Of a stretch of DNA of 64,000 nucleotides, positions 1 through 64,000 are shown piece after piece. The notes beneath the pieces are model-generated. The model did no database searches, was not told where the DNA came from, and worked only from the letters and a program-made list of their open reading frames with translations. The position numbers and the translations under genes are program-made. Source of the stretch: Serratia nematodiphila DZ0503SBS1 (GTDB lineage Bacteria; Pseudomonadota; Gammaproteobacteria; Enterobacterales; Enterobacteriaceae); NCBI RefSeq assembly GCF_000738675.1, contig NZ_JPUX01000001.1:682001-746000 (forward strand), read 5' to 3'. How positions within the stretch are numbered: the stretch's first letter is position 1; the number at the start of each line of letters is the position of its first letter.

Positions 1-510
1 GTGCCGCGCGAAGCGCGCAGCATCACGGTGTACGAGCTGCAGTTTATCCGCTGGGAAGGGGATGAGCTGGAGCTGGAGATCCACTGCTCGAAAGGCACCT
101 ACATCCGCACCATCACCGACGATCTCGGCGAGCTGCTGGGCTGCGGCGCGCACGTGATTTATCTGCGCCGCCTGCAGGTGGCGACTTATCCGATCGCGCG
201 CATGGTGACGCTGGAACAGCTGAATGCTTTGCTGGCGCAGGCGCAGGAACAAGCGATCGCGCCCGGCGAGCTGCTCGATCCGCTGCTGATGCCGATGGAC
301 AGCCCGGTTGAGAACTATCCGGAAGTGAATTTGCTGCCGGTGGTGGCGGGCTACGTCAAGCAAGGGCAGCCAGTGCAGGTGGCCGGTGCGCCGGCCTCCG
401 GCATGGTGCGTATCACCGAGGGTGAAGAGCGGAAATTCATCGGCGTTGGCGACATCGCCGAGGATGGTCGCGTGGCGCCGCGCCGCCTGGTGGTCGAACA
501 TTTCGACTGA
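1..510 (+). CDS. truB: tRNA pseudouridine-55 synthase TruB (3' part only)
   Basis: The reading frame is already open at the first base and ends at a TGA, so only about the last 169 residues are here; E. coli TruB has about 314. TruB makes pseudouridine 55 in the T-loop of tRNAs. The visible part has the end of the catalytic fold ([10 protein letters not shown], the conserved substrate-binding segment, near residue 30 of the fragment) followed by the C-terminal PUA-like domain. The GTG at base 1 is an internal valine codon, not a start. The following rpsO and pnp genes give the standard enterobacterial order. Identification is from sequence recognition and context. Confidence 0.95.
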
Positions 511-530
511 CGGCGGGGCACTGCGTCGCC

Positions 531-559
531 TTGCGATCGCACTGCGCTAAGAGTAGAAT
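531..559 (+). promoter_or_regulatory. Probable sigma-70 promoter of rpsO
   Basis: TTGCGA at 531-536 and TAGAAT at 554-559 are separated by 17 bp, just after truB and about 75 bp before the rpsO start. E. coli rpsO also has its own promoter in this gap. Read from sequence; no transcription data. Confidence 0.6.
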
Positions 560-634
560 GGCGCAGCTTATGCATTGGGTTGCTGAATTAGAGATCGGCG
601 CCTGTTTTTATTATCTATAATCTGGAGTATTACA

Positions 635-904
635 ATGTCTCTAAGTGTTGAAGCTAAAGCTCAAATCGTAGCTGATTTCGGTCGTGGTACTAACGACAGC
701 GGTTCTACCGAAGTTCAGGTTGCCCTGCTGACTGCGCAGATCAACCATCTGCAAGGCCACTTCTCCGAGCACAAAAAAGATCACCACAGCCGTCGTGGTC
801 TGCTGCGTATGGTTTCTCAGCGTCGTAAGCTGCTGGACTACCTGAAGCGTAAAGATGTAGCACGTTACACCAGCCTGATCGAGCGTCTGGGTCTGCGTCG
901 CTAA
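635..904 (+). CDS. rpsO: 30S ribosomal protein S15
   Basis: This 89-residue protein has the exact family length and the conserved helical S15 sequence (for example the [12 protein letters not shown] segment near residues 46-57). S15 binds the central domain of 16S rRNA and is an early assembly protein of the small subunit platform. The ATG at 635 follows a GGAG ribosome-binding site. In E. coli, S15 represses its own translation through a pseudoknot in the mRNA leader; the same leader position exists here but I did not resolve the pseudoknot. Codon use is that of a highly expressed gene. It is followed by a strong terminator and then pnp. Confidence 0.98.
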
Positions 905-922
905 TCTAGCAAGTTTCAGTGG

Positions 923-950
923 AAAGGGGCCTATTTTGGCCCCTTTCTTC
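923..950 (+). terminator. rpsO rho-independent terminator
   Basis: A perfect 9-bp stem (AAAGGGGCC at 923-931, GGCCCCTTT at 938-946) with a 6-nt loop is followed by a T-rich tail. It lies 19 bases after the rpsO stop and separates it partly from pnp. Confidence 0.9.
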
Positions 951-1022
951 TAGGAAGCATAAGCAAATCAGGTTAATGTATTACTGATGTTTCCAAACAG
1001 GTTCTTCCGTTACAGAGGTTCG

Positions 1023-1078
1023 CGCGGCTAATGAGAGGCTTTATCTCCCGCCTGAGATAAGGATTGTCATTAGTCGCG
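1023..1078 (+). promoter_or_regulatory. pnp leader double stem-loop (RNase III site, autoregulation)
   Basis: The arms CGCGGCTAATGA (1023-1034) and TCATTAGTCGCG (1067-1078) pair over 12 bp with one G-U. Inside them TTATCTC (1041-1047) pairs with GAGATAA (1054-1060). In E. coli the pnp leader forms such a stem, which RNase III cuts and PNPase then degrades to shut off its own synthesis. The pairing is seen; its function is taken from E. coli. Confidence 0.8.
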
Positions 1079-1160
1079 AGGATGTAGTGAGAAGGCAAAT
1101 CGAGTCACAGGCGTGTCGAGTCGTCAATGCGATTGCGCGCCGCTAATCAAGGATATAATT

Positions 1161-3278
1161 TTGCTGACACCGATCATTCGCAAATTCCAGTATGGCCAGC
1201 ATACCGTCACCATCGAAACCGGTATGATGGCTCGTCAGGCCACCGCCGCCGTTATGGTGAGCATGGATGACACCGCCGTATTCGTTACCGTCGTTGGCCA
1301 GAAAAAAGCCAAGCCGGGCCAGAGCTTCTTCCCGCTGACCGTTAACTACCAAGAGCGTACCTACGCCGCCGGCCGCATCCCGGGCAGCTTCTTCCGTCGC
1401 GAAGGCCGTCCGAGCGAAGGCGAGACCCTGACTTCCCGTCTGATCGACCGTCCGATCCGTCCACTGTTCCCGGACAGCTTCCTGAACGAAGTTCAGGTGA
1501 TCGCGACCGTGGTTTCCGTTAACCCGCAGGTGAATCCGGACATCGTTGCGATGATCGGTGCCTCTGCCGCCCTGAGCCTGTCCGGTATTCCGTTCAACGG
1601 CCCAATCGGCGCCGCGCGCGTGGGTTACATCAACGATCAGTACGTGCTGAACCCGACGACCGACGAGCTGAAAGAAAGCCGTCTGGATCTGGTGGTTGCC
1701 GGTACTGCCGGTGCGGTGCTGATGGTTGAATCCGAAGCGGACGTGCTGAGCGAAGATCAGATGCTGGGCGCCGTGGTGTTCGGCCACGACCAGCAGCAAG
1801 TGGTTATCGAAAACATCAACGCGCTGGTTGCCGAAGCCGGCAAACCGAAGTGGGATTGGCAGGCGCCTGCGGTCAACGAAGCGCTGCACGCGCGCGTGGC
1901 TGAACTGGCCGAAGCTCGCCTGGGCGACGCTTACCACATCACCGAAAAACAAGAGCGTTACGCTCAGGTTGACGCGATCAAAGACAGCGTGGTTGAAACC
2001 CTGCTGGCGCAGGACGAAACGCTGGACGCCGGTGAGATCCAGGACATCCTGGGCAACCTGGAGAAAAACGTGGTGCGCAGCCGCGTACTGCGTGGCGAGC
2101 CGCGTATCGACGGCCGTGAAAAAGACATGATCCGTGGCCTGGACGTGCGCACCGGCGTACTGCCGCGCACCCACGGTTCCGCGCTGTTCACCCGTGGCGA
2201 AACTCAGGCGCTGGTTACCGCGACCCTGGGCACCGCGCGCGACGCACAGAACCTGGACGAGCTGATGGGCGAGAAGACCGACAGCTTCCTGTTCCACTAC
2301 AACTTCCCTCCGTACTCCGTAGGCGAAACCGGCATGGTCGGTTCTCCTAAGCGTCGTGAAATCGGTCACGGTCGCCTGGCGAAACGCGGCGTATTGGCTA
2401 TGATGCCTAAACCGGAAGATTTCCCGTACACGGTTCGCGTGGTGTCTGAAATCACCGAATCCAACGGTTCTTCTTCCATGGCTTCCGTGTGCGGCGCGTC
2501 TCTGGCACTGATGGACGCCGGTGTGCCAATTAAGGCTGCCGTTGCGGGCATCGCGATGGGCCTGGTGAAAGAAGCCGACAACTATGTGGTTCTGTCCGAC
2601 ATTCTGGGTGACGAAGATCACCTGGGCGACATGGACTTCAAAGTGGCCGGTAGCCGCGACGGTATCACCGCGCTGCAGATGGACATCAAAATCGAAGGCA
2701 TCACCCGCGAAATCATGCAGGTGGCTCTGAACCAGGCCAAGGGCGCGCGTCTGCACATCCTGGGCGTAATGGAACAGGCTATCAGCACTCCGCGCGGCGA
2801 TATCTCCGAATTCGCACCACGCATTCATACTATCCGCATCAACCCGGATAAAATCAAAGACGTGATCGGTAAGGGCGGTTCCGTTATCCGCGCGCTGACC
2901 GAAGAGACTGGCACTACCATCGAAATCGAAGATGATGGTACAGTTAAAATCGCTGCGACCGACGGTGAGAAAGCGAAATTCGCTATCCGTCGCATCGAAG
3001 AGATCACGGCAGAGATCGAAGTGGGCCGTATCTACCAGGGTAAAGTGACCCGTATCGTTGATTTCGGCGCATTCGTCGCTATCGGCGGTGGTAAAGAAGG
3101 TCTGGTGCACATTTCTCAGATCGCCGACAAGCGCGTTGAGAAAGTGACCGACTATCTGCAGATGGGTCAGGAAGTGCCGGTTAAGGTACTGGAAGTTGAC
3201 CGTCAGGGCCGCGTGCGTCTGAGCATCAAAGAAGCGATGGCGCCGGAAGCGGGTTCACCTGCGCCTGAAGCAGAATAA
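1161..3278 (+). CDS. pnp: Polyribonucleotide nucleotidyltransferase (PNPase)
   Basis: PNPase is a trimeric phosphorolytic 3'-to-5' exoribonuclease and a part of the RNA degradosome. The 705-residue protein has two RNase PH-like domains, a KH domain ([17 protein letters not shown] near residue 560) and a C-terminal S1 domain ([18 protein letters not shown]). I place the start at the TTG at 1161 because AAGGA lies 8 bases before it and E. coli pnp also begins with TTG at this residue. The frame stays open upstream to 1113, but that extension is not family sequence and overlaps the leader. The leader stem-loop suggests RNase III/PNPase autoregulation. The C-terminal tail ([11 protein letters not shown]) is short. 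Confidence 0.97.
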
Positions 3279-3294
3279 CTGTATAGATAGTTTT

Positions 3295-3324
3295 ACAGCT
3301 CCCCGCCACGGGGTTGGGGGCTGT
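3295..3324 (+). terminator. Hairpin after pnp
   Basis: ACAGCTCCCC (3295-3304) can pair with GGGGGCTGT (3316-3324) with one G-U or bulge. No clear T-run follows, so it may be an mRNA-stabilising or leaky structure before nlpI. Confidence 0.45.
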
Positions 3325-3406
3325 TCGTATCGCGCGGGTAGGATGCCCGCGTTTTAGCAAACGGAGGACAGGACGTTCATCCAATGTTTGTCTTCGGGAG
3401 TGGGAA

Positions 3407-4291
3407 ATGAAGCCTTTCTTGCGCTGGTGTTACGTTGCGACAGCACTCATGCTGGCAGGATGCAGCAACCATGATTGGCGTAAAGACGAAGTTTTGGCAA
3501 TCCCGTTGCAGCCTACGTTGCAGCAGGAAGTGATCCTGGCGCGCATGGAACAAATTCTTGCCAGCCGGGCACTGACGGATGACGAACGCGCACAGCTTTT
3601 ATATGAGCGCGGTGTGCTGTATGATAGCCTCGGGTTACGTGCATTAGCGCGCAATGATTTCTCGCAGGCGCTGGCGATACGTCCCGACATGCCGGAAGTT
3701 TTCAACTACCTGGGCATTTACTTAACGCAGGCAGGCAATTTTGATGCTGCCTATGAAGCGTTTGATTCTGTACTAGAGCTTGATCCAACTTACAATTACG
3801 CGCGTTTAAACCGGGGCATCGCACTGTATTATGGCGGCCGCTTCCCGTTGGCGCAGGATGATCTGCAGGCGTTTTATCAAGACGACCCAAACGATCCCTT
3901 CCGTTCGTTATGGCTGTATCTGGTGGAGCGAGAAATCGATCCCAAGAAGGCCGAGGTAGCGCTTCAGCAGCGCTATGACAAAGCGGACAGAGGGCAATGG
4001 GGATGGAATATTGTCGAATTCTACCTGGGCAAGATCAGCGAAAAAACGCTGATGGAACGCCTCAAGGCAGATGCAACGGATAACACTTCGCTCGCTGAGC
4101 ATCTCAGTGAAACTGACTTCTATTTGGGTAAACACTACCTGAGTCTGGGGGACAAGGACACCGCTTCGGCGCTGTTCAAACTGACGGTGTCTAACAACGT
4201 TCACAACTTCGTTGAGCACCGCTATGCATTGTTGGAATTGGCGCTTTTAGGCCAAGAGCAAGACGACCTATCGGAATCGGACCAGCAATAG
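3407..4291 (+). CDS. nlpI: Outer-membrane lipoprotein NlpI (TPR adaptor)
   Basis: NlpI is a TPR-repeat lipoprotein that, in E. coli, recruits the protease Prc to the murein endopeptidase MepS and scaffolds peptidoglycan hydrolases. The start at 3407 gives [20 protein letters not shown], a signal sequence with lipobox LAGC (Cys19), and a 294-residue protein, the E. coli length. An upstream in-frame ATG at 3314 would bury the lipoprotein signal and is rejected. TPR-type repeats run from about residue 60 to 160. It sits between pnp and yrbN-deaD as in E. coli. Base composition is less GC-rich than the neighbours, as is usual for this gene. Confidence 0.95.
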
Positions 4292-4340
4292 CTGACGAAC
4301 ACCTATCAGCCTGATGAACATTGGTTTTTAACCAAAGTTA

Positions 4341-4367
4341 TCGCCTTCACGGGCGAGGGCTTTTTTG
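4341..4367 (+). terminator. Possible terminator/attenuator between nlpI and deaD
   Basis: TCGCC (4341-4345) and GGCGA (4352-4356) form a short stem, followed by GGGC and a T6 run at 4361-4366. The stem is only 5 bp, so termination may be partial. Confidence 0.5.
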
Positions 4368-4407
4368 TTCGTTTTATAATCTAATTTGAGCCGGTTCACA
4401 CTTTTCA

Positions 4408-4488
4408 ATGAAAATGACTGAAAATTTTCTCGACGAGTTATGTAGACTGGCTGCCATTATTAATGAGGCACGTGTACATGACGACTGA
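4408..4488 (+). CDS. yrbN: Small protein YrbN, overlapping the deaD start
   Basis: An ATG at 4408 opens a 26-codon frame ending with TGA at 4486-4488. The peptide begins [15 protein letters not shown] and ends EARVHDD, which as I recall matches the 26-residue YrbN of E. coli at nearly every position. Its stop lies 11 bases inside deaD, whose ribosome-binding site (TGAGG, 4464-4468) is inside yrbN. This fits translational coupling or control of deaD, the cold-shock helicase. The molecular role of YrbN is not known to me. Such strong conservation of a short frame supports it being translated. Confidence 0.85.
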
Positions 4489-6400
4489 GTTTGAAACCTC
4501 TTTTGCCGATCTGGGGCTGTCTGCTCCAATCATTTCCGCCCTGAACGATCTGGGCTATGAAAAACCATCTCCGATCCAGGCTGAGTGTATTCCTCACCTG
4601 TTGAACGGCCGCGACGTGCTGGGCATGGCGCAGACCGGTAGTGGTAAAACTGCAGCGTTCTCGCTGCCGCTGCTGCACAACCTGCAGGCAGATCTGAAAG
4701 CACCTCAGATCCTGGTGCTGGCGCCGACCCGCGAACTGGCGGTTCAGGTTGCCGAAGCGATGACCGATTTCTCCAAACACATGAACGGCGTCAACGTGGT
4801 AGCCCTGTACGGCGGCCAGCGTTACGACGTGCAGTTGCGCGCTCTGCGCCAGGGCCCGCAAATCGTTGTGGGTACCCCAGGCCGCCTGCTGGACCACCTG
4901 AAGCGCGGCACCCTGAACCTCTCCAACCTGAGCGGTCTGGTGCTGGATGAAGCCGACGAAATGCTGCGCATGGGCTTTATCGAAGACGTAGAAACCATCA
5001 TGGCTGAGATCCCGGCTGAACATCAGACCGCGCTGTTCTCCGCCACCATGCCGGAAGCGATCCGTCGCATTACTCGCCGCTTCATGAAAGAGCCGCAGGA
5101 AGTGCGCATCCAGTCCAGCGTGACTACCCGTCCGGACATCAGCCAGAGCTACTGGTCGGTCTACGGCATGCGTAAAAACGAAGCGCTGGTGCGTTTCCTG
5201 GAAGCCGAAGACTTTGACGCGGCGATCATCTTCGTCCGTACCAAGAACGCGACCCTGGAAGTGGCCGAAGCGCTGGAGCGCAGCGGTTACAGCAGCGCCG
5301 CGCTGAACGGCGACATGAATCAGGCGCTGCGTGAGCAGACCCTGGAGCGCCTGAAAGACGGTCGTCTGGATATCCTGATCGCGACCGACGTTGCGGCCCG
5401 TGGCCTGGACGTTGAGCGCATCAGCCTGGTTGTCAACTACGACATCCCGATGGACTCCGAGTCTTACGTTCACCGTATCGGCCGTACCGGTCGTGCGGGC
5501 CGCGCCGGCCGCGCGCTGCTGTTCGTGGAAAACCGCGAACGCCGCCTGCTGCGCAACATCGAACGCACCATGAAGCTGACTATCCCTGAAGTGGAGCTGC
5601 CAAACGCAGAACTGCTGGGCGAGCGTCGTCTGGCCAAGTTCGCGGCGAAAGTTCAGCAGCAGCTGGAAAGCAGCGATCTGGATCTGTACCGCGCACTGCT
5701 GACCAAACTGCAGCCGGAAGAAGAGCTGGATATGGAAACCCTGGCCGCAGCGCTGCTGAAAATGGCTCAGGGCGAACGTCCGCTGATCCTGCCGCCGGAT
5801 CCGGTCTTCAAGCCACGTCAGCGCCGCGAGTTCAACGACCGTGACGATCGTCGCGGTGACCGTGGCGACCGTCGTGACAGCCGTGACGGCGATCGTCCGC
5901 GTCGCGAACGTCGTGACGTTGGCGAAATGCAGCTGTACCGCATCGAAGTGGGCCGTGACGATGGCGTAGAAGTGCGTCACATCGTTGGCGCTATCGCTAA
6001 CGAAGGCGACATCAGCAGCCGTTACATCGGTAACATCAAGCTGTTCGCTTCCCACTCCACCATCGAGCTGCCAAAAGGCATGCCGGGCGAGATCCTGAAT
6101 CACTTCACTCGCACCCGCATCCTGAACAAGCCGATGAACATGCAGCTGCTGGGCGATGCACAGCCGTTCGAACGTCGCGAGCGTCGTGACGGTGGCAACG
6201 GTGGCGAGCGTCGCGGCAACGGTCGTCCGTTCAACGGCGAACGTCGCGAAGGCGGCCCGCGTCGCTCCTTCGGCGAACGTCGTGAAGGCGGTAACGGCGG
6301 CGAGCGTCGTGGCGGTAACTACAACCGTGACGGCAAGCCGGCGCCACGCCGTGATGACGGCGCACCGGCAGCACCACGTCGTCGTTTCGGCGACGCGTAA
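4478..6400 (+). CDS. deaD: DEAD-box RNA helicase DeaD (CsdA)
   Basis: ATP-dependent RNA helicase of cold adaptation, ribosome assembly and the cold degradosome. In 640 residues it shows the Q motif (SPIQAECIP near residue 31), Walker A AQTGSGKT (51-58), DEAD (157-160), SAT (188-190) and [11 protein letters not shown], then a DbpA-like RNA-binding region and a long Arg/Gly/Asp-rich tail of low complexity. The start at 4478 has TGAGG nine bases upstream; the in-frame ATG at 4463 has no such site. The gene starts inside yrbN. The long 5' region after nlpI fits a cold-inducible leader. A strong terminator follows at 6434. Confidence 0.97.
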
Positions 6401-6433
6401 TCGCTGATTCGCCGTTCGCGGTGAAGCGCTCTG

Positions 6434-6461
6434 AAAAACCAGCCTGCGGGCTGGTTTTTTT
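6434..6461 (+). terminator. deaD rho-independent terminator
   Basis: AACCAGCC (6437-6444) pairs with GGCTGGTT (6449-6456) around a 4-nt loop and runs into a T7 tract; the preceding A-run makes it usable on both strands. Confidence 0.9.
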
Positions 6462-6546
6462 ATGCCTGAAAGTTGCCGTCAAACGCCCCTGAATGGCGTA
6501 TCATTCATAAGGTTTTTTCTTACGGATGATATGCACGGGAGATGCC

Positions 6547-7761
6547 ATGAGTTGGCAGCAGTTTAAATCTCAATACCTGGTGCGCTTTTGGGCGCCGCTG
6601 CCGGCGGTGATCGCCGCCGGGATCCTTTCTACCTACTACTTCGGCATGACCGGCACCTTCTGGGCGGTGACCGGCGAGTTCACCCGCTGGGGCGGTCATG
6701 TGCTGCAGTGGTTCGGCCTGCACCCCGAGCAGTGGGGCTATTTCAAGGTCATCGGCCTGCAGGGCACGCCGCTGGAGCGCATCGACGGGCGGATGATCAT
6801 CGGCATGTTCGCCGGCTGCATCGCCGCCGCGCTGTGGGCCAACAATATCAAACTGCGTCAGCCGCAGCACCGCATTCGCATCGTGCAGGCGCTGCTGGGC
6901 GGCATCATCGCCGGCTTCGGCGCACGCCTGGCGATGGGCTGCAACCTGGCGGCGTTCTTCACCGGCATTCCTCAGTTCTCGTTGCACGCCTGGTTCTTCG
7001 CGCTGGCGACCGCCGCCGGCTCCTACTTCGGCGCCAAATTCACGCTGCTGCCGATGTTCCGCATTCCGGTCAAGTTGCAAAAGGTGAAGGCCGCCGCGCC
7101 GCTGACGCAGAAGCCTGAGCAGGCGCGCCGCCGTTTCCGGCTGGGCATGGCGATCTTCGGCCTGGCGGTAGCCTGGTCGCTGTGGACGCTGTTCGATGCG
7201 CCGAAGCTCGGCATCGCCATGCTGTTCGGCATCGGCTTTGGCCTGCTGATCGAGCGCGCGCAGATCTGCTTCACTTCGGCGTTCCGCGATCTGTGGATCA
7301 CCGGCCGCACCCACATGGCGAAAGCCATCATCATTGGCATGGCGGTGAGCGCCATCGGCATCTTCAGCTATGTGCAGCTCGGCGTGGCGCCGAAGATCAT
7401 GTGGGCCGGCCCGAATGCGGTGCTGGGCGGTTTGCTGTTCGGCTTCGGCATCGTGCTGGCCGGCGGCTGCGAGACCGGTTGGATGTACCGCGCCGTGGAA
7501 GGGCAGGTGCACTACTGGTGGGTGGGGTTGGGCAACATCATCGGCGCTACGCTGCTGGCCTATTACTGGGACGACCTGGCGCCGGCGCTGGCGACCGACT
7601 ACGACAAGATCAACCTGCTCGATACCTTCGGCACGATCGGCGGCCTGCTGGTGACTTACCTGCTGCTGGCGCTGGCCTTCGCCGCCATGCTGTGGTGGGA
7701 GAAACGCTTTTTCCGCGCCCGGCCTGAGGCGCAGGTGGTGAATTTGAGGAGCATGCCATGA
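6547..7761 (+). CDS. yedE: YeeE/YedE-family selenium/sulfur transporter
   Basis: A 404-residue integral membrane protein with about ten hydrophobic segments, near identical in pattern to E. coli YedE. It carries the two family signatures GCNLAAFFTG (first half) and GGCETGWMYR (second half), whose cysteines are thought to relay sulfur or selenium across the inner membrane. The start at 6547 follows GGGAG; an in-frame ATG at 6526 lacks one. Its stop overlaps the yedF start by 4 bases (ATGA), so the two are co-translated. In E. coli yedEF lie elsewhere; here they sit between deaD and yhbW. The substrate is inferred from the family. Confidence 0.93.
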   Translation: MSWQQFKSQYLVRFWAPLPAVIAAGILSTYYFGMTGTFWAVTGEFTRWGGHVLQWFGLHPEQWGYFKVIGLQGTPLERIDGRMIIGMFAGCIAAALWANNIKLRQPQHRIRIVQALLGGIIAGFGARLAMGCNLAAFFTGIPQFSLHAWFFALATAAGSYFGAKFTLLPMFRIPVKLQKVKAAAPLTQKPEQARRRFRLGMAIFGLAVAWSLWTLFDAPKLGIAMLFGIGFGLLIERAQICFTSAFRDLWITGRTHMAKAIIIGMAVSAIGIFSYVQLGVAPKIMWAGPNAVLGGLLFGFGIVLAGGCETGWMYRAVEGQVHYWWVGLGNIIGATLLAYYWDDLAPALATDYDKINLLDTFGTIGGLLVTYLLLALAFAAMLWWEKRFFRARPEAQVVNLRSMP

Positions 7762-7997
7762 AAGAGACGACGATAGTGCCGGACTACCGGCTGGACATGC
7801 TGGGCGAGCCTTGCCCGTACCCGGCGGTGGCGACGCTGGAGGCGATGCCGCAGCTGAAGCCGGGGGAGATCCTGGAGGTGATCAGTGATTGCCCGCAGTC
7901 GATCAACAACATCCCGCTCGATGCGCGCAACCACGGCTACAAGGTGCTGGATATCCAGCAGGACGGGCCGACCATCCGCTATCTGATCCAGCGTTAA
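7758..7997 (+). CDS. yedF: TusA-like sulfurtransferase YedF
   Basis: A 79-residue SirA/TusA-fold protein with the CPYP motif; Cys19 is the predicted persulfide-carrying residue. Members hand sulfur (or selenium) between cysteine desulfurases, transporters and acceptor enzymes. It overlaps the upstream transporter gene by 4 bases, which suggests that YedF accepts what YedE imports. GAGGAGC precedes the ATG. The sequence is close to E. coli YedF throughout (DYRLDM, SINNIPLDARNHGY, IQQDGPTIRYLIQ). It ends at a bidirectional terminator shared with yhbW. Confidence 0.94.
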   Translation: MKETTIVPDYRLDMLGEPCPYPAVATLEAMPQLKPGEILEVISDCPQSINNIPLDARNHGYKVLDIQQDGPTIRYLIQR

Positions 7998-8003
7998 CGC
8001 CGA

Positions 8004-8028
8004 GGCGGTGGGGTTCCCACCGCCTTTT
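8004..8028. terminator. Bidirectional terminator between yedF and yhbW
   Basis: GGCGGTGGG (8004-8012) and CCCACCGCC (8016-8024) make a perfect 9-bp stem with a 3-nt loop, followed by TTTT. It lies between two convergent genes. Confidence 0.85.
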
Positions 8029-8034
8029 CGCTTT

Positions 8035-9048
8035 TTAGCCCTTCACGATGTCGCCTTTCACGCCGGCGACGATCTCGAACGAACGCAGCCGCGCCTGATG
8101 ATCGAAGATCTGGCCGTTGACCATGATCTCGTCGGCATCGGTTTCACGCAGCAGCGTTTGCAGCCCGTGACGCACCGTTTTTTCATCGCCGACGATCGAC
8201 ATCCGCAGCGCCTGTTCGACGCCGTACTGCTCGCCGGCGGTCCACAGCGCGTGGATGTTATCCACCGGCGGCGGCAGCGGGCCGGGCGAACCGCGGCGCA
8301 GATTGATGAACTGCTGCTGCATCGAGCTGAACAGGAAGCGCGCGTCGCGGTCGCTGTCGGCGGCGATCACGTTGACGCACACCATGGCGTGCGGCTGCGC
8401 CAGCTGTTTGGAGGGTTTGAAGTTCTCGCGGTACAGCTGCAGCGCCTGGAACAGCATATCCGGGGCGAAGTGCGAAGCGAAGGCGAACGGCAGGCCGAGC
8501 TGCGCCGCCAGCTGTGCGCTGTAGAGGCTGGAGCCGAGCAGCCAGAGCGGCACATGCAGCCCCTGGCCCGGCACCGCCTGCACCGGCTGGCCGGGCTGCG
8601 CGTCGCAGAAGTAGTTTTGCAGTTCCTGCACGTCGCGCGGGAAGGTATCCACATCGCCGGACAGGTGGCGGCGCAGCGCCATCATGGTGCGTTGATCGGT
8701 GCCGGGCGCGCGGCCCAGCCCCAGATCGATGCGGCCGGGGTAGAGCGATTCCAGCGTGCCGAACTGTTCGGCGATCACCAGCGGCGCATGGTTTGGCAGC
8801 ATTACGCCGCCGGAGCCGAGGCGAATGCTCTGGGTGCCGGCGGCCAGATAGCCCAGCAGCACCGAGGTGGCGGCGCTGCCGATGCCGGTCATATTGTGGT
8901 GCTCGGCCAGCCAGTAGCGCTGGTAGCCCCAGCGTTCGGCGTGTTGCGCCAGATCCAGCGAACAGTGGAAAGCGTCGCGCGCCTTGGCCCCTTGCGGGAT
9001 TGGCGATAAATCCAGTACCGAAAGCGGTACGGCAGTGTGTTCAGTCAT
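8035..9048 (-). CDS. yhbW: Luciferase-like flavin-dependent monooxygenase YhbW
   Basis: LLM-class (bacterial luciferase-like) FMN-dependent oxidoreductase of 337 residues, an evident orthologue of E. coli YhbW ([40 protein letters not shown]). The substrate is unknown. E. coli evidence links YhbW to ubiquinone-related hydroxylation only loosely, by its position beside ubiTUV; that link is inference here. I chose the start at 9048 (MTEHTAV), matching E. coli; an in-frame ATG at 9060 is also possible and neither has a strong ribosome-binding site. The upstream gap to the divergent HlyD gene is AT-rich. Confidence 0.92.
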
Positions 9049-9121
9049 GACATCGTCCATCAGAGAGTGGATCGCTTAAAGGGCGATTGCAGGAGTCTGC
9101 ATACTAAAAGGCCGAAAAAAG

Positions 9122-9144
9122 ATGCTTTTTAGTGTTAAAAGCAT
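9122..9144. promoter_or_regulatory. Inverted repeat in the yhbW-hlyD divergent gap
   Basis: ATGCTTTT (9122-9129) and AAAAGCAT (9137-9144) are a perfect 8-bp inverted repeat with a 7-nt spacer in the 219-bp AT-rich gap between two divergent genes. It could be an operator or the base of a hairpin; no family assignment. Confidence 0.4.
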
Positions 9145-9229
9145 AATCCAATTTATAGTTATAAAAGAGGAGATATGTGCTTGTGATATCCTCATGAGTG
9201 CAATGGTGTTTTTTGGAGCAATTTGAGAC

Positions 9230-9280
9230 ATGGAAATGATGATCCCCGCCCGCCGCTTACCGTTCCGGGAGCCGATATAA
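9230..9280 (+). CDS. Possible 16-residue leader peptide before the HlyD gene
   Basis: ATG at 9230 opens a frame reading MEMMIPARRLPFREPI and stopping at TAA 9278-9280, whose last base is the first base of the hlyD-like ATG (TAATG). GGAG lies about 12 bases upstream, a little far. The overlap suggests coupling by re-initiation, but a short frame like this could be chance and I know no homologue. Confidence 0.3.
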   Translation: MEMMIPARRLPFREPI

Positions 9281-10251
9281 TGAAAAAAAAGACGCTGTTT
9301 ACCCTGTTGCTGATGATGGTGGCGATCGCATTGGCGATCCTGTTCCGCGCGCACAATCAGGATCTGTTGCTGCAGGGTGAAGTGGATGCCCCCGAAGTGA
9401 TCGTCGCATCCAAGGCGAAAGGCCGGGTTGTTGAACGCCTGATCGAACGCGGCGATGACGTGAAAAGCGGCCAGCTGATCATCCAACTCGACAGCCCCGA
9501 ATTGATGGCGCAGCTGCGCTCCGCGCAGGCGACGCGCGACGAGGCCAAAGCGCAGCTCGAGCTGTCGCTGCACGGCACCCGAGAAGAGAGCATCCGCAAC
9601 CTGCGCGCCAACCTGGCGCAGGCCGAGGCGCAGTACCGCAATGCGCAAAACGACTACAACCGTAACCTGAGCGTGGCCGGCAAGGGCTATATCTCGAAGT
9701 CCGAGCTGGATGCTTCGCGCCGGTCGCGCGACACCGCCTTCCAGCAGGTGCAGGCCGCCAAGGCCAACCTGGATGAAGGCATCAACGGCGACCGCGTCGA
9801 GCAGCGGCAGCAATATGCGGCGGCGCTGCGGGCGGCGGAAGAGAACCTGCTGCAGATCCAGGCGCAGAGCGACGATCTGCAGGTGAAAGCGCCGGTGGAC
9901 GGCGAAGTGGGGCCGATCCCGGCCGAAGTGGGCGAATTGCTGAACGCCGGCAGCCCGCTGGTGACGTTGATCCGGGTGCCGGACGCTTACTTCGTGTTTA
10001 ACCTGCGTGAAGACATCCTGGCCCACGTGCGCAAAGGCGACAAGGTCAAGCTGCGAGTGCCGGCGCTGAAGGACAAAATGATCGACACCGAGGTGCGCTA
10101 CATCGCGCCGCTGGGGGATTACGCCACCAAACGCGCCACCCGCGCCACCGGCGACTTCGACCTGAAAACCTTCGAAGTGCGCCTGTATCCGTCACAGCCG
10201 GTGGACGGCCTGCGTCCGGGGATGAGCACCTTATGGCAATGGAAAGAGTAA
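9280..10251 (+). CDS. HlyD-family periplasmic adaptor (membrane fusion) protein
   Basis: A 323-residue membrane fusion protein: one N-terminal membrane anchor (residues about 5-22), a biotinyl-lipoyl half (GKGRVVERL-type, near 45-75), a long alpha-helical hairpin rich in Ala, Gln and Glu (about 80-210), the second lipoyl half (LQVKAPVDGEVG) and a beta-barrel domain. Such adaptors join an inner-membrane pump to a TolC-like channel. The ATG at 9280 is preceded by CGGGAG. It overlaps the next gene by 19 bases, and two ABC-2 permeases follow, so this is one export operon. No ATPase and no outer-membrane channel gene lie in the operon. The cargo is unknown. Confidence 0.9.
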   Translation: MKKKTLFTLLLMMVAIALAILFRAHNQDLLLQGEVDAPEVIVASKAKGRVVERLIERGDDVKSGQLIIQLDSPELMAQLRSAQATRDEAKAQLELSLHGTREESIRNLRANLAQAEAQYRNAQNDYNRNLSVAGKGYISKSELDASRRSRDTAFQQVQAAKANLDEGINGDRVEQRQQYAAALRAAEENLLQIQAQSDDLQVKAPVDGEVGPIPAEVGELLNAGSPLVTLIRVPDAYFVFNLREDILAHVRKGDKVKLRVPALKDKMIDTEVRYIAPLGDYATKRATRATGDFDLKTFEVRLYPSQPVDGLRPGMSTLWQWKE

Positions 10252-11387
10252 GGGCCGGCTGGCGCTGCTTCAGTCACGCGTTCGACAAAGAGTGTCGCGT
10301 CGCCTTTCGCAGCCCGGTGGTGCACTGGCTGAGCTGGATCTTTCCGCTGATCCTGTTTGCGCTGATCAGCAGCAACTTCTCCGAAGGCACGCTGCTCGAT
10401 CTGCCGGTCTCGGTGGTGGACAGCGATCACAGCCCGCTGTCCAAATCGCTGACGCGGCGGCTGGACGCCGGGTCGCACGCCCACGTCGAGGCATACGGCG
10501 GCGGGTTGCCGGAGTCGCTGAGCCGCCTGCGCAGCGCGCAGGATTACGCGTTGCTGTATATCCCGCCGGACTTTGAGGCCAACGCGCTGTCGGGCAAACA
10601 GCCGAGCGTGGTGATGTACTACAACGCGCTGTTTTACGGCGCCGGGCTGTACTCCACCCAGGACTTCGGCGGCCTGATGAACGAAATCAACGCCAGCACC
10701 CGCAGCATCATCGCCACCGAGATGGGCAAAACGTTACCGCCGCTGGCGGACGTGACGCTCTCCTACGGCAGCCTGTTCAACGCCAGCGGCAGCTATATCT
10801 ATTACCAGCAGTTCGCCGCCACCATCCACCTGCTGCAGCTGTTCGCGGTGACCTGCATGATCTATGTGCTGGCGCGCAGCAAGTCGCTGCTGCAGGCCAA
10901 GCCGTTCAGCCTGGCGCTGCTCGGCAAGCTGGCGCCGTACACGCTGTGTTTCACCACCCTGCTGATGGTCGAGATCGCGGCGCTGGTGGGCATCTTTGAC
11001 GCCCGCGTCAGCGGCAATCCTCTGTTTATGCTGATGATCGGCTTGTTCTACGTGATGGCGGCGCAGAGTATCGGCCTGCTGCTGTACACCTTTACCGGCA
11101 GTACCATCACCGCGTACAGCCTGATCGGTATTTTGGTCAGTATCGCGATGACCTTCTCCGGCATGGCGGTGCCTGAGCTGTCGATGCCGCTGCCGGCGCG
11201 CATCATTTCCAACATCGAACCGCTGACCCACGCGCTGTACGCGATGTTTGACGTGTTCCTGCGGCAGGTGCACGCCAGCGCCATCTTCAGCGTGTGCGCG
11301 CTGCTGGCGGTCTATCCGCTGGTGGCCGCGCTGCTGGTGCGCAATCGCCTGCCGGCGCGGCTGGCAAAAGAGGGGAGCGCCGGATGA
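10233..11387 (+). CDS. ABC-2 type permease, first of two
   Basis: A 384-residue protein of the ABC2_membrane_3 type: one N-terminal membrane segment (about 28-45), a large periplasmic domain holding the family pattern VSVVDSDHSPLSKSL, then about five C-terminal membrane segments. Its reading frame begins inside the adaptor gene and ends in a 4-base ATGA overlap with the next permease, so all three are translated together. Relatives export drugs, lipids or bacteriocins with a separate or fused ATPase; here no ATP-binding domain is present in the protein or its neighbours. The overall layout is like E. coli yhiI-rbbA-yhhJ without the ATPase part. Confidence 0.88.
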   Translation: MAMERVRAGWRCFSHAFDKECRVAFRSPVVHWLSWIFPLILFALISSNFSEGTLLDLPVSVVDSDHSPLSKSLTRRLDAGSHAHVEAYGGGLPESLSRLRSAQDYALLYIPPDFEANALSGKQPSVVMYYNALFYGAGLYSTQDFGGLMNEINASTRSIIATEMGKTLPPLADVTLSYGSLFNASGSYIYYQQFAATIHLLQLFAVTCMIYVLARSKSLLQAKPFSLALLGKLAPYTLCFTTLLMVEIAALVGIFDARVSGNPLFMLMIGLFYVMAAQSIGLLLYTFTGSTITAYSLIGILVSIAMTFSGMAVPELSMPLPARIISNIEPLTHALYAMFDVFLRQVHASAIFSVCALLAVYPLVAALLVRNRLPARLAKEGSAG

Positions 11388-12526
11388 AGCTCTATTGGCA
11401 AACCTTCGTTAAGGTGCTGCTCGGCATGCTGGAGCGGCCGGTGTGGCTGATGCTGATCCTGTCGCTGTGCATCATGAGCCTGGTGTACGCCAACCGCACG
11501 GTGTGGGATCTGCCGGTGGGCGTGATCGATCAGGATCACAGCACCGCCAGCCGGCAGCTGATCCGCCAACTGGACGCAACCTCCAAGATCGCGATTGAAA
11601 CCTACGACAGCCTGGAACAGGCGCAGCGCGATCTTAGCTGGCGCAAGCTGTTTGCGGTGATCATCATGCCGGTGGATCTGGAGAAGAAAATTCTCAGCGG
11701 GCAGAACATCGTGGTGCCGATGTACGGCGACGCCACCAACCGCCTGGCCAACGGCCAGATCCAGCAGGACGTGGTGGCGGCCTATCAGCAACTGCTGACG
11801 CAATACAACAACGGGCTGCTGCTGCGCAGCGGCTTCAGCGAACGGCAGGCGCAGATACTGCTGACGCCGATACTGGGGCAAACGCTGGACGTGTTCAACC
11901 CCGGCATCAGCTTTGCGGCGATCATCTTCCCCGGCCTGCTGGTGATGCTGTTGCAGCACTCGCTGCTGATCGCTTGTATCCGCGTCAATATCGCCATGAA
12001 GAGCATGCCCGGCGGCAAGGCGCCGCTGGCGGCGCACCTCGGCGGGCTGACGGCGCTGCTGCCGATCTGGCTGTTCCTGTCGATCGTGTTGTTCGTGCTG
12101 TGGCCGTGGGTATTGGGCTATAGGCAGACGGCGAACATCGCCGAGCTGCTGCTGCTGACCTTCCCGTTCCTGTTGGCGGTATTGGGGCTGGGCAAGCTGG
12201 TGACCGAGTGCCTGCGCAGCGTCGAGATGATCTACCTGACGCTGGCGTTCATCACCACGCCGATCTTCTACCTGTCCGGCACTATCTGGCCGCTGCAGTC
12301 GATGCCGGCCTGGGTGCGCGCCATCTCGTACAGCATTCCCTCCACCTGGGGCACCAAGGCGATCGCCGGCGTCAACCAGATGGGGCTGTCGCTGAATGAG
12401 GTGTGGGGCGACGTCGCCATGATGCTGGTGCTCGGCGTGGTCTATACCCTGCTGGGCTTCGGCGTCGGCTTCTTGCGCAACAGCGTGGCGCTGCGCGGGA
12501 TGTTCAGGAAGCGGCGGGCGAGTTGA
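11384..12526 (+). CDS. ABC-2 type permease, second of two
   Basis: A 380-residue paralogue of the gene before it, with the same arrangement: N-terminal membrane segment, periplasmic domain with VGVIDQDHSTASRQL, and a C-terminal block of membrane segments. The true start is the ATG at 11384, which overlaps the upstream stop and has AGGGGAG in front; the frame is open further upstream but only inside the first permease. The pair probably forms a heterodimeric channel. I see no Walker A or signature motif anywhere between 9.2 and 12.5 kb, so energy coupling must come from elsewhere or the pair works differently. Confidence 0.88.
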   Translation: MKLYWQTFVKVLLGMLERPVWLMLILSLCIMSLVYANRTVWDLPVGVIDQDHSTASRQLIRQLDATSKIAIETYDSLEQAQRDLSWRKLFAVIIMPVDLEKKILSGQNIVVPMYGDATNRLANGQIQQDVVAAYQQLLTQYNNGLLLRSGFSERQAQILLTPILGQTLDVFNPGISFAAIIFPGLLVMLLQHSLLIACIRVNIAMKSMPGGKAPLAAHLGGLTALLPIWLFLSIVLFVLWPWVLGYRQTANIAELLLLTFPFLLAVLGLGKLVTECLRSVEMIYLTLAFITTPIFYLSGTIWPLQSMPAWVRAISYSIPSTWGTKAIAGVNQMGLSLNEVWGDVAMMLVLGVVYTLLGFGVGFLRNSVALRGMFRKRRAS

Positions 12527-12668
12527 TCCCCTCATTGCCCCTTTATTTGGCGACTAAAATTAATGCTTTTAATTTCAATAAAATGCATTCTTTGCCGGAA
12601 AAAGGGGGTTGGGGTGAGTAAAGGCTATTACCTTTTGCTCTCAGTAGGTTAGGATCACTTACTAACTG

Positions 12669-12688
12669 TTCACTGCCGTACAGGCAGA
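12669..12688 (+). repeat. Solitary type I-F CRISPR-repeat-like sequence
   Basis: GTTCACTGCCGTACAGGCAG equals, as I recall it, the first 20 bases of the 28-base type I-F (Ypest) CRISPR repeat, including the CTGCC/GGCAG hairpin. The usual 3' end (CTTAGAAA) is replaced by ATCTAATG. No second repeat occurs at the expected 60-bp spacing on either side, and no cas gene is in the window. It lies in the 210-bp gap between the second permease and ubiV. Confidence 0.6.
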
Positions 12689-12736
12689 TCTAATGAGCAC
12701 CACAATGGGTGCCCATTTGTTGAATGCAAGGGGGCT

Positions 12737-13615
12737 TCACCCCACCAACTCCAGCCCTGCCACCCGGCGCCAGTAGCCGTTGCAGTCGGCGCGGTTGGTC
12801 AAGGCCAGCGGCTGCTCGCCGCGTTCATTGGCGCGGAAGGCGTCGATCTGCGCCAGCGTCTCGGTGCCCTGCGGCGACAGCCGCACGATGTCCACCAGCC
12901 CCTGCATGCTTGGCAGCTCGTTGCCGAGGTTGTAGCAGTAGCCGCTCATGGTCTGGATGCCGTTGAGCACGAACACCTGCTGTTGCTCCTGGGAGCGCAT
13001 CATGCGGCCCTGCGGATATTTGATGCAGCAGGTTTCGCACTCGTCCTTGCCGCGGTTCTCCGAGCGGGCGGTGAAGCAGCGCGCCGAGTAGGCCAACGGC
13101 AGGTGGCCGTAGCTCAGCACCTCTACCTCGAAATCGTGGCGGAAGCCCAGCTCGTCGCACTGCGTCAGCAGATTGGCCAGCCAGTCGCGCGACAGTTCGA
13201 CCGGCATGCACCAGCGCACCATGCCCTGGCGGCGCAGCAGGCGCAGGGTATAGGCGTTGTAGCAGTTCAGCGCATGGCCGGCGACGAACGGCAAACCGCG
13301 TTCCGCCGCCATGTTCACCGCGCCCAGATCGTTGGCTTCAAGCAGGAACTCGCCGTTCTCCACATAGCGTTTCAGCTCATTCAGCTCGGACGGCGCCTGC
13401 AGCAACGCCAGCGTGGAGATCACCACCTGTTTGCCGCTATGGGCGATCTCGCGCGCCAGCGCCAGCCAATCGCTGACCTTCATCTCGCGCCGTTTGGTGC
13501 AGACGCTCTCGCCAAGGTAAATGATGTCGGCGCTGCTCTCCGCCGCCTGTTGATAGAACGCCGCGATGTCGGTTTTCGGCCAGTAGTAGAGTACCGGCCC
13601 CAGTGCATATTTCAT
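12737..13615 (-). CDS. ubiV: UbiV, O2-independent ubiquinone hydroxylation protein
   Basis: A U32-peptidase-like Fe-S protein of 292 residues (E. coli YhbV). With UbiU it hydroxylates the ubiquinone precursor ring without oxygen, using prephenate. The four 4Fe-4S cysteines known in E. coli are all present at the same numbers: Cys39, Cys180, Cys193 and Cys197. The start at 13615 follows a perfect GGAGGAAAC; the frame is open far upstream only through ubiU in another frame. It lies 11 bases after ubiU, so the two form an operon. The gene ends beside the solitary CRISPR-like repeat. Confidence 0.95.
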   Translation of the reverse strand: MKYALGPVLYYWPKTDIAAFYQQAAESSADIIYLGESVCTKRREMKVSDWLALAREIAHSGKQVVISTLALLQAPSELNELKRYVENGEFLLEANDLGAVNMAAERGLPFVAGHALNCYNAYTLRLLRRQGMVRWCMPVELSRDWLANLLTQCDELGFRHDFEVEVLSYGHLPLAYSARCFTARSENRGKDECETCCIKYPQGRMMRSQEQQQVFVLNGIQTMSGYCYNLGNELPSMQGLVDIVRLSPQGTETLAQIDAFRANERGEQPLALTNRADCNGYWRRVAGLELVG

Positions 13616-13626
13616 GTTTCCTCCGG

Positions 13627-14622
13627 CTACTGCCATTTGCGGTGATAGGCGCCCAGCGTGGTCTGGGTGCCTTCGGACATCGCACCCAGCGTCTCCATCC
13701 AGGCGGCGTCGGCGCGATAGGCGGCGGGATTGGCCTGACAACGGTCGATCGCCTGGCGCCAGACGCGCGCCACCTGGCTGACGTAAGCCGGGCTGCGCTG
13801 GCGGCCTTCGATCTTCACCGAGGCGATGTTGGCGGCCAGCAGCTCCGGCAGCAGCTCCAGCGTATTGAGGCTGGTGGGCTCTTCCAGCGCGTGGTAGCGC
13901 ACGTCGTCCACCAGATAGCGGCCCTTGCACAGCGTCGGGTAACCGGCGTTTTCGTGGTCCTGGTAACGGTCGATCAGCACGTCGTTCAGGCGCGACTCCA
14001 TGCCCTGCGGGGTTTGCTGCCAGCGCACGAAGCGCGCCGGCGAGCAGGCGCCGACGGTGTTCGGCGACTCGCCGGTCAGGTAGGAGGAGAGGTAGCAGCG
14101 CCCCTCGGCCATGATGCACAGGCTGCCGAAGGCGAACACTTCCAGCGGCACCGGGCTGGTGCGCGCCAGCTGTTTCACCTGATGCATCGACAGCACGCGC
14201 GGCAGCACCACCCGGCCCACCTCGAAGTTGCGCTGGTAGAAACGGATCGCCTCCTCGTTGGTGGCGGAAGCCTGCACCGAAACATGGCGCTCCAGCTGTG
14301 GGTAGCGCTGGGCGGCGTATTCCAGCATCGCCAGATCCGCCAGAATCAGCGCGTCGGCGCCCAGCTGGGCGGCCATATCCACCGCGCGCTGCCAGCGGGC
14401 GTAGCCGTCGGGATGGGCGAAGGTGTTGATGGCGATATGCAGTTTACGGCCGTGGCGATGCACGTAATCAACCGCTTCCTGCAGCTTTTTCTCGGTGAAG
14501 TTGAGGCCGGCGAAGTGGCGCGCGTTGGTATCGTCTTTCAGACCGATGTAAACGGCGTCGGCGCCGTTATCCACCGCGGCCTTCAGGGCCGGCAGGTTGC
14601 CGGCGGGGCAAAGCAGCTCCAT
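13627..14622 (-). CDS. ubiU: UbiU, O2-independent ubiquinone hydroxylation protein
   Basis: A U32-family protein of 331 residues, the E. coli YhbU length. It forms a heterodimer with UbiV for anaerobic ring hydroxylation in ubiquinone synthesis. The 4Fe-4S ligands of the E. coli protein are conserved at Cys169, Cys176, Cys193 and Cys232. The start at 14622 (MELLCPAGNLPALKAAV) matches the family; an upstream in-frame ATG at 14703 would add 27 non-conserved residues. It is divergent from ubiT, with 252 bp between the starts, a gap that contains three TTGAT half-sites suggestive of FNR. Confidence 0.96.
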   Translation of the reverse strand: MELLCPAGNLPALKAAVDNGADAVYIGLKDDTNARHFAGLNFTEKKLQEAVDYVHRHGRKLHIAINTFAHPDGYARWQRAVDMAAQLGADALILADLAMLEYAAQRYPQLERHVSVQASATNEEAIRFYQRNFEVGRVVLPRVLSMHQVKQLARTSPVPLEVFAFGSLCIMAEGRCYLSSYLTGESPNTVGACSPARFVRWQQTPQGMESRLNDVLIDRYQDHENAGYPTLCKGRYLVDDVRYHALEEPTSLNTLELLPELLAANIASVKIEGRQRSPAYVSQVARVWRQAIDRCQANPAAYRADAAWMETLGAMSEGTQTTLGAYHRKWQ

Positions 14623-14749
14623 AGATTTATCCTGGCTTAGCCGTACGCCCGGCCGGGCGCACGCTGTCTTTAAAGGTTGCCGGCGGCGGTGTTCCGCCGG
14701 CAAACGCGAATCGGGGAGGCCATTTTAGGCGAAGGGGCGCACACAGGTT

Positions 14750-14811
14750 TTGATTTGGGGCAGCTTATGGCGTATTGATAAACATGGCGGTGAAATGCAC
14801 TATTTGTTGAT
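14750..14811. promoter_or_regulatory. Three FNR-like half-sites between ubiU and ubiT
   Basis: TTGAT occurs at 14750-14754, 14775-14779 and 14807-14811. None has a good ATCAA partner at the proper 4-bp spacing, so these are half-sites only. E. coli ubiUV is FNR-controlled, which is the reason to note them. Confidence 0.3.
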
Positions 14812-14874
14812 ATAGACCGCTGAAGCCGCGCGCCAGTGTGGCAAAATAGCGGTAGTCCGTATTGAAAGGAGTGG

Positions 14875-15402
14875 ATGACCGTGTTGGAACAACTACGAGC
14901 ACGCCTTGTGCGCCAGGGGCCGTCGCTGCTGCGCATCCCGCTGAAATTCACGCCGTTCGCCCTGCAGCGTCAGCTGCTGCAACAGGTGCTGAGCTGGCAG
15001 TTCCGTCAGGCGTTGGCGGATGGGGATCTGGAATTTCTCGAATCGCGCTGGTTAAAGATCGAAGTTCGCGATCTGGCGCTACACTGGTTTATGACGGTAG
15101 AAAACGACAAACTGGTGGTCAGCCAGCACGCCGAAGCGGACGTCAGCTTCAGCGGCGACGCCAACGATCTGATCCTGATCGCGGCGCGCAAGCAAGATCC
15201 GGATACGCTGTTCTTTCAGCGTCGGCTGCAGATTGAAGGGGATACCGAATTGGGCCTGTATGTGAAAAATTTGATGGACGCCATCGAGCTGGAAAGCATG
15301 CCTGCGCCGCTGCGCATGGGGCTGCTGCAGTTGGCTGATTTTGTCGAAGCAGGGCTGCAGGAGGGCACGGCGTCGGCTTCCCGTGTGGCGGTATCATGCT
15401 GA
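14875..15402 (+). CDS. ubiT: UbiT, SCP2-domain accessory factor for anaerobic ubiquinone synthesis
   Basis: A 175-residue SCP2 (sterol carrier) domain protein equal to E. coli YhbT. UbiT binds ubiquinone intermediates and is thought to organise the O2-independent pathway, as UbiJ does aerobically. The SCP2 core runs from about residue 45 to 140 (ADVSFSGDANDLILIAARK, LFFQRRLQIEGDTELG). AAGGAG stands just before the ATG at 14875. It is divergent from ubiU-ubiV and overlaps yhbS by 7 bases. Confidence 0.94.
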   Translation: MTVLEQLRARLVRQGPSLLRIPLKFTPFALQRQLLQQVLSWQFRQALADGDLEFLESRWLKIEVRDLALHWFMTVENDKLVVSQHAEADVSFSGDANDLILIAARKQDPDTLFFQRRLQIEGDTELGLYVKNLMDAIELESMPAPLRMGLLQLADFVEAGLQEGTASASRVAVSC

Positions 15403-15899
15403 TCCGCGTAGAGATCCCGGTAGACGCGGCGGGCATCGACGCCTTGCTGCGCCGCGCCTTTGGCCGCGACGACGAAGCAGACCTGGTGCAGCAGCTGCGC
15501 GAAGATGGCCTGCTGACGCTGGGCGTGGTCGCCACTGACGACGAAGGTGGCGTAGTGGGTTACGCCGCGTTCAGCCCGGTAGACGTGGCCGGCGAAGATC
15601 GCCAATGGGTGGCGCTGGCGCCGCTGGCGGTAGACGAAAGCCTGCGCCGCCAGGGGCTGGCTGAAAAGCTGGTGTACGAGGGGTTGGATTCGCTGAACGA
15701 ATTCAGCTACGCCGCGGTGGTGGTGCTGGGCGATCCGGCCTATTACGGCCGCTTCGGCTTCAAACCGGCCGCCGCCTATGGCCTGAATTGTCGCTGGCCG
15801 GACGCGGAAAGCGCATTCCAGGTGTATCCGCTGGCGGAAGACGCTCTGAATGGCGTCAGCGGCGAAGTGGCTTTTTCGGCGCCGTTTAATCGCTTTTAA
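15396..15899 (+). CDS. yhbS: GNAT N-acetyltransferase YhbS
   Basis: A 167-residue GNAT-fold acetyltransferase. The acetyl-CoA loop is visible as [17 protein letters not shown] near residues 72-88 and the YYGRFGF segment near 115-125 is typical of this subfamily. E. coli YhbS sits in the same place after yhbT; its substrate is not known to me with certainty. The start codon lies 7 bases inside ubiT, which indicates translational coupling. The 3' end overlaps the convergent yhbQ by 14 bases. Confidence 0.92.
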
Positions 15900-16185
15900 C
15901 CACCGGCAACAAATCCTCCAATGACAGCGGCGGGTGATTCACCAGCCGCTCTTTTTGTATTTTGCTCAGCTGTTTGACGCGGTATTCCAGCTTCAGCGCC
16001 GTTGAGCGATCCCCCACCTGGCAGTGAAACGCCAATGTCAGCTCCCCTTTACCGCGCAGCGCCTTGGCGCCTTTGCCGGCCTGATGTTGCGCCAGGCGGC
16101 GCGCCACGTCGGTGGTGATGCCGGTATACAGCATGCCGCTCGGTAAACGCAGCATATAGAGATACCAGTGGGGTAAGTCCATCAT
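15886..16185 (-). CDS. yhbQ: GIY-YIG domain protein YhbQ
   Basis: A 99-residue single-domain GIY-YIG nuclease of the UPF0213 family ([27 protein letters not shown], with the YxG-TGIT core and conserved Arg). E. coli YhbQ is about 100 residues with the same [15 protein letters not shown] stretch. Family members can cut damaged or branched DNA, but the cellular role is unclear. I set the start at 16185, with CAGGA upstream; the ATG at 16182 is an equal alternative and one at 16215 is less likely. The gene converges on and overlaps yhbS. Confidence 0.9.
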
Positions 16186-16318
16186 TGGGGTCCTGTGCAA
16201 GGGTAGAGATGACATCAGGCCGCCATAGCTAAGCGCGGCATCTCTATTTTGTCACGATTTAACGATGGATTTCACCACTGGCGGAACGGTTTGTTTATTC
16301 CGTCTTGACGATAAGGGA

Positions 16319-16837
16319 TTATTTTACACCCACGGTAAATTTGTTTTCTTCCCCTTTATGATGCTGAATTGTCCACTCGCCACTGACGCGGAATGAAGCC
16401 GCGGAAGCATAGGTGTCTTCCATAAACTGGAAATAAACGATTTTTCCGTCTTTGACCTGCGCTTTTATTGCGAAAGGAGAGGTGAACTGATGGCCTAACG
16501 CTACTGAGGTATAGGTGAATTGACCAAATACGGCCACGGTGCCTCCGTCGGCAAGAATGTCACCGATCGTGAAGTCGTTTATTTCCCAGTAAGTTCCGAC
16601 ATTTGAAAAGGTATCGATGTAAACCTGTCGCCCTTGAGAAGTGCCCGCCCAGGGCTCGATCTGTTTGAGCTCTTTGTTTTCAAAGTTCAAGGAAGTATAA
16701 ACCGCGTTTTCATCGATAAGACGCATGGCGGCATTGGTGACGTCTTCCTTTGCCGTGTTCATCAAGAATGCATAAACCACATCTTTTGGCAGTTGAGTCT
16801 CTTCTGCTTTCACAATGAGTTTTTCATTGTTTTTCAT
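16319..16837 (-). CDS. NTF2/SnoaL-like domain protein, function unknown
   Basis: A 172-residue protein with no signal peptide. Its pattern (VYAFLMNTAKEDVTNAAMRLIDENAVYTSLNFENKEL in two parts, then GRQVYIDTFSNVG and VFGQFTY, KDGKIVYFQFMEDTYA) resembles the cone-shaped NTF2/SnoaL fold, in which members are enzymes such as ketosteroid-isomerase relatives or ligand binders. I cannot name a substrate. GAGG precedes the ATG. It stands alone with AT-richer flanks, 502 bp of empty sequence upstream, and lower GC than its neighbours, which suggests acquisition by transfer. Confidence 0.8.
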   Translation of the reverse strand: MKNNEKLIVKAEETQLPKDVVYAFLMNTAKEDVTNAAMRLIDENAVYTSLNFENKELKQIEPWAGTSQGRQVYIDTFSNVGTYWEINDFTIGDILADGGTVAVFGQFTYTSVALGHQFTSPFAIKAQVKDGKIVYFQFMEDTYASAASFRVSGEWTIQHHKGEENKFTVGVK

Positions 16838-17339
16838 ATAAACCTCGTCACGTGACTTCCGGGGTGAATAATTGGCCGTTTATTCCGATGATGAGCCGGT
16901 GATTGGTTGTAAATCAACGATGATCATAGCACCGCCGGAAAGCAGTGCAGATGATAGAAAGTGCTTAGGCGTTCGGGAAATAAAGTCCCTGTAAAACGGC
17001 ATTAATCATCATAACACCATATTAAATAATGGTTTTTATTTACGGTGAAGGCGTTGGCGCACATGGGGTGACGAAGCGAGAACGCTGTTTTAAATGGATT
17101 TATATAAGCGGTATCAATGATGTTTTGATGCTTTTTATTTATGAATGGCGGTAGTGAACAGGAATTATGCTTGGTGGCTTGGATTTACTGATAATAAAGC
17201 CCGAGAGTAAGAAAGTGAGTGAGTCATTCCAGTCACTAGAGCGACGTGGGCGACAGAGAGCGTCGGCTGGCCAGGGTTGCGATGAGGTGATATTGCGCCC
17301 CATCACAATCCCATCCCCGGCCGCCGGTGCTTTACCGCT
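16838..17339. other. 502-bp AT-rich intergenic region
   Basis: No convincing gene: a plus-strand frame from 17167 runs into the antisense of potE and has no homology I recognise. The region holds the promoter of the NTF2-like gene on its left and the 3' end of the potE transcript on its right. A weak ACCAT/ATGGT hairpin followed by T4 is near 17022-17039. No clear potE terminator was found. Confidence 0.5.
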
Positions 17340-18656
17340 TTACCCCTTTTTTCCCGCCAGCTCGAAGCGCGGCGAGACGATGCCGTACAACGTCCAGCCG
17401 AGGAAGGTGGCGATGGCGCCCCACATCATCGCTTCCTCACCGGAGCTGTAGAGCGCATAGAAGCTGTACAGCGCGCCGATGCCGGCGATGATATTGGCGA
17501 TGCGCGCCTTGTTGTCCGGCACCTTCGCCACTTTCTGAATAATCACCAACGCCGCCATCGACAGGATGTACGGGATGATGTTGGTCACCACCGCCAGGTT
17601 CACCAGCACGTTGAACTGCTTGTTCAACGATGGGCTGATGGTCATCAGCGACAAACCGCTCTGGATGACGACGATGGTCAGCATGCCTTTAACCGGCGCG
17701 TCGGCCTTGCTCAGCTTGGAGAAGATTTTCGGGAAGAAGCCGCTGTCGGCGGAGGATTTGAACACCTGCGCGATGGTGAACTGCCAGCCGAGCAGCGAGC
17801 CGACGCAGGACATCACCATCAACGCCATGATGATCTTGCCGACTGTCGGGTTGAACATGTGGGAGAACGCCAGCCCGAACGGGGCGGTGGAGTTGGCCAG
17901 ATCCATGTTCGGCACGATGCCGGCGATCACGTTGGTCGAAACGATATAGATCACCGCCGCGCTGAGGGTGCCGCCCAGTACGGCGATCGGCACGTTGCGC
18001 TCCGGATTTTCCACCACGTCGGTATTGGCGCAGGCGGATTCCAGCCCCAGGAATGCCCACAAGGTCATCGAGATCGAGGCGCCGATGGCTTCGAAGGTCG
18101 GCACCTGATGCGGGTTCCAGGCGGCGACGTAGGCGCTGCCGCTGAACCAGTACCAGCCGATGACCGAGATGCCCACCACCGGAATGATCACGCCCCAGAC
18201 GGTGATGCCGCTGATTTTGCCGGTAATGCGCGCACCGCCGAAGTTGGCGACGGTCGCAAGCCACAGCACGCCGATGGTGGCGATGCAGATCCCCAGTGGG
18301 CTGAGCGTAGCGCCAAACAGCTCGGTGCCGTAGCCGACGGCGGAAATGGCGATGGCGATATTGGCGATCAGCAGCGAAACGCCATAGGTGTAGTTCGCCA
18401 TAAAGTTGCCTGATTTACCGAAGGCGTATTCGGCGTAGCCGCCCATGCCGCCGGATTTACGGCTGAACATGCCGCATTTGGCGAAGGCGTAGGCCAGCGC
18501 CATCGAGCCGACGGCGGTCACCAGCCAGGAAACGATCGAAATCGTGCCCACTTCGGCCAGCTTGGTTGGCAGCATAATTATGCCGGAACCCATCATATTC
18601 ACGGCGGTCAGGATCGTTAATTGTACGACCCCCATTTTATTATTGGACTTACTCAT
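17340..18656 (-). CDS. potE: Putrescine-ornithine antiporter PotE
   Basis: An APC-superfamily transporter of 438 residues with 12 membrane segments, highly similar to E. coli PotE from the first helix (LTILTAVNMMGSGIIMLPTKL) to the end (WTLYGIVSPRFEL). It exchanges external ornithine for internal putrescine made by SpeF, which consumes protons inside the cell and so protects against acid. I chose the ATG at 18656 (MSKSNNKMGVV), as in E. coli; the one at 18662 is two codons earlier. It follows speF by 62 bases that include a strong hairpin. Expression should depend on the speFL leader upstream. Confidence 0.96.
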   Translation of the reverse strand: MSKSNNKMGVVQLTILTAVNMMGSGIIMLPTKLAEVGTISIVSWLVTAVGSMALAYAFAKCGMFSRKSGGMGGYAEYAFGKSGNFMANYTYGVSLLIANIAIAISAVGYGTELFGATLSPLGICIATIGVLWLATVANFGGARITGKISGITVWGVIIPVVGISVIGWYWFSGSAYVAAWNPHQVPTFEAIGASISMTLWAFLGLESACANTDVVENPERNVPIAVLGGTLSAAVIYIVSTNVIAGIVPNMDLANSTAPFGLAFSHMFNPTVGKIIMALMVMSCVGSLLGWQFTIAQVFKSSADSGFFPKIFSKLSKADAPVKGMLTIVVIQSGLSLMTISPSLNKQFNVLVNLAVVTNIIPYILSMAALVIIQKVAKVPDNKARIANIIAGIGALYSFYALYSSGEEAMMWGAIATFLGWTLYGIVSPRFELAGKKG

Positions 18657-18684
18657 GATCATTTTCTCTTTTAGGATGCGATCC

Positions 18685-18708
18685 GGGCGGCGAGAATAAT
18701 CGCCGCCC
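18685..18708 (-). other. Intercistronic hairpin between speF and potE
   Basis: GGGCGGCGA (18685-18693) and TCGCCGCCC (18700-18708) form a perfect 9-bp stem with a 6-nt loop. No T-run follows on the transcribed strand, so it more likely stabilises the speF mRNA end or lowers potE relative to speF than stops transcription. Confidence 0.6.
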
Positions 18709-18718
18709 CGTAAGGTGA

Positions 18719-20881
18719 TTAATTTTTCATGACGTAGCCGTAAGCGCGGTTCCAGCCGTCCTCATCCTGCTGGATATAAACGCCCTGCAATTCCGGTGCG
18801 AATCCCGGCAATAAGTTGATGCCTTCTTCCAGTGCCAGGAAATAACGCTGCGCGGCGCCGCCCCAAATTTCGCCGGGCACCACGCACAGCACGCCTGGTG
18901 GGTAAGGCAGGGCGCCTTCGGCGGCGATGCGGCCCTCGGCCTTGGCCAGCGAGACCAATTCCACATTGCCGCGCACGAACTCGGTATTGGCGTCCTGCGG
19001 GTTCATCACCACGCGTGGGAAATAGCTTTTGCGGAACATCTCTTTTTGCAGTTCTTTAACGTCATAGCTGACGTAAAGGTCGTGCATTTCCTGGCACAGC
19101 TGGCGGATGGTGTAGTTTTTGTAGCGCTGCTGGTGGTTTTTATAGACCGCAGGCAGCACCTCGCTGAGCAATGAGTTTTGCTCGATGTGCTTCTCGAAGC
19201 GGGCGATCAGGGCCACCAGGTGCTGCATCTTGGCGATGTCTTCCGCCGGCGTCAGCAGGAACAGGATCGAGTTGAGATCGCATTTTTCCGGCACGATGCC
19301 GTTTTCACGCAGGTAGTTGGCCAGAATGGTCGCCGGGATGCCGAACTCGCTGTAGCTGCCGGTCGCGGTATCGATGCCCGGCGTGGTGAGCAGCAGTTTG
19401 CACGGATCGACGAAGTACTGCGATTCGGCATAGCCCTCAAAAGCGTGCCATTTTTCGCCGGGCACGAAGTTGAAGAAGCGCAGATCGTTGGCCATCGCCG
19501 CGGTGTCATAGGCCTGCCAAGGCTTGCCGTCGATCTGATCCGGCACGAACGGTTTGATCATCGTGCAGGTATCCAGCAGCATTTTGCGCGCTTCGATGCC
19601 CACGCGCACACATTCTTGCCACAGGCGCTGGCCGCTCTTGCCCTCGTGCATCTTGGCGTTGACGTCCAGCGCGGCGAACAGCGGGTAGAACGGGCTAGTG
19701 GAGGCGTGCAGCATAAAGGCGTTGTTGAAGCGCTTGTGGTTGCAGTAGCGGCTCTGCCCCTTGATATGCTTGTCTTTTTTGTGGATCTGCGAGGTCTGCG
19801 AGAAACCGGCCTGCTGTTTGTGCACCGACTGGGTGACGATGATGCCGGGATCGTTTTCGTTCAGCTCCAGCAGCAGCGGCGAGCAGTCTTTCATCATCGG
19901 AATGAACTGCTCATAGCCCACCCAGGCGGAGTCGAACAGGATGTAGTCGCACAGGTGGCCAATTTTGTCGACCACCTGGCGGGCGTTGTAGATGGTGCCG
20001 TCGTAGGTGCCGAGCTGGATGATCGCCAGGCGGAACGGGCGGGCTTCGTTGGCGCGTTCCGGCGCCACTTCGCGGATCTGTTGGCGCAGGTAGCGTTCGT
20101 CGAAGCAGTGCGCGTCGATGCCGCCGATAAAGCCGAACGGGTTGCGGGCGGTTTCCAGGTAAACCGGCGTAGCGCCGGCCTGGATCAACGCGCCGTGGTG
20201 GTTGGATTTATGGTTGTTGCGGTCGAACAGCACCAGGTCGCCGCGCGTCAGCAGGGCGTTGGTCGCCACCTTGTTCGAGGCCGAGGTGCCGTTGAGCACG
20301 AAGTAGGTCTTGTCGGCGTTGAACACCTTGGCGGCGTGCTGCTGCGCGGCGCAAGGCGCGCCTTCGTGGATCAACAGATCGCCCAGTTTGACGTCGGCGT
20401 TGCACATGTCGGAGCGGAAAAGCGTTTCGCCGTAGAAGTCGAAGAACTGGCGGCCCGCCGGGTGTTTGCGGAAGAACTCGCCGCCCTGGTGGCCGGGGCA
20501 GGCGAAGGTGGCGTTGCCCATTTCCACATACTGCGTCAGCGTGTTGAAGAACGGCGGCAGCAGCTCGCTCTCATATTTGGCGGCGGCGGCCTCCAGCTGT
20601 TTGCCGTAGAACTGGGTATTCTTGCCGCACAGTTCAAACACGCCGTGCAGCGCCGGCAGTACGGCGTTATCCAGCTCTTCTTCGCAGCAGACGGCGACGA
20701 ACAGCGGAATGTTCAGGCCGTGTTCTTCGATGCGCGCCACCATGCCTTGCGCGACGTCGTCTACCGACAGCACGATGGCGGCGACGTCATTGAAATCGCT
20801 GTGATGCACATCGACGATGTCGCGTTCAGTTTCAAAGCAGCCGAGGGTTTGGGTGTTGGCGGCAATTTTTAATTTTTTCAT
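18719..20881 (-). CDS. speF: Inducible ornithine decarboxylase SpeF
   Basis: A PLP-dependent decarboxylase of 720 residues: wing (response-regulator-like) domain, then the fold-type I core with FVLNGTSASNKV and the PLP-lysine segment TQSVHKQQAGFSQTSQIHKK, then the C-terminal domain (ALPYPPGVLCVVPGEIWGG). It turns ornithine into putrescine and CO2. The pairing with potE and the speFL leader marks it as the inducible SpeF rather than the biosynthetic SpeC. The start at 20881 (MKKLKIAAN) resembles E. coli MSKLKIAV; another ATG at 20890 is possible. The 273-base gap to speFL is where Rho acts in E. coli and Salmonella. Confidence 0.95.
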   Translation of the reverse strand: MKKLKIAANTQTLGCFETERDIVDVHHSDFNDVAAIVLSVDDVAQGMVARIEEHGLNIPLFVAVCCEEELDNAVLPALHGVFELCGKNTQFYGKQLEAAAAKYESELLPPFFNTLTQYVEMGNATFACPGHQGGEFFRKHPAGRQFFDFYGETLFRSDMCNADVKLGDLLIHEGAPCAAQQHAAKVFNADKTYFVLNGTSASNKVATNALLTRGDLVLFDRNNHKSNHHGALIQAGATPVYLETARNPFGFIGGIDAHCFDERYLRQQIREVAPERANEARPFRLAIIQLGTYDGTIYNARQVVDKIGHLCDYILFDSAWVGYEQFIPMMKDCSPLLLELNENDPGIIVTQSVHKQQAGFSQTSQIHKKDKHIKGQSRYCNHKRFNNAFMLHASTSPFYPLFAALDVNAKMHEGKSGQRLWQECVRVGIEARKMLLDTCTMIKPFVPDQIDGKPWQAYDTAAMANDLRFFNFVPGEKWHAFEGYAESQYFVDPCKLLLTTPGIDTATGSYSEFGIPATILANYLRENGIVPEKCDLNSILFLLTPAEDIAKMQHLVALIARFEKHIEQNSLLSEVLPAVYKNHQQRYKNYTIRQLCQEMHDLYVSYDVKELQKEMFRKSYFPRVVMNPQDANTEFVRGNVELVSLAKAEGRIAAEGALPYPPGVLCVVPGEIWGGAAQRYFLALEEGINLLPGFAPELQGVYIQQDEDGWNRAYGYVMKN

Positions 20882-21154
20882 TTTTCTCATTCTTCAGGCA
20901 AAGGCATTCCGCCGGCAAATAATTTCATTTGCCGTTAACGCCTTCACGAAAATAAAGGTGTGCGAGAACCCAGTGATGCCGAAAGGCATTAACTGTGTTC
21001 GCTGTTTTATTTATCCTGGATGCGCTTGGCCGAAATTAAAAATGTGTTGCGTGTCCTTCCCGCTTAGCGAGAAAAAGACATTATCACCGGAGTGCGGAGA
21101 ATAAAGTGAAACGCAAAGACACTCTTAACAACGGCGTAAGAGCGAGGGGGAGGG

Positions 21155-21259
21155 TTATCTGTAGTTGAAGAATGCGAAGCTAAAGCAGCTGCGATGAGCC
21201 ATCATCATAATATGGGTTGTACGCCTGATGTGCGCCATTTTTCGGTTATTGTTTTCCAT
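21155..21259 (-). CDS. speFL: SpeFL, ornithine-sensing leader peptide
   Basis: A 34-codon frame on the minus strand starts MENNNRKMAHIRRTTHIM and ends SFAFFNYR before TAA. E. coli SpeFL is also 34 residues, with MENN, HIRRTTHIM, AHR and FFN at the same places. AAGGTGG lies upstream of the ATG. In E. coli and Salmonella the nascent peptide binds L-ornithine, stalls the ribosome and so blocks Rho-dependent termination before speF. Here the charged HIRRTTHIM core and the C-terminal Phe-Phe-Asn are kept, so the same sensing is expected. Confidence 0.9.
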   Translation of the reverse strand: MENNNRKMAHIRRTTHIMMMAHRSCFSFAFFNYR

Positions 21260-21321
21260 TTTCTAATCCACCTTGCTGAGTGAAAAGATGGCGCTATTTT
21301 AGCGCAAGATGCACTAAAATT

Positions 21322-21337
21322 TGTGATGATAATCACA
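21322..21337. promoter_or_regulatory. CRP-type palindrome upstream of speFL
   Basis: TGTGATGATAATCACA has both perfect CRP half-sites (TGTGA-N6-TCACA) in an AT-rich setting, 63 bp upstream of the speFL start codon and about 355 bp from the divergent yhbP. The match is seen; binding is inferred. Confidence 0.6.
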
Positions 21338-21371
21338 TAGATGCCGGTTTTTATAAATAACTATTCACCGG

Positions 21372-21391
21372 TTATGCAATGTGTTGCATAA
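21372..21391. promoter_or_regulatory. Palindrome TTATGCAA-TGTG-TTGCATAA
   Basis: A perfect 8-bp inverted repeat with a 4-bp spacer. On the minus strand it includes TTGCAT, which stands 18 bp from a TATAAA (21355-21350), so it may overlap the speFL promoter and act as an operator. The cognate protein is unknown. Confidence 0.4.
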
Positions 21392-21692
21392 GTATCATCC
21401 AGGCGCAGAGGTTGGCATGTAAATGAATTGCTAATGTTCGCGAGCCCTGAACACTTAATTTCAATGGCGCTCGGGAAGGAATAAAAAAAGCGGTCAAATA
21501 ACTGGCTGCATAACGATCAAATAAATCTGTATTGTGTTATTTATGTTATCAACCTGCTTCATGCTAAAATAAATAAAAATTCACTATCTTTGTTTTTATA
21601 TTCACTTTTGTTTTTTGGCGATTATCGTTATTTGTGACTCGCCTCAACAACGCAGGGTAAGATGAAGTGAGTGAACAGGGAGGCGAGTAACC

Positions 21693-22133
21693 TTGAATAC
21701 CCCAGAACAACGGCAGCAGATTGCGGATTTTATCGGTAAACAACACGTCTTGACGCTGTGCGCCGGCGACGGCCTCGATATGTGGTGCGCCAACTGTTTT
21801 TACGTGTTCGACGCCGCGACGATGGCGCTGTGGCTGATGACCGAACCGCACACCCGCCACGGCGGGCTGATGCTGAACAACGGCCGGGTGGTCGGCACCA
21901 TCGCGCCGAAGCCGAAAAGCATCGCGCTGATCCGCGGCGTGCAGTACTGCGCCGAGGCGGCGCTGCTGAGCGGCGAAGAGGCCGAGGCGGCGCGCGCGCG
22001 TTACTGCAAGCGTTTCCCGATCGCCAGGGCGATGAAGGCCTCGGTATGGCGGCTGGAGCTGCACGAGGTGAAGATGACCGACAACACCCTCGGCTTCGGC
22101 AAGAAGCTGCACTGGACGCGGTCTATACTTTAA
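21693..22133 (+). CDS. yhbP: YhbP/UPF0306 family protein (FMN-binding split-barrel type)
   Basis: A 146-residue protein matching E. coli YhbP over its length (IGKQHVLTLCAGDG, WCANCFYVFD, PKSIALIRGVQ, DNTLGFGKKLHW). The family has the split beta-barrel fold of pyridoxamine-phosphate oxidase-like flavoproteins; its role is unknown. The start codon appears to be TTG at 21693, with GGGAGG nine bases before it and no ATG in a better position. Next comes yraR, 30 bases downstream, probably co-transcribed. Confidence 0.88.
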   Translation: MNTPEQRQQIADFIGKQHVLTLCAGDGLDMWCANCFYVFDAATMALWLMTEPHTRHGGLMLNNGRVVGTIAPKPKSIALIRGVQYCAEAALLSGEEAEAARARYCKRFPIARAMKASVWRLELHEVKMTDNTLGFGKKLHWTRSIL

Positions 22134-22163
22134 GTCGACATAGCCATTACAACGGGAGATCGC

Positions 22164-22796
22164 ATGGCGCGAGCACTGTTAGTCGGCGCAACCGGGCTGG
22201 TGGGGCGCGAGTTGCTGCAGCGGTTGCAAAGCGATCCGCAGGTAACGGCCATCGTGGCGCCGACGCGCACGCCGCTGCCGCCGCACGGCAAGCTGACCAA
22301 TCCGGTCGGCGATGCGCTGTTCGAGCTGCTGAGTAGCCTGCAGCAACCGGTCGATCTGGTGTTCTGCTGCCTGGGCACCACCCGCCGGGCGGCGGGCAGC
22401 GCCGATGCCTTCCGCTACGTCGATTATCAACTGGTGGTGGAGAGCGCGCTGACCGGCCGCCGGTTGGGGGCGCAGCACTGTCTGGTGGTGAGCGCGTTGG
22501 GCGCCAATGCGGATTCTACCTTCCTGTATAACCGCACCAAAGGCGAAATGGAGCAGGCGCTGCGCGAACAGCGCTGGCCGCGCCTGACGCTGGTGCGGCC
22601 TTCCATGCTGGTGGGAGAGCGCCCGGCGCCGCGCCTGATGGAGCGCCTCACGCTGCCGCTGTTCAGGCTGCTGCCCGGCAAATGGCGCGCGGTCGCCGCC
22701 AAAGACGTGGCGCAAACGCTGCTGCAGCAGGCGTTCACGCCGGGCGAAGGGGTCAGGGTGCTGGAGTCGGATCGGCTGCACTGCTACCGAGACTGA
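22164..22796 (+). CDS. yraR: NAD(P)-binding Rossmann-fold protein YraR
   Basis: A 210-residue atypical short-chain dehydrogenase-like protein. The N-terminal dinucleotide motif is VGATGLVGRELL (residues about 7-18), and the later YNRTKGEME stretch supplies the Tyr-x-x-x-Lys pair. It is the orthologue of E. coli YraR, related to HTATIP2-type oxidoreductases; the substrate is unknown. In E. coli yraR is next to yraQ; here the phn operon separates them. The last 44 bases overlap the convergent phnP. Confidence 0.9.
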   Translation: MARALLVGATGLVGRELLQRLQSDPQVTAIVAPTRTPLPPHGKLTNPVGDALFELLSSLQQPVDLVFCCLGTTRRAAGSADAFRYVDYQLVVESALTGRRLGAQHCLVVSALGANADSTFLYNRTKGEMEQALREQRWPRLTLVRPSMLVGERPAPRLMERLTLPLFRLLPGKWRAVAAKDVAQTLLQQAFTPGEGVRVLESDRLHCYRD

Positions 22797-23535
22797 CGCT
22801 GAGGTGATCGAACGCCAGCTCTAGCCCGGCGGGCAGTTCATTGTCCAGCAGCCACCGATCGAGATGATGGCTGATGTGCGTCAGCAGCGTGCGTTTAGGC
22901 TGCAGCAACCGCTGCGTCTCCTGCGCGCGGGTCAGATCGTTGTGGTTGCGCGGCGCCTGCGGCTGAGGCGGCAGGCTGCAATCGAGCACCAGCAGATCCA
23001 GCGCCACGTTCTGCAGATAGTCAGCGGTGGCCGGCGGCAGGCCGACGGTGTCGGTCAGGTAGGCCAGCGCAGCGCCCGCCGCCTGGATCAGATAGCCGTG
23101 GGTCAGTTTGGAGTGTTGCAGCGGCAGCGGGGTGATGCGCATGCCGCCCAGTTCGACGGTGGCGAAGGGCGCCAGCGGCGGCTGAAACGCCAGAATGCCG
23201 GGGTGTTTGAACAGATCGTCGCAGCCCTGTTCATCCGGCGGGCCATACACCGGAATGGAATTTCCGCACCCCCAACGCAAAGGAAATAACCCCTGAACGT
23301 GATCCATGTGGTAATGTGTCAGTAAAAAACGTTGAATTTGCCCCGCCGAAAATCGCCGCTCCAAAGCCGGCAATCCCGCATCCAATAAGGTCGTTTCCCC
23401 CTGATAGTTGAGCATGGCGCTGCACGCCCGCCGCCGAAATGCCGGCTCGCGCCGCGCCCGTTGGCAGATCGGGCAGTCGCAGCCGAACACCGGCACCTGC
23501 TGCGCGCCGCCGGTGCCGAGAAAGGTCAGTTGCAT
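22753..23535 (-). CDS. phnP: PhnP, cyclic ribose phosphate phosphodiesterase
   Basis: A metallo-beta-lactamase-fold enzyme of 260 residues that opens 5-phosphoribosyl 1,2-cyclic phosphate, the product of C-P lyase. It shows the metal motif THYHMDH (residues 73-79), a zinc-type cysteine cluster FGCDCPIC (18-25), and later His/Asp ligands (LTDTVGLP, LTHISHHLD). It is the last gene of the phn operon, 12 bases after the acetyltransferase gene, and its 3' end overlaps yraR on the other strand. The C-terminus has a Pro/Ala-rich extension. Confidence 0.94.
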   Translation of the reverse strand: MQLTFLGTGGAQQVPVFGCDCPICQRARREPAFRRRACSAMLNYQGETTLLDAGLPALERRFSAGQIQRFLLTHYHMDHVQGLFPLRWGCGNSIPVYGPPDEQGCDDLFKHPGILAFQPPLAPFATVELGGMRITPLPLQHSKLTHGYLIQAAGAALAYLTDTVGLPPATADYLQNVALDLLVLDCSLPPQPQAPRNHNDLTRAQETQRLLQPKRTLLTHISHHLDRWLLDNELPAGLELAFDHLSVSLGSSAADPTPAP

Positions 23536-23547
23536 CGCTCCCCTCCG

Positions 23548-24150
23548 TTAAAGGTACTTCTGGGCAAAGCGGTTGATGTCGCGAAAATCCGCCAGCCGCG
23601 CCTGCAGCGTGGCGTGATCCCAGTGCCACCACTGGCTGCGTTCGATACGCTCTATCAGCGCATCGTCAAAGCGCATGCCGATCTTTTTGGCCGCCACGCC
23701 GGCGACGATGCTGTAGGGCTCCACGTCTTTGGTGACCACCGCCGCGCTGCCGATCACCGCGCCGTTGCCGACGCTGACGCCCGGCATCAGGATGGCGTTA
23801 TGGCCGATCCACACGTCGTGGCCGACGGTGACGTGGTGCTCGCGCCGCCAGTCGAAGAACGCCGCGTCATCTTCCCCCAGCCCGTATTCGGAAGCGCGGT
23901 AGGTGAAGTGGTGCTGCGCGATGCGCTGGTAGGTCGGGTGGTTGCCGGGATTGATGCGCGCATAGGAGGCGATGGAGACGAACTTGCCGATAGTGGCGTA
24001 AAAGATCTGGTTGTGCCCGGCGGTGTAGGAGTAGTCCCCCATCTCCACCTCTTCCAGGATCGCATCGTCGGCCAGGTGCACATACTGGCCGAGCCGGGTG
24101 CGGTTAAGGGTCACGTTGTCGCCGATTTTCGGCTGGGCGAAGTCGTTCAT
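23548..24150 (-). CDS. Hexapeptide-repeat acetyltransferase of the phosphonate cluster
   Basis: A 200-residue left-handed beta-helix (hexapeptide) acyltransferase of the CatB/XAT type: long isoleucine-hexapeptide repeats with VTVGHDVWIGHNAILMPGV and GAVIGSAAVVTKDVEPYSI typical of the acetyl-CoA site, and a His at HPTYQRIAQHHF. Relatives occur inside phn operons of many proteobacteria, annotated as a phosphonate-metabolism acetyltransferase, and take the place of the unrelated GNAT enzyme PhnO of E. coli. The true start is MNDFAQPKIG at 24150; the frame is open upstream only inside phnN. The start overlaps phnN by 4 bases. The substrate is probably an aminoalkylphosphonate, by analogy only. 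Confidence 0.88.
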   Translation of the reverse strand: MNDFAQPKIGDNVTLNRTRLGQYVHLADDAILEEVEMGDYSYTAGHNQIFYATIGKFVSIASYARINPGNHPTYQRIAQHHFTYRASEYGLGEDDAAFFDWRREHHVTVGHDVWIGHNAILMPGVSVGNGAVIGSAAVVTKDVEPYSIVAGVAAKKIGMRFDDALIERIERSQWWHWDHATLQARLADFRDINRFAQKYL

Positions 24151-24716
24151 GGCGTCGCGTCCTGAGTTTGTCGGGTAGAGGTCGGCAGCAGCGCCAGCAG
24201 CGCCGCCAGGGTGTCGTCGAGTGGGCCGTCGTTGTGCAGCACCCGGCAGCCGGCGGGCAGGCTCTGCTGATATTCCGCCGCCCGCGCCAGCCGCTGCTCG
24301 ATCTGTTCGGCGCTTTCCCGCCCGCGATCCTGCAGGCGCCGGCGCAGGATCGCGGCGCTGACCTGCAGGCACACCGGCAGCAGCTGCGCACCATAGCGCT
24401 GCTGCGCCTGCGGCAGGTGGGCGCGCGAACCGTTGACCGCCACGTCGATCCCCTGCAGCAGCCAAAGATCCACTTCGATCCCGAACGCGTAGCGCTGCTG
24501 GTGGGCCTGCCAGTCGAGCGCAAACAGCCCTTTGGCGCGGCGGCGCAGAAATTCGGGTTCGCTCAGCGCGATGTGATTCTCGCAGCCGGCGTCCGCCGGC
24601 CGGGTGATGTAGCGGTGCGCCACCAGCGGCGCGCGGTCGGCGTCGGCCCGCAGCGCGGCCAGCAGGCTGTCCTTGCCTGCGCCGGAAGGCCCCATCAGAT
24701 AGATGAGCCGCGCCAT
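24147..24716 (-). CDS. phnN: PhnN, ribose 1,5-bisphosphate phosphokinase
   Basis: A guanylate-kinase-like P-loop enzyme of 189 residues (Walker A GPSGAGKDS at 9-17) that turns ribose 1,5-bisphosphate into PRPP, the step that returns C-P lyase sugar to metabolism. ATG at 24716 shares its first base with the phnM stop (TGATG), so translation is coupled; an earlier in-frame ATG lies at 24743 inside phnM and is less likely. It overlaps the acetyltransferase gene by 4 bases. Confidence 0.93.
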   Translation of the reverse strand: MARLIYLMGPSGAGKDSLLAALRADADRAPLVAHRYITRPADAGCENHIALSEPEFLRRRAKGLFALDWQAHQQRYAFGIEVDLWLLQGIDVAVNGSRAHLPQAQQRYGAQLLPVCLQVSAAILRRRLQDRGRESAEQIEQRLARAAEYQQSLPAGCRVLHNDGPLDDTLAALLALLPTSTRQTQDATP

Positions 24717-25852
24717 CAGAACACCTGCCTGCCCTGGCGCCACACGTTCTGCACATAAACGTGCTCGCCGTGCGGCCGTGCCAGCACCAGATCCGCCCGC
24801 AATCCTTCGGCGATGGTGCCGCGATCCTGCAGATCCAGCGCCCGCGCCGGGTTGCGGGTGATCATGCGCACCGCCTGGGGCAGATCGTAGGCGTTGCGCT
24901 CGTCCGCCGCGAGGCGAAACGCCGCGTCCAGCAGGCTGGCCGGGTAATAATCGGAAGAGAGAATATCCAGCACCCCCAGCGCCGCCAGGTGGTGCGCCGC
25001 CACGTTGCCGGAGTGGGAGCCGCCGCGCACGATGTTCGGCGCGCCCATCAGCACCTGCAGGCCCTGCTGGTGCGAGGCGCGGGCGGCCGCCTCGGTGGTG
25101 GGGAACTCGGCGATGGCGCTGCCCAGCGCGCAGGATTCGGCCACGTGCGCGGCGGTGGCGTCGTCATGGCTGGCCAGCGAGATGCGGCGCGCGCGGCAGT
25201 GGGCGGCGATCGCCTCGCGGTTCGGCGCGGCCCAGCGGGCGGACAGGGCGACCTGCTGCTCCTCGTACTCGCTCATCTGCTGGTCGTTGAGGTGGTATTT
25301 GCCCTGATAATATTCGCGATACTTTTCGCGCGAGGCGAACTGGCGCTGGCCCGGCGAATGGTCCATCAGCGACACCAGCGACACGCCCGGCTTGTCCATC
25401 AGCTGTTCGAACAGCGGCAGCGTGCTCTCGTGCGGCAGCTCGCAGCGCAGGTGCAGCCGATGCTCGGCGCGGTTCACCCCGGCGCGCTGGCTGTGGATCA
25501 CCGCATCGATCATCTTCTGCAGGTTTTCCAGCCGGTGGCCGCCGTCGCGCACGTCGCCGATCGCCACTGCGTCCAGCACCGTGGTGATGCCGTTGGCCAC
25601 CATCAGCGCATCGTGGCTGCTCATCGCCGAATGGGCCGGCCAGTCGACGTTCGGGCGCGGGGTGAAAAACTTGTCCAGGTTGTCGGTATGCAGCTCGATC
25701 AGCCCCGGCAGCAGCCAGCCGCCGTCGCCGTCCAGCGCCTGCGGCAGCCGGCTCGGGCCGTCGGCGAAGCTGCGGATCACGCCATCCTGCATCTCCAGCG
25801 AGCCTTGCACCACCTGGTCATCCAGCACCAGCTTAACGTTATTGACGATCAT
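24716..25852 (-). CDS. phnM: PhnM, phosphoribosyl triphosphate diphosphohydrolase
   Basis: An amidohydrolase-superfamily enzyme of 378 residues that removes diphosphate from the alkylphosphonate ribosyl triphosphate made by the PhnGHIL proteins. The metal-binding HTDNLDKFF motif follows the first beta-sheet domain (near residue 55), with later histidines in ISLASHDDAT and the DILSSDYYPASLL segment. It begins directly at the phnL stop (1-base overlap) and ends in a 1-base overlap with phnN. Confidence 0.95.
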   Translation of the reverse strand: MIVNNVKLVLDDQVVQGSLEMQDGVIRSFADGPSRLPQALDGDGGWLLPGLIELHTDNLDKFFTPRPNVDWPAHSAMSSHDALMVANGITTVLDAVAIGDVRDGGHRLENLQKMIDAVIHSQRAGVNRAEHRLHLRCELPHESTLPLFEQLMDKPGVSLVSLMDHSPGQRQFASREKYREYYQGKYHLNDQQMSEYEEQQVALSARWAAPNREAIAAHCRARRISLASHDDATAAHVAESCALGSAIAEFPTTEAAARASHQQGLQVLMGAPNIVRGGSHSGNVAAHHLAALGVLDILSSDYYPASLLDAAFRLAADERNAYDLPQAVRMITRNPARALDLQDRGTIAEGLRADLVLARPHGEHVYVQNVWRQGRQVF

Positions 25853-26556
25853 CAGAGGGCCTCCAGCGCCTGTGGCGCCTGCATGTCATAAAGCCGGTCG
25901 GCGACCTGTCGGCGGACGCCTTCATCGTGAAAAATGCCGACGATCGCCGCGCCGCGCGCCTTGGCGCGTTCGATAAGCTGCACCACCGCCGCGCTGTTGC
26001 GGCTGTCGAGCGAGGCGGTCGGTTCGTCCAGCAACAGAATGGGGTAGTCGACGATAAAGCCGCGCGCGATGTTCACCCGTTGCTGTTCGCCGCCGGAGAA
26101 GGTGGACGGCGCCAGCGGCCACAGGCGCGGCGGCACGTTGAGCGCAGCGAGCAGCGCTTCGGCGCGTTCGCGGCACTCGGCGCGCTCGACCCCCTGTTCC
26201 AGCAGCGGCTGCATCACCACCTCCAGCGCGCTGATGCGCGGGATCACCCGCAGGAACTGGCTGACCCAGCCCAGCGTATGGCGGCGTACCGCCAGAATCT
26301 GGCGCGCGTCGGCGCTGACCATGTCCAGCCAGTCGCCCTGGTGGTTGATCCAGATATGGCCGCTGTCCGGCAGGTAGTTGGCGTACAGCGAGCGCAGCAG
26401 GGTGGATTTGCCGCTGCCGGAGTGGCCGTGCAGCACCACGCATTCGCCGCCGTGGACCGTCAGGTTGGCGTCGTGCAGCACCGGCAGGCGGGTGCCGTAC
26501 TGCTGATGCAGCACAAAGGTTTTACTGAGATGTTCAACTCGGATTTGCATAGTCAT
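25852..26556 (-). CDS. phnL: PhnL, C-P lyase ABC-type ATPase
   Basis: An ABC ATPase of 234 residues with Walker [11 protein letters not shown] (43-52), Q-loop, signature [14 protein letters not shown] and Walker [13 protein letters not shown]. PhnL is not a transporter part but supports nucleoside-triphosphate chemistry of the C-P lyase complex. It follows phnK after 16 bases and overlaps phnM by 1 base. Confidence 0.94.
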
Positions 26557-26572
26557 CTGTTATCGCCTTGGG

Positions 26573-27361
26573 TTACGACAGCACCGAAGAAACCAGCAGC
26601 TGGGTGTAAGGATGGTGCGGATCGTCCAGCACCCGGTCGGTCAGGCCGCTCTCCACCACTTCGCCCTGTTTCATCACCAGCAGGCGGTGGGCCAGCAGCC
26701 GCGCCACGCCGAGATCGTGAGTGACGATCACCGCCGCCAGCTGCATCTCTACCACCAGATTACGCAGCAGATCGAGCAGGCGCGCCTGCACCGATACGTC
26801 CAGCCCGCCGGTCGGCTCATCCATAAACACCAGCCTGGGGTGGGTGACCAGATTGCGGGCGATCTGCAGCCGCTGCTGCATGCCGCCGGAGAAGGTGGTC
26901 GGCAGATCGTCGAGGCGCGACAGCGGGATTTCGACGTCTTCCAGCCACTGGCCGGCCTGGCGGCGAATGTCGCCATAGTGGCGCTGGCCGATGGCCATCA
27001 GCCGCTCGCCGATGTTGCCGCCGGCGGAGACCTGCGGCCGCAGCCCGTCGAGCGGGTGCTGATGCACCACGCCCCAGTCGGTGCGCAGCAGGCGGCGGCG
27101 ATCGCTCTCCGCCATGGCGTATAGATCGTGTTCCTGGCCCGCCTGCGGGCGGTAAAGGATCTGCCCATGCTGCGGCGCCAGCCGCGCCGAGATCGACTTC
27201 AGCAGCGTGGTTTTGCCGGAGCCGGATTCGCCGACGATGCCCAGCACTTCACCGGGGTAGATGTCGAACGACACGTCGCTGAAGCCCTTGCCGGGGGCGT
27301 ACAGGTGGGTGAGCCGGTTCACCGACAGCAGCGGGGTGGTGCTCAAAAGGGGGGAAGTCAT
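26573..27361 (-). CDS. phnK: PhnK, C-P lyase core-complex ABC ATPase
   Basis: An ABC ATPase of 262 residues: Walker A GESGSGKTT (44-52), signature FSGGMQQRLQIARN, Walker B LVFMDEPTGGLD. In E. coli PhnK docks onto the PhnGHIJ core. The start at 27361 (MTSPLLSTTPLL) overlaps the phnJ stop by one base; the frame is open to 27511 but that part is antisense-free phnJ overlap with no family sequence. Together with PhnL it is a pair of ABC proteins without membrane partners in this operon. Confidence 0.93.
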   Translation of the reverse strand: MTSPLLSTTPLLSVNRLTHLYAPGKGFSDVSFDIYPGEVLGIVGESGSGKTTLLKSISARLAPQHGQILYRPQAGQEHDLYAMAESDRRRLLRTDWGVVHQHPLDGLRPQVSAGGNIGERLMAIGQRHYGDIRRQAGQWLEDVEIPLSRLDDLPTTFSGGMQQRLQIARNLVTHPRLVFMDEPTGGLDVSVQARLLDLLRNLVVEMQLAAVIVTHDLGVARLLAHRLLVMKQGEVVESGLTDRVLDDPHHPYTQLLVSSVLS

Positions 27362-28221
27362 CAGTGCTGCGCCTCTTGCGAAGATTGCGCCAGCTGCTGC
27401 CGGCAGTAGTCGGTGTCCGAACAGACGAACATGCGGTTGCCCCGATCGTCGAGCACCACCTCGTCGAGATAGCTGTGGCGCGAGCCGCACAGCGCGCAGG
27501 GTTCGTCCCACTGCTGCACGCTGAACGGATGGTCGTCGAAGTCCAGGCTCTCCACCTTGGTGAACGGCGGCAGGGCATAGATGCGTTTCTCGCGCCCGGC
27601 GCCGAACAGCTGCAGCGCCGGCATCATGTGCATTTTTGGGTTGTCGAATTTCGGGATCGGCGACGGATCCATCACGTAGCGATCGTTGACCTTCACCGGG
27701 TAGGCGTAGGTGGTGGCGATATGGCCGTAGCGCGCGATGTCTTCGTACAGCTTCACCTGCATCACGCCGTACTCCTCCAGCGCGTGCATTTTGCGGGTCT
27801 CGGTTTCGCGCGGTTCGATAAAGCGCAGCGGCTCCGGGATCGGCACCTGATAGATCAGGATCTGATCTTCGCGCAGCGCGGTTTCCGGAATGCGGTGACG
27901 GGTCTGGATCAGCGTGGCCTCCGGCGTGCGTTCAGTGGTTTCCACCCCGGCGACGCGCTGGAAGAAGCGGCGGATCGACACCGCGTTGGTGGTGTCGTCG
28001 GCGCCCTGGTCGATCACCTTCAGCACGTCGGCGCGGCCGATGACGCTGGCGGTGAGCTGAATGCCGCCGGTGCCCCAGCCGTAGGGCATCGGCATCTCGC
28101 GGCCGCCGAACGGCACCTGATAGCCGGGGATCGCCACCGCCTTGAGGATGGCGCGGCGGATCATGCGCTTGGTCTGCTCGTCCAGATAACCGAGGTTATA
28201 ACCGGTTAATACTTCACTCAT
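27361..28221 (-). CDS. phnJ: PhnJ, radical-SAM C-P lyase subunit
   Basis: The enzyme that breaks the carbon-phosphorus bond using a 4Fe-4S cluster and S-adenosylmethionine. Of 286 residues, the cluster and thiyl cysteines are Cys242, Cys245, Cys267 and Cys273 (CALCGSRHS and CSDTDYC), one number higher than in E. coli. It overlaps phnI by 8 bases and phnK by 1. All four key cysteines are intact, so the operon should be able to cleave phosphonates. Confidence 0.96.
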   Translation of the reverse strand: MSEVLTGYNLGYLDEQTKRMIRRAILKAVAIPGYQVPFGGREMPMPYGWGTGGIQLTASVIGRADVLKVIDQGADDTTNAVSIRRFFQRVAGVETTERTPEATLIQTRHRIPETALREDQILIYQVPIPEPLRFIEPRETETRKMHALEEYGVMQVKLYEDIARYGHIATTYAYPVKVNDRYVMDPSPIPKFDNPKMHMMPALQLFGAGREKRIYALPPFTKVESLDFDDHPFSVQQWDEPCALCGSRHSYLDEVVLDDRGNRMFVCSDTDYCRQQLAQSSQEAQH

Positions 28222-29299
28222 CGCGGGCCTCCTGACGCTCGCTGTATTCCTGCCGCAGCCGCTTGAGCAGCTCCAGTTCGGCCTGGAAGTCGACGTAGTG
28301 CGGCAGCTTGAGATGGGAGACGAAGCCGGCGGCCTCGACGTTGTCGGCGTGGGCCAGCACGAACTCTTCGTCCTGCGCCGGGCCGGCGACGCCTTCGCCG
28401 TAGTCTGGGCTTTGCAATGCGCGGTCCACCAGCGCCATCGCCATCGCCTTGCGTTCGGCGCGGCCGAACACCAGCCCGTAACCGCGGGTGAAGTGCGGCG
28501 GATGATCTTTTGGATCGACGAAGCCGTTGACCATTTCGCATTCGGTCAGCAGGATTTCGCCGATATCGATAGCGAAACCGAGCTCTTCCGGCACGATCTC
28601 CACCGAAACGTGGCCGGTGCGGATCTCGCCGGCGAACGGGTGGTTGCGGCCGTAGCCGCGCTGGGTAGCGTAGCCGAGCGCCAGCAGAAAACCTTCGTCG
28701 CCGCGCACCAGCTGCTGCAGGCGCGCCGAGCGCGAGCAGGGGTAAACCGGCGGGTTGCGGGTGATGTCGTCCGGCGCGCTGCCGTCGTCCTGTTCCTCGC
28801 GCGCCAGCTGCTGGCGACACAACAGATCGAACACGTGGCTGCAGTTGTCCGGCAGCGGTTCGTCGGCCTGCGGCGCGCGCGGCGCTTCACCTTCCGCCAG
28901 CAGCGCGAAGTCCAGCAGCCGGTGGGTGTAGTCGTAGGTCGGCCCCAGCACCTGCCCGCCGGGCAAGTCCTTGTAAACCGCCGAGATGCGCCGCTCCAGC
29001 CGCATGTTTTCGCTGGCCAGCGGCTCGCTGACCGCCAGGCGCGGCAGGGTGGTGCGATAGGCGCGCAGCAGGAAAATCGCCTCCACCAGATCGCCGCTGG
29101 CCTGTTTGATGGCCAGCGCCGCCAGCTCGCGATCGTAGATGCCGCCTTCGGTCATCACCCGATCCACCGCCAGCCCCAGCTGCTGTTCGATTTGTTCCGC
29201 GCCGAGCGCCGGCAGCGCCTCGTCGCCGCGCCGCAGCTGTTCCTGCAGCTGGTGGGCGGCCTCAATGGCTTTTTCGCCCCCTTTTACCGCTACGTACAT
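28214..29299 (-). CDS. phnI: PhnI, nucleosidase/transferase subunit of C-P lyase
   Basis: A 361-residue core subunit that, with PhnG, PhnH and PhnL, attaches the phosphonate to ATP ribose while releasing adenine. Conserved stretches include MYVAVKGGEKAI, GPTYDYTHRLLDFALL and KDHPPHFTRGYGLVFG. The ATG at 29299 shares a base with the phnH stop; a longer frame upstream is only phnH read in another frame. Confidence 0.95.
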   Translation of the reverse strand: MYVAVKGGEKAIEAAHQLQEQLRRGDEALPALGAEQIEQQLGLAVDRVMTEGGIYDRELAALAIKQASGDLVEAIFLLRAYRTTLPRLAVSEPLASENMRLERRISAVYKDLPGGQVLGPTYDYTHRLLDFALLAEGEAPRAPQADEPLPDNCSHVFDLLCRQQLAREEQDDGSAPDDITRNPPVYPCSRSARLQQLVRGDEGFLLALGYATQRGYGRNHPFAGEIRTGHVSVEIVPEELGFAIDIGEILLTECEMVNGFVDPKDHPPHFTRGYGLVFGRAERKAMAMALVDRALQSPDYGEGVAGPAQDEEFVLAHADNVEAAGFVSHLKLPHYVDFQAELELLKRLRQEYSERQEARDE

Positions 29300-29880
29300 C
29301 AGCACACCTCCACGCGGGTGGTCCGCGGGATCGCCAGCAGGCGATCGCCGCAGGTCAGCAAGACATCCAGCCCCAGCGGGAAGTGCTGCGGGCGGTTGAC
29401 GAGATAATCCAGCAGCGCCGGCGGCAGGCGCGGCGCTATCAGGCGTTGGCTCTCGATGCCGGGGCCGGTCAGGCGCAGCGCGGCGCCGTTCTCCAGCTCG
29501 GCGAGCTGCACGATGACCGTGGCGCCGCATTCCGGCGAGATTTCAGTGCCGTGCGGCAACGCCTGCAGATCGGCGGCCTGAACGTGCTCATCGAACAGGG
29601 CAAAGCAGACCTCCTGCGCCGTGGCGGCCAGCGGCGCGCCGCTGTGAAAACGAATGTTTGTTAGCACTTGCTCACTTTTAAGCGCAGCGCACAGCTGCAG
29701 CGGCGTTTCCTGATCGGCCAGCGTCAGCAGCGCGGCGGTGCTGGCGGCGTTCAGCGGCGCCCAGGCCGGGCCGGCCGGCAGCGTCACCCGGTGGCCCGGT
29801 TCGCTCAAGGCTTTAAGAATCAAACGGAAAGCGTGCTGCGATTGGTCTATCGGTTGCTCAAAACCGGTCAATAAACTCAT
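29299..29880 (-). CDS. phnH: PhnH, C-P lyase core subunit
   Basis: A 193-residue protein with the E. coli PhnH pattern (FEQPIDQSQHAFRLILKALSEPG, QTPLQL-type turn, FPLGLDVLLT, IPRTTRVEV). PhnH has a PLP-transferase-like fold without PLP and is part of the PhnGHIJ complex. It follows phnG after 3 bases and overlaps phnI by 1. Confidence 0.94.
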   Translation of the reverse strand: MSLLTGFEQPIDQSQHAFRLILKALSEPGHRVTLPAGPAWAPLNAASTAALLTLADQETPLQLCAALKSEQVLTNIRFHSGAPLAATAQEVCFALFDEHVQAADLQALPHGTEISPECGATVIVQLAELENGAALRLTGPGIESQRLIAPRLPPALLDYLVNRPQHFPLGLDVLLTCGDRLLAIPRTTRVEVC

Positions 29881-29883
29881 GGC

Positions 29884-30327
29884 TTAATCCCCTCGCACCA
29901 GCGTAAAGAAGTCCACCCGGCTGGCGGCGATCGCCCGGGCGCGCAGCTGGCGCTGTTCGTGCTGCAGCGCGGCCAGCGGCGCGATCAGCTGTTGTTGCAG
30001 GCGTTCGCCGTGTTCCGGCTGTTGCAGCAGCGCATCGGCCAGCGCGCACAGCTCGGCGTGCGCCTTGTCGCGCCCGGCGATATAGCTGTAGCCGTAGCCG
30101 CCGTTGTCCAGCTGCACCACCGCGCGGGTGACCGTCATGTCCCCCAGCACGAAGCGGCGGCCGGTGGCGCCCATGCGCCCCTGCAGCTGGGCCAGGCCGA
30201 TCTCCGGCGCGCGGATGCTGCGGTAACCCGGGCTGAGGTTCAGCGCCAGCCAGTGGCTGCGCAGCTGCTCGGGCCGGCTGTGCGCCAGCACCGACATCCA
30301 GCGTTGTCTCGACTCTAAGGCGTGCAT
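29884..30327 (-). CDS. phnG: PhnG, C-P lyase core subunit
   Basis: A 147-residue small subunit of the PhnGHIJ core (RQRWMSVLAHS, RAPEIGLAQLQGRMGATGRRF, NLGD-like LGDMTVTRAVV, GRDKAHAELCALADALLQ). It directly follows phnF with no gap, so regulator and enzyme are in one transcript. Confidence 0.94.
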   Translation of the reverse strand: MHALESRQRWMSVLAHSRPEQLRSHWLALNLSPGYRSIRAPEIGLAQLQGRMGATGRRFVLGDMTVTRAVVQLDNGGYGYSYIAGRDKAHAELCALADALLQQPEHGERLQQQLIAPLAALQHEQRQLRARAIAASRVDFFTLVRGD

Positions 30328-31056
30328 TCAGTGCTCCATCGTCAGTTCAATCATGTCGGCGCGGGCCAGGCTGACGGAGTATTCCGCCACGTCTTCGCCG
30401 CCGCTGCGGACGTTAAGGGTGCGCACGCACAGCAGCGGCGCGTGGGTGGCGATCTCCAGCAGCCGGCTCTCTTTGGCCTGCGCGCGGCGCGCGCTGATGC
30501 GCGTCTGGCGGCGGGCCAGCGGCTGCCGGAGGTGCTGTTCGATAAACTGGTGCAGCGAACCGCTGTGGAACTGCTGCAGCACCGGCCACCACTCCAGATC
30601 GGGCAGATAGTGGTCGATCACGCTCATCGGCACGCCGTTGACCCGGCGCAGGGTGCGCAGGTGGATCACCATTTCGCCTTCTTCACGCGAGAGCGCGCTG
30701 GCGACATGCCCATTGCACGGGCGCAAGACAGCGAGTAAGCGCTCACTGGTGGGGTGGCTGCCCTGCTCGAACAGGTTCTGGCTGAAGCGGGTGTTGGCGT
30801 GCAGCGGGTAGTCATAAGGCCGCATCAGCACCAGAATGCCGACGCCGTGGCGGCGCTGCAGCCAGCCGCGCTCCACCAGCTGATCCACCGCGCGGCGCAG
30901 GGTGTGGCGATTGACCTGATAGCGCTCGGCCAGCTGCTGTTCCGAAGGCAGGTAGTCGCCGCAGCGGTACTGCGTGCGCAGCTCCTGTTCCAGCTGTGCG
31001 GCGATCTGCTGATAGCGGGTGGGGTAAGTGGTCGGATGTCTAGATAACTCCATCAT
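30328..31056 (-). CDS. phnF: PhnF, GntR/HutC-type regulator of the phn operon
   Basis: A 242-residue transcription factor: GntR winged helix (YLPSEQQLAERYQVNRHTLRRAVDQL in two parts, about residues 30-65) and a UTRA ligand-binding domain (FSQNLFEQGSHPTSERLL onward). It matches E. coli PhnF over its whole length. The start at 31056 has GAGG eight bases upstream; an earlier ATG at 31104 is not conserved. In E. coli phnF follows the transporter genes phnCDE, but here it is the first gene of the operon. I see at most one Pho-box-like half (TTGTCAT on the minus strand near 31165), so PhoB control is not proved. Confidence 0.93.
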   Translation of the reverse strand: MMELSRHPTTYPTRYQQIAAQLEQELRTQYRCGDYLPSEQQLAERYQVNRHTLRRAVDQLVERGWLQRRHGVGILVLMRPYDYPLHANTRFSQNLFEQGSHPTSERLLAVLRPCNGHVASALSREEGEMVIHLRTLRRVNGVPMSVIDHYLPDLEWWPVLQQFHSGSLHQFIEQHLRQPLARRQTRISARRAQAKESRLLEIATHAPLLCVRTLNVRSGGEDVAEYSVSLARADMIELTMEH

Positions 31057-31283
31057 AATAAAAACCTCGTCATGCCGATGGCTGTGCGATGAAGGCGAAA
31101 GCAATGCGTTTCATCGGGCGTCTACCCTGTGGTTTTCAAGTTGGCATCATGGTGCCGGGCGCAGATGACAATCGCGTTACGCGTCGGTGGCGAACAGATG
31201 AACTATTTTGGACAGCCCGGGCGTGCACGGGCGGCGGCGGCGCGCTATGCTGGCGCCACTGTTGACTCACTCTGGCCGCTACC

Positions 31284-32339
31284 ATGCCGCAACCTCTGAA
31301 CGCCCCTGAACACGCCCCACGCGCCTGGCCGCTGTGGAAACCGATCCTGTTTCTGCTGGTGGTGGCCGTCGGCCTCTACTACGTCAAATGGCAGCCTTAC
31401 TACGGCAAGGCGTTCGTAGCGGCGGACAGCCACTCGATCGGCAAATCGATCCTGGCCGACGGCGCCGCGAGCCCCTGGCTGGCGGCCTGGCAGTACGCGC
31501 TGGTCTACTTCACCGCGGTGTGGAAGGCGGCGCTGCTCGGGGTGTTGTTAGGTTCGCTGGTGCAGGTGCTGATCCCGCGCGACTGGCTGGCGCGCACGCT
31601 TGGCCACCGGCGTTTTTCCGGCACCGTGCTGGGGGCGCTGATCGCGCTGCCGGGCATGATGTGCACCTGCTGCGCCGCGCCGGTTGCCGCCGGCATGCGC
31701 CGCCAGTCGGTGTCCAGCGGCGCCGCGCTGGCCTTTTGGCTCGCCAACCCGGTACTGAACCCGGCGACGCTGGTGTTCATGGGGTTTGTGCTCGGTTGGC
31801 CGTTCGCCGCCATCCGCCTGGTGGCGGGCGTGGTGATGGTGCTGGGCATCGCCTGGCTGGTGCAGCGCGTGACCGCCAACGATCCGCAGCCCGTCGCGCC
31901 GCAGCCGTTGGTGCTGACGACGCAGAGCGACGAGCAGCCGTTCCTCGCCCGCTGGGGCAAAGCGCTGTGGGCGCTGTTTTGGTCGACCATCCCGATCTAC
32001 GTGCTGGCTGTGCTGGCGCTAGGCGCGGCGCGGGTCTGGCTGTTCCCGCACGCCGACGGCGCCGTCGACAATAGCCTGCTGTGGATCATCGGCCTGGCGA
32101 TCGTCGGCTGCCTGTTTGTTATCCCCACCGCGGCGGAAATCCCGATCGTGCAGACCATGATGCTGGCGGGCATGGGCGCCGGCCCGGCGCTGGCGCTGCT
32201 GATGACCTTGCCGGCGGTCAGCCTGCCTTCGCTGCTGATGCTCAACAAGGCCTTCTCCGCCCGGGCGTTGTGCCTGACGGCGGCGCTGGTGGCGCTGTGC
32301 GGCGTGCTGACCGGCGTGGTGGGGATGGGGTTGGTGTAA
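31284..32339 (+). CDS. yraQ: Predicted permease YraQ
   Basis: An eight-or-more-helix membrane protein of 351 residues in the DUF318/ArsP-like permease family. It has the paired conserved motifs LPGMMCTCCAAPVAAGMRRQ and FVIPTAAEIPIVQTMM; the double cysteine in the first is characteristic. Relatives (ArsP) export organoarsenicals, but the substrate of YraQ is unknown. It is divergent from phnF, with 227 bp between the starts. In E. coli it is next to yraR. Confidence 0.92.
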   Translation: MPQPLNAPEHAPRAWPLWKPILFLLVVAVGLYYVKWQPYYGKAFVAADSHSIGKSILADGAASPWLAAWQYALVYFTAVWKAALLGVLLGSLVQVLIPRDWLARTLGHRRFSGTVLGALIALPGMMCTCCAAPVAAGMRRQSVSSGAALAFWLANPVLNPATLVFMGFVLGWPFAAIRLVAGVVMVLGIAWLVQRVTANDPQPVAPQPLVLTTQSDEQPFLARWGKALWALFWSTIPIYVLAVLALGAARVWLFPHADGAVDNSLLWIIGLAIVGCLFVIPTAAEIPIVQTMMLAGMGAGPALALLMTLPAVSLPSLLMLNKAFSARALCLTAALVALCGVLTGVVGMGLV

Positions 32340-32444
32340 AATGTTCGAAAAACGACCGTTTACCTCGATATCGTTGTCACAAATGTGCTAACGTTTCTGT
32401 TCAAGATTTAGTGTCGCCATCGTGCGATTGCAGGAGGAGCAAAG

Positions 32445-32732
32445 ATGGAAAGTCGCATCCAGTTTCGCATCGAAGATGAAACCAAGCGTTTGGCGCAAAA
32501 GGCCGCGGAAGCTAAAGGAACGACATTGAGTGAAGCCTGCCGCCGCTTGGCGGAGCAAATGGCTGATGAGCAACGGGCCGCAGAGGAGCACGAAAATTGG
32601 TTGAAAGATAAGGTGGATGCAGCTTTTTCCCGTCTGCATGAGGGTAATGCTGTCTACCTTAGCCAACAAGAAGTAGAAGAAAGCATGGATGCCTTTAAGG
32701 CAAAAATTAGAGCGAAATACGACCGAAAATAG
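32445..32732 (+). CDS. RelB/DinJ-family antitoxin
   Basis: A 95-residue protein with an N-terminal ribbon-helix-helix (SRIQFRIEDETKRLAQKAAEAKG, in short: the pattern of DinJ/RelB) and a charged C-terminal helix that would wrap the toxin. GGAGGAGC precedes the ATG. It is 8 bases upstream of a RelE/ParE-fold gene, the normal antitoxin-first order, and it should repress its own promoter together with the toxin. The two genes have lower GC than their surroundings. Confidence 0.88.
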   Translation: MESRIQFRIEDETKRLAQKAAEAKGTTLSEACRRLAEQMADEQRAAEEHENWLKDKVDAAFSRLHEGNAVYLSQQEVEESMDAFKAKIRAKYDRK

Positions 32733-32740
32733 GGATCGTT

Positions 32741-33016
32741 ATGCGTATCGAATGGGATAATGCAGCGCTACGGGACAGGGAACGTATTTTTGAGTTTCTT
32801 TATATTTTCAATCCACAGGCGGCAGTGCAGGCTGATAACGAGATAGATAAAGCGGTAAAGCGCCTGCTGGATCATCCTGAATTAGGTAAGCCTTGGTATG
32901 GGAAGGCACGTAAGCTGCTAGTTGACAAGGCCTCCCTGTTGCTGGTGTATATCATCGTCGATGATGTTATTAAGGTTTTCTCGATTGCCCACCAGCGCGA
33001 GAAATTTCCAAACTAG
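32741..33016 (+). CDS. RelE/ParE-family toxin
   Basis: A 91-residue protein with the RelE/ParE fold pattern: IEWDNAALRDRERIFEFLY, the helical AVQADNEIDKAVKRLLDHPELG, and the strand set KLLVDKASLLLVYIIVDDVIKVFSIAHQREKFP ending in the typical HxR(E/D) region. Such toxins cut mRNA on the ribosome or poison gyrase; the sequence alone does not tell me which. It lies directly after the antitoxin gene and ends 5 bases before the convergent nrdG end. Confidence 0.88.
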   Translation: MRIEWDNAALRDRERIFEFLYIFNPQAAVQADNEIDKAVKRLLDHPELGKPWYGKARKLLVDKASLLLVYIIVDDVIKVFSIAHQREKFPN

Positions 33017-33021
33017 CGTTG

Positions 33022-33486
33022 TCAGCGCAACCTATGCACCACCTGGTTGCTGCTGCCGCGCCAGATCAGCGCCGGGTCTTTCAAATCCTGCACGAACTTG
33101 CCGTCGATCAGCACGTTGATTCTGTCCACTATCTGCATTTGCTGTGCGTCCAGCTCCGCCAGCCGGTAGCCGGTCCACAGCCAGATATCCTTGCCGGGGC
33201 ACTCGGCGTGCACCCGTTTCACCAGCGTTAAGATGCTCGGCACGTTGGCCGGATGCAGCGGATCGCCGCCGGAGAGCGACAGCCCCTGGCGCGGCACGCG
33301 CGTATCGTTCAGATCGGCGATGATGCGGTCTTCCAGCGCCGGGGTAAACGGCTGGCCGGAGTTGAGCCGCCAGGTGCTTTTGTTGTAGCAACCGGGGCAC
33401 TGGTGCACGCAGCCGGCGACAAACAGCGTGCAGCGGGTGCCGGGGCCGTTGACCACGTCGATCGGATAGTACTGGTGATAATTCAT
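33022..33486 (-). CDS. nrdG: NrdG, anaerobic ribonucleotide reductase activase
   Basis: A radical-SAM enzyme of 154 residues, equal in length to E. coli NrdG. It carries the CxxxCxxC cluster motif as Cys26, Cys30 and Cys33 (GCVHQCPGCYNK) and the glycine-rich SLSGGDPLHP. It installs the glycyl radical on NrdD. The start at 33486 (MNYHQYYPID) matches E. coli; ATG at 33501 is five codons earlier. It is 168 bases after nrdD, with a repeat-like palindromic stretch between them. Confidence 0.96.
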   Translation of the reverse strand: MNYHQYYPIDVVNGPGTRCTLFVAGCVHQCPGCYNKSTWRLNSGQPFTPALEDRIIADLNDTRVPRQGLSLSGGDPLHPANVPSILTLVKRVHAECPGKDIWLWTGYRLAELDAQQMQIVDRINVLIDGKFVQDLKDPALIWRGSSNQVVHRLR

Positions 33487-33513
33487 GTGAGGCCTGCCCA
33501 TCAGGCTATTTTA

Positions 33514-33598
33514 CTGGCCAGTTTGCCTCCGGGCAGGGCTCCCAATCCTCACGTACTGCGTGTACGCTGCGGTTGGTGCGCGCTGGCCGAAGGCAAAC
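33514..33598. repeat. Palindromic, repeat-like element between nrdG and nrdD
   Basis: Outer arms GTTTGCC (33521-33527) and GGCAAAC (33592-33598) enclose an inner hairpin CGTAC-TGCGT-GTACG (33552-33566). CTGGCC occurs near both ends. The stretch looks like a dispersed enterobacterial intergenic repeat, but only one copy was noticed in this window. Confidence 0.4.
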
Positions 33599-33654
33599 CG
33601 GCGGCGACAATCACGCCTGATGAACAGGCTTCTGCCTAGGTTGCACGGCGTTTT

Positions 33655-35793
33655 TCAGCCGAGCTGCCCATTACCGAGGTGTTTCACCCGGCGTTTCACC
33701 TCTTCCTGCTTGCCGGCGTTGAACGGCCGGGCATCGGGGCTGCCGAGATAGCCGCACACCCGGCGGGTGACCGAGACCTTGGCCGAGTCGTGGTTGCCGC
33801 ATTTCGGGCAGGTGAAGCCTTTGCTGGTGCAGGAGAATTCACCGGTGAAGCCGCATTCGTAGCACTCGTCGATCGGCGTGTTGGTGCCGTAGTAAGGCAC
33901 CCGGGTGTAGCTGTAGTCCCATACGTCTTCCAGCGCCTTCAGGTTGTGCTGCAGGTTCGGGTATTCGCCGTAGCAGATGAAGCCGCCGCTGGCCAACGGC
34001 GGGTAGGGCGCTTCGAAGTCCAGCTTGTCGTAGGGATTGACCTTCTTCTCCACGTCGAGGTGGAAGCTGTTGGTGTAATAGCCCTTGTCGGTGACGCCCG
34101 GCACCACGCCGAAATCGGCGGTGTCCAGCCGGCAGAAGCGATCGCACAGGTTCTCGCTCGGCGTGCTGTAGAGGCTGAAGCCGTAGCCGGTCTCGTCTTT
34201 CCAGGCGTCGACGGCGGCACGCAGCCGCGCGACGATCGCCACCGCTTTGGCGCGCAGCGCTTCGTCGTCATACACGTGGTTTTTGCCGCCGAACAGCGCG
34301 TTGATGGTCTCGTGCAGGCCGATGTAGCCCAGCGAAATCGAGGCGCGGCCGTGCTTGAAGATATCGGCGATATTGTCGTCGGCCTTGAGCCGCACGCCGC
34401 AGGCGCCTTCCATGTACAAGATTGGCGCCACCCGCGCCTTGATGCCTTCCAGCCGGGCGATGCGCGTCATCAGCGCCTTTTTCGCCAGCTGCAGGCGCTG
34501 ATCCAGCAGCGCCCAGAAGCGCGACTCATCGCCCATCGCTTCCAGCGCGATGCGCGGCAGGTTGAGGCTGATGACGCCGATGTTGTTGCGGCCGTCGTGC
34601 ACCAGCTCGCCGTCCTGCTCGTAGGTGCCGAGGAAGCTGCGGCAGCCCATCGGCGTTTTGAACGAGCCGGTGACCTTCACCACTTGATCGTAGTTGAGGA
34701 TGTCCGGGTACATGCGCTTGCTGGCGCACTCCAGTGCCAGCTGCTTGATGTCGTAGTTCGGGTCGCCGTACTGGTGGTTGAGGCCGTCGCGGATGGCGAA
34801 CACCAGTTTGGGGAACACGGCAGTCTTGCGGTTTTTGCCCAGCCCGGCGATGCGGTTTTTCAGGATCGAGCGCTGGATCAGGCGCGACTCCCAGCTGGTG
34901 CCGAGGCCGAAGCCGAAGGTGACGAACGGCGTCTGGCCGTTGGCGGTGTGCAGGGTGTTGACCTCGTACTCCAGCGACTGGAAGGCGTCGTAACACTCTT
35001 TCTCGGTGCGCGCCATGGCATAGCCTTTGGCGTCCGGGATCTGCCACTCTTCCGCCACCTGCAGGTGTTTGCGGAAGCTCTCGTCGACGAACGGCGCCAG
35101 AATTTCATCGATGCGGTTGATGGTGGTGCCGCCATAGATATGGCTGGCGACCTGAGCGATGATCTGCGCGGTCACGGCGGTGGCGGTGGAGATCGACTTC
35201 GGCGGCTCGATCTCGGCGTTGCCCATCTTGAAGCCGTTGGTCAGCATGCCTTTCAGATCGATTAGCATGCAGTTGAACATCGGGAAGAACGGCGAGTAGT
35301 CGAGATCGTGGTAGTGAATTTCGCCGCGTTCATGGGCCAGCACCACGTCGCGCGGCAGGATGTGCTGCTTGGCGTAGTGTTTGGCGACGATGCCCGCCAG
35401 CAGGTCGCGCTGGGTGGGGATCACCTTGCTGTCCTTGTTGGCGTTTTCGTTCAGCAGCGCGCGGTTGCTTTGCTCGACCAGGCCGCGAATTTCCTGATTC
35501 AGGCGGCCGCGCAGCTCGCGCGCCACGTCGCGATCGTGGCGGTATTCGATATAGGCGCGCGCCAGCTGTTTGTATTCACCGGCCATCAGCTGGTTTTCCA
35601 CTGCCTGCTGGATCTCGTGGATATCGACGCGCGGCTGCTGCTCCATGCGCTGAGCGACCACGCGGGCGACGGTGGCGCAGTAGTCGGCGTCGACCACGCC
35701 CACCGCCAGCGCGGCGCGCTCGATGGCCTGCGCAATGCGCGCTTCGTCAAAAGGTACCTGGCAACCGTCCCGCTTAATCACTACTGGTTTCAC
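33655..35793 (-). CDS. nrdD: NrdD, anaerobic ribonucleoside-triphosphate reductase
   Basis: A 712-residue glycyl-radical enzyme that makes deoxynucleotides without oxygen. It has an N-terminal ATP cone (VVIKRDGCQVPFDEARI), the radical loop RRVCGYLG with Gly681 at the E. coli number, and the zinc cysteines CYECG and CPKCG. I chose the GTG at 35793: AAGGAG stands six bases before it and the protein is then exactly the E. coli length. An in-frame ATG at 35826 would add 11 residues (MNAPSGNKEYN). Two NrdR boxes upstream indicate repression by NrdR. Confidence 0.96.
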   Translation of the reverse strand: MKPVVIKRDGCQVPFDEARIAQAIERAALAVGVVDADYCATVARVVAQRMEQQPRVDIHEIQQAVENQLMAGEYKQLARAYIEYRHDRDVARELRGRLNQEIRGLVEQSNRALLNENANKDSKVIPTQRDLLAGIVAKHYAKQHILPRDVVLAHERGEIHYHDLDYSPFFPMFNCMLIDLKGMLTNGFKMGNAEIEPPKSISTATAVTAQIIAQVASHIYGGTTINRIDEILAPFVDESFRKHLQVAEEWQIPDAKGYAMARTEKECYDAFQSLEYEVNTLHTANGQTPFVTFGFGLGTSWESRLIQRSILKNRIAGLGKNRKTAVFPKLVFAIRDGLNHQYGDPNYDIKQLALECASKRMYPDILNYDQVVKVTGSFKTPMGCRSFLGTYEQDGELVHDGRNNIGVISLNLPRIALEAMGDESRFWALLDQRLQLAKKALMTRIARLEGIKARVAPILYMEGACGVRLKADDNIADIFKHGRASISLGYIGLHETINALFGGKNHVYDDEALRAKAVAIVARLRAAVDAWKDETGYGFSLYSTPSENLCDRFCRLDTADFGVVPGVTDKGYYTNSFHLDVEKKVNPYDKLDFEAPYPPLASGGFICYGEYPNLQHNLKALEDVWDYSYTRVPYYGTNTPIDECYECGFTGEFSCTSKGFTCPKCGNHDSAKVSVTRRVCGYLGSPDARPFNAGKQEEVKRRVKHLGNGQLG

Positions 35794-35927
35794 GTTGTAC
35801 TCCTTGTTCCCCGAGGGAGCGTTCATACCCGCCTGACGCGGCGAGCAACCGTCAAATTTCGCTTATCCACAGGGCAAAGCCGCAGCGCGCAAGGGCTGTG
35901 GCGACGTGTGGATGATTTTGTGGATAA

Positions 35928-35974
35928 CTACTATATATAGGTGTTTGCAATTCTTAATGCACTATATATAGATA
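35928..35974. promoter_or_regulatory. Tandem NrdR boxes upstream of nrdD
   Basis: CTATATATAG occurs at 35931-35940 and 35962-35971, each at the centre of a 16-bp site close to the NrdR consensus (ACACTATATATAGTGT). Starts are 31 bp apart, three helical turns with a 15-bp linker, the arrangement known for NrdR targets. Confidence 0.85.
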
Positions 35975-36037
35975 TTGGTGCGATTCTTTTGATGTAGAAC
36001 AAGGAAAACGGAAGAGCGTGTGCAAGCTGAACAGTCG

Positions 36038-36952
36038 TCAATCGCCCGCCGGCCGATCGCGAAAATGTTCCAGCAGAAAATCGACCCAGACGCGCACCCG
36101 CGGCGGCAGATCCGCTGAGGCGTAATAGAGCCACAGCTGCACCGGGCGCGGCCAGCATTCCGCCAGCACCGGCCGCAGCGTGCCCTGCTCGAAGTGTTTC
36201 TCGACGTACCAGCGCGCCAGGTTGACGATGCCCAGCCCGGCCAGCGCCGCATCCAGCAACATCTCCGGCCGGCTGACCACCAGCCGGCCGTTCAGATCCA
36301 GCGCCAGCGTTTCGCCCTGATGGCGCAGCTGCCATTTGACGTGGCGGCCGTTGCCCGGGTTACGGTGCAGCAGGCAGTCGTGGCGCAGCAGATCGTGCGG
36401 CGTTTGCGGCTCACCGCGCCGCGCCAGATAGTCGGGCGAGGCCGCCAGCACCATATGCATCGGGTAGAGCGGGCGGGCCACCAGCCGGCTGTCGGGATCG
36501 ACCCGGCTGCCGATGCCGACGTCGAAGCCTTCGCCCACCAGGTTCACCACCCGGGCGTCCAGCGACAGATCGAGATCGATCTGCGGATAGCGCGCCAGAA
36601 ATTGCGGGATCAACGGCATCAGCATCTGGCGGCCGAAGCCGGGGATCATGCTGACGCGCACCACCCCGGCCGGCGCCTGCCGTTCGCCGCCGGCGCTCTC
36701 CAGCGTGGCCGCCAGCGCCTGCCACAGCGGCGCCACCTGCGCCAGCAGCGCCTTACCCTCGTCGGTCAGCAGCACGTTGTGGGTGTTGCGCTGAAACAGC
36801 CGCAGCGCCAGCTTCTCTTCCAGCGTGCGGATGTTTTTGCTGACCGCCGCTGGCGTGACGCCCAGCTGGCGAGCAGCGGCGGAGAAATTTTGCGCCTGCG
36901 CGGCGGCGAGGAAGGCCGGCAGCAGGCGGTGCACGTCAAAGGGCAGCGACAT
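36038..36952 (-). CDS. LysR-family transcriptional regulator
   Basis: A 304-residue LysR regulator: N-terminal winged helix (FLAAAQAQNFSAAARQLGVTPAAVSKNIRTLEEKLALRLF split over residues 14-52) and a periplasmic-binding-type effector domain from about residue 90 (VRVSMIPGFGRQMLMP). It is divergent from the flavodoxin-fold oxidoreductase gene, with 105 bp between starts, the classic LysR-target layout, so it probably controls that gene. The effector is unknown. Its transcript runs toward nrdD's promoter region. Confidence 0.92.
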   Translation of the reverse strand: MSLPFDVHRLLPAFLAAAQAQNFSAAARQLGVTPAAVSKNIRTLEEKLALRLFQRNTHNVLLTDEGKALLAQVAPLWQALAATLESAGGERQAPAGVVRVSMIPGFGRQMLMPLIPQFLARYPQIDLDLSLDARVVNLVGEGFDVGIGSRVDPDSRLVARPLYPMHMVLAASPDYLARRGEPQTPHDLLRHDCLLHRNPGNGRHVKWQLRHQGETLALDLNGRLVVSRPEMLLDAALAGLGIVNLARWYVEKHFEQGTLRPVLAECWPRPVQLWLYYASADLPPRVRVWVDFLLEHFRDRPAGD

Positions 36953-37057
36953 AGTGGTTGATACTTTTGGTTGAAATTGAAGTGACCTTTAACAGCCTAC
37001 ACCCGAAGCGGCGGAAATGGAAAAATGCCCTCATCTTCTTATGACCGAGGAATCGTT

Positions 37058-37582
37058 ATGTCGCGCATTTTAGTGTTAACCGCCCACCGCACCCCCGACG
37101 AGTCGCGCATTAATAAGGCGCTGATCGAGGCCGTACGCCCGCTGCCCAACGTGACCGTTCACGAACTGATTCGCGCGTACCCGGATTACCGCATCGACGT
37201 GGCGCGCGAACAGGCGCTGCTGCAGAGCCATGATGCGGTGGTGATGCTGTTCCCGTTTTTCTGGTACAGCTCGCCGGCGATCCTCAGCGAATGGCAGGAT
37301 GCGGTATTAACCTACGGTTTCGCCTACGGCAGCGAAGGCACCCAACTGCACGGCAAGCCGCTGCAGCTGGTGGTGAGCACCGGCGGCGACGCGCAGGCTT
37401 ATACGGCGGAAGGGTACAACCGTTATCCGGTGCAGGATCTGCTGCTGCCGTTCCACGCCATGGCCAACCTGACCGGCATGGATTATCTGCCGCCGCATCT
37501 GGTGCAGGGCGTATTCGACATGAGTGATGAACGCCTGGCGCGAGAGGCCGCCGGGGTGGTGGCACTGCTGGGGAAATGGTAG
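37058..37582 (+). CDS. NAD(P)H-dependent oxidoreductase, flavodoxin-like fold
   Basis: A 174-residue protein of the NQO/KefF/MdaB group: the N-terminal ILVLTAHRTPDESRINKAL binds the FMN/FAD phosphate, VVMLFPFFWYSSPAILSEWQD is the typical flavin-loop segment, and LQLVVSTGGDAQAYTAEGYN follows. Such enzymes reduce quinones in two-electron steps or gate KefC. CGAGG lies before the ATG at 37058; an ATG at 37025 is further upstream. It is divergently paired with a LysR gene, which suggests induction by a quinone or electrophile. Confidence 0.88.
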   Translation: MSRILVLTAHRTPDESRINKALIEAVRPLPNVTVHELIRAYPDYRIDVAREQALLQSHDAVVMLFPFFWYSSPAILSEWQDAVLTYGFAYGSEGTQLHGKPLQLVVSTGGDAQAYTAEGYNRYPVQDLLLPFHAMANLTGMDYLPPHLVQGVFDMSDERLAREAAGVVALLGKW

Positions 37583-37604
37583 GGCGCAGCGCTCGCCGCG
37601 CCCT
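37581..37604. terminator. Hairpin between the oxidoreductase gene and treC
   Basis: AGGGCGC (37581-37587) and GCGCCCT (37598-37604) pair in the 28-bp gap between two convergent genes. No T-run, so it may act as a weak two-way terminator. Confidence 0.45.
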
Positions 37605-37610
37605 GCGGGG

Positions 37611-39275
37611 TTAGTCTTCGAGCAGCCACCACACCGCTTCGAACGGCCGTAGCGTCAGCGCCTGCGGCTGGTCTGCCGAGTCGCTGTAGTTGCTCATCAG
37701 CGGGCGCCACTGGGCGGAAGGCTCCACGCCCGCCGCCGTCCAGTCCTGCGGCTCGCGGCTCAGGTTGGCCGCTACCAGCAGGCGCTGGCCGTTCCAGCTG
37801 CGCTGATAGCACCACAGCGCCGGGTGTTCCGGTGCCAGATCCTGATAGTCGCCGTGGGTCAGCAGCGGGTATTGCTTGCGCAGGGTGATCAGCTGGCGGT
37901 AGGCGTAAAACACCGAGTCGAGGTCGGCCAGCGCCGCTTCGGCGTTGATCTGCGGGTAGTTCTCAGCGCAGCCGATCCACGGCGTGCCGGTGGTGAAACC
38001 GGCGTGCGGCGCGGCGCTCCACTGCATCGGCGTGCGGCCGTTGTCGCGCGATTTGTCGGCCAGGATCGCCAGCAGCTCGGCGTCGCTGCGGCCCTGGGCG
38101 CGCAGTTCGGCGTACATGTTCAAGCTTTCCACGTCGCGATACTGCTCGATGGCGCGGAAGCCGGGGTTGGTCATGCCGAGTTCTTCGCCCTGATAGATAT
38201 AAGGCGTGCCCTGCATGCCGTGCAGCACCATCGCCAGCATTTTGGCGGCCGGCACTCGCAGTGTGCCTTCATCGCCGAAGCGTGACACGATGCGCGGCTG
38301 ATCGTGGTTGCACCAGAACAGCGCGTTCCAGGCGCGGTTATGCATCCCTTGCTGCCAGTGGCGGAAGATCTGCTTCAGCTCCACGTAATCCGGCGCCGCC
38401 CGCGTCCATTTTTCGCCGCCCGCGTAGTCCACCTTCAGATGGTGGAAGTTGAAAGTCATCGACAGCTCTTCACCGCTCTGCGCAGCGTATTGCTGGCAAT
38501 GCTCGAGCGTGGTGGAGGACATCTCGCCCACCGTCATCAGGCCGCGCGGCTGGAACACGTCGCGGCTCATCTCCTGCAGGAACTCGTGGATGCGCGGGCC
38601 GTCGGTGTAGAAGCGGCGGCCGTCGCCCTGGCTGTCAGACGGGAAGTCCTGCTGCTTGGACACCAGGTTGATCACGTCGAGGCGCAGGCCATCGACGCCT
38701 TTGTCCGCCCAGAACTGGCACACTTTCTTCAACTCTTCGCGCACCGGCGGGTGCTCCCAGTTGAGATCCGCCTGCTCGGCGGCGAACAGGTGCAGGTAGT
38801 ACTGGCCGCTGTCGGCGTGCCACTGCCAGGCGTTGCCGCCGAACTTGGAGCGCCAGTTGTTCGGCGGCGTATCGCCTTCGCCGTCGCGCCAGACGTAGAA
38901 CTGACGATACGGGCTGTGGCGATCCTGCGCGGCCTTGAACCACGGGTGCTCGGTCGAGGTGTGGTTGAACACCATGTCCATCACGATGCGAATGCCGCGC
39001 TGGTGGGCGGCGGCGACCAGCAGCTCGAAGTCCGCCATCGTGCCGTAAGCCGGATCGATGGCGCAGTAGTCCGCCACGTCATAGCCATTGTCCACCTGTG
39101 GCGACACGTAGACCGGCGTCAGCCAGATGGCGTCGACGCCCAGCTCCTGCAGATAGTCCAGCCGCCGCGTCACGCCGGCCAAATCGCCGTAGCCGTTGCC
39201 GGTGCTGTCCTGAAAACTCTTCGGATAAATTTGGTAGATGACGCCGTTCTGCCACCAGGGGGTTGGGTTGCTCAT
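37611..39275 (-). CDS. treC: TreC, trehalose-6-phosphate hydrolase
   Basis: A GH13 enzyme of 554 residues that splits trehalose 6-phosphate into glucose and glucose 6-phosphate in the cytosol. GH13 motifs are VMDMVFNHTS (region I), GLRLDVINLV (nucleophile Asp, region II), TVGEMSS (acid/base Glu, region III) and FWCNHDQPR (region IV). It lies downstream of treB with an ERIC element between them, so part of the treBC transcript may be processed or attenuated there. Confidence 0.96.
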   Translation of the reverse strand: MSNPTPWWQNGVIYQIYPKSFQDSTGNGYGDLAGVTRRLDYLQELGVDAIWLTPVYVSPQVDNGYDVADYCAIDPAYGTMADFELLVAAAHQRGIRIVMDMVFNHTSTEHPWFKAAQDRHSPYRQFYVWRDGEGDTPPNNWRSKFGGNAWQWHADSGQYYLHLFAAEQADLNWEHPPVREELKKVCQFWADKGVDGLRLDVINLVSKQQDFPSDSQGDGRRFYTDGPRIHEFLQEMSRDVFQPRGLMTVGEMSSTTLEHCQQYAAQSGEELSMTFNFHHLKVDYAGGEKWTRAAPDYVELKQIFRHWQQGMHNRAWNALFWCNHDQPRIVSRFGDEGTLRVPAAKMLAMVLHGMQGTPYIYQGEELGMTNPGFRAIEQYRDVESLNMYAELRAQGRSDAELLAILADKSRDNGRTPMQWSAAPHAGFTTGTPWIGCAENYPQINAEAALADLDSVFYAYRQLITLRKQYPLLTHGDYQDLAPEHPALWCYQRSWNGQRLLVAANLSREPQDWTAAGVEPSAQWRPLMSNYSDSADQPQALTLRPFEAVWWLLED

Positions 39276-39310
39276 AGTTCAATACCTTTGAATCGTGACA
39301 ACGGGCCCGT

Positions 39311-39432
39311 ACCCTTCATCTTTCAAACTGCAGCGTTGTTGGCTGCTGGCGCTGCACCCCAGTCACTTACTTGAGTAAGCTCCTGGGGATTTGCACCCTT
39401 GCCGCCTAGCTACAGCTCGAAAGCTATAGGGT
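39311..39432. repeat. ERIC element between treB and treC
   Basis: An approximately 122-bp imperfect palindrome containing the two classic ERIC core sequences, ACCCCAGTCACTTACTT and GTAAGCTCCTGGGGAT. Its ends ACCCTTCATCTTTC and the reverse complement of GAAAGCTATAGGGT are inverted repeats. Present in an operon gap, so it is transcribed as a long hairpin. Confidence 0.88.
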
Positions 39433-39472
39433 ATTTCCAGCCCCTACATTCATGTTGCGTATTTTGCGTCAA

Positions 39473-40888
39473 TCAGACCGGCAGCTCGCCGCGGGCGGCC
39501 TTGCGTTTGTAGACCATGATGGTCAGCACCAGTGGGATGACGATCGCCACCAGAATCGCCAGCGAGTAAATCAGCCAGAACTGCGGCTTGATAGACAGGA
39601 TGCCCGGCAGGCCGCCGACGCCGATGCCGTTGGCCATCACGCCGTCCAGCCCGCAGATAAGGCCCGCGATCGCGGAGCCGATCATCGCGCACAGCATCGG
39701 GAAGCGGTATTTGAGGTTGATGCCGTACATCGCCGGTTCGGTCACGCCGAGATAGGCGGAGATCGCCGCTGGCACCGAAATTTCACGCTCGTTGGCCTTG
39801 CGGCTGATGATGATGATGCCGAGCACCGCCGAGGCCTGCGCGATGTTGGACAGCGCAATCAGCGGCCATACCGGGGTGCCGCCCATGCTCTGGATCATCT
39901 GCATGTCGATGGCCAGCGTGGTCTGGTGCACGCCGGTGATCACCAGCGGCGCATACAGGAAGCCGAACAGCGCAGCGCCCACCGGCGCGAAGCTGCCGGT
40001 CATCACCGCTTTCACCGCCCAGGCGACGCCGTCGCCGATCATGCGGCCGAACGGCCCGATCAGCGCGTGCGCCAGGAACACCGCCAGCAGCAGCGAGACC
40101 ACTGGCACCACCACCAGATAGAGATAGTCGGGGACGATCTTTTTCAGCCGGGTCTCGATCCAGCCCAGCGCCATGCCCGCCAGGATCGACGGGATCACCT
40201 GCGCCTGATAGCCGACTTTCTGGATCACGAACCAGCCGAAGTTCCACACTTCCGGCGTTTGCTGGCCGAGCAGGTAGGAGTTCATCAGCTGCGGCGACAC
40301 CAGGGTGACGCCAAGCACGATGCCGAGCACCGGCGTGCCGCCCATCTTTTTCACCGTCGACCAACAGATGGCCACCGGCAGGAACATGAAGATCGCTTCG
40401 CCCAGCAGCCACAGGAAGTCGTAAACGGTTTTCCACGCCGGGTGCATCTGCGCCAGCGTTTGGCCGCCGGACATCGGGATGTCGCCGATCACGTTGCGGA
40501 AACCTAGGATCAGACCGCCGCTGATCAGCGCCGGCAGCAGCGGGAAGAAGATCTCGGCGAAGTGGGAGATGGTGCGCTCGGTCCAGGTCATGTTCTGGCG
40601 CGCCGCCACCTTGGCCTGCTCCTTGTCGGCCTCGTTGACGCCGGTGCTGGCGATCAGCGCCTGATAGTAGTCGCCGACGTCGGTGCCGATCACCACCTGG
40701 AACTGCCCGGCGTTGGTGAAGCAGCCTTTGACCATCGGCAGCTCTTCGATCTCTTTCGGTTTCGCCTTATTGGGATCGTTGAGGACGAAACGCAGCCGGG
40801 TAATGCAATGGCTGACGGTGGCGATGTTCTCGCGGCCGCCGACCAAAACAATCAGGCGATCAATATCCTGCTGTTTTACTTTGCTCAT
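39473..40888 (-). CDS. treB: TreB, trehalose-specific PTS enzyme IIBC
   Basis: A PTS permease of 471 residues: EIIB domain with phospho-cysteine Cys28 (VSHCITRLRFVL) and EIIC domain with about ten membrane segments (FLPVAICWSTVKKMGGTPVLGI, VTEPAMYGINL). It imports trehalose as trehalose 6-phosphate; the phosphate comes from the shared EIIA-Glc, since no EIIA domain is present. A TreR-type palindrome lies 71 bp upstream of the ATG. Order treR-treB-treC, all on one strand, is as in E. coli. Confidence 0.96.
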   Translation of the reverse strand: MSKVKQQDIDRLIVLVGGRENIATVSHCITRLRFVLNDPNKAKPKEIEELPMVKGCFTNAGQFQVVIGTDVGDYYQALIASTGVNEADKEQAKVAARQNMTWTERTISHFAEIFFPLLPALISGGLILGFRNVIGDIPMSGGQTLAQMHPAWKTVYDFLWLLGEAIFMFLPVAICWSTVKKMGGTPVLGIVLGVTLVSPQLMNSYLLGQQTPEVWNFGWFVIQKVGYQAQVIPSILAGMALGWIETRLKKIVPDYLYLVVVPVVSLLLAVFLAHALIGPFGRMIGDGVAWAVKAVMTGSFAPVGAALFGFLYAPLVITGVHQTTLAIDMQMIQSMGGTPVWPLIALSNIAQASAVLGIIIISRKANEREISVPAAISAYLGVTEPAMYGINLKYRFPMLCAMIGSAIAGLICGLDGVMANGIGVGGLPGILSIKPQFWLIYSLAILVAIVIPLVLTIMVYKRKAARGELPV

Positions 40889-40958
40889 TATGGGATACCT
40901 GCAGAGGTGTTGACTGAGTAATGATCAAAGCTTAGCCACTCGGCTTTTTGAATGAAAT

Positions 40959-40970
40959 GGGAACGTTCCC
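40959..40970. promoter_or_regulatory. TreR operator-like palindrome
   Basis: GGGAACGTTCCC is a perfect 12-bp palindrome with the central CG usual for LacI-family operators, between treR and treB and upstream of the treB start. TreR as the ligand is inferred from position and family. Confidence 0.75.
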
Positions 40971-41025
40971 GGTTTGGGGCGAGGATCACAAAATGACAAA
41001 AAATGGTCAATTTCTAATCAGGGAG

Positions 41026-41973
41026 TCAGGAAAGTTTGCTGGGCACCACCAGGCGGCGGATCCCCTGTTCGCCGCTGAGCTGCGCCAGCAGCTGCTGCGC
41101 GGCCAGCAGGCCGGCGCTGCCGTAGCCGAACTCCACCGACAGAGTGTCGGGGAACAGGAAGCTGAGCAGCGGGGTGTTGCCGATGGCGCACACCTGAATG
41201 GCGCGCGCCGGCTGCTGCTGCAGGTACTTGATCGCGCCGAGGGCGATGCTGTCGGAGGCGCAGATCAGCGCGCTGGTGTGCGCATCGATCACTTCGGCGG
41301 CGTGCTGGAAACCGCTCTGGTAACTCAGCTCGCCCAGCGTGGCGCGCGGCGTGAGCGTGAGGCGTTCACAGGCGTCGAGATAGGCCTGGTAGCGGCGCTG
41401 GCCGGTGGTGGCGTCGCTGAGCTGCACCCCCAGATAGCCGATATGCCGATGCCCCTGCCGGTACAGACGATCCATCAACAGGTTCACCGCGCCGGCGTCG
41501 TCGTAGCAGACGGACGAGAAGCCGTCGTATTCGCGCACCATCACCACCATTTTTTCCTGCCATGGTTTGAGCATCGCCGCGGTCAGGCCGGTGAAGCCGA
41601 ACAGGATCACCCCGTCGACGTTGCGCTGGCGCAGCACGTGCAGGTGCTCCTGCACCAGGCGGGTTTCGAACTGGCTCTCCATCACGATCGGGTCGAAGCC
41701 CTGCTGATACAGCAGCGGCAGCATGGTGCGCACCGCCTGGTTCTCCGACGGCGAATCGAGACGGGAAACGATGATGCCCACCACTTTGTCGCTCTGGCCG
41801 CGCATGGCGCGCGCCGACTTGGAGGGGGTAAACCCTTGCTGACGGATCACCGCTTCCACCCGTTCACGGGTTTGCGGGCTCACGCTGCCTTCATTGTTCA
41901 ACACGCGTGAGACGGTGGATTTGCCTACGCCGCTCAGGCGTGCGATGTCCTTGATGGTCAGCCGGTTTTGCAT
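41026..41973 (-). CDS. treR: TreR, LacI-family trehalose repressor
   Basis: A 315-residue repressor: LacI helix-turn-helix (TIKDIARLSGVGKSTVSRVLN, residues about 6-26), hinge helix, and the sugar-binding core. In E. coli TreR binds trehalose 6-phosphate as inducer and represses treBC. Its start codon is adjacent to a PhoP-box-like sequence that belongs to the divergent mgtA leader. Confidence 0.95.
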   Translation of the reverse strand: MQNRLTIKDIARLSGVGKSTVSRVLNNEGSVSPQTRERVEAVIRQQGFTPSKSARAMRGQSDKVVGIIVSRLDSPSENQAVRTMLPLLYQQGFDPIVMESQFETRLVQEHLHVLRQRNVDGVILFGFTGLTAAMLKPWQEKMVVMVREYDGFSSVCYDDAGAVNLLMDRLYRQGHRHIGYLGVQLSDATTGQRRYQAYLDACERLTLTPRATLGELSYQSGFQHAAEVIDAHTSALICASDSIALGAIKYLQQQPARAIQVCAIGNTPLLSFLFPDTLSVEFGYGSAGLLAAQQLLAQLSGEQGIRRLVVPSKLS

Positions 41974-41990
41974 GGTTTACTTTTCGTTGA
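41974..41990 (+). promoter_or_regulatory. PhoP box of mgtA (probable)
   Basis: GGTTTA (41974-41979), 5 bp, CGTTGA (41985-41990) matches the GGTTTA-N5-GGTTTA PhoP repeat in 10 of 12 positions. A TAACAT (42003-42008) starts 12 bp after it, the spacing seen at PhoP-activated promoters. The resulting mgtA leader would be about 380 nt. Confidence 0.6.
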
Positions 41991-42122
41991 AGTGGACAGG
42001 CGTAACATAACGGCCTGTAAAACAATGCCCGTCAGCATAGCTCATTTTCCTACGGGGATCTTGATGCAAAACGGGATTGTTGCACTGCGCTGAACGGCCG
42101 CTCCTGCCGCTCTGTTTTTCCC

Positions 42123-42193
42123 TTTACCGGAGGTTATACCCCATATGGACCCCGACCCGACTGCTTTAGACACTCACTCGGTTCTCCGGTAAA
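42123..42193 (+). promoter_or_regulatory. mgtA leader stem sequestering the mgtL ribosome-binding site
   Basis: TTTACCGGAG (42123-42132) is exactly complementary to CTCCGGTAAA (42184-42193), so a 10-bp stem encloses the mgtL frame and hides its GGAGG. Further CCGGT copies at about 42221 and 42241 could compete for pairing. This fits a Mg2+/translation-controlled leader like that of E. coli and Salmonella mgtA. Confidence 0.7.
42145..42192 (+). CDS. mgtL: MgtL leader peptide of mgtA
   Basis: A 15-codon frame reads MDPDPTALDTHSVLR and stops at TAA. E. coli MgtL begins MEPDPTPL. The acidic-proline start (DPDP) is the kind of sequence that destabilises the translating ribosome when Mg2+ is low, and its translation decides between alternative stems in the leader. 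GGAGG (42129-42133) lies 11 bases upstream. The C-terminal half differs from E. coli and has no further prolines. Confidence 0.85.
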   Translation: MDPDPTALDTHSVLR

Positions 42194-42397
42194 ACCTCTC
42201 CGCCTGGCGCTGCTGTTTTACCGGTGAAGTACATCACGGTAACCGGTGGCGCGCGCTTCGTCGTTCGCTCCTGCTGCTGAAAAAAATAATAAGGATCTGC
42301 GTTGGCAGAGGCTTTTTGGCGCACCCGCCATCCGCCCGGCCGATGACGATCCCCGTTTACCCGCTGCCGTGAGGCACCGGGCGACGAGGTGCGAACC

Positions 42398-45106
42398 ATG
42401 AAACTGAAAAAACTCCCCCGTCAGCTGCTGGGCCTGTTCGCCCGCGGCCTCCCGCGCCGTTTGGTGCGCCGCGACAGCCTGCTGGACGGCGTCAGCGGCG
42501 CTGCGCGCGATATGCCGGCCGGCCTGGCGCAGCAGCGGCTGGAATGCGCCGCCGCAGAGACGATGCAGCTGTTTGAGCGTTTTCACAGCCACCCGGAAGG
42601 CATCACCGCCCATGAGGCGGAACAGGTTCGCCGGCGCTGCGGCGAGAACGTCATCGACGATCAGCAGAAAGAGGCCTGGTGGCAGCACCTGTGGCACTGC
42701 TACCGCAACCCGTTCAACCTGCTGCTGACCGCGCTCGGCATGATCTCTTACGCCACCGAAGATCTCACCGGCGCCTTGGTGATCGCGCTGATGGTGCTGA
42801 TCTCCACGCTGCTGAACTTCATCCAGGAGGCGCGATCCAACCGGGCGGCCGACGCGCTGAAGGCCATGGTGAGCAACACCGCCACGGTGATCCGCAGCGA
42901 TGCGCTCACCGGCAAGAGTGAGCACGTGGAGCTGCCGATCGCGCAGCTGGTGCCGGGCGACATCATCAAGCTGGCGGCCGGCGACATGATCCCGGCGGAT
43001 CTGCGCGTGCTGTCGGCCAAGGATCTGTTCATCAGCCAGGCGGCGCTGACCGGCGAATCGCTGCCGGTGGAGAAATCCGCCGCGCCGCAGGCGTTGGCGG
43101 CCGATCCGCTCGACTGCCAGAACCTGTGCTTCATGGGCACCAACGTGGTCAGCGGCACCGCGCTGGCGATGGTGATCGACACCGGCGGCAGCACCTATTT
43201 CGGCCAGCTGGCGCAGCGCGTCACCAGCCAGGATGAGCAGCCGAACGCCTTCCAGAGCGGCATCAGCAAGGTCAGCTGGCTGCTGATCCGCTTTATGCTG
43301 GTGATGACGCCGATCGTGCTGCTGATCAACGGCTACACCAAGGGCGACTGGTGGGAAGCGGCGCTGTTCGCGCTGTCGGTGGCGGTCGGGCTGACGCCGG
43401 AAATGCTGCCGATGATCGTCACCTCGACGCTGGCCAAAGGGGCGGTGAAACTGTCGCGCCAGAAGGTGATCGTCAAACGGCTGGACGCCATCCAGAACTT
43501 CGGCGCGATGGACATTCTGTGCACCGACAAGACCGGCACCCTGACCCAGGACAAGATCGTGCTGGAGCGCCACACCGATGCGTTCGGCGCCGGCAGCGAG
43601 CGGGTGCTGCGCTACGCCTGGCTGAACAGCTTCTACCAGACCGGGCTGAAAAACCTGCTCGACGTGGCGGTGCTGAGCTGCGCGGAGCAGAATCGGCAGC
43701 CGGAGGCGCTGCAAAACTACCGCAAGGTGGATGAGATCCCGTTCGATTTCGTGCGCCGCCGCATGTCGGTGGTGGTGGCCAAAGACAACGAGTATCACGA
43801 GCTGGTGTGCAAGGGGGCGCTGGAAGAGATGCTGGCGATTTGCAGCCACGTGCGCCACGAAGACGAGGTGATCCCGCTGAGCGAGGCGCTGCTGGCGCGC
43901 ATTCGCCGCATCACCGACGATCTCAACCAGCAGGGGCTGCGGGTGGTGGCGGTGGCCAACAAGATCCTGCCGGCGCAAACCCATGAATACGGCGTGGCGG
44001 ATGAATCGGATCTGATCCTCGAAGGCTACGTCGCCTTCCTCGATCCGCCGAAGGAGAGCACCGCGCCGGCGCTGGCGGCGCTGAAACAGAATGGCGTCAC
44101 GGTGAAGATCCTCACCGGCGACAACGAGCTGGTGGCGGCCAAAGTGTGCCGGGACGTCGGGCTCGAGGCCGATCATCTGCTGCGCGGCAGCGAGATCGAG
44201 CAGATGGACGACGAGCAGCTGGCGCAGGCGGCGGCGCGCACCACGGTGTTCGCCAAGCTGACGCCGCTGCACAAGGAGCGCATCGTCAAACTGCTGCGCC
44301 GCCAGGGGCACGTGGTGGGCTTTATGGGCGACGGCATCAATGACGCGCCGGCGCTGCGCGCGGCCGACATCGGCATCTCCGTCGATTCGGCGGTGGACAT
44401 CGCCAAGGAAGCGGCGGACATCATCCTGCTGGAAAAAAGCCTGATGGTGCTGGAGCAGGGGGTGATCGAAGGGCGCCGCACCTTCGCCAACATGCTGAAA
44501 TACATCAAGATGACCGCCAGCTCCAACTTCGGCAACGTGTTCAGCGTGCTGATCGCCAGCGCCTTCCTGCCGTTCCTGCCGATGTTGCCGCTGCACCTGT
44601 TGATTCAGAACCTGATGTACGACATCTCGCAGATCGCCATCCCGTTCGATAACGTCGACGACGATCAGATCACCCAGCCGCAGCGCTGGAACTCCGCCGA
44701 TCTGGGGCGGTTTATGGTGTTCTTTGGGCCGATCAGTTCAATCTTCGACGTGCTGACCTTCAGCCTGATGTGGTGGGTGTTCAAGGCCAATACGCCGGAA
44801 ATGCAGACGCTGTTCCAGTCCGGCTGGTTCGTGGAAGGGCTGCTGTCGCAAACGCTGATCGTGCACATGATCCGCACGCGCAAAATTCCGTTTATCCAGA
44901 GCCGCCCGTCCTGGCCGCTGTGCATCATGACGCTGGCGGTGATCGCCACCGGCATCGGCCTGGTGTTCTCGCCGCTGGCCGGCTTCCTGCAGCTGCAGGC
45001 GCTGCCGCTCGCCTACTTCCCGTGGCTGGTGCTGATCCTCGCCGGTTACATGGTGCTGACCCAGTGCGTGAAAGGCTGGTTCGTACGCCGCTACGGCTGG
45101 CAATAA
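42398..45106 (+). CDS. mgtA: MgtA, Mg2+-transporting P-type ATPase
   Basis: A P-type IIIB ATPase of 902 residues that imports Mg2+ at low Mg2+. Motifs: TGES (218-221) in the actuator domain, phosphorylation site DKTGTLT with Asp377, KGAL nucleotide site, and MGDGINDAPAL hinge; about ten membrane segments. The start is ATG 42398 with GAGG eight bases upstream; a GTG nine bases earlier is in frame but lacks a site. Control is by a PhoP box, the mgtL peptide and leader folding. It follows treR divergently, as in E. coli. Confidence 0.96.
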   Translation: MKLKKLPRQLLGLFARGLPRRLVRRDSLLDGVSGAARDMPAGLAQQRLECAAAETMQLFERFHSHPEGITAHEAEQVRRRCGENVIDDQQKEAWWQHLWHCYRNPFNLLLTALGMISYATEDLTGALVIALMVLISTLLNFIQEARSNRAADALKAMVSNTATVIRSDALTGKSEHVELPIAQLVPGDIIKLAAGDMIPADLRVLSAKDLFISQAALTGESLPVEKSAAPQALAADPLDCQNLCFMGTNVVSGTALAMVIDTGGSTYFGQLAQRVTSQDEQPNAFQSGISKVSWLLIRFMLVMTPIVLLINGYTKGDWWEAALFALSVAVGLTPEMLPMIVTSTLAKGAVKLSRQKVIVKRLDAIQNFGAMDILCTDKTGTLTQDKIVLERHTDAFGAGSERVLRYAWLNSFYQTGLKNLLDVAVLSCAEQNRQPEALQNYRKVDEIPFDFVRRRMSVVVAKDNEYHELVCKGALEEMLAICSHVRHEDEVIPLSEALLARIRRITDDLNQQGLRVVAVANKILPAQTHEYGVADESDLILEGYVAFLDPPKESTAPALAALKQNGVTVKILTGDNELVAAKVCRDVGLEADHLLRGSEIEQMDDEQLAQAAARTTVFAKLTPLHKERIVKLLRRQGHVVGFMGDGINDAPALRAADIGISVDSAVDIAKEAADIILLEKSLMVLEQGVIEGRRTFANMLKYIKMTASSNFGNVFSVLIASAFLPFLPMLPLHLLIQNLMYDISQIAIPFDNVDDDQITQPQRWNSADLGRFMVFFGPISSIFDVLTFSLMWWVFKANTPEMQTLFQSGWFVEGLLSQTLIVHMIRTRKIPFIQSRPSWPLCIMTLAVIATGIGLVFSPLAGFLQLQALPLAYFPWLVLILAGYMVLTQCVKGWFVRRYGWQ

Positions 45107-45113
45107 CCCGTTC

Positions 45114-45136
45114 GCCCCCTCCGGCCGGGAGGGGGC
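45114..45136 (+). terminator. Hairpin after mgtA
   Basis: GCCCCCTCC (45114-45122) and GGAGGGGGC (45128-45136) form a perfect 9-bp GC stem with a 5-nt loop, 7 bases after the mgtA stop. The tail is not T-rich. Confidence 0.6.
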
Positions 45137-45229
45137 AACTGTGATCCCGTCCGCTTTTTCACCGCAACGGTTGGACATCTGTTCTGTGCTGAGTCTTTAT
45201 CTACAGCGTTGGCTGTTTTCCCCTGCGCC

Positions 45230-45331
45230 TTTCAAGCCACCGCGTTGTTGGCTGTACGCCCGCCCCCCAGTTACTTAGCAGACCTAAGCGCCTGGGGATG
45301 CGGGCGCTTGCCGCCTAGCGGTGGTTTGAAA
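45230..45331. repeat. ERIC element upstream of the hexosaminidase gene
   Basis: A second ERIC-type palindrome: ends TTTCAAGCCACCGC (45230-45243) and GCGGTGGTTTGAAA (45318-45331), 13 of 14 paired, with inner CCCCAGTTACTTA and TAAGCGCCTGGGGAT. It is somewhat diverged from the copy at 39.3 kb. It ends 42 bp before the hexosaminidase start and lies inside an open but non-coding upstream frame. Confidence 0.82.
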
Positions 45332-45373
45332 TTCATTGGGGATATTTTGTTTTTTTCCTCTGAGGAATTTCCG

Positions 45374-47764
45374 ATGCACAGACCTTTCCGTTATACGCTA
45401 CTGGCTTCATCGTTATGGTTTTCTTGCGGCGCGCTGGCGCAGCCGGCGGGTGATCTGCCGCTGATGCCCTGGCCGCAGCAGGTGGACGTGACGCAACCGG
45501 CGGGCAAACTGATTTTGGATCACCGGCTGTCGTTAAGCCTCCAGGGCGATGATTTGGGCGACGCGCTGCCGCGCTGGCGCCAGCGCATCGAGTTGCAGAC
45601 CGGCTGGACGCTGGCGCCGAGGGAAGAAGCAAACGGCGCGGCGATCAAGGTGGTGATCAAGGATCGGGTGGCGGCGCAGCCGCTGCCGGGCAGCGATGAG
45701 AGTTACCGGCTGGCGGTCACGCCGCAGGGCGCCACGCTGACCGCCAACACTCGCTTCGGCGCGCTGCGCGGCATGGAGACCCTGCTGCAGCTGCTGCAGA
45801 CCGACGGGCAAAACACTTTCCTGCCATTGGTGGATATTCGCGACGTGCCGCGTTTTCCGTGGCGCGGCGTGCTGCTGGATTCGGCGCGCCATTTCCTGCC
45901 GCTGCCGGACATTCTGCGCCAGCTTGACGGCATGGCGGCGGCCAAGCTCAACGTATTCCACTGGCACCTGACCGACGATCAGGGCTGGCGCTTCGCCTCC
46001 GAGCATTACCCCAAATTGCAGCAGCAGGCCAGCGACGGCCAGTTCTACACCCGCGAGCAGATGCGGCAGGTGGTGGCTTACGCCACGGCGCGCGGCATTC
46101 GCGTGGTGCCGGAGATAGACATGCCGGGGCACGCCTCCAGCATCGCGGTGGCCTATCCCGATCTGATGAGCGCGCCGGGGCCGTATCGCATGGAGCGCGA
46201 GTGGGGCGTGCATAAGCCGACGCTCGATCCGACCCGCGACGAGGTTTATCAGTTTGTCGACACGATCGTCGGCGAGCTGGCGGCGATCTTCCCCGATCCT
46301 TATCTGCACATCGGCGGCGACGAAGTGGACGCCAGCCAGTGGCGGGCGTCGCCGTCGATACAGGCGTTTATGCAGCAGAACGGGCTGGCGGATACCCATG
46401 CGCTGCAGGCCTACTTCAACCAGAAGCTGGGAAAAGTCCTCGAGAAGCACCAGCGGCAGATGGTCGGCTGGGACGAGATCTATCATCCGTCGCTGCCGCG
46501 CTCGATCGTCATTCAATCCTGGCAGGGGCAAGACTCGCTGGGCGCCAGCGCGCAGGATGGCTATCAGGGCATTCTCTCTACCGGTTTCTATCTCGATCAG
46601 CCGCAAAGCACCGCCTATCACTACCGCAATGAAATTCTGCCGCAGCCGCTGGGGATCGAGACGGCGGTGCAGCCCGGCGAGCAGGCGCAAAGCTGGCGTT
46701 TCAGCATGCCGCGCCTGAAGGGCAGCGCGGTGGAAGGCAGCTTCACGCTGATCGAGGGCAAGCAGGGCTGGCGCGGCTTTATCGATTTCAACGGCAAATC
46801 GCGCCGCGCGGTGCACGATATCGTCTGGCGCACGCCGCAGCAGGTGACGTTCCGCGTAGATACCTGGATGGGCGACACACGGCCGGTGTTCACGCTGCAA
46901 CAGGACAAGCTCAGCGGCTATACGTTGGTCGGCAACGTGCGTTACCCCACCCAGGGCGAGAAACAGGCGGCGGCGCCGGCGGGCAAGATGCCGGTGGTGC
47001 CGGATGAGAAGGGGCAGGCCAAGATCCTCGGCGGGGAAGCGGCGCTGTGGGCGGAAAACGTGCGCGCGCCGCTTCTCGATCTCAAGCTGTGGCCGCGCGC
47101 TTTTGCAGTGGCGGAGCGGCTGTGGTCGGCGCAGGACGTCACCGATGAAAGCAACATGTACCGGCGGCTGGCGGCGATCGACGCCTGGTCGGTGGTGTCG
47201 GTCGGCCTGCAGCAGCACGCGGAAACGGCGCGCGAATTCACCCGGCTGAGCAACAGCGTGCAGATCCTGCCGCTGCAGATCCTGGCCGAGGCGGTGGAGC
47301 CAGCGCAGTATTACACCCGCCAGCACCTGAAGTTCCAGGCCGGCAACTATCATCAGTTCGAACCGCTGAATCGCTTTGCCGATTCGCTGCCGCCGGAGAG
47401 CGAGGCGGTGCGCGAGATGCATGCGCAGGTCGCGGCTCTGCTGAAGGATAAGCGCGATAAGGCGGCGGCGCAGGCGCTGCGCGAACGGTTGCAGCGCTGG
47501 CAGGCGAACGGCGCTGCGCTGCAGACGGCGATCGCGGGCAACCGCGCGCTGCGGGAGCTGGCGCCGGTGGCGCAGGACGTCGATGCCCTGGCCGCATTGG
47601 GGTTAACGCTGCTGGAGCGGTATCAGCAGGATAAACCGCTGAGCCGAACCGAGGCAGAACAAGCGCAGCGCCGGCTGGATGCGGCGGCGCAGACGCGCGA
47701 CGAAGTGGTGATTGCGGCGGTGTACCCGCTGGAGGCGTTGCTGCGGGGGATGCAGGTGCAATGA
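45374..47764 (+). CDS. Secreted GH20 beta-N-acetylhexosaminidase (chitobiase-type)
   Basis: A 796-residue exported enzyme. Signal peptide residues 1-22 (TLLASSLWFSCGALA, cleavage before QP), GH20 N-terminal domain (about 30-155), catalytic barrel from about 160 with YLHIGGDEVDASQW and the acid pair Asp316-Glu317, an inserted or appended PA14/beta-rich part (about 450-560), and a helical C-terminus. It should remove terminal N-acetylglucosamine from chitooligosaccharides or peptidoglycan fragments in the periplasm. The start at 45374 has GAGG eight bases before it; the open frame upstream passes through the ERIC element. It differs from the well-known longer S. marcescens chitobiase. Confidence 0.9.
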   Translation: MHRPFRYTLLASSLWFSCGALAQPAGDLPLMPWPQQVDVTQPAGKLILDHRLSLSLQGDDLGDALPRWRQRIELQTGWTLAPREEANGAAIKVVIKDRVAAQPLPGSDESYRLAVTPQGATLTANTRFGALRGMETLLQLLQTDGQNTFLPLVDIRDVPRFPWRGVLLDSARHFLPLPDILRQLDGMAAAKLNVFHWHLTDDQGWRFASEHYPKLQQQASDGQFYTREQMRQVVAYATARGIRVVPEIDMPGHASSIAVAYPDLMSAPGPYRMEREWGVHKPTLDPTRDEVYQFVDTIVGELAAIFPDPYLHIGGDEVDASQWRASPSIQAFMQQNGLADTHALQAYFNQKLGKVLEKHQRQMVGWDEIYHPSLPRSIVIQSWQGQDSLGASAQDGYQGILSTGFYLDQPQSTAYHYRNEILPQPLGIETAVQPGEQAQSWRFSMPRLKGSAVEGSFTLIEGKQGWRGFIDFNGKSRRAVHDIVWRTPQQVTFRVDTWMGDTRPVFTLQQDKLSGYTLVGNVRYPTQGEKQAAAPAGKMPVVPDEKGQAKILGGEAALWAENVRAPLLDLKLWPRAFAVAERLWSAQDVTDESNMYRRLAAIDAWSVVSVGLQQHAETAREFTRLSNSVQILPLQILAEAVEPAQYYTRQHLKFQAGNYHQFEPLNRFADSLPPESEAVREMHAQVAALLKDKRDKAAAQALRERLQRWQANGAALQTAIAGNRALRELAPVAQDVDALAALGLTLLERYQQDKPLSRTEAEQAQRRLDAAAQTRDEVVIAAVYPLEALLRGMQVQ

Positions 47765-47770
47765 AGCGGA

Positions 47771-47788
47771 CGGGCTCGTGTGAGCCCG
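47771..47788. terminator. Hairpin between hexosaminidase and Anbu genes
   Basis: CGGGCTC (47771-47777) and GAGCCCG (47782-47788) pair perfectly around GTGT in the 29-bp gap between two convergent genes. No T-run, so a modest two-way terminator at best. Confidence 0.5.
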
Positions 47789-47793
47789 GATCC

Positions 47794-48522
47794 CTACAGC
47801 TGCAGCGGCGGCAACTGGGTGAAAATGCTGACCAGCCCTTCGCCCCAGCCCTTGCGGATGGCGCTGAAGTACGGATGATCTTCGGTAATGCGGTATTGCC
47901 GGGCATGACTGAAGCTGTCGCGCGGGTAGATCATCACGTCGAGCGGCAGCCCGACGGACAGGTTGCTGCGTAAGGTTGAATCCAGTGAAATCAGCGCGCA
48001 TTGCATCGCTTGTTCCAGCGGCGTGTCGTAGTGCAGTACCCGGTCGATGATCGGTTTGCCGTATTTGCTTTCGCCGATCTGAAAGTAGGGCGTGTCGCGG
48101 GTGGCTTCGATAAAATTGCCTTGCGGGTAGATATGGAACAGCCGCATCTCTTCCCCGCTAATTTGGCCGCCGAGCAGCAGGTTGCAGCTGAAGTCGGTGG
48201 TGCTGCCGCTTTGCTGCGCCTCACTGTCGCGCTGGATCACCTCGCGCACCGTTTCCCCCACCAGCGTGGCGGCGTCGTAGAGGCTGGGAGCGTTGAGCAG
48301 GTTGGGGCGTTCGGCGTCCTTGCTGCGGTGCAACAGCAAACTGATGATGCTCTGGGTGGTCGCCAGGTTGCCGGCGCTTTGCAGCACCAGCGTGCGATCG
48401 CCGTCCTGTTGGAACACGTGCAGTTTGCGGAAGGTGGAAATATGATCCACCCCGGCGTTGGTGCGCGAATCGGACGCAAAGACCAGCCCGGACGACAAAC
48501 GCATGGCCACACAGTAGGTCAT
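47794..48522 (-). CDS. Anbu, proteasome-like peptidase subunit
   Basis: A 242-residue Ntn-hydrolase of the Anbu family (COG3484), a bacterial relative of HslV and proteasome beta subunits. The start at 48522 gives MTYCVAMRLSSGLVFASDSRTNAG, so removal of Met exposes Thr as the expected catalytic residue; a start five codons earlier (48537) would spoil this. The SDSRTNAGVDHISTFRKLH segment is the family hallmark. It is the last gene of a four-gene operon with a transglutaminase, an alpha-E protein and an ATP-grasp enzyme. No ATPase unfoldase is nearby. Substrates are unknown. Confidence 0.93.
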   Translation of the reverse strand: MTYCVAMRLSSGLVFASDSRTNAGVDHISTFRKLHVFQQDGDRTLVLQSAGNLATTQSIISLLLHRSKDAERPNLLNAPSLYDAATLVGETVREVIQRDSEAQQSGSTTDFSCNLLLGGQISGEEMRLFHIYPQGNFIEATRDTPYFQIGESKYGKPIIDRVLHYDTPLEQAMQCALISLDSTLRSNLSVGLPLDVMIYPRDSFSHARQYRITEDHPYFSAIRKGWGEGLVSIFTQLPPLQL

Positions 48523-48545
48523 ACTACAATCCCTCAAAACAAGAC

Positions 48546-48573
48546 CGGCACGCCGCCAACGCGCAGCGTGCCC
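48546..48573 (-). other. Hairpin between the transglutaminase and Anbu genes
   Basis: GGCACGC (48547-48553) and GCGTGCC (48566-48572) pair around a 12-nt loop in the 75-bp gap. It is the only real gap in the operon and may set Anbu expression apart from the other three genes. Confidence 0.45.
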
Positions 48574-48597
48574 GAAACATTTTCCATCGGCAAGCGG

Positions 48598-49392
48598 CTA
48601 CTGGCCGGTTGGCATCATTTGTACGGCGGCGATGGCGCTCATGTCTTCGCAGCCGCCGCCCAACCGCATGCCGCGCACCGGGCAGGCGTCCAGATAATCG
48701 ATGCCAACCGCCAGCTTAAGGTGCTGATTTGGCATGCGCGTATTGTTGGTCACGTCGAAGCTGTGCCAGCGTTCCTCCACCCACACTTCCGCCCAGGCAT
48801 GGGTGGCGACATGGGTCGAGTCTTCGCTGTACAGGTACCCGCTGACGTAGCGCGCCGGGATGTTCAGGCTGCGGCAGCAGCTCAGGAAGACATGCGTATG
48901 ATCCTGACACACGCCGCTGCCGGCGGCGAACGCCTCGGCGGCGCTGTCTGTCACGCGCGTGGAGCCTGGGCTGTAAGGCATCTTCAGCAGCAGCTCGCCC
49001 ATCAGATGTTCCAGGCCGCTCAGCACCGCCTGCGGTTGATGATAACGCAGGGCGAAGGCCTGAATGGCGTCATCGGGCTGGGTCAGCGGGCTATGGCGCA
49101 GAAATACCAGCGGCGACAGATGCCCGAGCGCCCGATCTTCGACGCCGTCTTCAATTTCCACTTCCCCGAGCACCCGAATGGTGATGGCCTGATGCGGTTC
49201 ATCGAGCGTCAGCACGTGCAGTACGTTGCCGAAGGCGTCGGTGGTGCGCACCGCGTCATCCGGCAACGACAGTTGCCAGGAGAGGATGCGCTGATGCGGC
49301 GAATCCTGCGGCGTCAGCCGCAGATATTGGGTGCTGCGCTGCACCGGCTGGGCGTAGCGATAATGGGTGTTGTGCTCAATATTCAGTTTCAT
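48598..49392 (-). CDS. Transglutaminase-like cysteine peptidase of the Anbu operon
   Basis: A 264-residue protein with an N-terminal bacterial transglutaminase-associated region (NIEHNTHYRYAQPVQRSTQYL split; residues 4-24) and a transglutaminase/peptidase core with the full triad: Cys162 in GSGVCQDHTH, His198 in THVATHAWAEVWV and Asp213 in WHSFDVTNN. Such enzymes cut or form amide bonds. The ATG overlaps the stop of the alpha-E gene by 4 bases (ATGA). The frame is open upstream to 49464 but only over the alpha-E gene. Confidence 0.92.
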   Translation of the reverse strand: MKLNIEHNTHYRYAQPVQRSTQYLRLTPQDSPHQRILSWQLSLPDDAVRTTDAFGNVLHVLTLDEPHQAITIRVLGEVEIEDGVEDRALGHLSPLVFLRHSPLTQPDDAIQAFALRYHQPQAVLSGLEHLMGELLLKMPYSPGSTRVTDSAAEAFAAGSGVCQDHTHVFLSCCRSLNIPARYVSGYLYSEDSTHVATHAWAEVWVEERWHSFDVTNNTRMPNQHLKLAVGIDYLDACPVRGMRLGGGCEDMSAIAAVQMMPTGQ

Positions 49393-50315
49393 TGCGCCTC
49401 CAGATAAGTGTGATGGATGCTTTCGGCGATGCCGTTCACCTGGCCGAGAAAGGCGCTCAACCACTCGCCCAGGCCGATCTTGTTCAGATCCTTCATGCTG
49501 CTGAAGCGCAGCTCGGCATGCAGGGTGTGCGCCAGACGTCGCGGTTGGTTGGCGCCGCCGCCGATCAGTTCCAATTGCTGCACCATGTCGCCGACGCAGG
49601 CCAGCAGTGAACGCGGGATTTCATTGCGCAGAATCATCAGTTCGGCGATGGTCTCGCGGCTCAACGGCTGCTTGTAGATGCTGTGGTAGGCTTCGCGCGC
49701 GCTCACCGCCCGCAGCAGCGTGTCCATGCGGTAATATTCGCGCACCGGGTCGCCGTCGATGTCCATCAGCGTGTTCTTCACCTCTAGCAGACGGGCGGTG
49801 CCGTCGGCCCGCTCCAGCAGGGTGCCGAGACGGATAAAGCGCATGGCGTCGCTGCGCAGCAGCGTGCCGAACATGGCGCCGCGAAACAGATGGGCGCGCT
49901 CCTTCACCCAGTCGAAGAAGGCATCGGCGCCCACCGAGCCGATGCCCTGGCGGCGGATCAGTTTCATCTCTATCCAGGTGGCGTTGATGCACTCCCAGAC
50001 TTCGGATGACAGGCTGCCGCGCACCGCGTGGGCGTTGTTCCAGCCCATTTGCAGGCAGCTGAAGATGCTGCTGTGGTTGCGGTTGTCGAGCGCGAAGAAA
50101 CTGACCAGATTGGGCATCGTCAATTCCGGGTAGGCGGCGGCATACAGCTGGCCGGTGCCGGTCAGGTTGAGCGGCACCTGCAGATCCTGATCGCCGCCGT
50201 CGCGGATCGGCATCATCGACAGCTTGTTGGTGACGTCCAGCACCCGGGCGATGCTTTCCGCCCGCTCCAGATAGCGGGCCATCCAATAGAGTTCACTGGC
50301 GGTGCGGCTCAGCAT
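49389..50315 (-). CDS. Alpha-E domain protein (DUF403)
   Basis: A 308-residue all-helical protein of the alpha-E superfamily (MLSRTASELYWMARYLERAESIARV, in two parts; residues 1-25 are the signature). It is found beside circularly permuted ATP-grasp enzymes and is thought to act with them in peptide-bond formation; no catalytic role is proved. It overlaps the ATP-grasp gene by 7 bases and the transglutaminase gene by 4, so the three are strictly co-translated. Confidence 0.93.
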   Translation of the reverse strand: MLSRTASELYWMARYLERAESIARVLDVTNKLSMMPIRDGGDQDLQVPLNLTGTGQLYAAAYPELTMPNLVSFFALDNRNHSSIFSCLQMGWNNAHAVRGSLSSEVWECINATWIEMKLIRRQGIGSVGADAFFDWVKERAHLFRGAMFGTLLRSDAMRFIRLGTLLERADGTARLLEVKNTLMDIDGDPVREYYRMDTLLRAVSAREAYHSIYKQPLSRETIAELMILRNEIPRSLLACVGDMVQQLELIGGGANQPRRLAHTLHAELRFSSMKDLNKIGLGEWLSAFLGQVNGIAESIHHTYLEAQ

Positions 50316-51745
50316 AGGTCGTCCTCCAATACCCAGGTGTCCTTGGTGCCGCCGCCCTGCGACGAGTTCACCACCAGCGAACCTTCCGCCAACGCCACCC
50401 GGGTCAGGCCGCCGGGCACCAGGCGGATCTCCGCGCCGCTGAGGGCGAACGGCCGCAGATCGATATGCCGCGGCGCCAGACCATCGTTGACGAAGGTCGG
50501 GCAGGTGGACAGCGCCAGCGTGTTTTGCGCAATGTAATTCTGCGGGCGAGCCAGCAGCAGAGCACGGAAGCGGGCGAGCTCGTCCTTGCTCGCCGTGGGG
50601 CCGATCAACATGCCGTAGCCGCCGGCGCCGTGCACCTCTTTCACGACCATCTGTTCGAGGTTGGCCAGCACGTACGACAGTTCGTTTTTATGTCGGCACT
50701 GCCAGGTCGGCACGTTGTTGAGGATCGGTTCCTCTTGCAGGTAGAAGCGCACCATATCCGGCACGTAAGGGTAGATCGATTTGTCGTCGGCCACGCCGGT
50801 GCCGATGGCGTTGGCCAGCACCACATTGCCGGCGCGATACACCGACAGCAGCCCCGGTACGCCGAGCATCGAGTCCGGCCGAAACGCCAGCGGATCGAGG
50901 AAGGCGTCGTCCACCCGACGATAGATCACGTCCACTTTGCACGGCCCGGCGGTGGTGCGCATGAAGACCGCGCCGTCCTTGACGAACAGATCGGCGCTTT
51001 CGACCAGCTCCACCCCCATCTGCTGCGCCAGGAAACTGTGCTCAAAATAGGCGCTGTTGAAGCGGCCCGGCGTCAGCACCACCACGGTGGGATCGTTGAT
51101 GGGCGAGCTTTCGCGCAGCGTTTGCAGCAGGTGCGACGGGTAGCGCTCCACCGGCGCGATGCGTTGCCGGGCGAACAGTTCCGGATACAGACGCATCATC
51201 ATTTTGCGGTTTTCCAGCATGTAAGAGACGCCGGACGGGGTGCGCAAGTTATCTTCCAGCACGTAGTATTGGCCGTCGCTGTTGCGGACCATGTCCACGC
51301 CGACGATATGCGCATAGATATCGCGATGCAGATCAACGCCTTGCATACAGGGTTGATACTGATCGTTGGCCAGCACCTGCTCCGCCGGAATGAGGCCGGC
51401 CTTCAGAATATGCTGCTGGTGGTAAATGTCATGCAGGAAGGCATTGAGCGCCTGTACGCGCTGGCGAATGCCGCGATCGAGCATCGCCCATTCGGCGGCC
51501 GGAATAATGCGCGGCACGCTGTCGAACGGGATCAACCGCTCGGCGCCGTCATCGTCGCCGTAGACGTTGAAGGTGATGCCCACCCGGTGAAACAGCAGCG
51601 CAGCCTCTTCCCGCTTGCGTTGCACGGCCTGGTGATCGGCCTGCTGCAGCCATTGCCAGTAGGCGTCGTAGTGGCCACGGTGTTTTCCCTCAGCCAGAAG
51701 CATCTCATCAAAAAACGGTGAAGCGGAAAGATTGATATTCAGCAT
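50309..51745 (-). CDS. Circularly permuted ATP-grasp protein (DUF404/DUF407)
   Basis: A 478-residue predicted amide ligase of COG2308. Recognisable stretches are GVDLHRDIYAHIVGVDMV, YYVLEDNLRTPSGVSYMLENR (the ATP-grasp metal/ATP region), PGRFNSAYFEHSFLAQQMG and VVKEVHGAGGYGM. The start at 51745 (MLNINLSASPFFDEMLLAEG) has GAGG just before it; an ATG at 51775 is further up. It is the first gene of the operon. Comparative work on this family predicts non-ribosomal linking of amino acids or peptides; the product is unknown. Confidence 0.92.
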   Translation of the reverse strand: MLNINLSASPFFDEMLLAEGKHRGHYDAYWQWLQQADHQAVQRKREEAALLFHRVGITFNVYGDDDGAERLIPFDSVPRIIPAAEWAMLDRGIRQRVQALNAFLHDIYHQQHILKAGLIPAEQVLANDQYQPCMQGVDLHRDIYAHIVGVDMVRNSDGQYYVLEDNLRTPSGVSYMLENRKMMMRLYPELFARQRIAPVERYPSHLLQTLRESSPINDPTVVVLTPGRFNSAYFEHSFLAQQMGVELVESADLFVKDGAVFMRTTAGPCKVDVIYRRVDDAFLDPLAFRPDSMLGVPGLLSVYRAGNVVLANAIGTGVADDKSIYPYVPDMVRFYLQEEPILNNVPTWQCRHKNELSYVLANLEQMVVKEVHGAGGYGMLIGPTASKDELARFRALLLARPQNYIAQNTLALSTCPTFVNDGLAPRHIDLRPFALSGAEIRLVPGGLTRVALAEGSLVVNSSQGGGTKDTWVLEDDLC

Positions 51746-51961
51746 CGTCACCTCGTCGACATTGCAGGCTGTCAATCAATCGAGCATAAAACGTGCCAAG
51801 GCGATAACGGGCGAAAATGGCGCAGAGCGGGGCTGCCGCGATGAAAAACGCCCGTTTGCGGTGCAGGTGCGGCGTAGCGACGCCTTAATATAGGGCGAAA
51901 TGGCGGCGGCGGTGAGCGCTGAAGGCGCAGGGACGGCAGGCTGTCGGGGCAGAGCAGAAAT

Positions 51962-51987
51962 AAAAACGGCCAGTCTGCACTGGCCGT
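51962..51987 (-). terminator. ridA rho-independent terminator
   Basis: ACGGCCAGT (51966-51974) and ACTGGCCGT (51979-51987) form a 9-bp stem with a CTGC loop; on the minus strand the stem runs into T5. It protects the Anbu operon promoter region from ridA read-through. Confidence 0.88.
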
Positions 51988-52005
51988 CATTCGCGTGCGC
52001 GTCGA

Positions 52006-52392
52006 TTAACGACGCACGGCGATGGCTTCGATTTCGATCTTCACGTCTTTCGGCAGACGCGCCACTTCCACGCAGGAACGGGCCGGGAACGGCGCGCTGT
52101 GCTCGGTGAAGAAGGCTTCGTACGCGGCGTTGACGGTGGCGAAGTCGTTCAGGTCTTTCACGAACACGGTGGTTTTCACGATGTCGGCAACGCTCAGGCC
52201 GGCGGCTTCGACGATCGCTTTGACGTTTTCCAGCGACTGGCGCGCCTGAGCGGCGACGTCGTCGGCGACGGCGCCGGTTTTCGGATCGACCGGGATCTGG
52301 CCGGAAGTGATGATCATGCTGCCCAGATCAACGCCCTGCACGTAAGGACCAATGGCTGCCGGGGCGAGTTCAGTGCTGATGTTACGTGACAT
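52006..52392 (-). CDS. ridA: RidA, enamine/imine deaminase
   Basis: A 128-residue YjgF/YER057c/UK114-family trimeric protein that hydrolyses reactive 2-aminoacrylate and related imines released by PLP enzymes such as threonine dehydratase. It has the substrate Arg in FPARSCVEVARLP (near residue 104) and the Glu in KIEIEAIAV. The position after pyrI, on the same strand, is as in E. coli. Confidence 0.96.
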   Translation of the reverse strand: MSRNISTELAPAAIGPYVQGVDLGSMIITSGQIPVDPKTGAVADDVAAQARQSLENVKAIVEAAGLSVADIVKTTVFVKDLNDFATVNAAYEAFFTEHSAPFPARSCVEVARLPKDVKIEIEAIAVRR

Positions 52393-52448
52393 GTTTTCTC
52401 CTGATAAACGAGGATTGTTCTATCCAGAAATCCCATTATAGGGCGTCA

Positions 52449-52476
52449 CCGGGAGAATAACAGCGCCATCTCCCGG
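52449..52476 (-). terminator. Hairpin between pyrI and ridA
   Basis: CCGGGAGA (52449-52456) and TCTCCCGG (52469-52476) form a perfect 8-bp stem with a 12-nt loop just after pyrI on the minus strand. No T-run; possibly a weak end of the pyrLBI transcript. Confidence 0.5.
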
Positions 52477-52490
52477 CACCCATACCGGGC

Positions 52491-52955
52491 TTAGTCGGCC
52501 TGCAGCACCACCTGGTGCTCGAACTCTTTTTCGCAGTAGCGGCACTTCAGGTGCACTTCGCCGCCGCGCGATTTGACGCTGAAGCTCGACGCCACCGGCT
52601 CGCTGCGGCTGATGCAGTTGCCATTCGGGCAGGTCAGCACCCCGTCGATGTGGTCCGGCAGGCTAAGGGTCAGCTTGCGCACCACTTCATAGTTGTCGAT
52701 GCGGTTCACCGTGGCCTTCGGCGCGTACATCGCCAGCTGGTTGGCCTGCTGCTCGGTCAGGAAGGTGTTCTCGATCTTGATCAGATCCTTGCGGCCCAGC
52801 TCGTTGGAAGGCAGGTTCAGGCCGATGGTGATGCGCTGGTCGGTGGCGGTCAGCTTGAACAGCGTCAGCAGTTTGAAACCGATCTGCGCCGGAATGTGGT
52901 CGATCACCGTGCCGCATTTGATCGCTTCGACCTGCAGTTTGTTGTCATGAGTCAT
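52491..52955 (-). CDS. pyrI: Aspartate carbamoyltransferase regulatory chain PyrI
   Basis: A 154-residue allosteric subunit that binds CTP or ATP and tunes PyrB. The structural zinc cysteines are at the E. coli numbers: Cys109, Cys114, Cys138 and Cys141 (LTCPNGNC and CRYC). It follows pyrB after 12 bases in one operon. Confidence 0.97.
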
Positions 52956-52967
52956 GGCGGTTCCCCC

Positions 52968-53903
52968 TTAAAGAGCCAAATCTGCGTTGAGCACCAGCGC
53001 CAGCAGCGCCTGGCGGGCGAAGATGCCGTTGCCCGCCTGCTGGAAGTAGTAAGCGTGCGGCGTTTTATCCACGTCGGTGGCGATCTCGTCGATGCGCGGC
53101 AGCGGGTGCAGCACCTTGAGGTTGGCGCGCGCGCCGGCCAGATCCGCGGCGCGCAGCACGAACTGCGCCTTCACGTTGGCGTACTCGGACGGATCGAGGC
53201 GCTCTTTCTGCACCCGGGTCATGTAGAGAATATCCAGCTCCGGCACCACTTCTTCAATGCTGCCGTGCAGGCTGTACTCGATGCCTTTCTCGTCCAGCAT
53301 TTTCAGGATGTAGGCCGGCATCGCCAGCGCGTCCGGGGCGATGAAGTAGAAGCGGTTGCCTTCGAACTTGGCCAGCGCCTGAGTGAGCGAGTGCACGGTG
53401 CGGCCGTACTTCAGATCGCCGACCATGGCGATGCTGAGGTTGCTCAGGCGGCCCTGGGTTTCCTGGATGGTGAACAGATCCAGCAGGGTTTGGGTCGGGT
53501 GCTGGTTGGCGCCGTCGCCGGCGTTGAGCACCGGCACGTTGCCGGAGAACTCTGAAGCCATGCGCGCCGCGCCTTCCTGCGGGTGGCGCATCACGATGGC
53601 GTCCACGTAGGTGCTGATCACCGAGATGGTGTCGGCCAGGGTTTCGCCTTTCTTGCCGAGCGAGGTGTTGCTGCCGTCGGCGAAACCGACCACCGAGGCG
53701 CCGAGGCGGTGCATCGAGGTTTCGAACGACAGGCGGGTACGGGTCGAGGCTTCAAAGAAGCAGCTGGCGATCACCTTGTGTTTCAACAGCTCCGGCTGCG
53801 GGTTGGCTTTCAGACCGGCGGCGGTGCGCAGCACCAGCTCCAGATCCTCGCGGCTGAGATCGTTAATAGAGATGATGTGTTTGTGATACAGCGGGTTGGC
53901 CAT
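52968..53903 (-). CDS. pyrB: Aspartate carbamoyltransferase catalytic chain PyrB
   Basis: A 311-residue transferase that makes N-carbamoyl-aspartate from carbamoyl phosphate and aspartate, the first committed step of pyrimidine synthesis. The carbamoyl-phosphate motif is [20 protein letters not shown], with the [12 protein letters not shown] segment later. It assembles with PyrI as a dodecamer. The pyrL leader and attenuator upstream show UTP-responsive control. Confidence 0.97.
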
Positions 53904-53966
53904 TTTTCACTCCTCCTCGACGCGTGCCCGTGGCGCGGGACTTTGGGATATTCTCAAGGCAAAAAA

Positions 53967-53987
53967 AAGCCCCTCAATGAGGGGCTT
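53967..53987 (-). terminator. pyrBI attenuator
   Basis: On the minus strand AAGCCCCTCA pairs with TGAGGGGCTT and runs into eight T residues (53961-53968 on the plus strand are A). The pyrL stop codon is inside the hairpin, so a ribosome close behind RNA polymerase would prevent it from forming, as in E. coli. Confidence 0.9.
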
Positions 53988-54087
53988 GAAACGATCGGTT
54001 TAGCAACAGGAGAAACAACGGCAGCTGGCCGCCGATAGGCAGTCGGTTTTGTCGATTGCGGCTAACAAAACAAACGTCGTTTTTCAT
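53974..54087 (-). CDS. pyrL: PyrL, leader peptide of pyrBI
   Basis: A 37-codon frame starts [13 protein letters not shown], contains [12 protein letters not shown] and ends QAPH, with its TGA inside the attenuator hairpin. AGGAG is upstream of the ATG. In E. coli the 44-residue PyrL works by UTP-dependent pausing in a U-rich tract; here the mRNA coding for the leucine/phenylalanine run (CCGTTGTTTCTCCTGTTGC) is U-rich at the same place. The peptide sequence is not conserved with E. coli, but layout and function signs are. Confidence 0.85.
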
Positions 54088-54112
54088 GCTTTCTCCTGGC
54101 AAATTGTGGCGC

Positions 54113-54140
54113 ATTATACTCGCGCTTTTCGCCACTGCAA
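54113..54140 (-). promoter_or_regulatory. pyrL-pyrBI promoter
   Basis: On the minus strand TTGCAG (54140-54135) and a perfect TATAAT (54118-54113) are 16 bp apart, placing the start of transcription about 20 bases before the pyrL ATG. Confidence 0.75.
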
Positions 54141-54201
54141 GCGTTAAAACGCCGTTTTTTGCCGCCCCGCAATCGATTGGCCGGCGATGGCCGCCCGCCG
54201 G

Positions 54202-55770
54202 CTATTTGCTGACGCGATCGTAGTAGACCATGTCGGCGTTCAGCCCTTGTTGATAGCCTTTGACGTTGTCGCGCAGCACCACTTCGGTTTTGGCTTGATC
54301 GATAAACACGTACGGCGAACTGCGCTGCAGCTCCTGCTGCATGGCGGTGTACAGCGCGCGGCGCTTGGCCGGATCGGCTTCGGACAGCGCCGCCAGCGTC
54401 TGCTTATTCAACTGCGGGATCTGCCAGCCGTTCAGCCCGGCCACCGTGCTGCTCTTGCCGTCGTTGTAGGCGAAGGCGCTGGCGTTGGAGTGGGCGTCGA
54501 AGTAATCCGGGATCCACAGGCGGATCGCCGCCTGATGCTGCCTGGCGCGCACGCGGGAGTAAACCTGGCTGCCCGCGGCCGGCAGCAGCTCGATCTTCAC
54601 GCCGGCGGCGGCGAAGCTGCCCTGCAGCGCCTGCGCGATGGTGATGAACGGCGGTTTGTTCTCTACGTCCAGCGTAAAGGCGGCGTGGGTAATCCCCGCC
54701 TTGGCCAGGATGGCTTTCGCCTTGGCCGGATCGTAGCTGAACGGGTTGGTCTCCAGCGCGCCCGGCAGCCCGACCGGCAGGAAGCTCTGGTGCACGAAGT
54801 ATTGTCCCTTCAGCAGATCCTTCGTGATGCCTTGATAATCCACCAGGTAGCGCGCCGCTTCCCAGAAGGCCGGGTTGCTCAGCAGCGGATTGGCGCCGTT
54901 GCCGGTGTTGAACACCAGGTAGTTTTGCTCGGCGGACGGGATCTCCAGCACCTTGACGCCGGGCTGATTCTTCAGCGTGTCGGTCTGGTCGGCGCCCAGT
55001 TCGCGGGCGATATCGGCGTCGCCCTGCTGGAGCAGCAGGCGGCGGGTAGCCGGGTCCGGCACGTTTTTAATGATGATGTTTTTCAGCTGCGGCTTGTCGC
55101 CCTGCGTGGTGGGATTGGCGTCCAGCACGATCGCCTGATGCGGCTGATAGACGCGCATCTTGAACGGGCCGCTGCCGGCGGAGTGCATCTTCAGCCAGGC
55201 GTTGCCGAAGTCGCCGTCTTTGACGTTGGCCAGCGCCGCTTTGCTGTCGACGATCGAGGCGATCGGCGTCGAGAGGATATTCAGCGCCACCGCCGGGCTG
55301 ACGTCCGCCGTCCAGCGCAGCTGCACGGTATGTTCGTCGATCTTCTTGAGCTGCGCGTCGATGTTGTCCGGCTGCCAACCGAGCACGTTGAGGATGAACG
55401 CCGGCGATTTGTTCATCTTGACCGCGCGGCTGTAGGAGAAGATCACGTCGTCGGCGGTCAGCGGGTTGCCGGAGGCGAACGCCGCCTGCGGCCGCAGTTT
55501 CACCGTCAGCGTTTTGGCCGCCGCATCGCTTTGCCAGCTTTCCGCCAGCACCGGCGCCACCTTGGCCGGATCGTCGCGATCCGCCTGCACCAGCCGCTGA
55601 TACAGGCTGGGCACCGTCTGGATGCTGGAGAGTTCGTTGGCTTCCGCCGGATCGAGGCTGACGATGTCATCCAGCGATTGCACCACCACCAGCGTATTCG
55701 GCGGCGTGGCGGCTAACGCGGCGGCGGGCAGGGCGGCGAGCAGGAACAGCGGCAAGAGTTTGGCTTTCAT
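54202..55770 (-). CDS. Periplasmic binding protein of a peptide/nickel-type ABC importer
   Basis: A 522-residue family-5 solute-binding protein (DppA/OppA-like). Signal peptide residues 1-20 (MKAKLLPLFLLAALPAAALA). The core includes SLDDIVSLDPAEANELSS, PSLYQRLVQADRDD, TADDVIFSYSRAVKM and GSGPFKMRVYQP, all usual for the family. No permease or ATPase genes of the importer are adjacent, so it is an orphan that may feed another Dpp/Opp-type transporter. It is inserted between pyrL and argI relative to E. coli. Ligand unknown. Confidence 0.9.
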   Translation of the reverse strand: MKAKLLPLFLLAALPAAALAATPPNTLVVVQSLDDIVSLDPAEANELSSIQTVPSLYQRLVQADRDDPAKVAPVLAESWQSDAAAKTLTVKLRPQAAFASGNPLTADDVIFSYSRAVKMNKSPAFILNVLGWQPDNIDAQLKKIDEHTVQLRWTADVSPAVALNILSTPIASIVDSKAALANVKDGDFGNAWLKMHSAGSGPFKMRVYQPHQAIVLDANPTTQGDKPQLKNIIIKNVPDPATRRLLLQQGDADIARELGADQTDTLKNQPGVKVLEIPSAEQNYLVFNTGNGANPLLSNPAFWEAARYLVDYQGITKDLLKGQYFVHQSFLPVGLPGALETNPFSYDPAKAKAILAKAGITHAAFTLDVENKPPFITIAQALQGSFAAAGVKIELLPAAGSQVYSRVRARQHQAAIRLWIPDYFDAHSNASAFAYNDGKSSTVAGLNGWQIPQLNKQTLAALSEADPAKRRALYTAMQQELQRSSPYVFIDQAKTEVVLRDNVKGYQQGLNADMVYYDRVSK

Positions 55771-55926
55771 CGGTGTATATCCCCTGAAGGCGCCGCAGGG
55801 CGGCGCTGAGAACGGTTTGTTATCGTTGGTTTTTACGGCGCGGGCGCCGTCGGCCTGTCACGGTAGAACCTTTACCGGTGGTGGGCAAAGGTCAATGCGC
55901 TATTTGATATTCCAGGAATATATTAG

Positions 55927-55953
55927 CCGCCCTGGCCGGGGGCGCCAGGGCGG
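55927..55953 (-). terminator. Hairpin after argI/argF
   Basis: CCGCCCTGGC (55927-55936) and GCCAGGGCGG (55944-55953) form a perfect 10-bp stem with a 7-nt loop, 13 bases beyond the stop on the minus strand. No T-run follows. Confidence 0.6.
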
Positions 55954-55966
55954 TGGAGGAGGATTG

Positions 55967-56986
55967 TCAGAGGGTTTCGCTCAGCGTGGCGACCAGCACC
56001 GCCTTGATGGTATGCAGCCGGTTTTCCGCCTGATCGAACACCACGCTGTGCGCCGACTCGAACACCTCGTCGGTCACTTCCATGCCGCCGTGCAGATCGT
56101 ACTGCTGCGCCATCTGCTTGCCGAGCGTGGTTTGGTCGTCGTGGAACGCCGGCAGGCAGTGCAGGAACTTCACGTTTGGGTTGCCGGTCAGCTTCAGCAT
56201 CGCCATGTTGACCTGATACGGCCGCAGCAGCGCGATACGCTCCTGCCAGGTCTCTTTCGGTTCGCCCATCGACACCCACACGTCGGTGTAGAGGAAGTCG
56301 GCGTCTTGCACCCCTTCGGCGATGTCTTCTGTCAGGGTGAGTTTCGCGCCGGTTTGTTGCGCCAGCGCCTGGCACTCGGCCACCAGCTTCGGCTGCGGCC
56401 AGCAGGCCTTCGGCGCCACCAGCCGCAGATCCATGCCCGCCAGCGCGGCGGCTTCCAGCAGCGTGTTGCCCATGTTGTTGCGCGCGTCGCCGACGTACGC
56501 CAGTTTCACCTCGCTCAGCGCCTTGCCCGGCAGGTGTTCCTGCACGGTGAGCAGATCCGCCAGCAGCTGAGTAGGGTGGAACTCGTCGGTCAGGCCGTTC
56601 CACACCGGCACGCCGGCGTGCTGCGCCAGGGTTTCCACCAGCGCCTGGCCGTAACCGCGATACTGAATACCGTCGTACAGGCGGCCCAGCACCCGGGCGG
56701 TGTCTTTCATCGACTCTTTATGGCCGATCTGGCTGCCGCTCGGGCCGAGATAGGTCACCTGCGCGCCCTGATCGAATGCGGCAACTTCGAAAGAGCATCG
56801 CGTGCGGGTCGAGTCTTTTTCGAAGATGAGCGCAATGTTTTTGCCCTGCAGCCGGCGCTGTTCCCGCCCCTGCTTTTTGGCCTGCTTCAGATCGGCCGCC
56901 AGCTTCAGCAGCGCCTGCAGTTCGGCGGGGGTGAAATCCATTAACCTCAGAAAGTGACGTTGGTAGAACGCATTGCCGGTGCTCAT
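55967..56986 (-). CDS. argI: Ornithine carbamoyltransferase
   Basis: A 339-residue transferase that makes citrulline from ornithine and carbamoyl phosphate in arginine synthesis. Motifs: [20 protein letters not shown] (carbamoyl phosphate), [12 protein letters not shown], and [11 protein letters not shown]. The start at 56986 ([20 protein letters not shown]) fits the family; ATG at 57052 is within the operator region. Two ARG boxes upstream show ArgR repression. The name argI is by position next to rraB; argF would be equally proper where only one copy exists. Confidence 0.95.
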
Positions 56987-57008
56987 AGTCCGATTCCCTG
57001 ATTGCTTA

Positions 57009-57047
57009 ATTGAATTAAAATTCACTTTATATGTATGAATATTCAAT
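57009..57047. promoter_or_regulatory. Tandem ARG boxes (ArgR operators)
   Basis: Box 1 TGAATTAAAATTCA (57011-57024) is a perfect ARG core; box 2 TATGTATGAATATTCAAT (57030-57047) is a good match. The 18-bp boxes are 3 bp apart, the spacing used by the ArgR hexamer. Confidence 0.9.
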
Positions 57048-57148
57048 TTCAACCCCGACGAGGAAATCTTTCACGTTTATCGTGGAAGCAACGTCGGCGG
57101 TGTGTGAAAATAGAAGGAATGAAGGCCATTTGACTTGAGGATATAGGC

Positions 57149-57574
57149 ATGGCAAACCGCGAATTGCTGGAAGAACAACGTGAAGAGACCCGCCTGATCA
57201 TCGAAGAGCTGCTGGAAGACGGCAGCGATCCGGACGCGCTCTACACCATCGAGCACCATCTGTCCGCCGAGAAATTTGAGGTTCTGGAGCAGGCCGCCGT
57301 TGAAGCCTTCAAGCTGGGCTACGAAGTGACCGACGCCGAAGAGCTGGAAGTGGAAGACGGTTCGCTGGTGATGTGCTGCGACGTGATCAGCGAAGTCGGC
57401 CTGAACGCCGAACTGATCGACGCCCAGGTTGAGCAGCTGGTGGCGCTGGCGGAACGCTGCGGCGTCAACTACGACGGCTGGGGCACCTACTTCGAAGATC
57501 CGAACGGTGAAGACGGTGAGGATGACGAAGACGGCGACTACATCGACGAAGACGACGACGGCAAACGCCACTAA
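57149..57574 (+). CDS. rraB: RraB, regulator of RNase E
   Basis: A 141-residue acidic protein (E. coli YjgD) that binds the C-terminal half of RNase E and changes degradosome makeup and mRNA decay. Conserved core: [32 protein letters not shown] (in parts, residues 6-37) and [15 protein letters not shown]; the tail is an Asp/Glu run. It is divergent from argI and is followed by miaE on the same strand after 54 bases. Confidence 0.94.
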
Positions 57575-57628
57575 TTCCTTTCCGATTAATGCCTGTGGGC
57601 TGGCTTTCGCCGGCCCCTGATAAACGCC

Positions 57629-58393
57629 ATGACATACCAATCCCTGTTAGCCCCGATTTTAAGCTTCCTGCACTGTGAAACCCCCGACGCCTGGGTCGAC
57701 GCCGCGCGCCGTCCGGAAAACCTGCAGCTGTTGCTGACCGACCATCTGGTGTGCGAGCTGAAAGCCGCGCAGACCGGCATGTGGCTGATCCGCCGTTACG
57801 TGGCGGACAAAGAGAGCGGCGACGCGCTGTTGGCGCTGCTGCGGCCCTACGAGGCGTTTCTGCACGAAGCGCAGGGCGCGCCCGACACGCTGTTCCGCCA
57901 GGGCCAGTTCACCCGCAAGATCCTGCCGAAAAACGGCTCGGCCTACGGCCAGGATCTGGCGGATCGCATGGTGCTGTTGATCAAGGAAGAGCTGCATCAC
58001 TTCTCGCAGGTGCTGGAGATCATGCAGGCGCGCGGGATCCCGTATCGCAAGATCACCGCCAGCCGCTACGCCAAGGGCATGATCCGCGAGATCCGCACCC
58101 ACGATCCGGCGACGTTGATCGACAAACTGATCTGTGGCGCCTACATCGAAGCGCGATCCTGCGAACGCTTCGCCAAGCTGGCGCCGCACCTGGACGATGA
58201 GCTGAACCGCTTTTACGTCTCGCTGCTGCGATCCGAAGCGCGTCACTATCAGGACTACCTGACATTGGCCGAGCAGATCGCCGGCGGCGACATCAGCGAA
58301 CGGGTGGCGCATTTCGGCCGCCTCGAAGCTGAACTGATCCTGTCGCCGGACAGTGAGCTGCGCTTCCACAGCGGCGTGCCCGCCGCCGCCTGA
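57629..58393 (+). CDS. miaE: MiaE, tRNA 2-methylthio-N6-isopentenyladenosine-37 hydroxylase
   Basis: A 254-residue diiron monooxygenase that hydroxylates the isopentenyl chain of ms2i6A37, giving ms2io6A. Ferritin-like iron ligands show in LVCELKAAQ, IKEELHHFSQVLEIM and LLRSEARHYQDYL, together with the GAYIEARSCERF helix. MiaE occurs in Salmonella and Serratia but not E. coli K-12, and needs oxygen. It sits between rraB and the convergent GMC oxidoreductase gene. Confidence 0.93.
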   Translation: MTYQSLLAPILSFLHCETPDAWVDAARRPENLQLLLTDHLVCELKAAQTGMWLIRRYVADKESGDALLALLRPYEAFLHEAQGAPDTLFRQGQFTRKILPKNGSAYGQDLADRMVLLIKEELHHFSQVLEIMQARGIPYRKITASRYAKGMIREIRTHDPATLIDKLICGAYIEARSCERFAKLAPHLDDELNRFYVSLLRSEARHYQDYLTLAEQIAGGDISERVAHFGRLEAELILSPDSELRFHSGVPAAA

Positions 58394-58408
58394 GGTTGAG
58401 GCGCGCCC

Positions 58409-60016
58409 TTACTGCGGCGCGCCCAGCAACAGATCCACCGCCTTTTCCGCCAGCATGATGGTCGGCGCATTGGTGTTGCCGCTGGTGAGCTGCGGCATCA
58501 CCGAGCAGTCGATCACCCGCAGCTGTTCAAAACCGTGCACCCGCAGCTGCGGATCGGTCACCGCCTCCTGGGGCGAGGGCCCCATGCGGCAGCTGCCCAC
58601 CGGGTGATACACCGTCTTGCAGAAGTTGCGCACGAACTCCTCCAGCTGCGCTTCGTCGCGCGTCCACTCCGGCTGCGGCATCAGCAGATCTTTGATCAGC
58701 GGCTTCAGCGCCGCGGTTTGCAGGAAATCCAGACCGAACTTCACCGCGCGCACGCTGCCGGCCAGATCGTCCGGGTGGCCGAGGTAGTTGGCGTGCAGCT
58801 TGACCGGATCGCGCGGGTTGCTGCTGCGCAGCAGCACTTCGCCGCGCGCCTTCGGCTGCAGGTAACCGACCTTGAGCGTGAAGCCGTGAATGTTCGGCAG
58901 CGGCTCGCCGGGCACGTCGTCCCAGCTGTCCAGCAGCGGCAGGAAGTGGATCTGCACGTCCGGCCGGCCGTCGCCCTGGCTGTCGGTGAAGGCGGCGCCT
59001 TCCAGCACGTTGGACGAGAGCACCCCGCTGCGAAACGCCAGCCACTGCGCGCCGTGGCTCAGCGCCTGCAGGCCGCGATCGGCGCCGAACAGGCTGATCG
59101 GCTCGCGGGTGCTGACGTTGATCGACATGTGCAGATGGTCGTGGAAGTTTTTGCCCACCGGCAGATCCGCCCGCACCTCGATGCCCAGCTGCTGCAGGTG
59201 GTCACGCGGGCCGATGCCGGACAGCATCAGCAGCTTCGGCGAACCGACCGCGCCGGCGCTGACGATCACCTCTTTGGTGGCGCGGGCGGTGACTTCCGCG
59301 CCGCCATTCTGGCTGTAGACCACGCCGGTGGCGACGTTGCCCTCGAAGGTCAGCCGGTGCGCCAGGGCGTTCAGTTTCACCACCAGCCGCCGTTCGTCGC
59401 GCACCGCCTTCAGGTAGGTGCGGGCGGTGCTGGCGCGCTCGCCGTTGTGGGTGGTGGTTTGGTAGAAACCGACGCCGTGCTGGCTGTCGCCGTTGAAGTC
59501 GTTGCGATAGGGCAGGTTCAGCTCCTGGCCGGCGCGGATAAACGCCATGCTGAGCGGATGGCGGTAGCGGTTTTCGCTGACCGGCAGCAGCCCGTCGGCG
59601 CCGTGGTAGTCGTCCGACAGGCTTTCGTTGGCCTCGGCGCGTTTGAAGTAGGGCAGCACCTCGCGGTAGCTCCAGCCGGCGCAGCCGTAGCGCTCGGCCC
59701 AGTCGTCGTAATCCTGCGGCTGGCCGCGCAGGTAGATCATGCCGTTGACCGAACTGCTGCCGCCCAGCACCTTGCCCTGCGCGATCTGCATGCGGCGGTT
59801 ATTGGCGTGCGGTTCCGGCTCCGTTTCATAGGGCCAGCTTTTTTTGGCGATGATCTTGGCCACCCCGGCCGGCATCTTGATGAACAGGTTATTGTCGTCG
59901 CCGCCGGCTTCCAGCAGCAGCACCCGCGCCTGGGTGCGGCGGATCAGCTGCGCCGCCAGCACGCAGCCGGCGGAACCGGCGCCGACGATGATGTAATCAA
60001 AGGTATTTTCCGACAT
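58409..60016 (-). CDS. GMC-family FAD oxidoreductase (choline dehydrogenase-like)
   Basis: A 535-residue flavoenzyme: FAD-binding GAGSAGCVLA (residues 12-21), the GMC signatures GKVLGGSSSVNGMIYLRGQ and SAGAVGSPKLLMLSGIGP, and the C-terminal catalytic His region YHPVGSCRMG with NTNAPTIMLAEKA. Related to BetA and to alcohol dehydrogenases of the glucose-methanol-choline group; the alcohol substrate is unknown. No betB, betI or betT is nearby, so a glycine-betaine role is not supported. The start at 60016 has GGAGAGC upstream. Confidence 0.9.
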   Translation of the reverse strand: MSENTFDYIIVGAGSAGCVLAAQLIRRTQARVLLLEAGGDDNNLFIKMPAGVAKIIAKKSWPYETEPEPHANNRRMQIAQGKVLGGSSSVNGMIYLRGQPQDYDDWAERYGCAGWSYREVLPYFKRAEANESLSDDYHGADGLLPVSENRYRHPLSMAFIRAGQELNLPYRNDFNGDSQHGVGFYQTTTHNGERASTARTYLKAVRDERRLVVKLNALAHRLTFEGNVATGVVYSQNGGAEVTARATKEVIVSAGAVGSPKLLMLSGIGPRDHLQQLGIEVRADLPVGKNFHDHLHMSINVSTREPISLFGADRGLQALSHGAQWLAFRSGVLSSNVLEGAAFTDSQGDGRPDVQIHFLPLLDSWDDVPGEPLPNIHGFTLKVGYLQPKARGEVLLRSSNPRDPVKLHANYLGHPDDLAGSVRAVKFGLDFLQTAALKPLIKDLLMPQPEWTRDEAQLEEFVRNFCKTVYHPVGSCRMGPSPQEAVTDPQLRVHGFEQLRVIDCSVMPQLTSGNTNAPTIMLAEKAVDLLLGAPQ

Positions 60017-60195
60017 GACAGCTCTCCGTGCGCGATTGGGATACTGGCAGAGTAACGCGGGGGAAAAGGCGGTCAATTTGCGATCGTTAATTTATTAACG
60101 AACTTCACATTAAATTTACATCGTGGTTTTTAGCGTCAGTTTATCTGCTTGAAAAACGGCGTTATAGCGAGTTTTACTGATTGATTGCGATATTA

Positions 60196-60220
60196 ATAAA
60201 AAGGCGCAGCAGGCTGCGCC
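60196..60220 (-). terminator. yjgM rho-independent terminator
   Basis: GGCGCAGC (60203-60210) and GCTGCGCC (60213-60220) form an 8-bp stem; on the minus strand a T5 run follows. Confidence 0.85.
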
Positions 60221-60242
60221 CTGATGAAGAGGCGGGGGAGGA

Positions 60243-60746
60243 TTACAGCGTTTTCAGCATGGTGACTTCACAATCGACATGGCCGGTGGCGCCCATCGCG
60301 TGGTCGATGTGTTCGAAGCCCAGATGTTCGTACAGCGCGACGGCCTGCGTCAGGCTGGCGGTGGTCTCGAGGTAACAACAGCGGAAGCCGTGCTGGCGGG
60401 CGAAATCCAGCGCCTGCAGCGCCAGGCGTTTCGCCAATCCCTTGCCGCGCAACACCGGCAGGAAATACATCTTCTGCAATTCGCAAATATCGTCTGCGCC
60501 GCCCTGCAGCGGCGCGATGCCGCCGCCGCCGGCGACCTGGCCGTCCACCTCGATCACCCAGTAAGCGCTGCGCGGCAGGCTGTAGAGCTGATACAGGGTG
60601 TCCAGATTGGGATCGGAGACGGTATAGCCTTTATCCGCCGTCAGGCCGTGCTCGGCGGAGACTTCGCGAATGACGTGAGCAATGGCGGCATTGTCTTCCG
60701 CCGTGATGGGGCGCACCAGCAGGCGCGCCGGGGTTGCTGTTGTCAT
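60243..60746 (-). CDS. yjgM: GNAT acetyltransferase YjgM
   Basis: A 167-residue GNAT acetyltransferase, the E. coli YjgM length, with [40 protein letters not shown] (acetyl-CoA loop) and [20 protein letters not shown] conserved. E. coli YjgM acts on O-acetylserine-type or related amino acids only by report; I cannot confirm a substrate here. The start at 60746 is favoured over 60761 and 60863 because GCGAGT stands before it and the protein then aligns with E. coli. Confidence 0.9.
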
Positions 60747-60890
60747 GTTTACACTCGCCATTGAAAGAGACCACGTTCGTTTTTCGTTTTTATCGCAGCG
60801 CGAAACGCGCCGGGGGTTATTTCCCGGCGGCGTCCCTGCAGCAGTAATATCTTGTAATAACATCTAACCCGGCCCGGATGCAACGGCGAT

Positions 60891-60921
60891 AAAAAAACAG
60901 CGGGGAAGACCCCGCTGTTTT
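60891..60921 (-). terminator. valS rho-independent terminator
   Basis: CAGCGGGG (60898-60905) and CCCCGCTG (60910-60917), extended by A4/T4, make a 12-bp stem with an AAGA loop; the minus strand continues into a T-run. Confidence 0.92.
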
Positions 60922-60945
60922 CAGGCGTTGGCGTGAGCCGGTGGA

Positions 60946-63822
60946 TTACAGCGCGGCGATGGTCGCCTGCTGTTCCTGCAGCTTCACTTTGCCTTCTTTG
61001 CAGGCCGCCAGACGATCGCGTTCTTTGGCCACCACTGCTTCCGGCGCGCGCGCCACGAAGCCTTCGTTCGCCAGCTTGCCTTCGATCGAAGCGATTTCCG
61101 CATCCAGCTTGCCCATCTCTTTGGCCAGACGCGCGATCTCGGCGTCCTTGTCGATGAAACCGGCCATCGGGATCAGCAGCTCGGCGCCGTCCACCAGCTT
61201 GGTGACGGAGACCGGGCCTTTCTCACCGGCCGGCAGCAGCGCGATGGATCCCAGGCGCGCCAGGCGGGCGATAAAGCTTTGGTTCTCCTGCACGCGGCGC
61301 TGGGCGTCGGCGCTGCAGTTGCGCAGCAGCACGTCGAGCGCTTTGCTTGGCGCGATGTTCATCTCGGCGCGGATGTTGCGCACGGCGATGATGGTTTGCT
61401 TGATCCACTCCAGATCGTTCAGCGCCTGCTCGTCTTCCAGCGCGGCGTCATAAGCCGGGAACGGCTGCAGCATGATGGTGTCTGCGGTCGTGCCGGTCAG
61501 CGGCTTCACGCGCTGCCAGATGGTTTCAGTGATGAACGGAATGATCGGGTGCGCCAGGCGCAGCAGCGCTTCCAGCACGGTGATCAGCGTGTGGCGGGTG
61601 CCGCGCTGTTCCGCTTCGCTGCCGTTGCTCACGACAGGCTTGGTCAGCTCCAGATACCAGTCGCAGAACTGGTTCCAGGTGAATTCGTACAGGATGTTGG
61701 CCGCCAGATCGAAGCGGTAGGTATCCAGCGCTTCGCGGTAGGCTTTCACCGTGCGGTTGAATTCGGCCAGGATCCAGCGATCCGCCAGCGACAGCACTTT
61801 CTCGCCGCCGTTGAAGCCGCAGTCGTGCGCTTCGGTGTTCATCAGCACGAAGCGGCTGGCGTTCCACAGCTTGTTACAGAAGTTGCGGTAGCCTTCCAGG
61901 CGCTTCATGTCCCAGTTGATGTCGCGGCCGGTCGAGGCCAGCGCCGCCAGGGTGAAGCGCAGGGCGTCGGTGCCGTGCGGCTCGATGCCGTTCGGGAACT
62001 GCTTCTCGGTGCGCTTGCGGATCTTCTCCGCCAGCTGCGGCTGCATCATGTTGCCGGTGCGTTTTTCCAGCAGATCTTCCAGCGAGATGCCGTCGACCAT
62101 GTCCAGCGGATCGATCACGTTGCCTTTCGACTTGGACATCTTCTGGCCTTCGTCGTCGCGGATAAGACCGGTCATGTAGACGGTCTTGAACGGCACCTGC
62201 GGCTTGCCGTTTTCATCCTTGATGAAGTGCATGGTCAGCATGATCATGCGCGCGATCCAGAAGAAGATGATGTCGAAGCCGCTGACCATCACGCTGGTCG
62301 GGTGGAAGGTTTTCAGCGCCTCGGTCTGCTCCGGCCAGCCCAGGGTGGAGAAGGTCCACAGGCCGGACGAGAACCAGGTGTCCAGCACGTCTTCGTCCTG
62401 GGTCAGCGCCACGTCGGCGCCCAGGTTGTTCTCGCTGCGCACTTCTTCTTCGCTGCGGCCTACGTAGACTTTGCCGTTCACGTCGTACCAGGCCGGGATG
62501 CGGTGGCCCCACCATAGCTGACGAGAGATGCACCAGTCCTGGATGTCGCGCATCCAGCTGAAGTACATGTTTTCGTACTGCTTCGGCACGAACTCGATTT
62601 GGCCCTGTTCGACCGCTTCCACCGCCACTTTGGCCAGCGGCGCGGTGCGCACGTACCATTGGTCGGTCAGCATCGGCTCGATCACCACGCCGCCGCGGTC
62701 GCCGTAAGGCACCGTCAGGTCGTGTGGTTTGATCTCGTCCAGCAGGCCCAGATTTTCGAAGGCGGCAACCACCGCTTTACGCGCTGCGAAGCGCTCCAGG
62801 CCACGGAACTCGGCCGGGATCTCGCTGCAGTAGTCGGTGCAGACTTCGCCCAGGGTGTTGAACACTTCCGCTTCCTGACGGATGTCGCCGTCGAAGGTCA
62901 GAATGTTGATCATCGGCAGGCCGTGGCGCTTGCCGACTTCGTAGTCGTTGAAATCGTGCGCCGGGGTGATCTTCACGCAGCCGGTGCCTTTTTCCATATC
63001 GGCGTGTTCGTCGCCGACGATGCGGATGCGGCGGCCGACCAGCGGCAGAATGATCTCTTTGCCGATCAGGTCCTTATAACGCGGATCTTCCGGGTTGACC
63101 GCCACGCCGGTATCGCCCAGCACGGTTTCCGGACGGGTGGTGGCGACCACCAGGTAGTCTTTGCCCTCGGCGGTTTTCGCGCCGTCGGCCAGCGGGTAGC
63201 GCAGGTGCCACATGGAACCTTTGGATTCGCGGTTTTCCACTTCCAGATCGGAGATGGCGGTGCGCAGCTTCGGATCCCAGTTCACCAGGCGCTTGCCGCG
63301 GTAGATCAGATCTTCTTTGTGCAGACGGACAAACACTTCGCGCACCGCGTTCGACAGGCCTTCGTCCATGGTGAAGCGCTCGCGCTCCCAGTCCACGGAG
63401 TTGCCCAGACGGCGCATCTGGCGGGTGATGGTGCCGCCGGATTCCGCTTTCCACTGCCAGATCTTGTCGATGAACGCGTCACGGCCGTAGTCGTGGCGGG
63501 TTTTGCCTTCTTCTGCGGCGATCTTGCGCTCCACCACCATCTGGGTGGCGATGCCGGCGTGGTCGGTGCCCGCCTGCCACAGGGTGTTTTTACCCTGCAT
63601 GCGCTGATAGCGAATCATGGTGTCCATGATGGTCTGCTGGAACGCGTGGCCCATGTGCAGGCTGCCGGTGACGTTCGGCGGCGGGATCATGATGCAGAAG
63701 CTTTCCTGGCTGGTATCGCCGTTCGGCTTGAAGTAACCCTGATTCTCCCAGTGATCGTACAGCTTCTGTTCGATCTGTTTTGGGTCGTATGCGGTATCGA
63801 GCTGACTGTTTGTCTTTTCCAT
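60946..63822 (-). CDS. valS: Valyl-tRNA synthetase
   Basis: A 958-residue class I synthetase that charges tRNA-Val and edits threonine. Motifs: [15 protein letters not shown] (HIGH variant, residues 56-59), the CP1 editing domain (about 200-400), [21 protein letters not shown] in [14 protein letters not shown], an anticodon-binding helical domain and a C-terminal coiled-coil (ALVDxD-type [19 protein letters not shown]). It starts 12 bases after the holC stop, so the two are co-transcribed as in E. coli. Confidence 0.97.
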
Positions 63823-63834
63823 TCTTTATCGTAT

Positions 63835-64000
63835 TCAGTGAGTTGGCGGCGTAGCCGTGGTCAAATGGAAGCCGACGCTGCGATAGGCCTTGTAACGGTC
63901 GCGCGCCAACTGTTTCAGAGTGTCTTCGTAAGGAACGAAGTCTACCACTTCATGGAAAGCGGTAGCAAAATCGGCAAACTGCGGCAGCAGGGCGATCAGC
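63835..64000 (-). CDS. holC: DNA polymerase III chi subunit HolC (3' part only)
   Basis: The frame enters from the right edge and ends at TGA 63837-63835. The last 54 residues, including FADFATAFHEVVDFVPYEDT and LKQLARDRYKAYR, match the end of E. coli HolC closely; the final TTATPPTH is slightly longer. HolC links the clamp loader to single-strand binding protein. The 5' two thirds lie outside the window. Confidence 0.93.
   Translation of the reverse strand, partial: LIALLPQFADFATAFHEVVDFVPYEDTLKQLARDRYKAYRSVGFHLTTATPPTH

Follow-up and report, generated by a model that had tools for sequence, protein, structure and literature searches.

Anbu, a proteasome-like protein, has been known since 2008 and its structures have been solved, and we know of no substrate for it. 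A complete Anbu operon, such as the one found in the window (the whole stretch of 64,000 nucleotides of Serratia nematodiphila DNA analysed here), raises the question of the condition under which the protein would act and of the enzymes with which it would do so. The Anbu assays reported in the available text of the published studies used standard proteasome peptides.

The operon occupies the minus strand from 51745 to 47794 and is complete, in the order ATP-grasp, alpha-E, transglutaminase-like protein, Anbu (Table 1). The first three genes are coupled by overlaps, as the earlier note had it, of 7 bp (50309–50315) and 4 bp (49389–49392, ATGA), and the gap with a hairpin that it described before Anbu is present as well, over 75 bp (48523–48597). 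On sequence evidence, the operon is a further example of the known Anbu gene set, and its Anbu is a near-orthologue of the solved protein of Yersinia bercovieri (5nyw). The description of the set as a known predicted system, with substrate and product not established, agrees with the accessible parts of PMC6376114 and PMC5666114.

Table 1. Positions in the window of the genes and predicted signals of the Anbu operon.
Feature	Position	Strand	Remarks
Circularly permuted ATP-grasp amide ligase	50309..51745	-	478 aa, ATG start; glutathione synthetase / glutathionylspermidine synthetase fold
Alpha-E helical protein	49389..50315	-	308 aa; Pfam PF04168, Alpha-E 5e-83
Transglutaminase-like (papain-fold) cysteine amidase/peptidase	48598..49392	-	264 aa; PF08379 + PF01841
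Anbu proteasome-like Ntn hydrolase	47794..48522	-	242 aa; Met-Thr start, D17, K32
Predicted sigma-54 type -24/-12 promoter	51783..51798	-	TGGCACG-TTTT-ATGCT; 37 bp 5′ of ATP-grasp ATG
NtrC-like palindrome	51850..51864	-	GCAC-N7-GGGC; 104 bp 5′ of ATP-grasp start
Hairpin, terminator-like, weak T run	48547..48572	-	In 75-bp gap 5′ of Anbu
ridA	52006..52392	-	Upstream-side neighbour; context, outside the system

The ATP-grasp protein belongs to Pfam PF14403/PF04174 (CP_ATPgrasp_2, E = 2.8e-167), matches PDB 3n6x (E = 7e-213), and carries E164-D165-N166-x-R168, which is invariant in the alignment of stand-alone homologues (31/31). We take this E-D-N-x-R motif to be metal binding. Alpha-E is a tandem duplication with one ER motif per half (the halves align in hhalign at 99.2%); R14, E17, R18, E168 and R169 are invariant among 65 sequences, and the AF2 model has a pLDDT of 93.2 and a pTM of 0.91. 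In the transglutaminase-like protein (Pfam Bact_transglu_N, 9e-25; Transglut_core, 2e-20), the triad Cys162/His198/Asp213, previously described as intact, is invariant in all 37 aligned sequences. Anbu matches the Pfam Proteasome family (9e-9) and, much more closely, YbAnbu 5nyw (phmmer E = 2.5e-131); the Thr claimed beside its initiator Met is borne out, since Met-Thr, Asp17 and Lys32 occur in 7/7 sequences.

The closest described system is the Y. bercovieri operon (PDB 5nyw; PMC6376114), with the same four genes and an Anbu that aligns over its full length and has the same T1/D17/K32. It comes from another genus; the Serratia-group system is described here from its sequence, including a predicted sigma-54/NtrC-type promoter and the hairpin in front of Anbu. 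The available text on the Y. bercovieri proteins reports that the ATP-grasp protein releases phosphate from ATP, and that Met removal from Anbu exposes Thr in a protein assembling into split rings (PMC6376114). According to the same text, none of three proteasome peptides was cleaved by the Anbu proteins of Y. bercovieri, Pseudomonas aeruginosa, and Hyphomicrobium, and Anbu showed no specific interaction with the remaining proteins of the operon.

The earlier reading of the sequence overlooked a predicted sigma-54/NtrC-type promoter in front of the first gene. The putative sigma-54 site scores 15 of 16 points in the window, and 14–15 at identical spacing in all 16 operons of the Serratia group. 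The putative NtrC site, the lone palindrome there, has one mismatch to GCAC-N7-GTGC, presumably the NtrC consensus, and palindromes of this kind lie 96–106 bp upstream in 16/16 Serratia-group regions (six exact, ten with one mismatch). Among the named gamma- and betaproteobacterial loci that could be scored, 42 of 63 have a sigma-54-type site, against a background of 0.7%; it is missing from the 10–65 bp interval in the other 21. Eleven loci lack a 14-point site anywhere in 300 bp, and rpoN was found in five of the eight of these that were searched (L162, L202, L215, L217, and L220). Genome-wide, the sigma-54 pattern with at most one mismatch occurs at 49 sites, the operon site and one at glnA among them, versus 39 for the reversed control, i.e., with no clear enrichment.

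In the accessible text of the matches listed, no paper names a conserved sigma-54/NtrC promoter of the Enterobacterales Anbu operon. COG3484 is among the sigma-54 targets that PMC12316311 predicts for alpha-, beta-, and gammaproteobacteria, and the part available makes no connection with the operon or with nitrogen starvation. The predicted promoter of the Serratia group extends a nitrogen link already published for P. putida and Burkholderia cenocepacia. In P. putida, the genes PP_2688-PP_2685, the same set by annotation, are reported to be induced by nitrogen limitation, which is ascribed to NtrB/NtrC (PMC7801951, PMC8050072, PMC3325844). In the strain that served as the rpoN mutant, PP_2686-2688 are listed as still 14–20-fold up on nitrogen limitation, compared with 11–15-fold in the wild type, and urtA-D are likewise still induced (PMC7801951 Table 2). 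This persisting induction is evidence against strict sigma-54 dependence in that species. For the B. cenocepacia cluster, the available account describes expression under nitrogen limitation as dependent on both NtrC and sigma-54; this cluster may be of the Anbu-less kind, because that account names no Anbu gene in it and includes a large transglutaminase. Work cited in the accessible part of PMC5666114 found expression unchanged across various conditions.

Nitrogen induction might proceed without sigma-54, from another promoter, or the motif might be a chance occurrence in the Serratia genome. The P. putida mutant, the near-equality of pattern and reversed control, and the absence of the site from some rpoN-bearing relatives would agree with this. 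Against it stand a site held at fixed spacing throughout the Serratia group and recurring in other genera far above background, and the NtrC and sigma-54 dependence reported for B. cenocepacia; we regard this alternative as very unlikely.

The hairpin before Anbu (48572–48547) is no more stable than shuffled sequences (z = -0.96; 29 of 200 shuffles fold equally well), and its stem is kept in 16/16 Serratia-group operons, which makes it too invariant for a pairing test. Expression of Anbu may be set apart from that of the ligase part, as had been suggested from the gap. Nitrogen-independent promoter activity 5′ of Anbu is, like the induction in the rpoN mutant, a feature reported from P. putida, where in the available data the reporter with DNA 5′ of Anbu is nitrogen-independent and the one with DNA 5′ of ATP-grasp is nitrogen-responsive (PMC8050072). 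The P. putida RNA data on Anbu, as far as the accessible text and tables go, conflict between studies: 1.12-fold in the wild type, against 11–15-fold for the other three genes (PMC7801951), a log2 value of 4.44 (PMC8050072), and 11.1-fold (PMC3325844).

The operon is flanked by mgtA and a hexosaminidase gene on the plus strand and by ridA-pyrI-pyrB on the minus strand. The earlier note took the placement between mgtA and ridA, neighbours in E. coli, as the mark of an accessory insertion. The genes are as described, and in one E. coli record only an annotated transposase separates mgtA from ridA, but the argument for import is weakened, since ridA adjoins the operon in a genome of another genus too and operon divergence in the Serratia group is in step with that of the flanks. 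Among 80 named loci, ridA lies near the operon in one, itself a Serratia. By sequence comparison, the hexosaminidase is outside the unit, because its site has no match in one of 15 relatives and a match of only 57 bp in another. Within the genus the distribution is all-or-none, with alpha-E in 16 of 30 genomes and Anbu in those same 16. The loss of a single catalytic gene in close relatives, named as what would count against the set, is not seen: the window and each of its 15 operon-bearing relatives in the genus have all four genes, in identical order and on one strand. The operon looks old, and its patchiness within the genus is better explained by loss than by recent insertion, given its position next to ridA in another genus and its divergence in step with the flanks. 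Import is likely elsewhere, in a Pantoea and on a Klebsiella conjugative plasmid.

Across 321 genomes of the class, Anbu without alpha-E is rare (4 of 74), and alpha-E without Anbu is frequent (20 of 90). This one-way dependence, in which Anbu needs the ligase module and not vice versa, suggests that Anbu acts on the product of the ligase. Twelve of the named loci show no transglutaminase gene in the place between alpha-E and Anbu, four more are divergent, and Anbu is solitary in 7 of 80; hence, the cycle would not always depend on all four genes.

On balance, gene content, residues, promoter motif, and co-inheritance lead us to favour the reading of the complete operon as part of the nitrogen-starvation (Ntr) response, an induced amide ligase/hydrolase pathway with Anbu downstream of the ligase. 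Under nitrogen shortage, sigma-54 RNA polymerase and phosphorylated NtrC would turn on the first gene in Serratia, and with it the whole operon. ATP-grasp and its partner alpha-E would then use ATP to couple a carboxylate to an amine, much as glutathione or glutathionylspermidine synthetase does, and the transglutaminase-like cysteine enzyme would cleave the same class of amide bond, as does the amidase half of glutathionylspermidine synthetase/amidase. Anbu, an N-terminal-threonine hydrolase, would take as its substrate the ligated product or peptides freed from it, closing a cycle of amide or peptide conjugation and release that may serve nitrogen economy.

The likeness to glutathionylspermidine synthetase/amidase (GspS, 2io7 and others) is distant: identity is ~11%, the fold match comes only from the fused paralogue, and here the ligase is circularly permuted, the genes are separate, and alpha-E and Anbu are added. 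The fused ATP-grasp/alpha-E module (a large transglutaminase, a fusion of ~840 aa, and a transglutaminase) shares domain families with the Anbu operon, and three of the 30 genomes of the genus carry it as a second locus. Unlike the Anbu operon, it has no Anbu seen within it, and its ligase part has N166 replaced by R in 61/62 sequences, R168 by Q in 62/62, and E164 mostly by A or D.

A ligase fold of the glutathione synthetase type would also suit the synthesis, on nitrogen starvation, of a specific small peptide or modified metabolite (signal, storage, or protective), which Anbu and the transglutaminase-like protein would help to process; peptide synthesis is an earlier proposal, cited in the available text of PMC5666114. 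This is doubtful, as two hydrolases per ligase fit turnover at least equally well and no exporter or precursor gene stands out as a general neighbour among the assigned clusters of 87 neighbourhoods. Protein tagging as in the Pup-proteasome would have ATP-grasp and alpha-E put a peptide or amino acid on proteins, Anbu degrade these under nitrogen starvation for amino-acid recycling, and the transglutaminase-like enzyme detach the tags. Such tagging for turnover was proposed earlier (Iyer 2009, as quoted in the accessible part of PMC6376114), and a proteasome-family hydrolase beside an amide ligase under a predicted nitrogen-starvation promoter, together with the reliance of Anbu on the ligase module, speaks for it. 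We think it unlikely, because neither a recurrent small tag gene nor an AAA+ unfoldase was noticed beside the operon in the same 87 neighbourhoods (ORFs of at least 110 aa; clusters judged by eye) and Anbu is described, in the text available, as an open split ring and not a closed chamber (PMC5666114, PMC8665760).

As a more speculative and quite improbable extension of the nitrogen-response reading, Anbu of gamma- and betaproteobacteria might serve as hydrolase in an amide-conjugation system controlled by NtrC. This system would be the equivalent of the Pup-proteasome for nitrogen starvation: ATP-grasp and alpha-E would mark targets, Anbu and the cysteine amidase would dismantle them, and amino acids would be recovered. 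Nitrogen control may extend even to genomes that have no sigma-54, in which a GCAC-N7-GTGC palindrome lies ~43 bp 5′ of the first gene.

For Anbu, the conserved predicted nitrogen-starvation promoter would supply a condition and a set of partner enzymes with which to hunt for a substrate. Sister species that keep the whole operon or are without it offer a natural comparison inside one genus. For Serratia itself, the promoter points to a role of the operon in coping with nitrogen shortage.

The operon is a system of known kind, intact, and correctly identified by the earlier note: all four genes lie on one strand with the 7- and 4-base overlaps claimed, and their Pfam matches are far stronger than chance, with no solved relative of alpha-E detectable by sequence. 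The catalytic triad of the transglutaminase-like protein (TG), described as intact, is unchanged in 37/37 sequences, and the Thr expected of Anbu is present, with Thr, Asp, and Lys invariant in 7/7 sequences. The window's own genome has a single alpha-E copy and one transglutaminase-core protein besides the operon TG.

Coordinates of operon genes, predicted site, and related loci
Feature	Location	Strand	Remark
ATP-grasp	51745-50309	minus	nearest solved relative 3n6x
Alpha-E	50315-49389	minus	Pfam match far above chance
TG	49392-48598	minus	triad C162/H198/D213
Anbu	48522-47794	minus	nearest solved relative Y. bercovieri Anbu, 5nyw
Predicted sigma-54-type site	51798-51783		TGGCACG-TTTT-ATGCT, upstream of ATP-grasp
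Acinetobacter alpha-E-position protein	L179 8606-9208		also L182, L188, L193, L199, L213
Pantoea sp. GD03673 operon	L144 6253-10729		Serratia-type
Klebsiella pneumoniae plasmid operon	L224 (NZ_CP084831.1) 5001-8938		complete, four genes
Fused module	L066 9962-15848		also L067, L068

Alpha-E is found in 16 of the 30 genomes examined from the window's genus, and Anbu in those same 16. No single catalytic gene is missing from the set: the loci of all 15 relatives carry the four genes in identical order, each as a single tblastn segment and on the ridA side of mgtA. Among the 14 operon-less genomes, 12 have a ridA-pyrI match with none of the four genes at that site; the other two are reduced genomes without the match. 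In 10 of these 12, as in the operon-bearing G217, mgtA is ~97% identical to that of the window, so the operon is kept by two and absent from 10 of the closest dozen. Across the genus, operon identity to the window rises and falls with flank identity, the sole exception being G217, whose operon is slightly closer to the window than most of its own flanks. The operon of G126, which belongs to a different genus within the family, also directly adjoins ridA, with nrdD- and nrdG-like frames (by eye) on its other side. The placement between mgtA and ridA had been taken to mark an accessory insertion; recent import now looks less likely, since operon and flank divergence are matched and ridA adjacency recurs in G126, and these comparisons suggest long residence and loss from part of the genus. 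In the wider order, alpha-E is present in 24/197 genomes. The mgtA-ridA stretch is variable in the Serratia group, operon-less genomes included, and at L052, L053, and L055 large AMP-binding (adenylation) enzyme-like frames and other genes (by eye) separate ATP-grasp from ridA.

The predicted sigma-54-type site of the window scores 15 of a maximum of 16 points, -24 GG and -12 GC being mandatory. All 16 Serratia-group operons score 14 or 15, always 37 bp from the start; by comparison, 315-base windows drawn at random from these loci reach 15 points in 0.16% and 14 in 2.1%. L073, L074, L076, and L077 score 15 and L069, a locus of another genus, 13; 17 of the 41 scored rows fall below 14 (L069 to L072, L075, L078 to L089), and L078 to L089 also have the fused module. 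In an alignment of the 16 regions with L069 the site is nearly invariant, and further upstream the regions diverge, in several genomes due to other genes there. An NtrC-like palindrome, GCAC-N7-GTGC, is present in 16/16 Serratia-group regions (six exact, 10 with one mismatch), 104-106 bp before the start (96 in one), and absent from the L069 upstream region. The sigma-54 motif alone is weak, as the whole genome has 49 sites with at most one mismatch versus 39 for a reversed control. Of 30 inspected among the 49, one lies 80 bp before the glnA start and another belongs to a periplasmic amino-acid-binding protein gene, argT/hisJ-like by eye, both belonging to established kinds of nitrogen-starvation (Ntr) response target.

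In 63 of the best 80 named loci, the ATP-grasp match allowed scoring over 300 bases upstream. A site scoring 14 or more is present 10-65 bp ahead of the start in 42/63; the rate is 0.73% in 1772 windows upstream of other long frames at these loci and 0.5% in Markov-resampled sequences. For 15 points the figures are 20/63 and 0.17%. The exact NtrC core occurs in 14/63 (background 1.6%), and with one mismatch allowed in 41/63 (20%), loci within a genus not being independent (Paraburkholderia, Acinetobacter, and Pseudomonas contribute several each). Ten further loci, nine of them Acinetobacter, reach 14 points or more elsewhere in the 300 bp; the Acinetobacter sites lie 105-157 bp from an assigned start that may itself be misplaced. 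The other 11/63 have no 14-point site anywhere within 300 bp upstream. An rpoN match was found in 10 of 13 genomes searched, chosen by site status, eight of which belong to the site-less loci; L162, L202, L215, L217, and L220 are site-less but rpoN-positive. No rpoN match was found in the genomes of L185, L214, and L218, where draft incompleteness could be the cause. GCAC-N7-GTGC stands 43 bp before ATP-grasp in L214 and L218 (exact) and 42 bp before it in L185 (one mismatch), and rpoN-positive L217 likewise has it. In L185, L214, and L218, Burkholderiales-type genomes, the palindrome is retained close to the start without a sigma-54 site.

The TG-Anbu gap, 75 bases in the window and -4 to 252 elsewhere, contains a hairpin of unexceptional stability whose stem, GCACGC/GCGTGC, is near-invariant across the Serratia group (16/16 operons, one with a G-U pair). 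A Pantoea copy has the same stem and a longer T run. Alpha-E/ATP-grasp are divergent from Anbu at four of the best 80 named loci; there, ATP-grasp is preceded by a perfect TGGCACGCTCCTTGCA at 34-36 bp, and in three Anbu has its own 14-15-point site, the only such sites within 200 bp before Anbu among the 80. For P. putida, the data of PMC8050072 favour a separate promoter before Anbu, but RNA studies conflict on whether Anbu is the more weakly induced gene (PMC8050072, PMC7801951, PMC3325844).

Where Anbu occurs, the ligase module is nearly always present, and the ligase module is often without Anbu. Of 321 genomes class-wide, 74 have Anbu and 90 alpha-E: 70 carry the two together, 4 have Anbu without alpha-E, 20 alpha-E without Anbu, and 227 neither (Fisher p = 6e-47, which overstates independence because the genomes are related). 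These counts indicate a one-way dependence of Anbu on the ligase module; two Anbu-only genomes have partial Anbu matches (to ~position 125) and one is 78% complete. Among the best 80 of at least 594 confirmed named loci, 39 have the layout ATP-grasp, alpha-E, TG, Anbu (including L202, whose TG precedes a second Anbu), 12 have ATP-grasp, alpha-E, Anbu with no TG in between, nine (all titled Acinetobacter) lack an alpha-E match between ATP-grasp and TG, seven have Anbu alone within 4.5 kb, and nine are interrupted by contig ends. In the six Acinetobacter loci examined of the nine, the alpha-E position holds a 200-212-aa protein with an alpha-E-like start, in which the ER motif has lost its first Glu.

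The Pantoea operon L144 is 85-95% identical in protein to that of Serratia, versus ~63-89% for other Erwinia/Pantoea loci; P. agglomerans alpha-E proteins are likewise 88-90% identical. L144 directly follows what by eye are a fragment resembling an integrase and a P4-like primase frame; ridA has no match in its vicinity, and the operon was probably transferred on an integrative element. The L224 plasmid, typed as conjugative IncFII, has a weaker sigma-54-like site (13 of 16 points, 50 bp before ATP-grasp). ATP-grasp is encoded on 117 of 72,556 plasmid records, 67 of them Sinorhizobium. The fused module, in 3/30 genus genomes, comprises a 1095-aa transglutaminase-like protein and an ATP-grasp/alpha-E fusion with a degenerate ligase motif; its first gene has no upstream sigma-54 site of at least 13 points in L066-L068.

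Nitrogen control has already been published. P. putida PP_2685-2688 are induced on nitrogen limitation, attributed to NtrB/NtrC (PMC7801951, PMC8050072, PMC3325844); in an rpoN mutant PP_2686-2688 are still induced 14-20-fold, compared with 11-15-fold in the wild type, and the urt genes too remain induced (PMC7801951), which argues against strict sigma-54 control. In B. cenocepacia, NtrC and sigma-54 dependence is reported for a cluster that contains ATP-grasp (DUF404/407), alpha-E (DUF403), and two TG-like genes, Anbu not being named among its genes in the text available (PMC5491218). A 2025 survey counts COG3484 as a predicted sigma-54 target with a quality-control role (PMC12316311), and a marine survey connected DUF403, DUF404, DUF407, and Bact_transglu_N with urea domains (PMC3597751). 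In PMC6376114, peptidase activity was not found, ATP-grasp released phosphate, and nitrogen starvation is one of several hypotheses discussed. The specific Serratia-group site and its conservation, the separated Anbu's own site, and the one-way dependence are apparently new. That the operon tags proteins is possible but unsupported. Most likely the operon works as an Ntr-induced amide ligase/hydrolase cycle, and nitrogen is the new handle on the Anbu operon.
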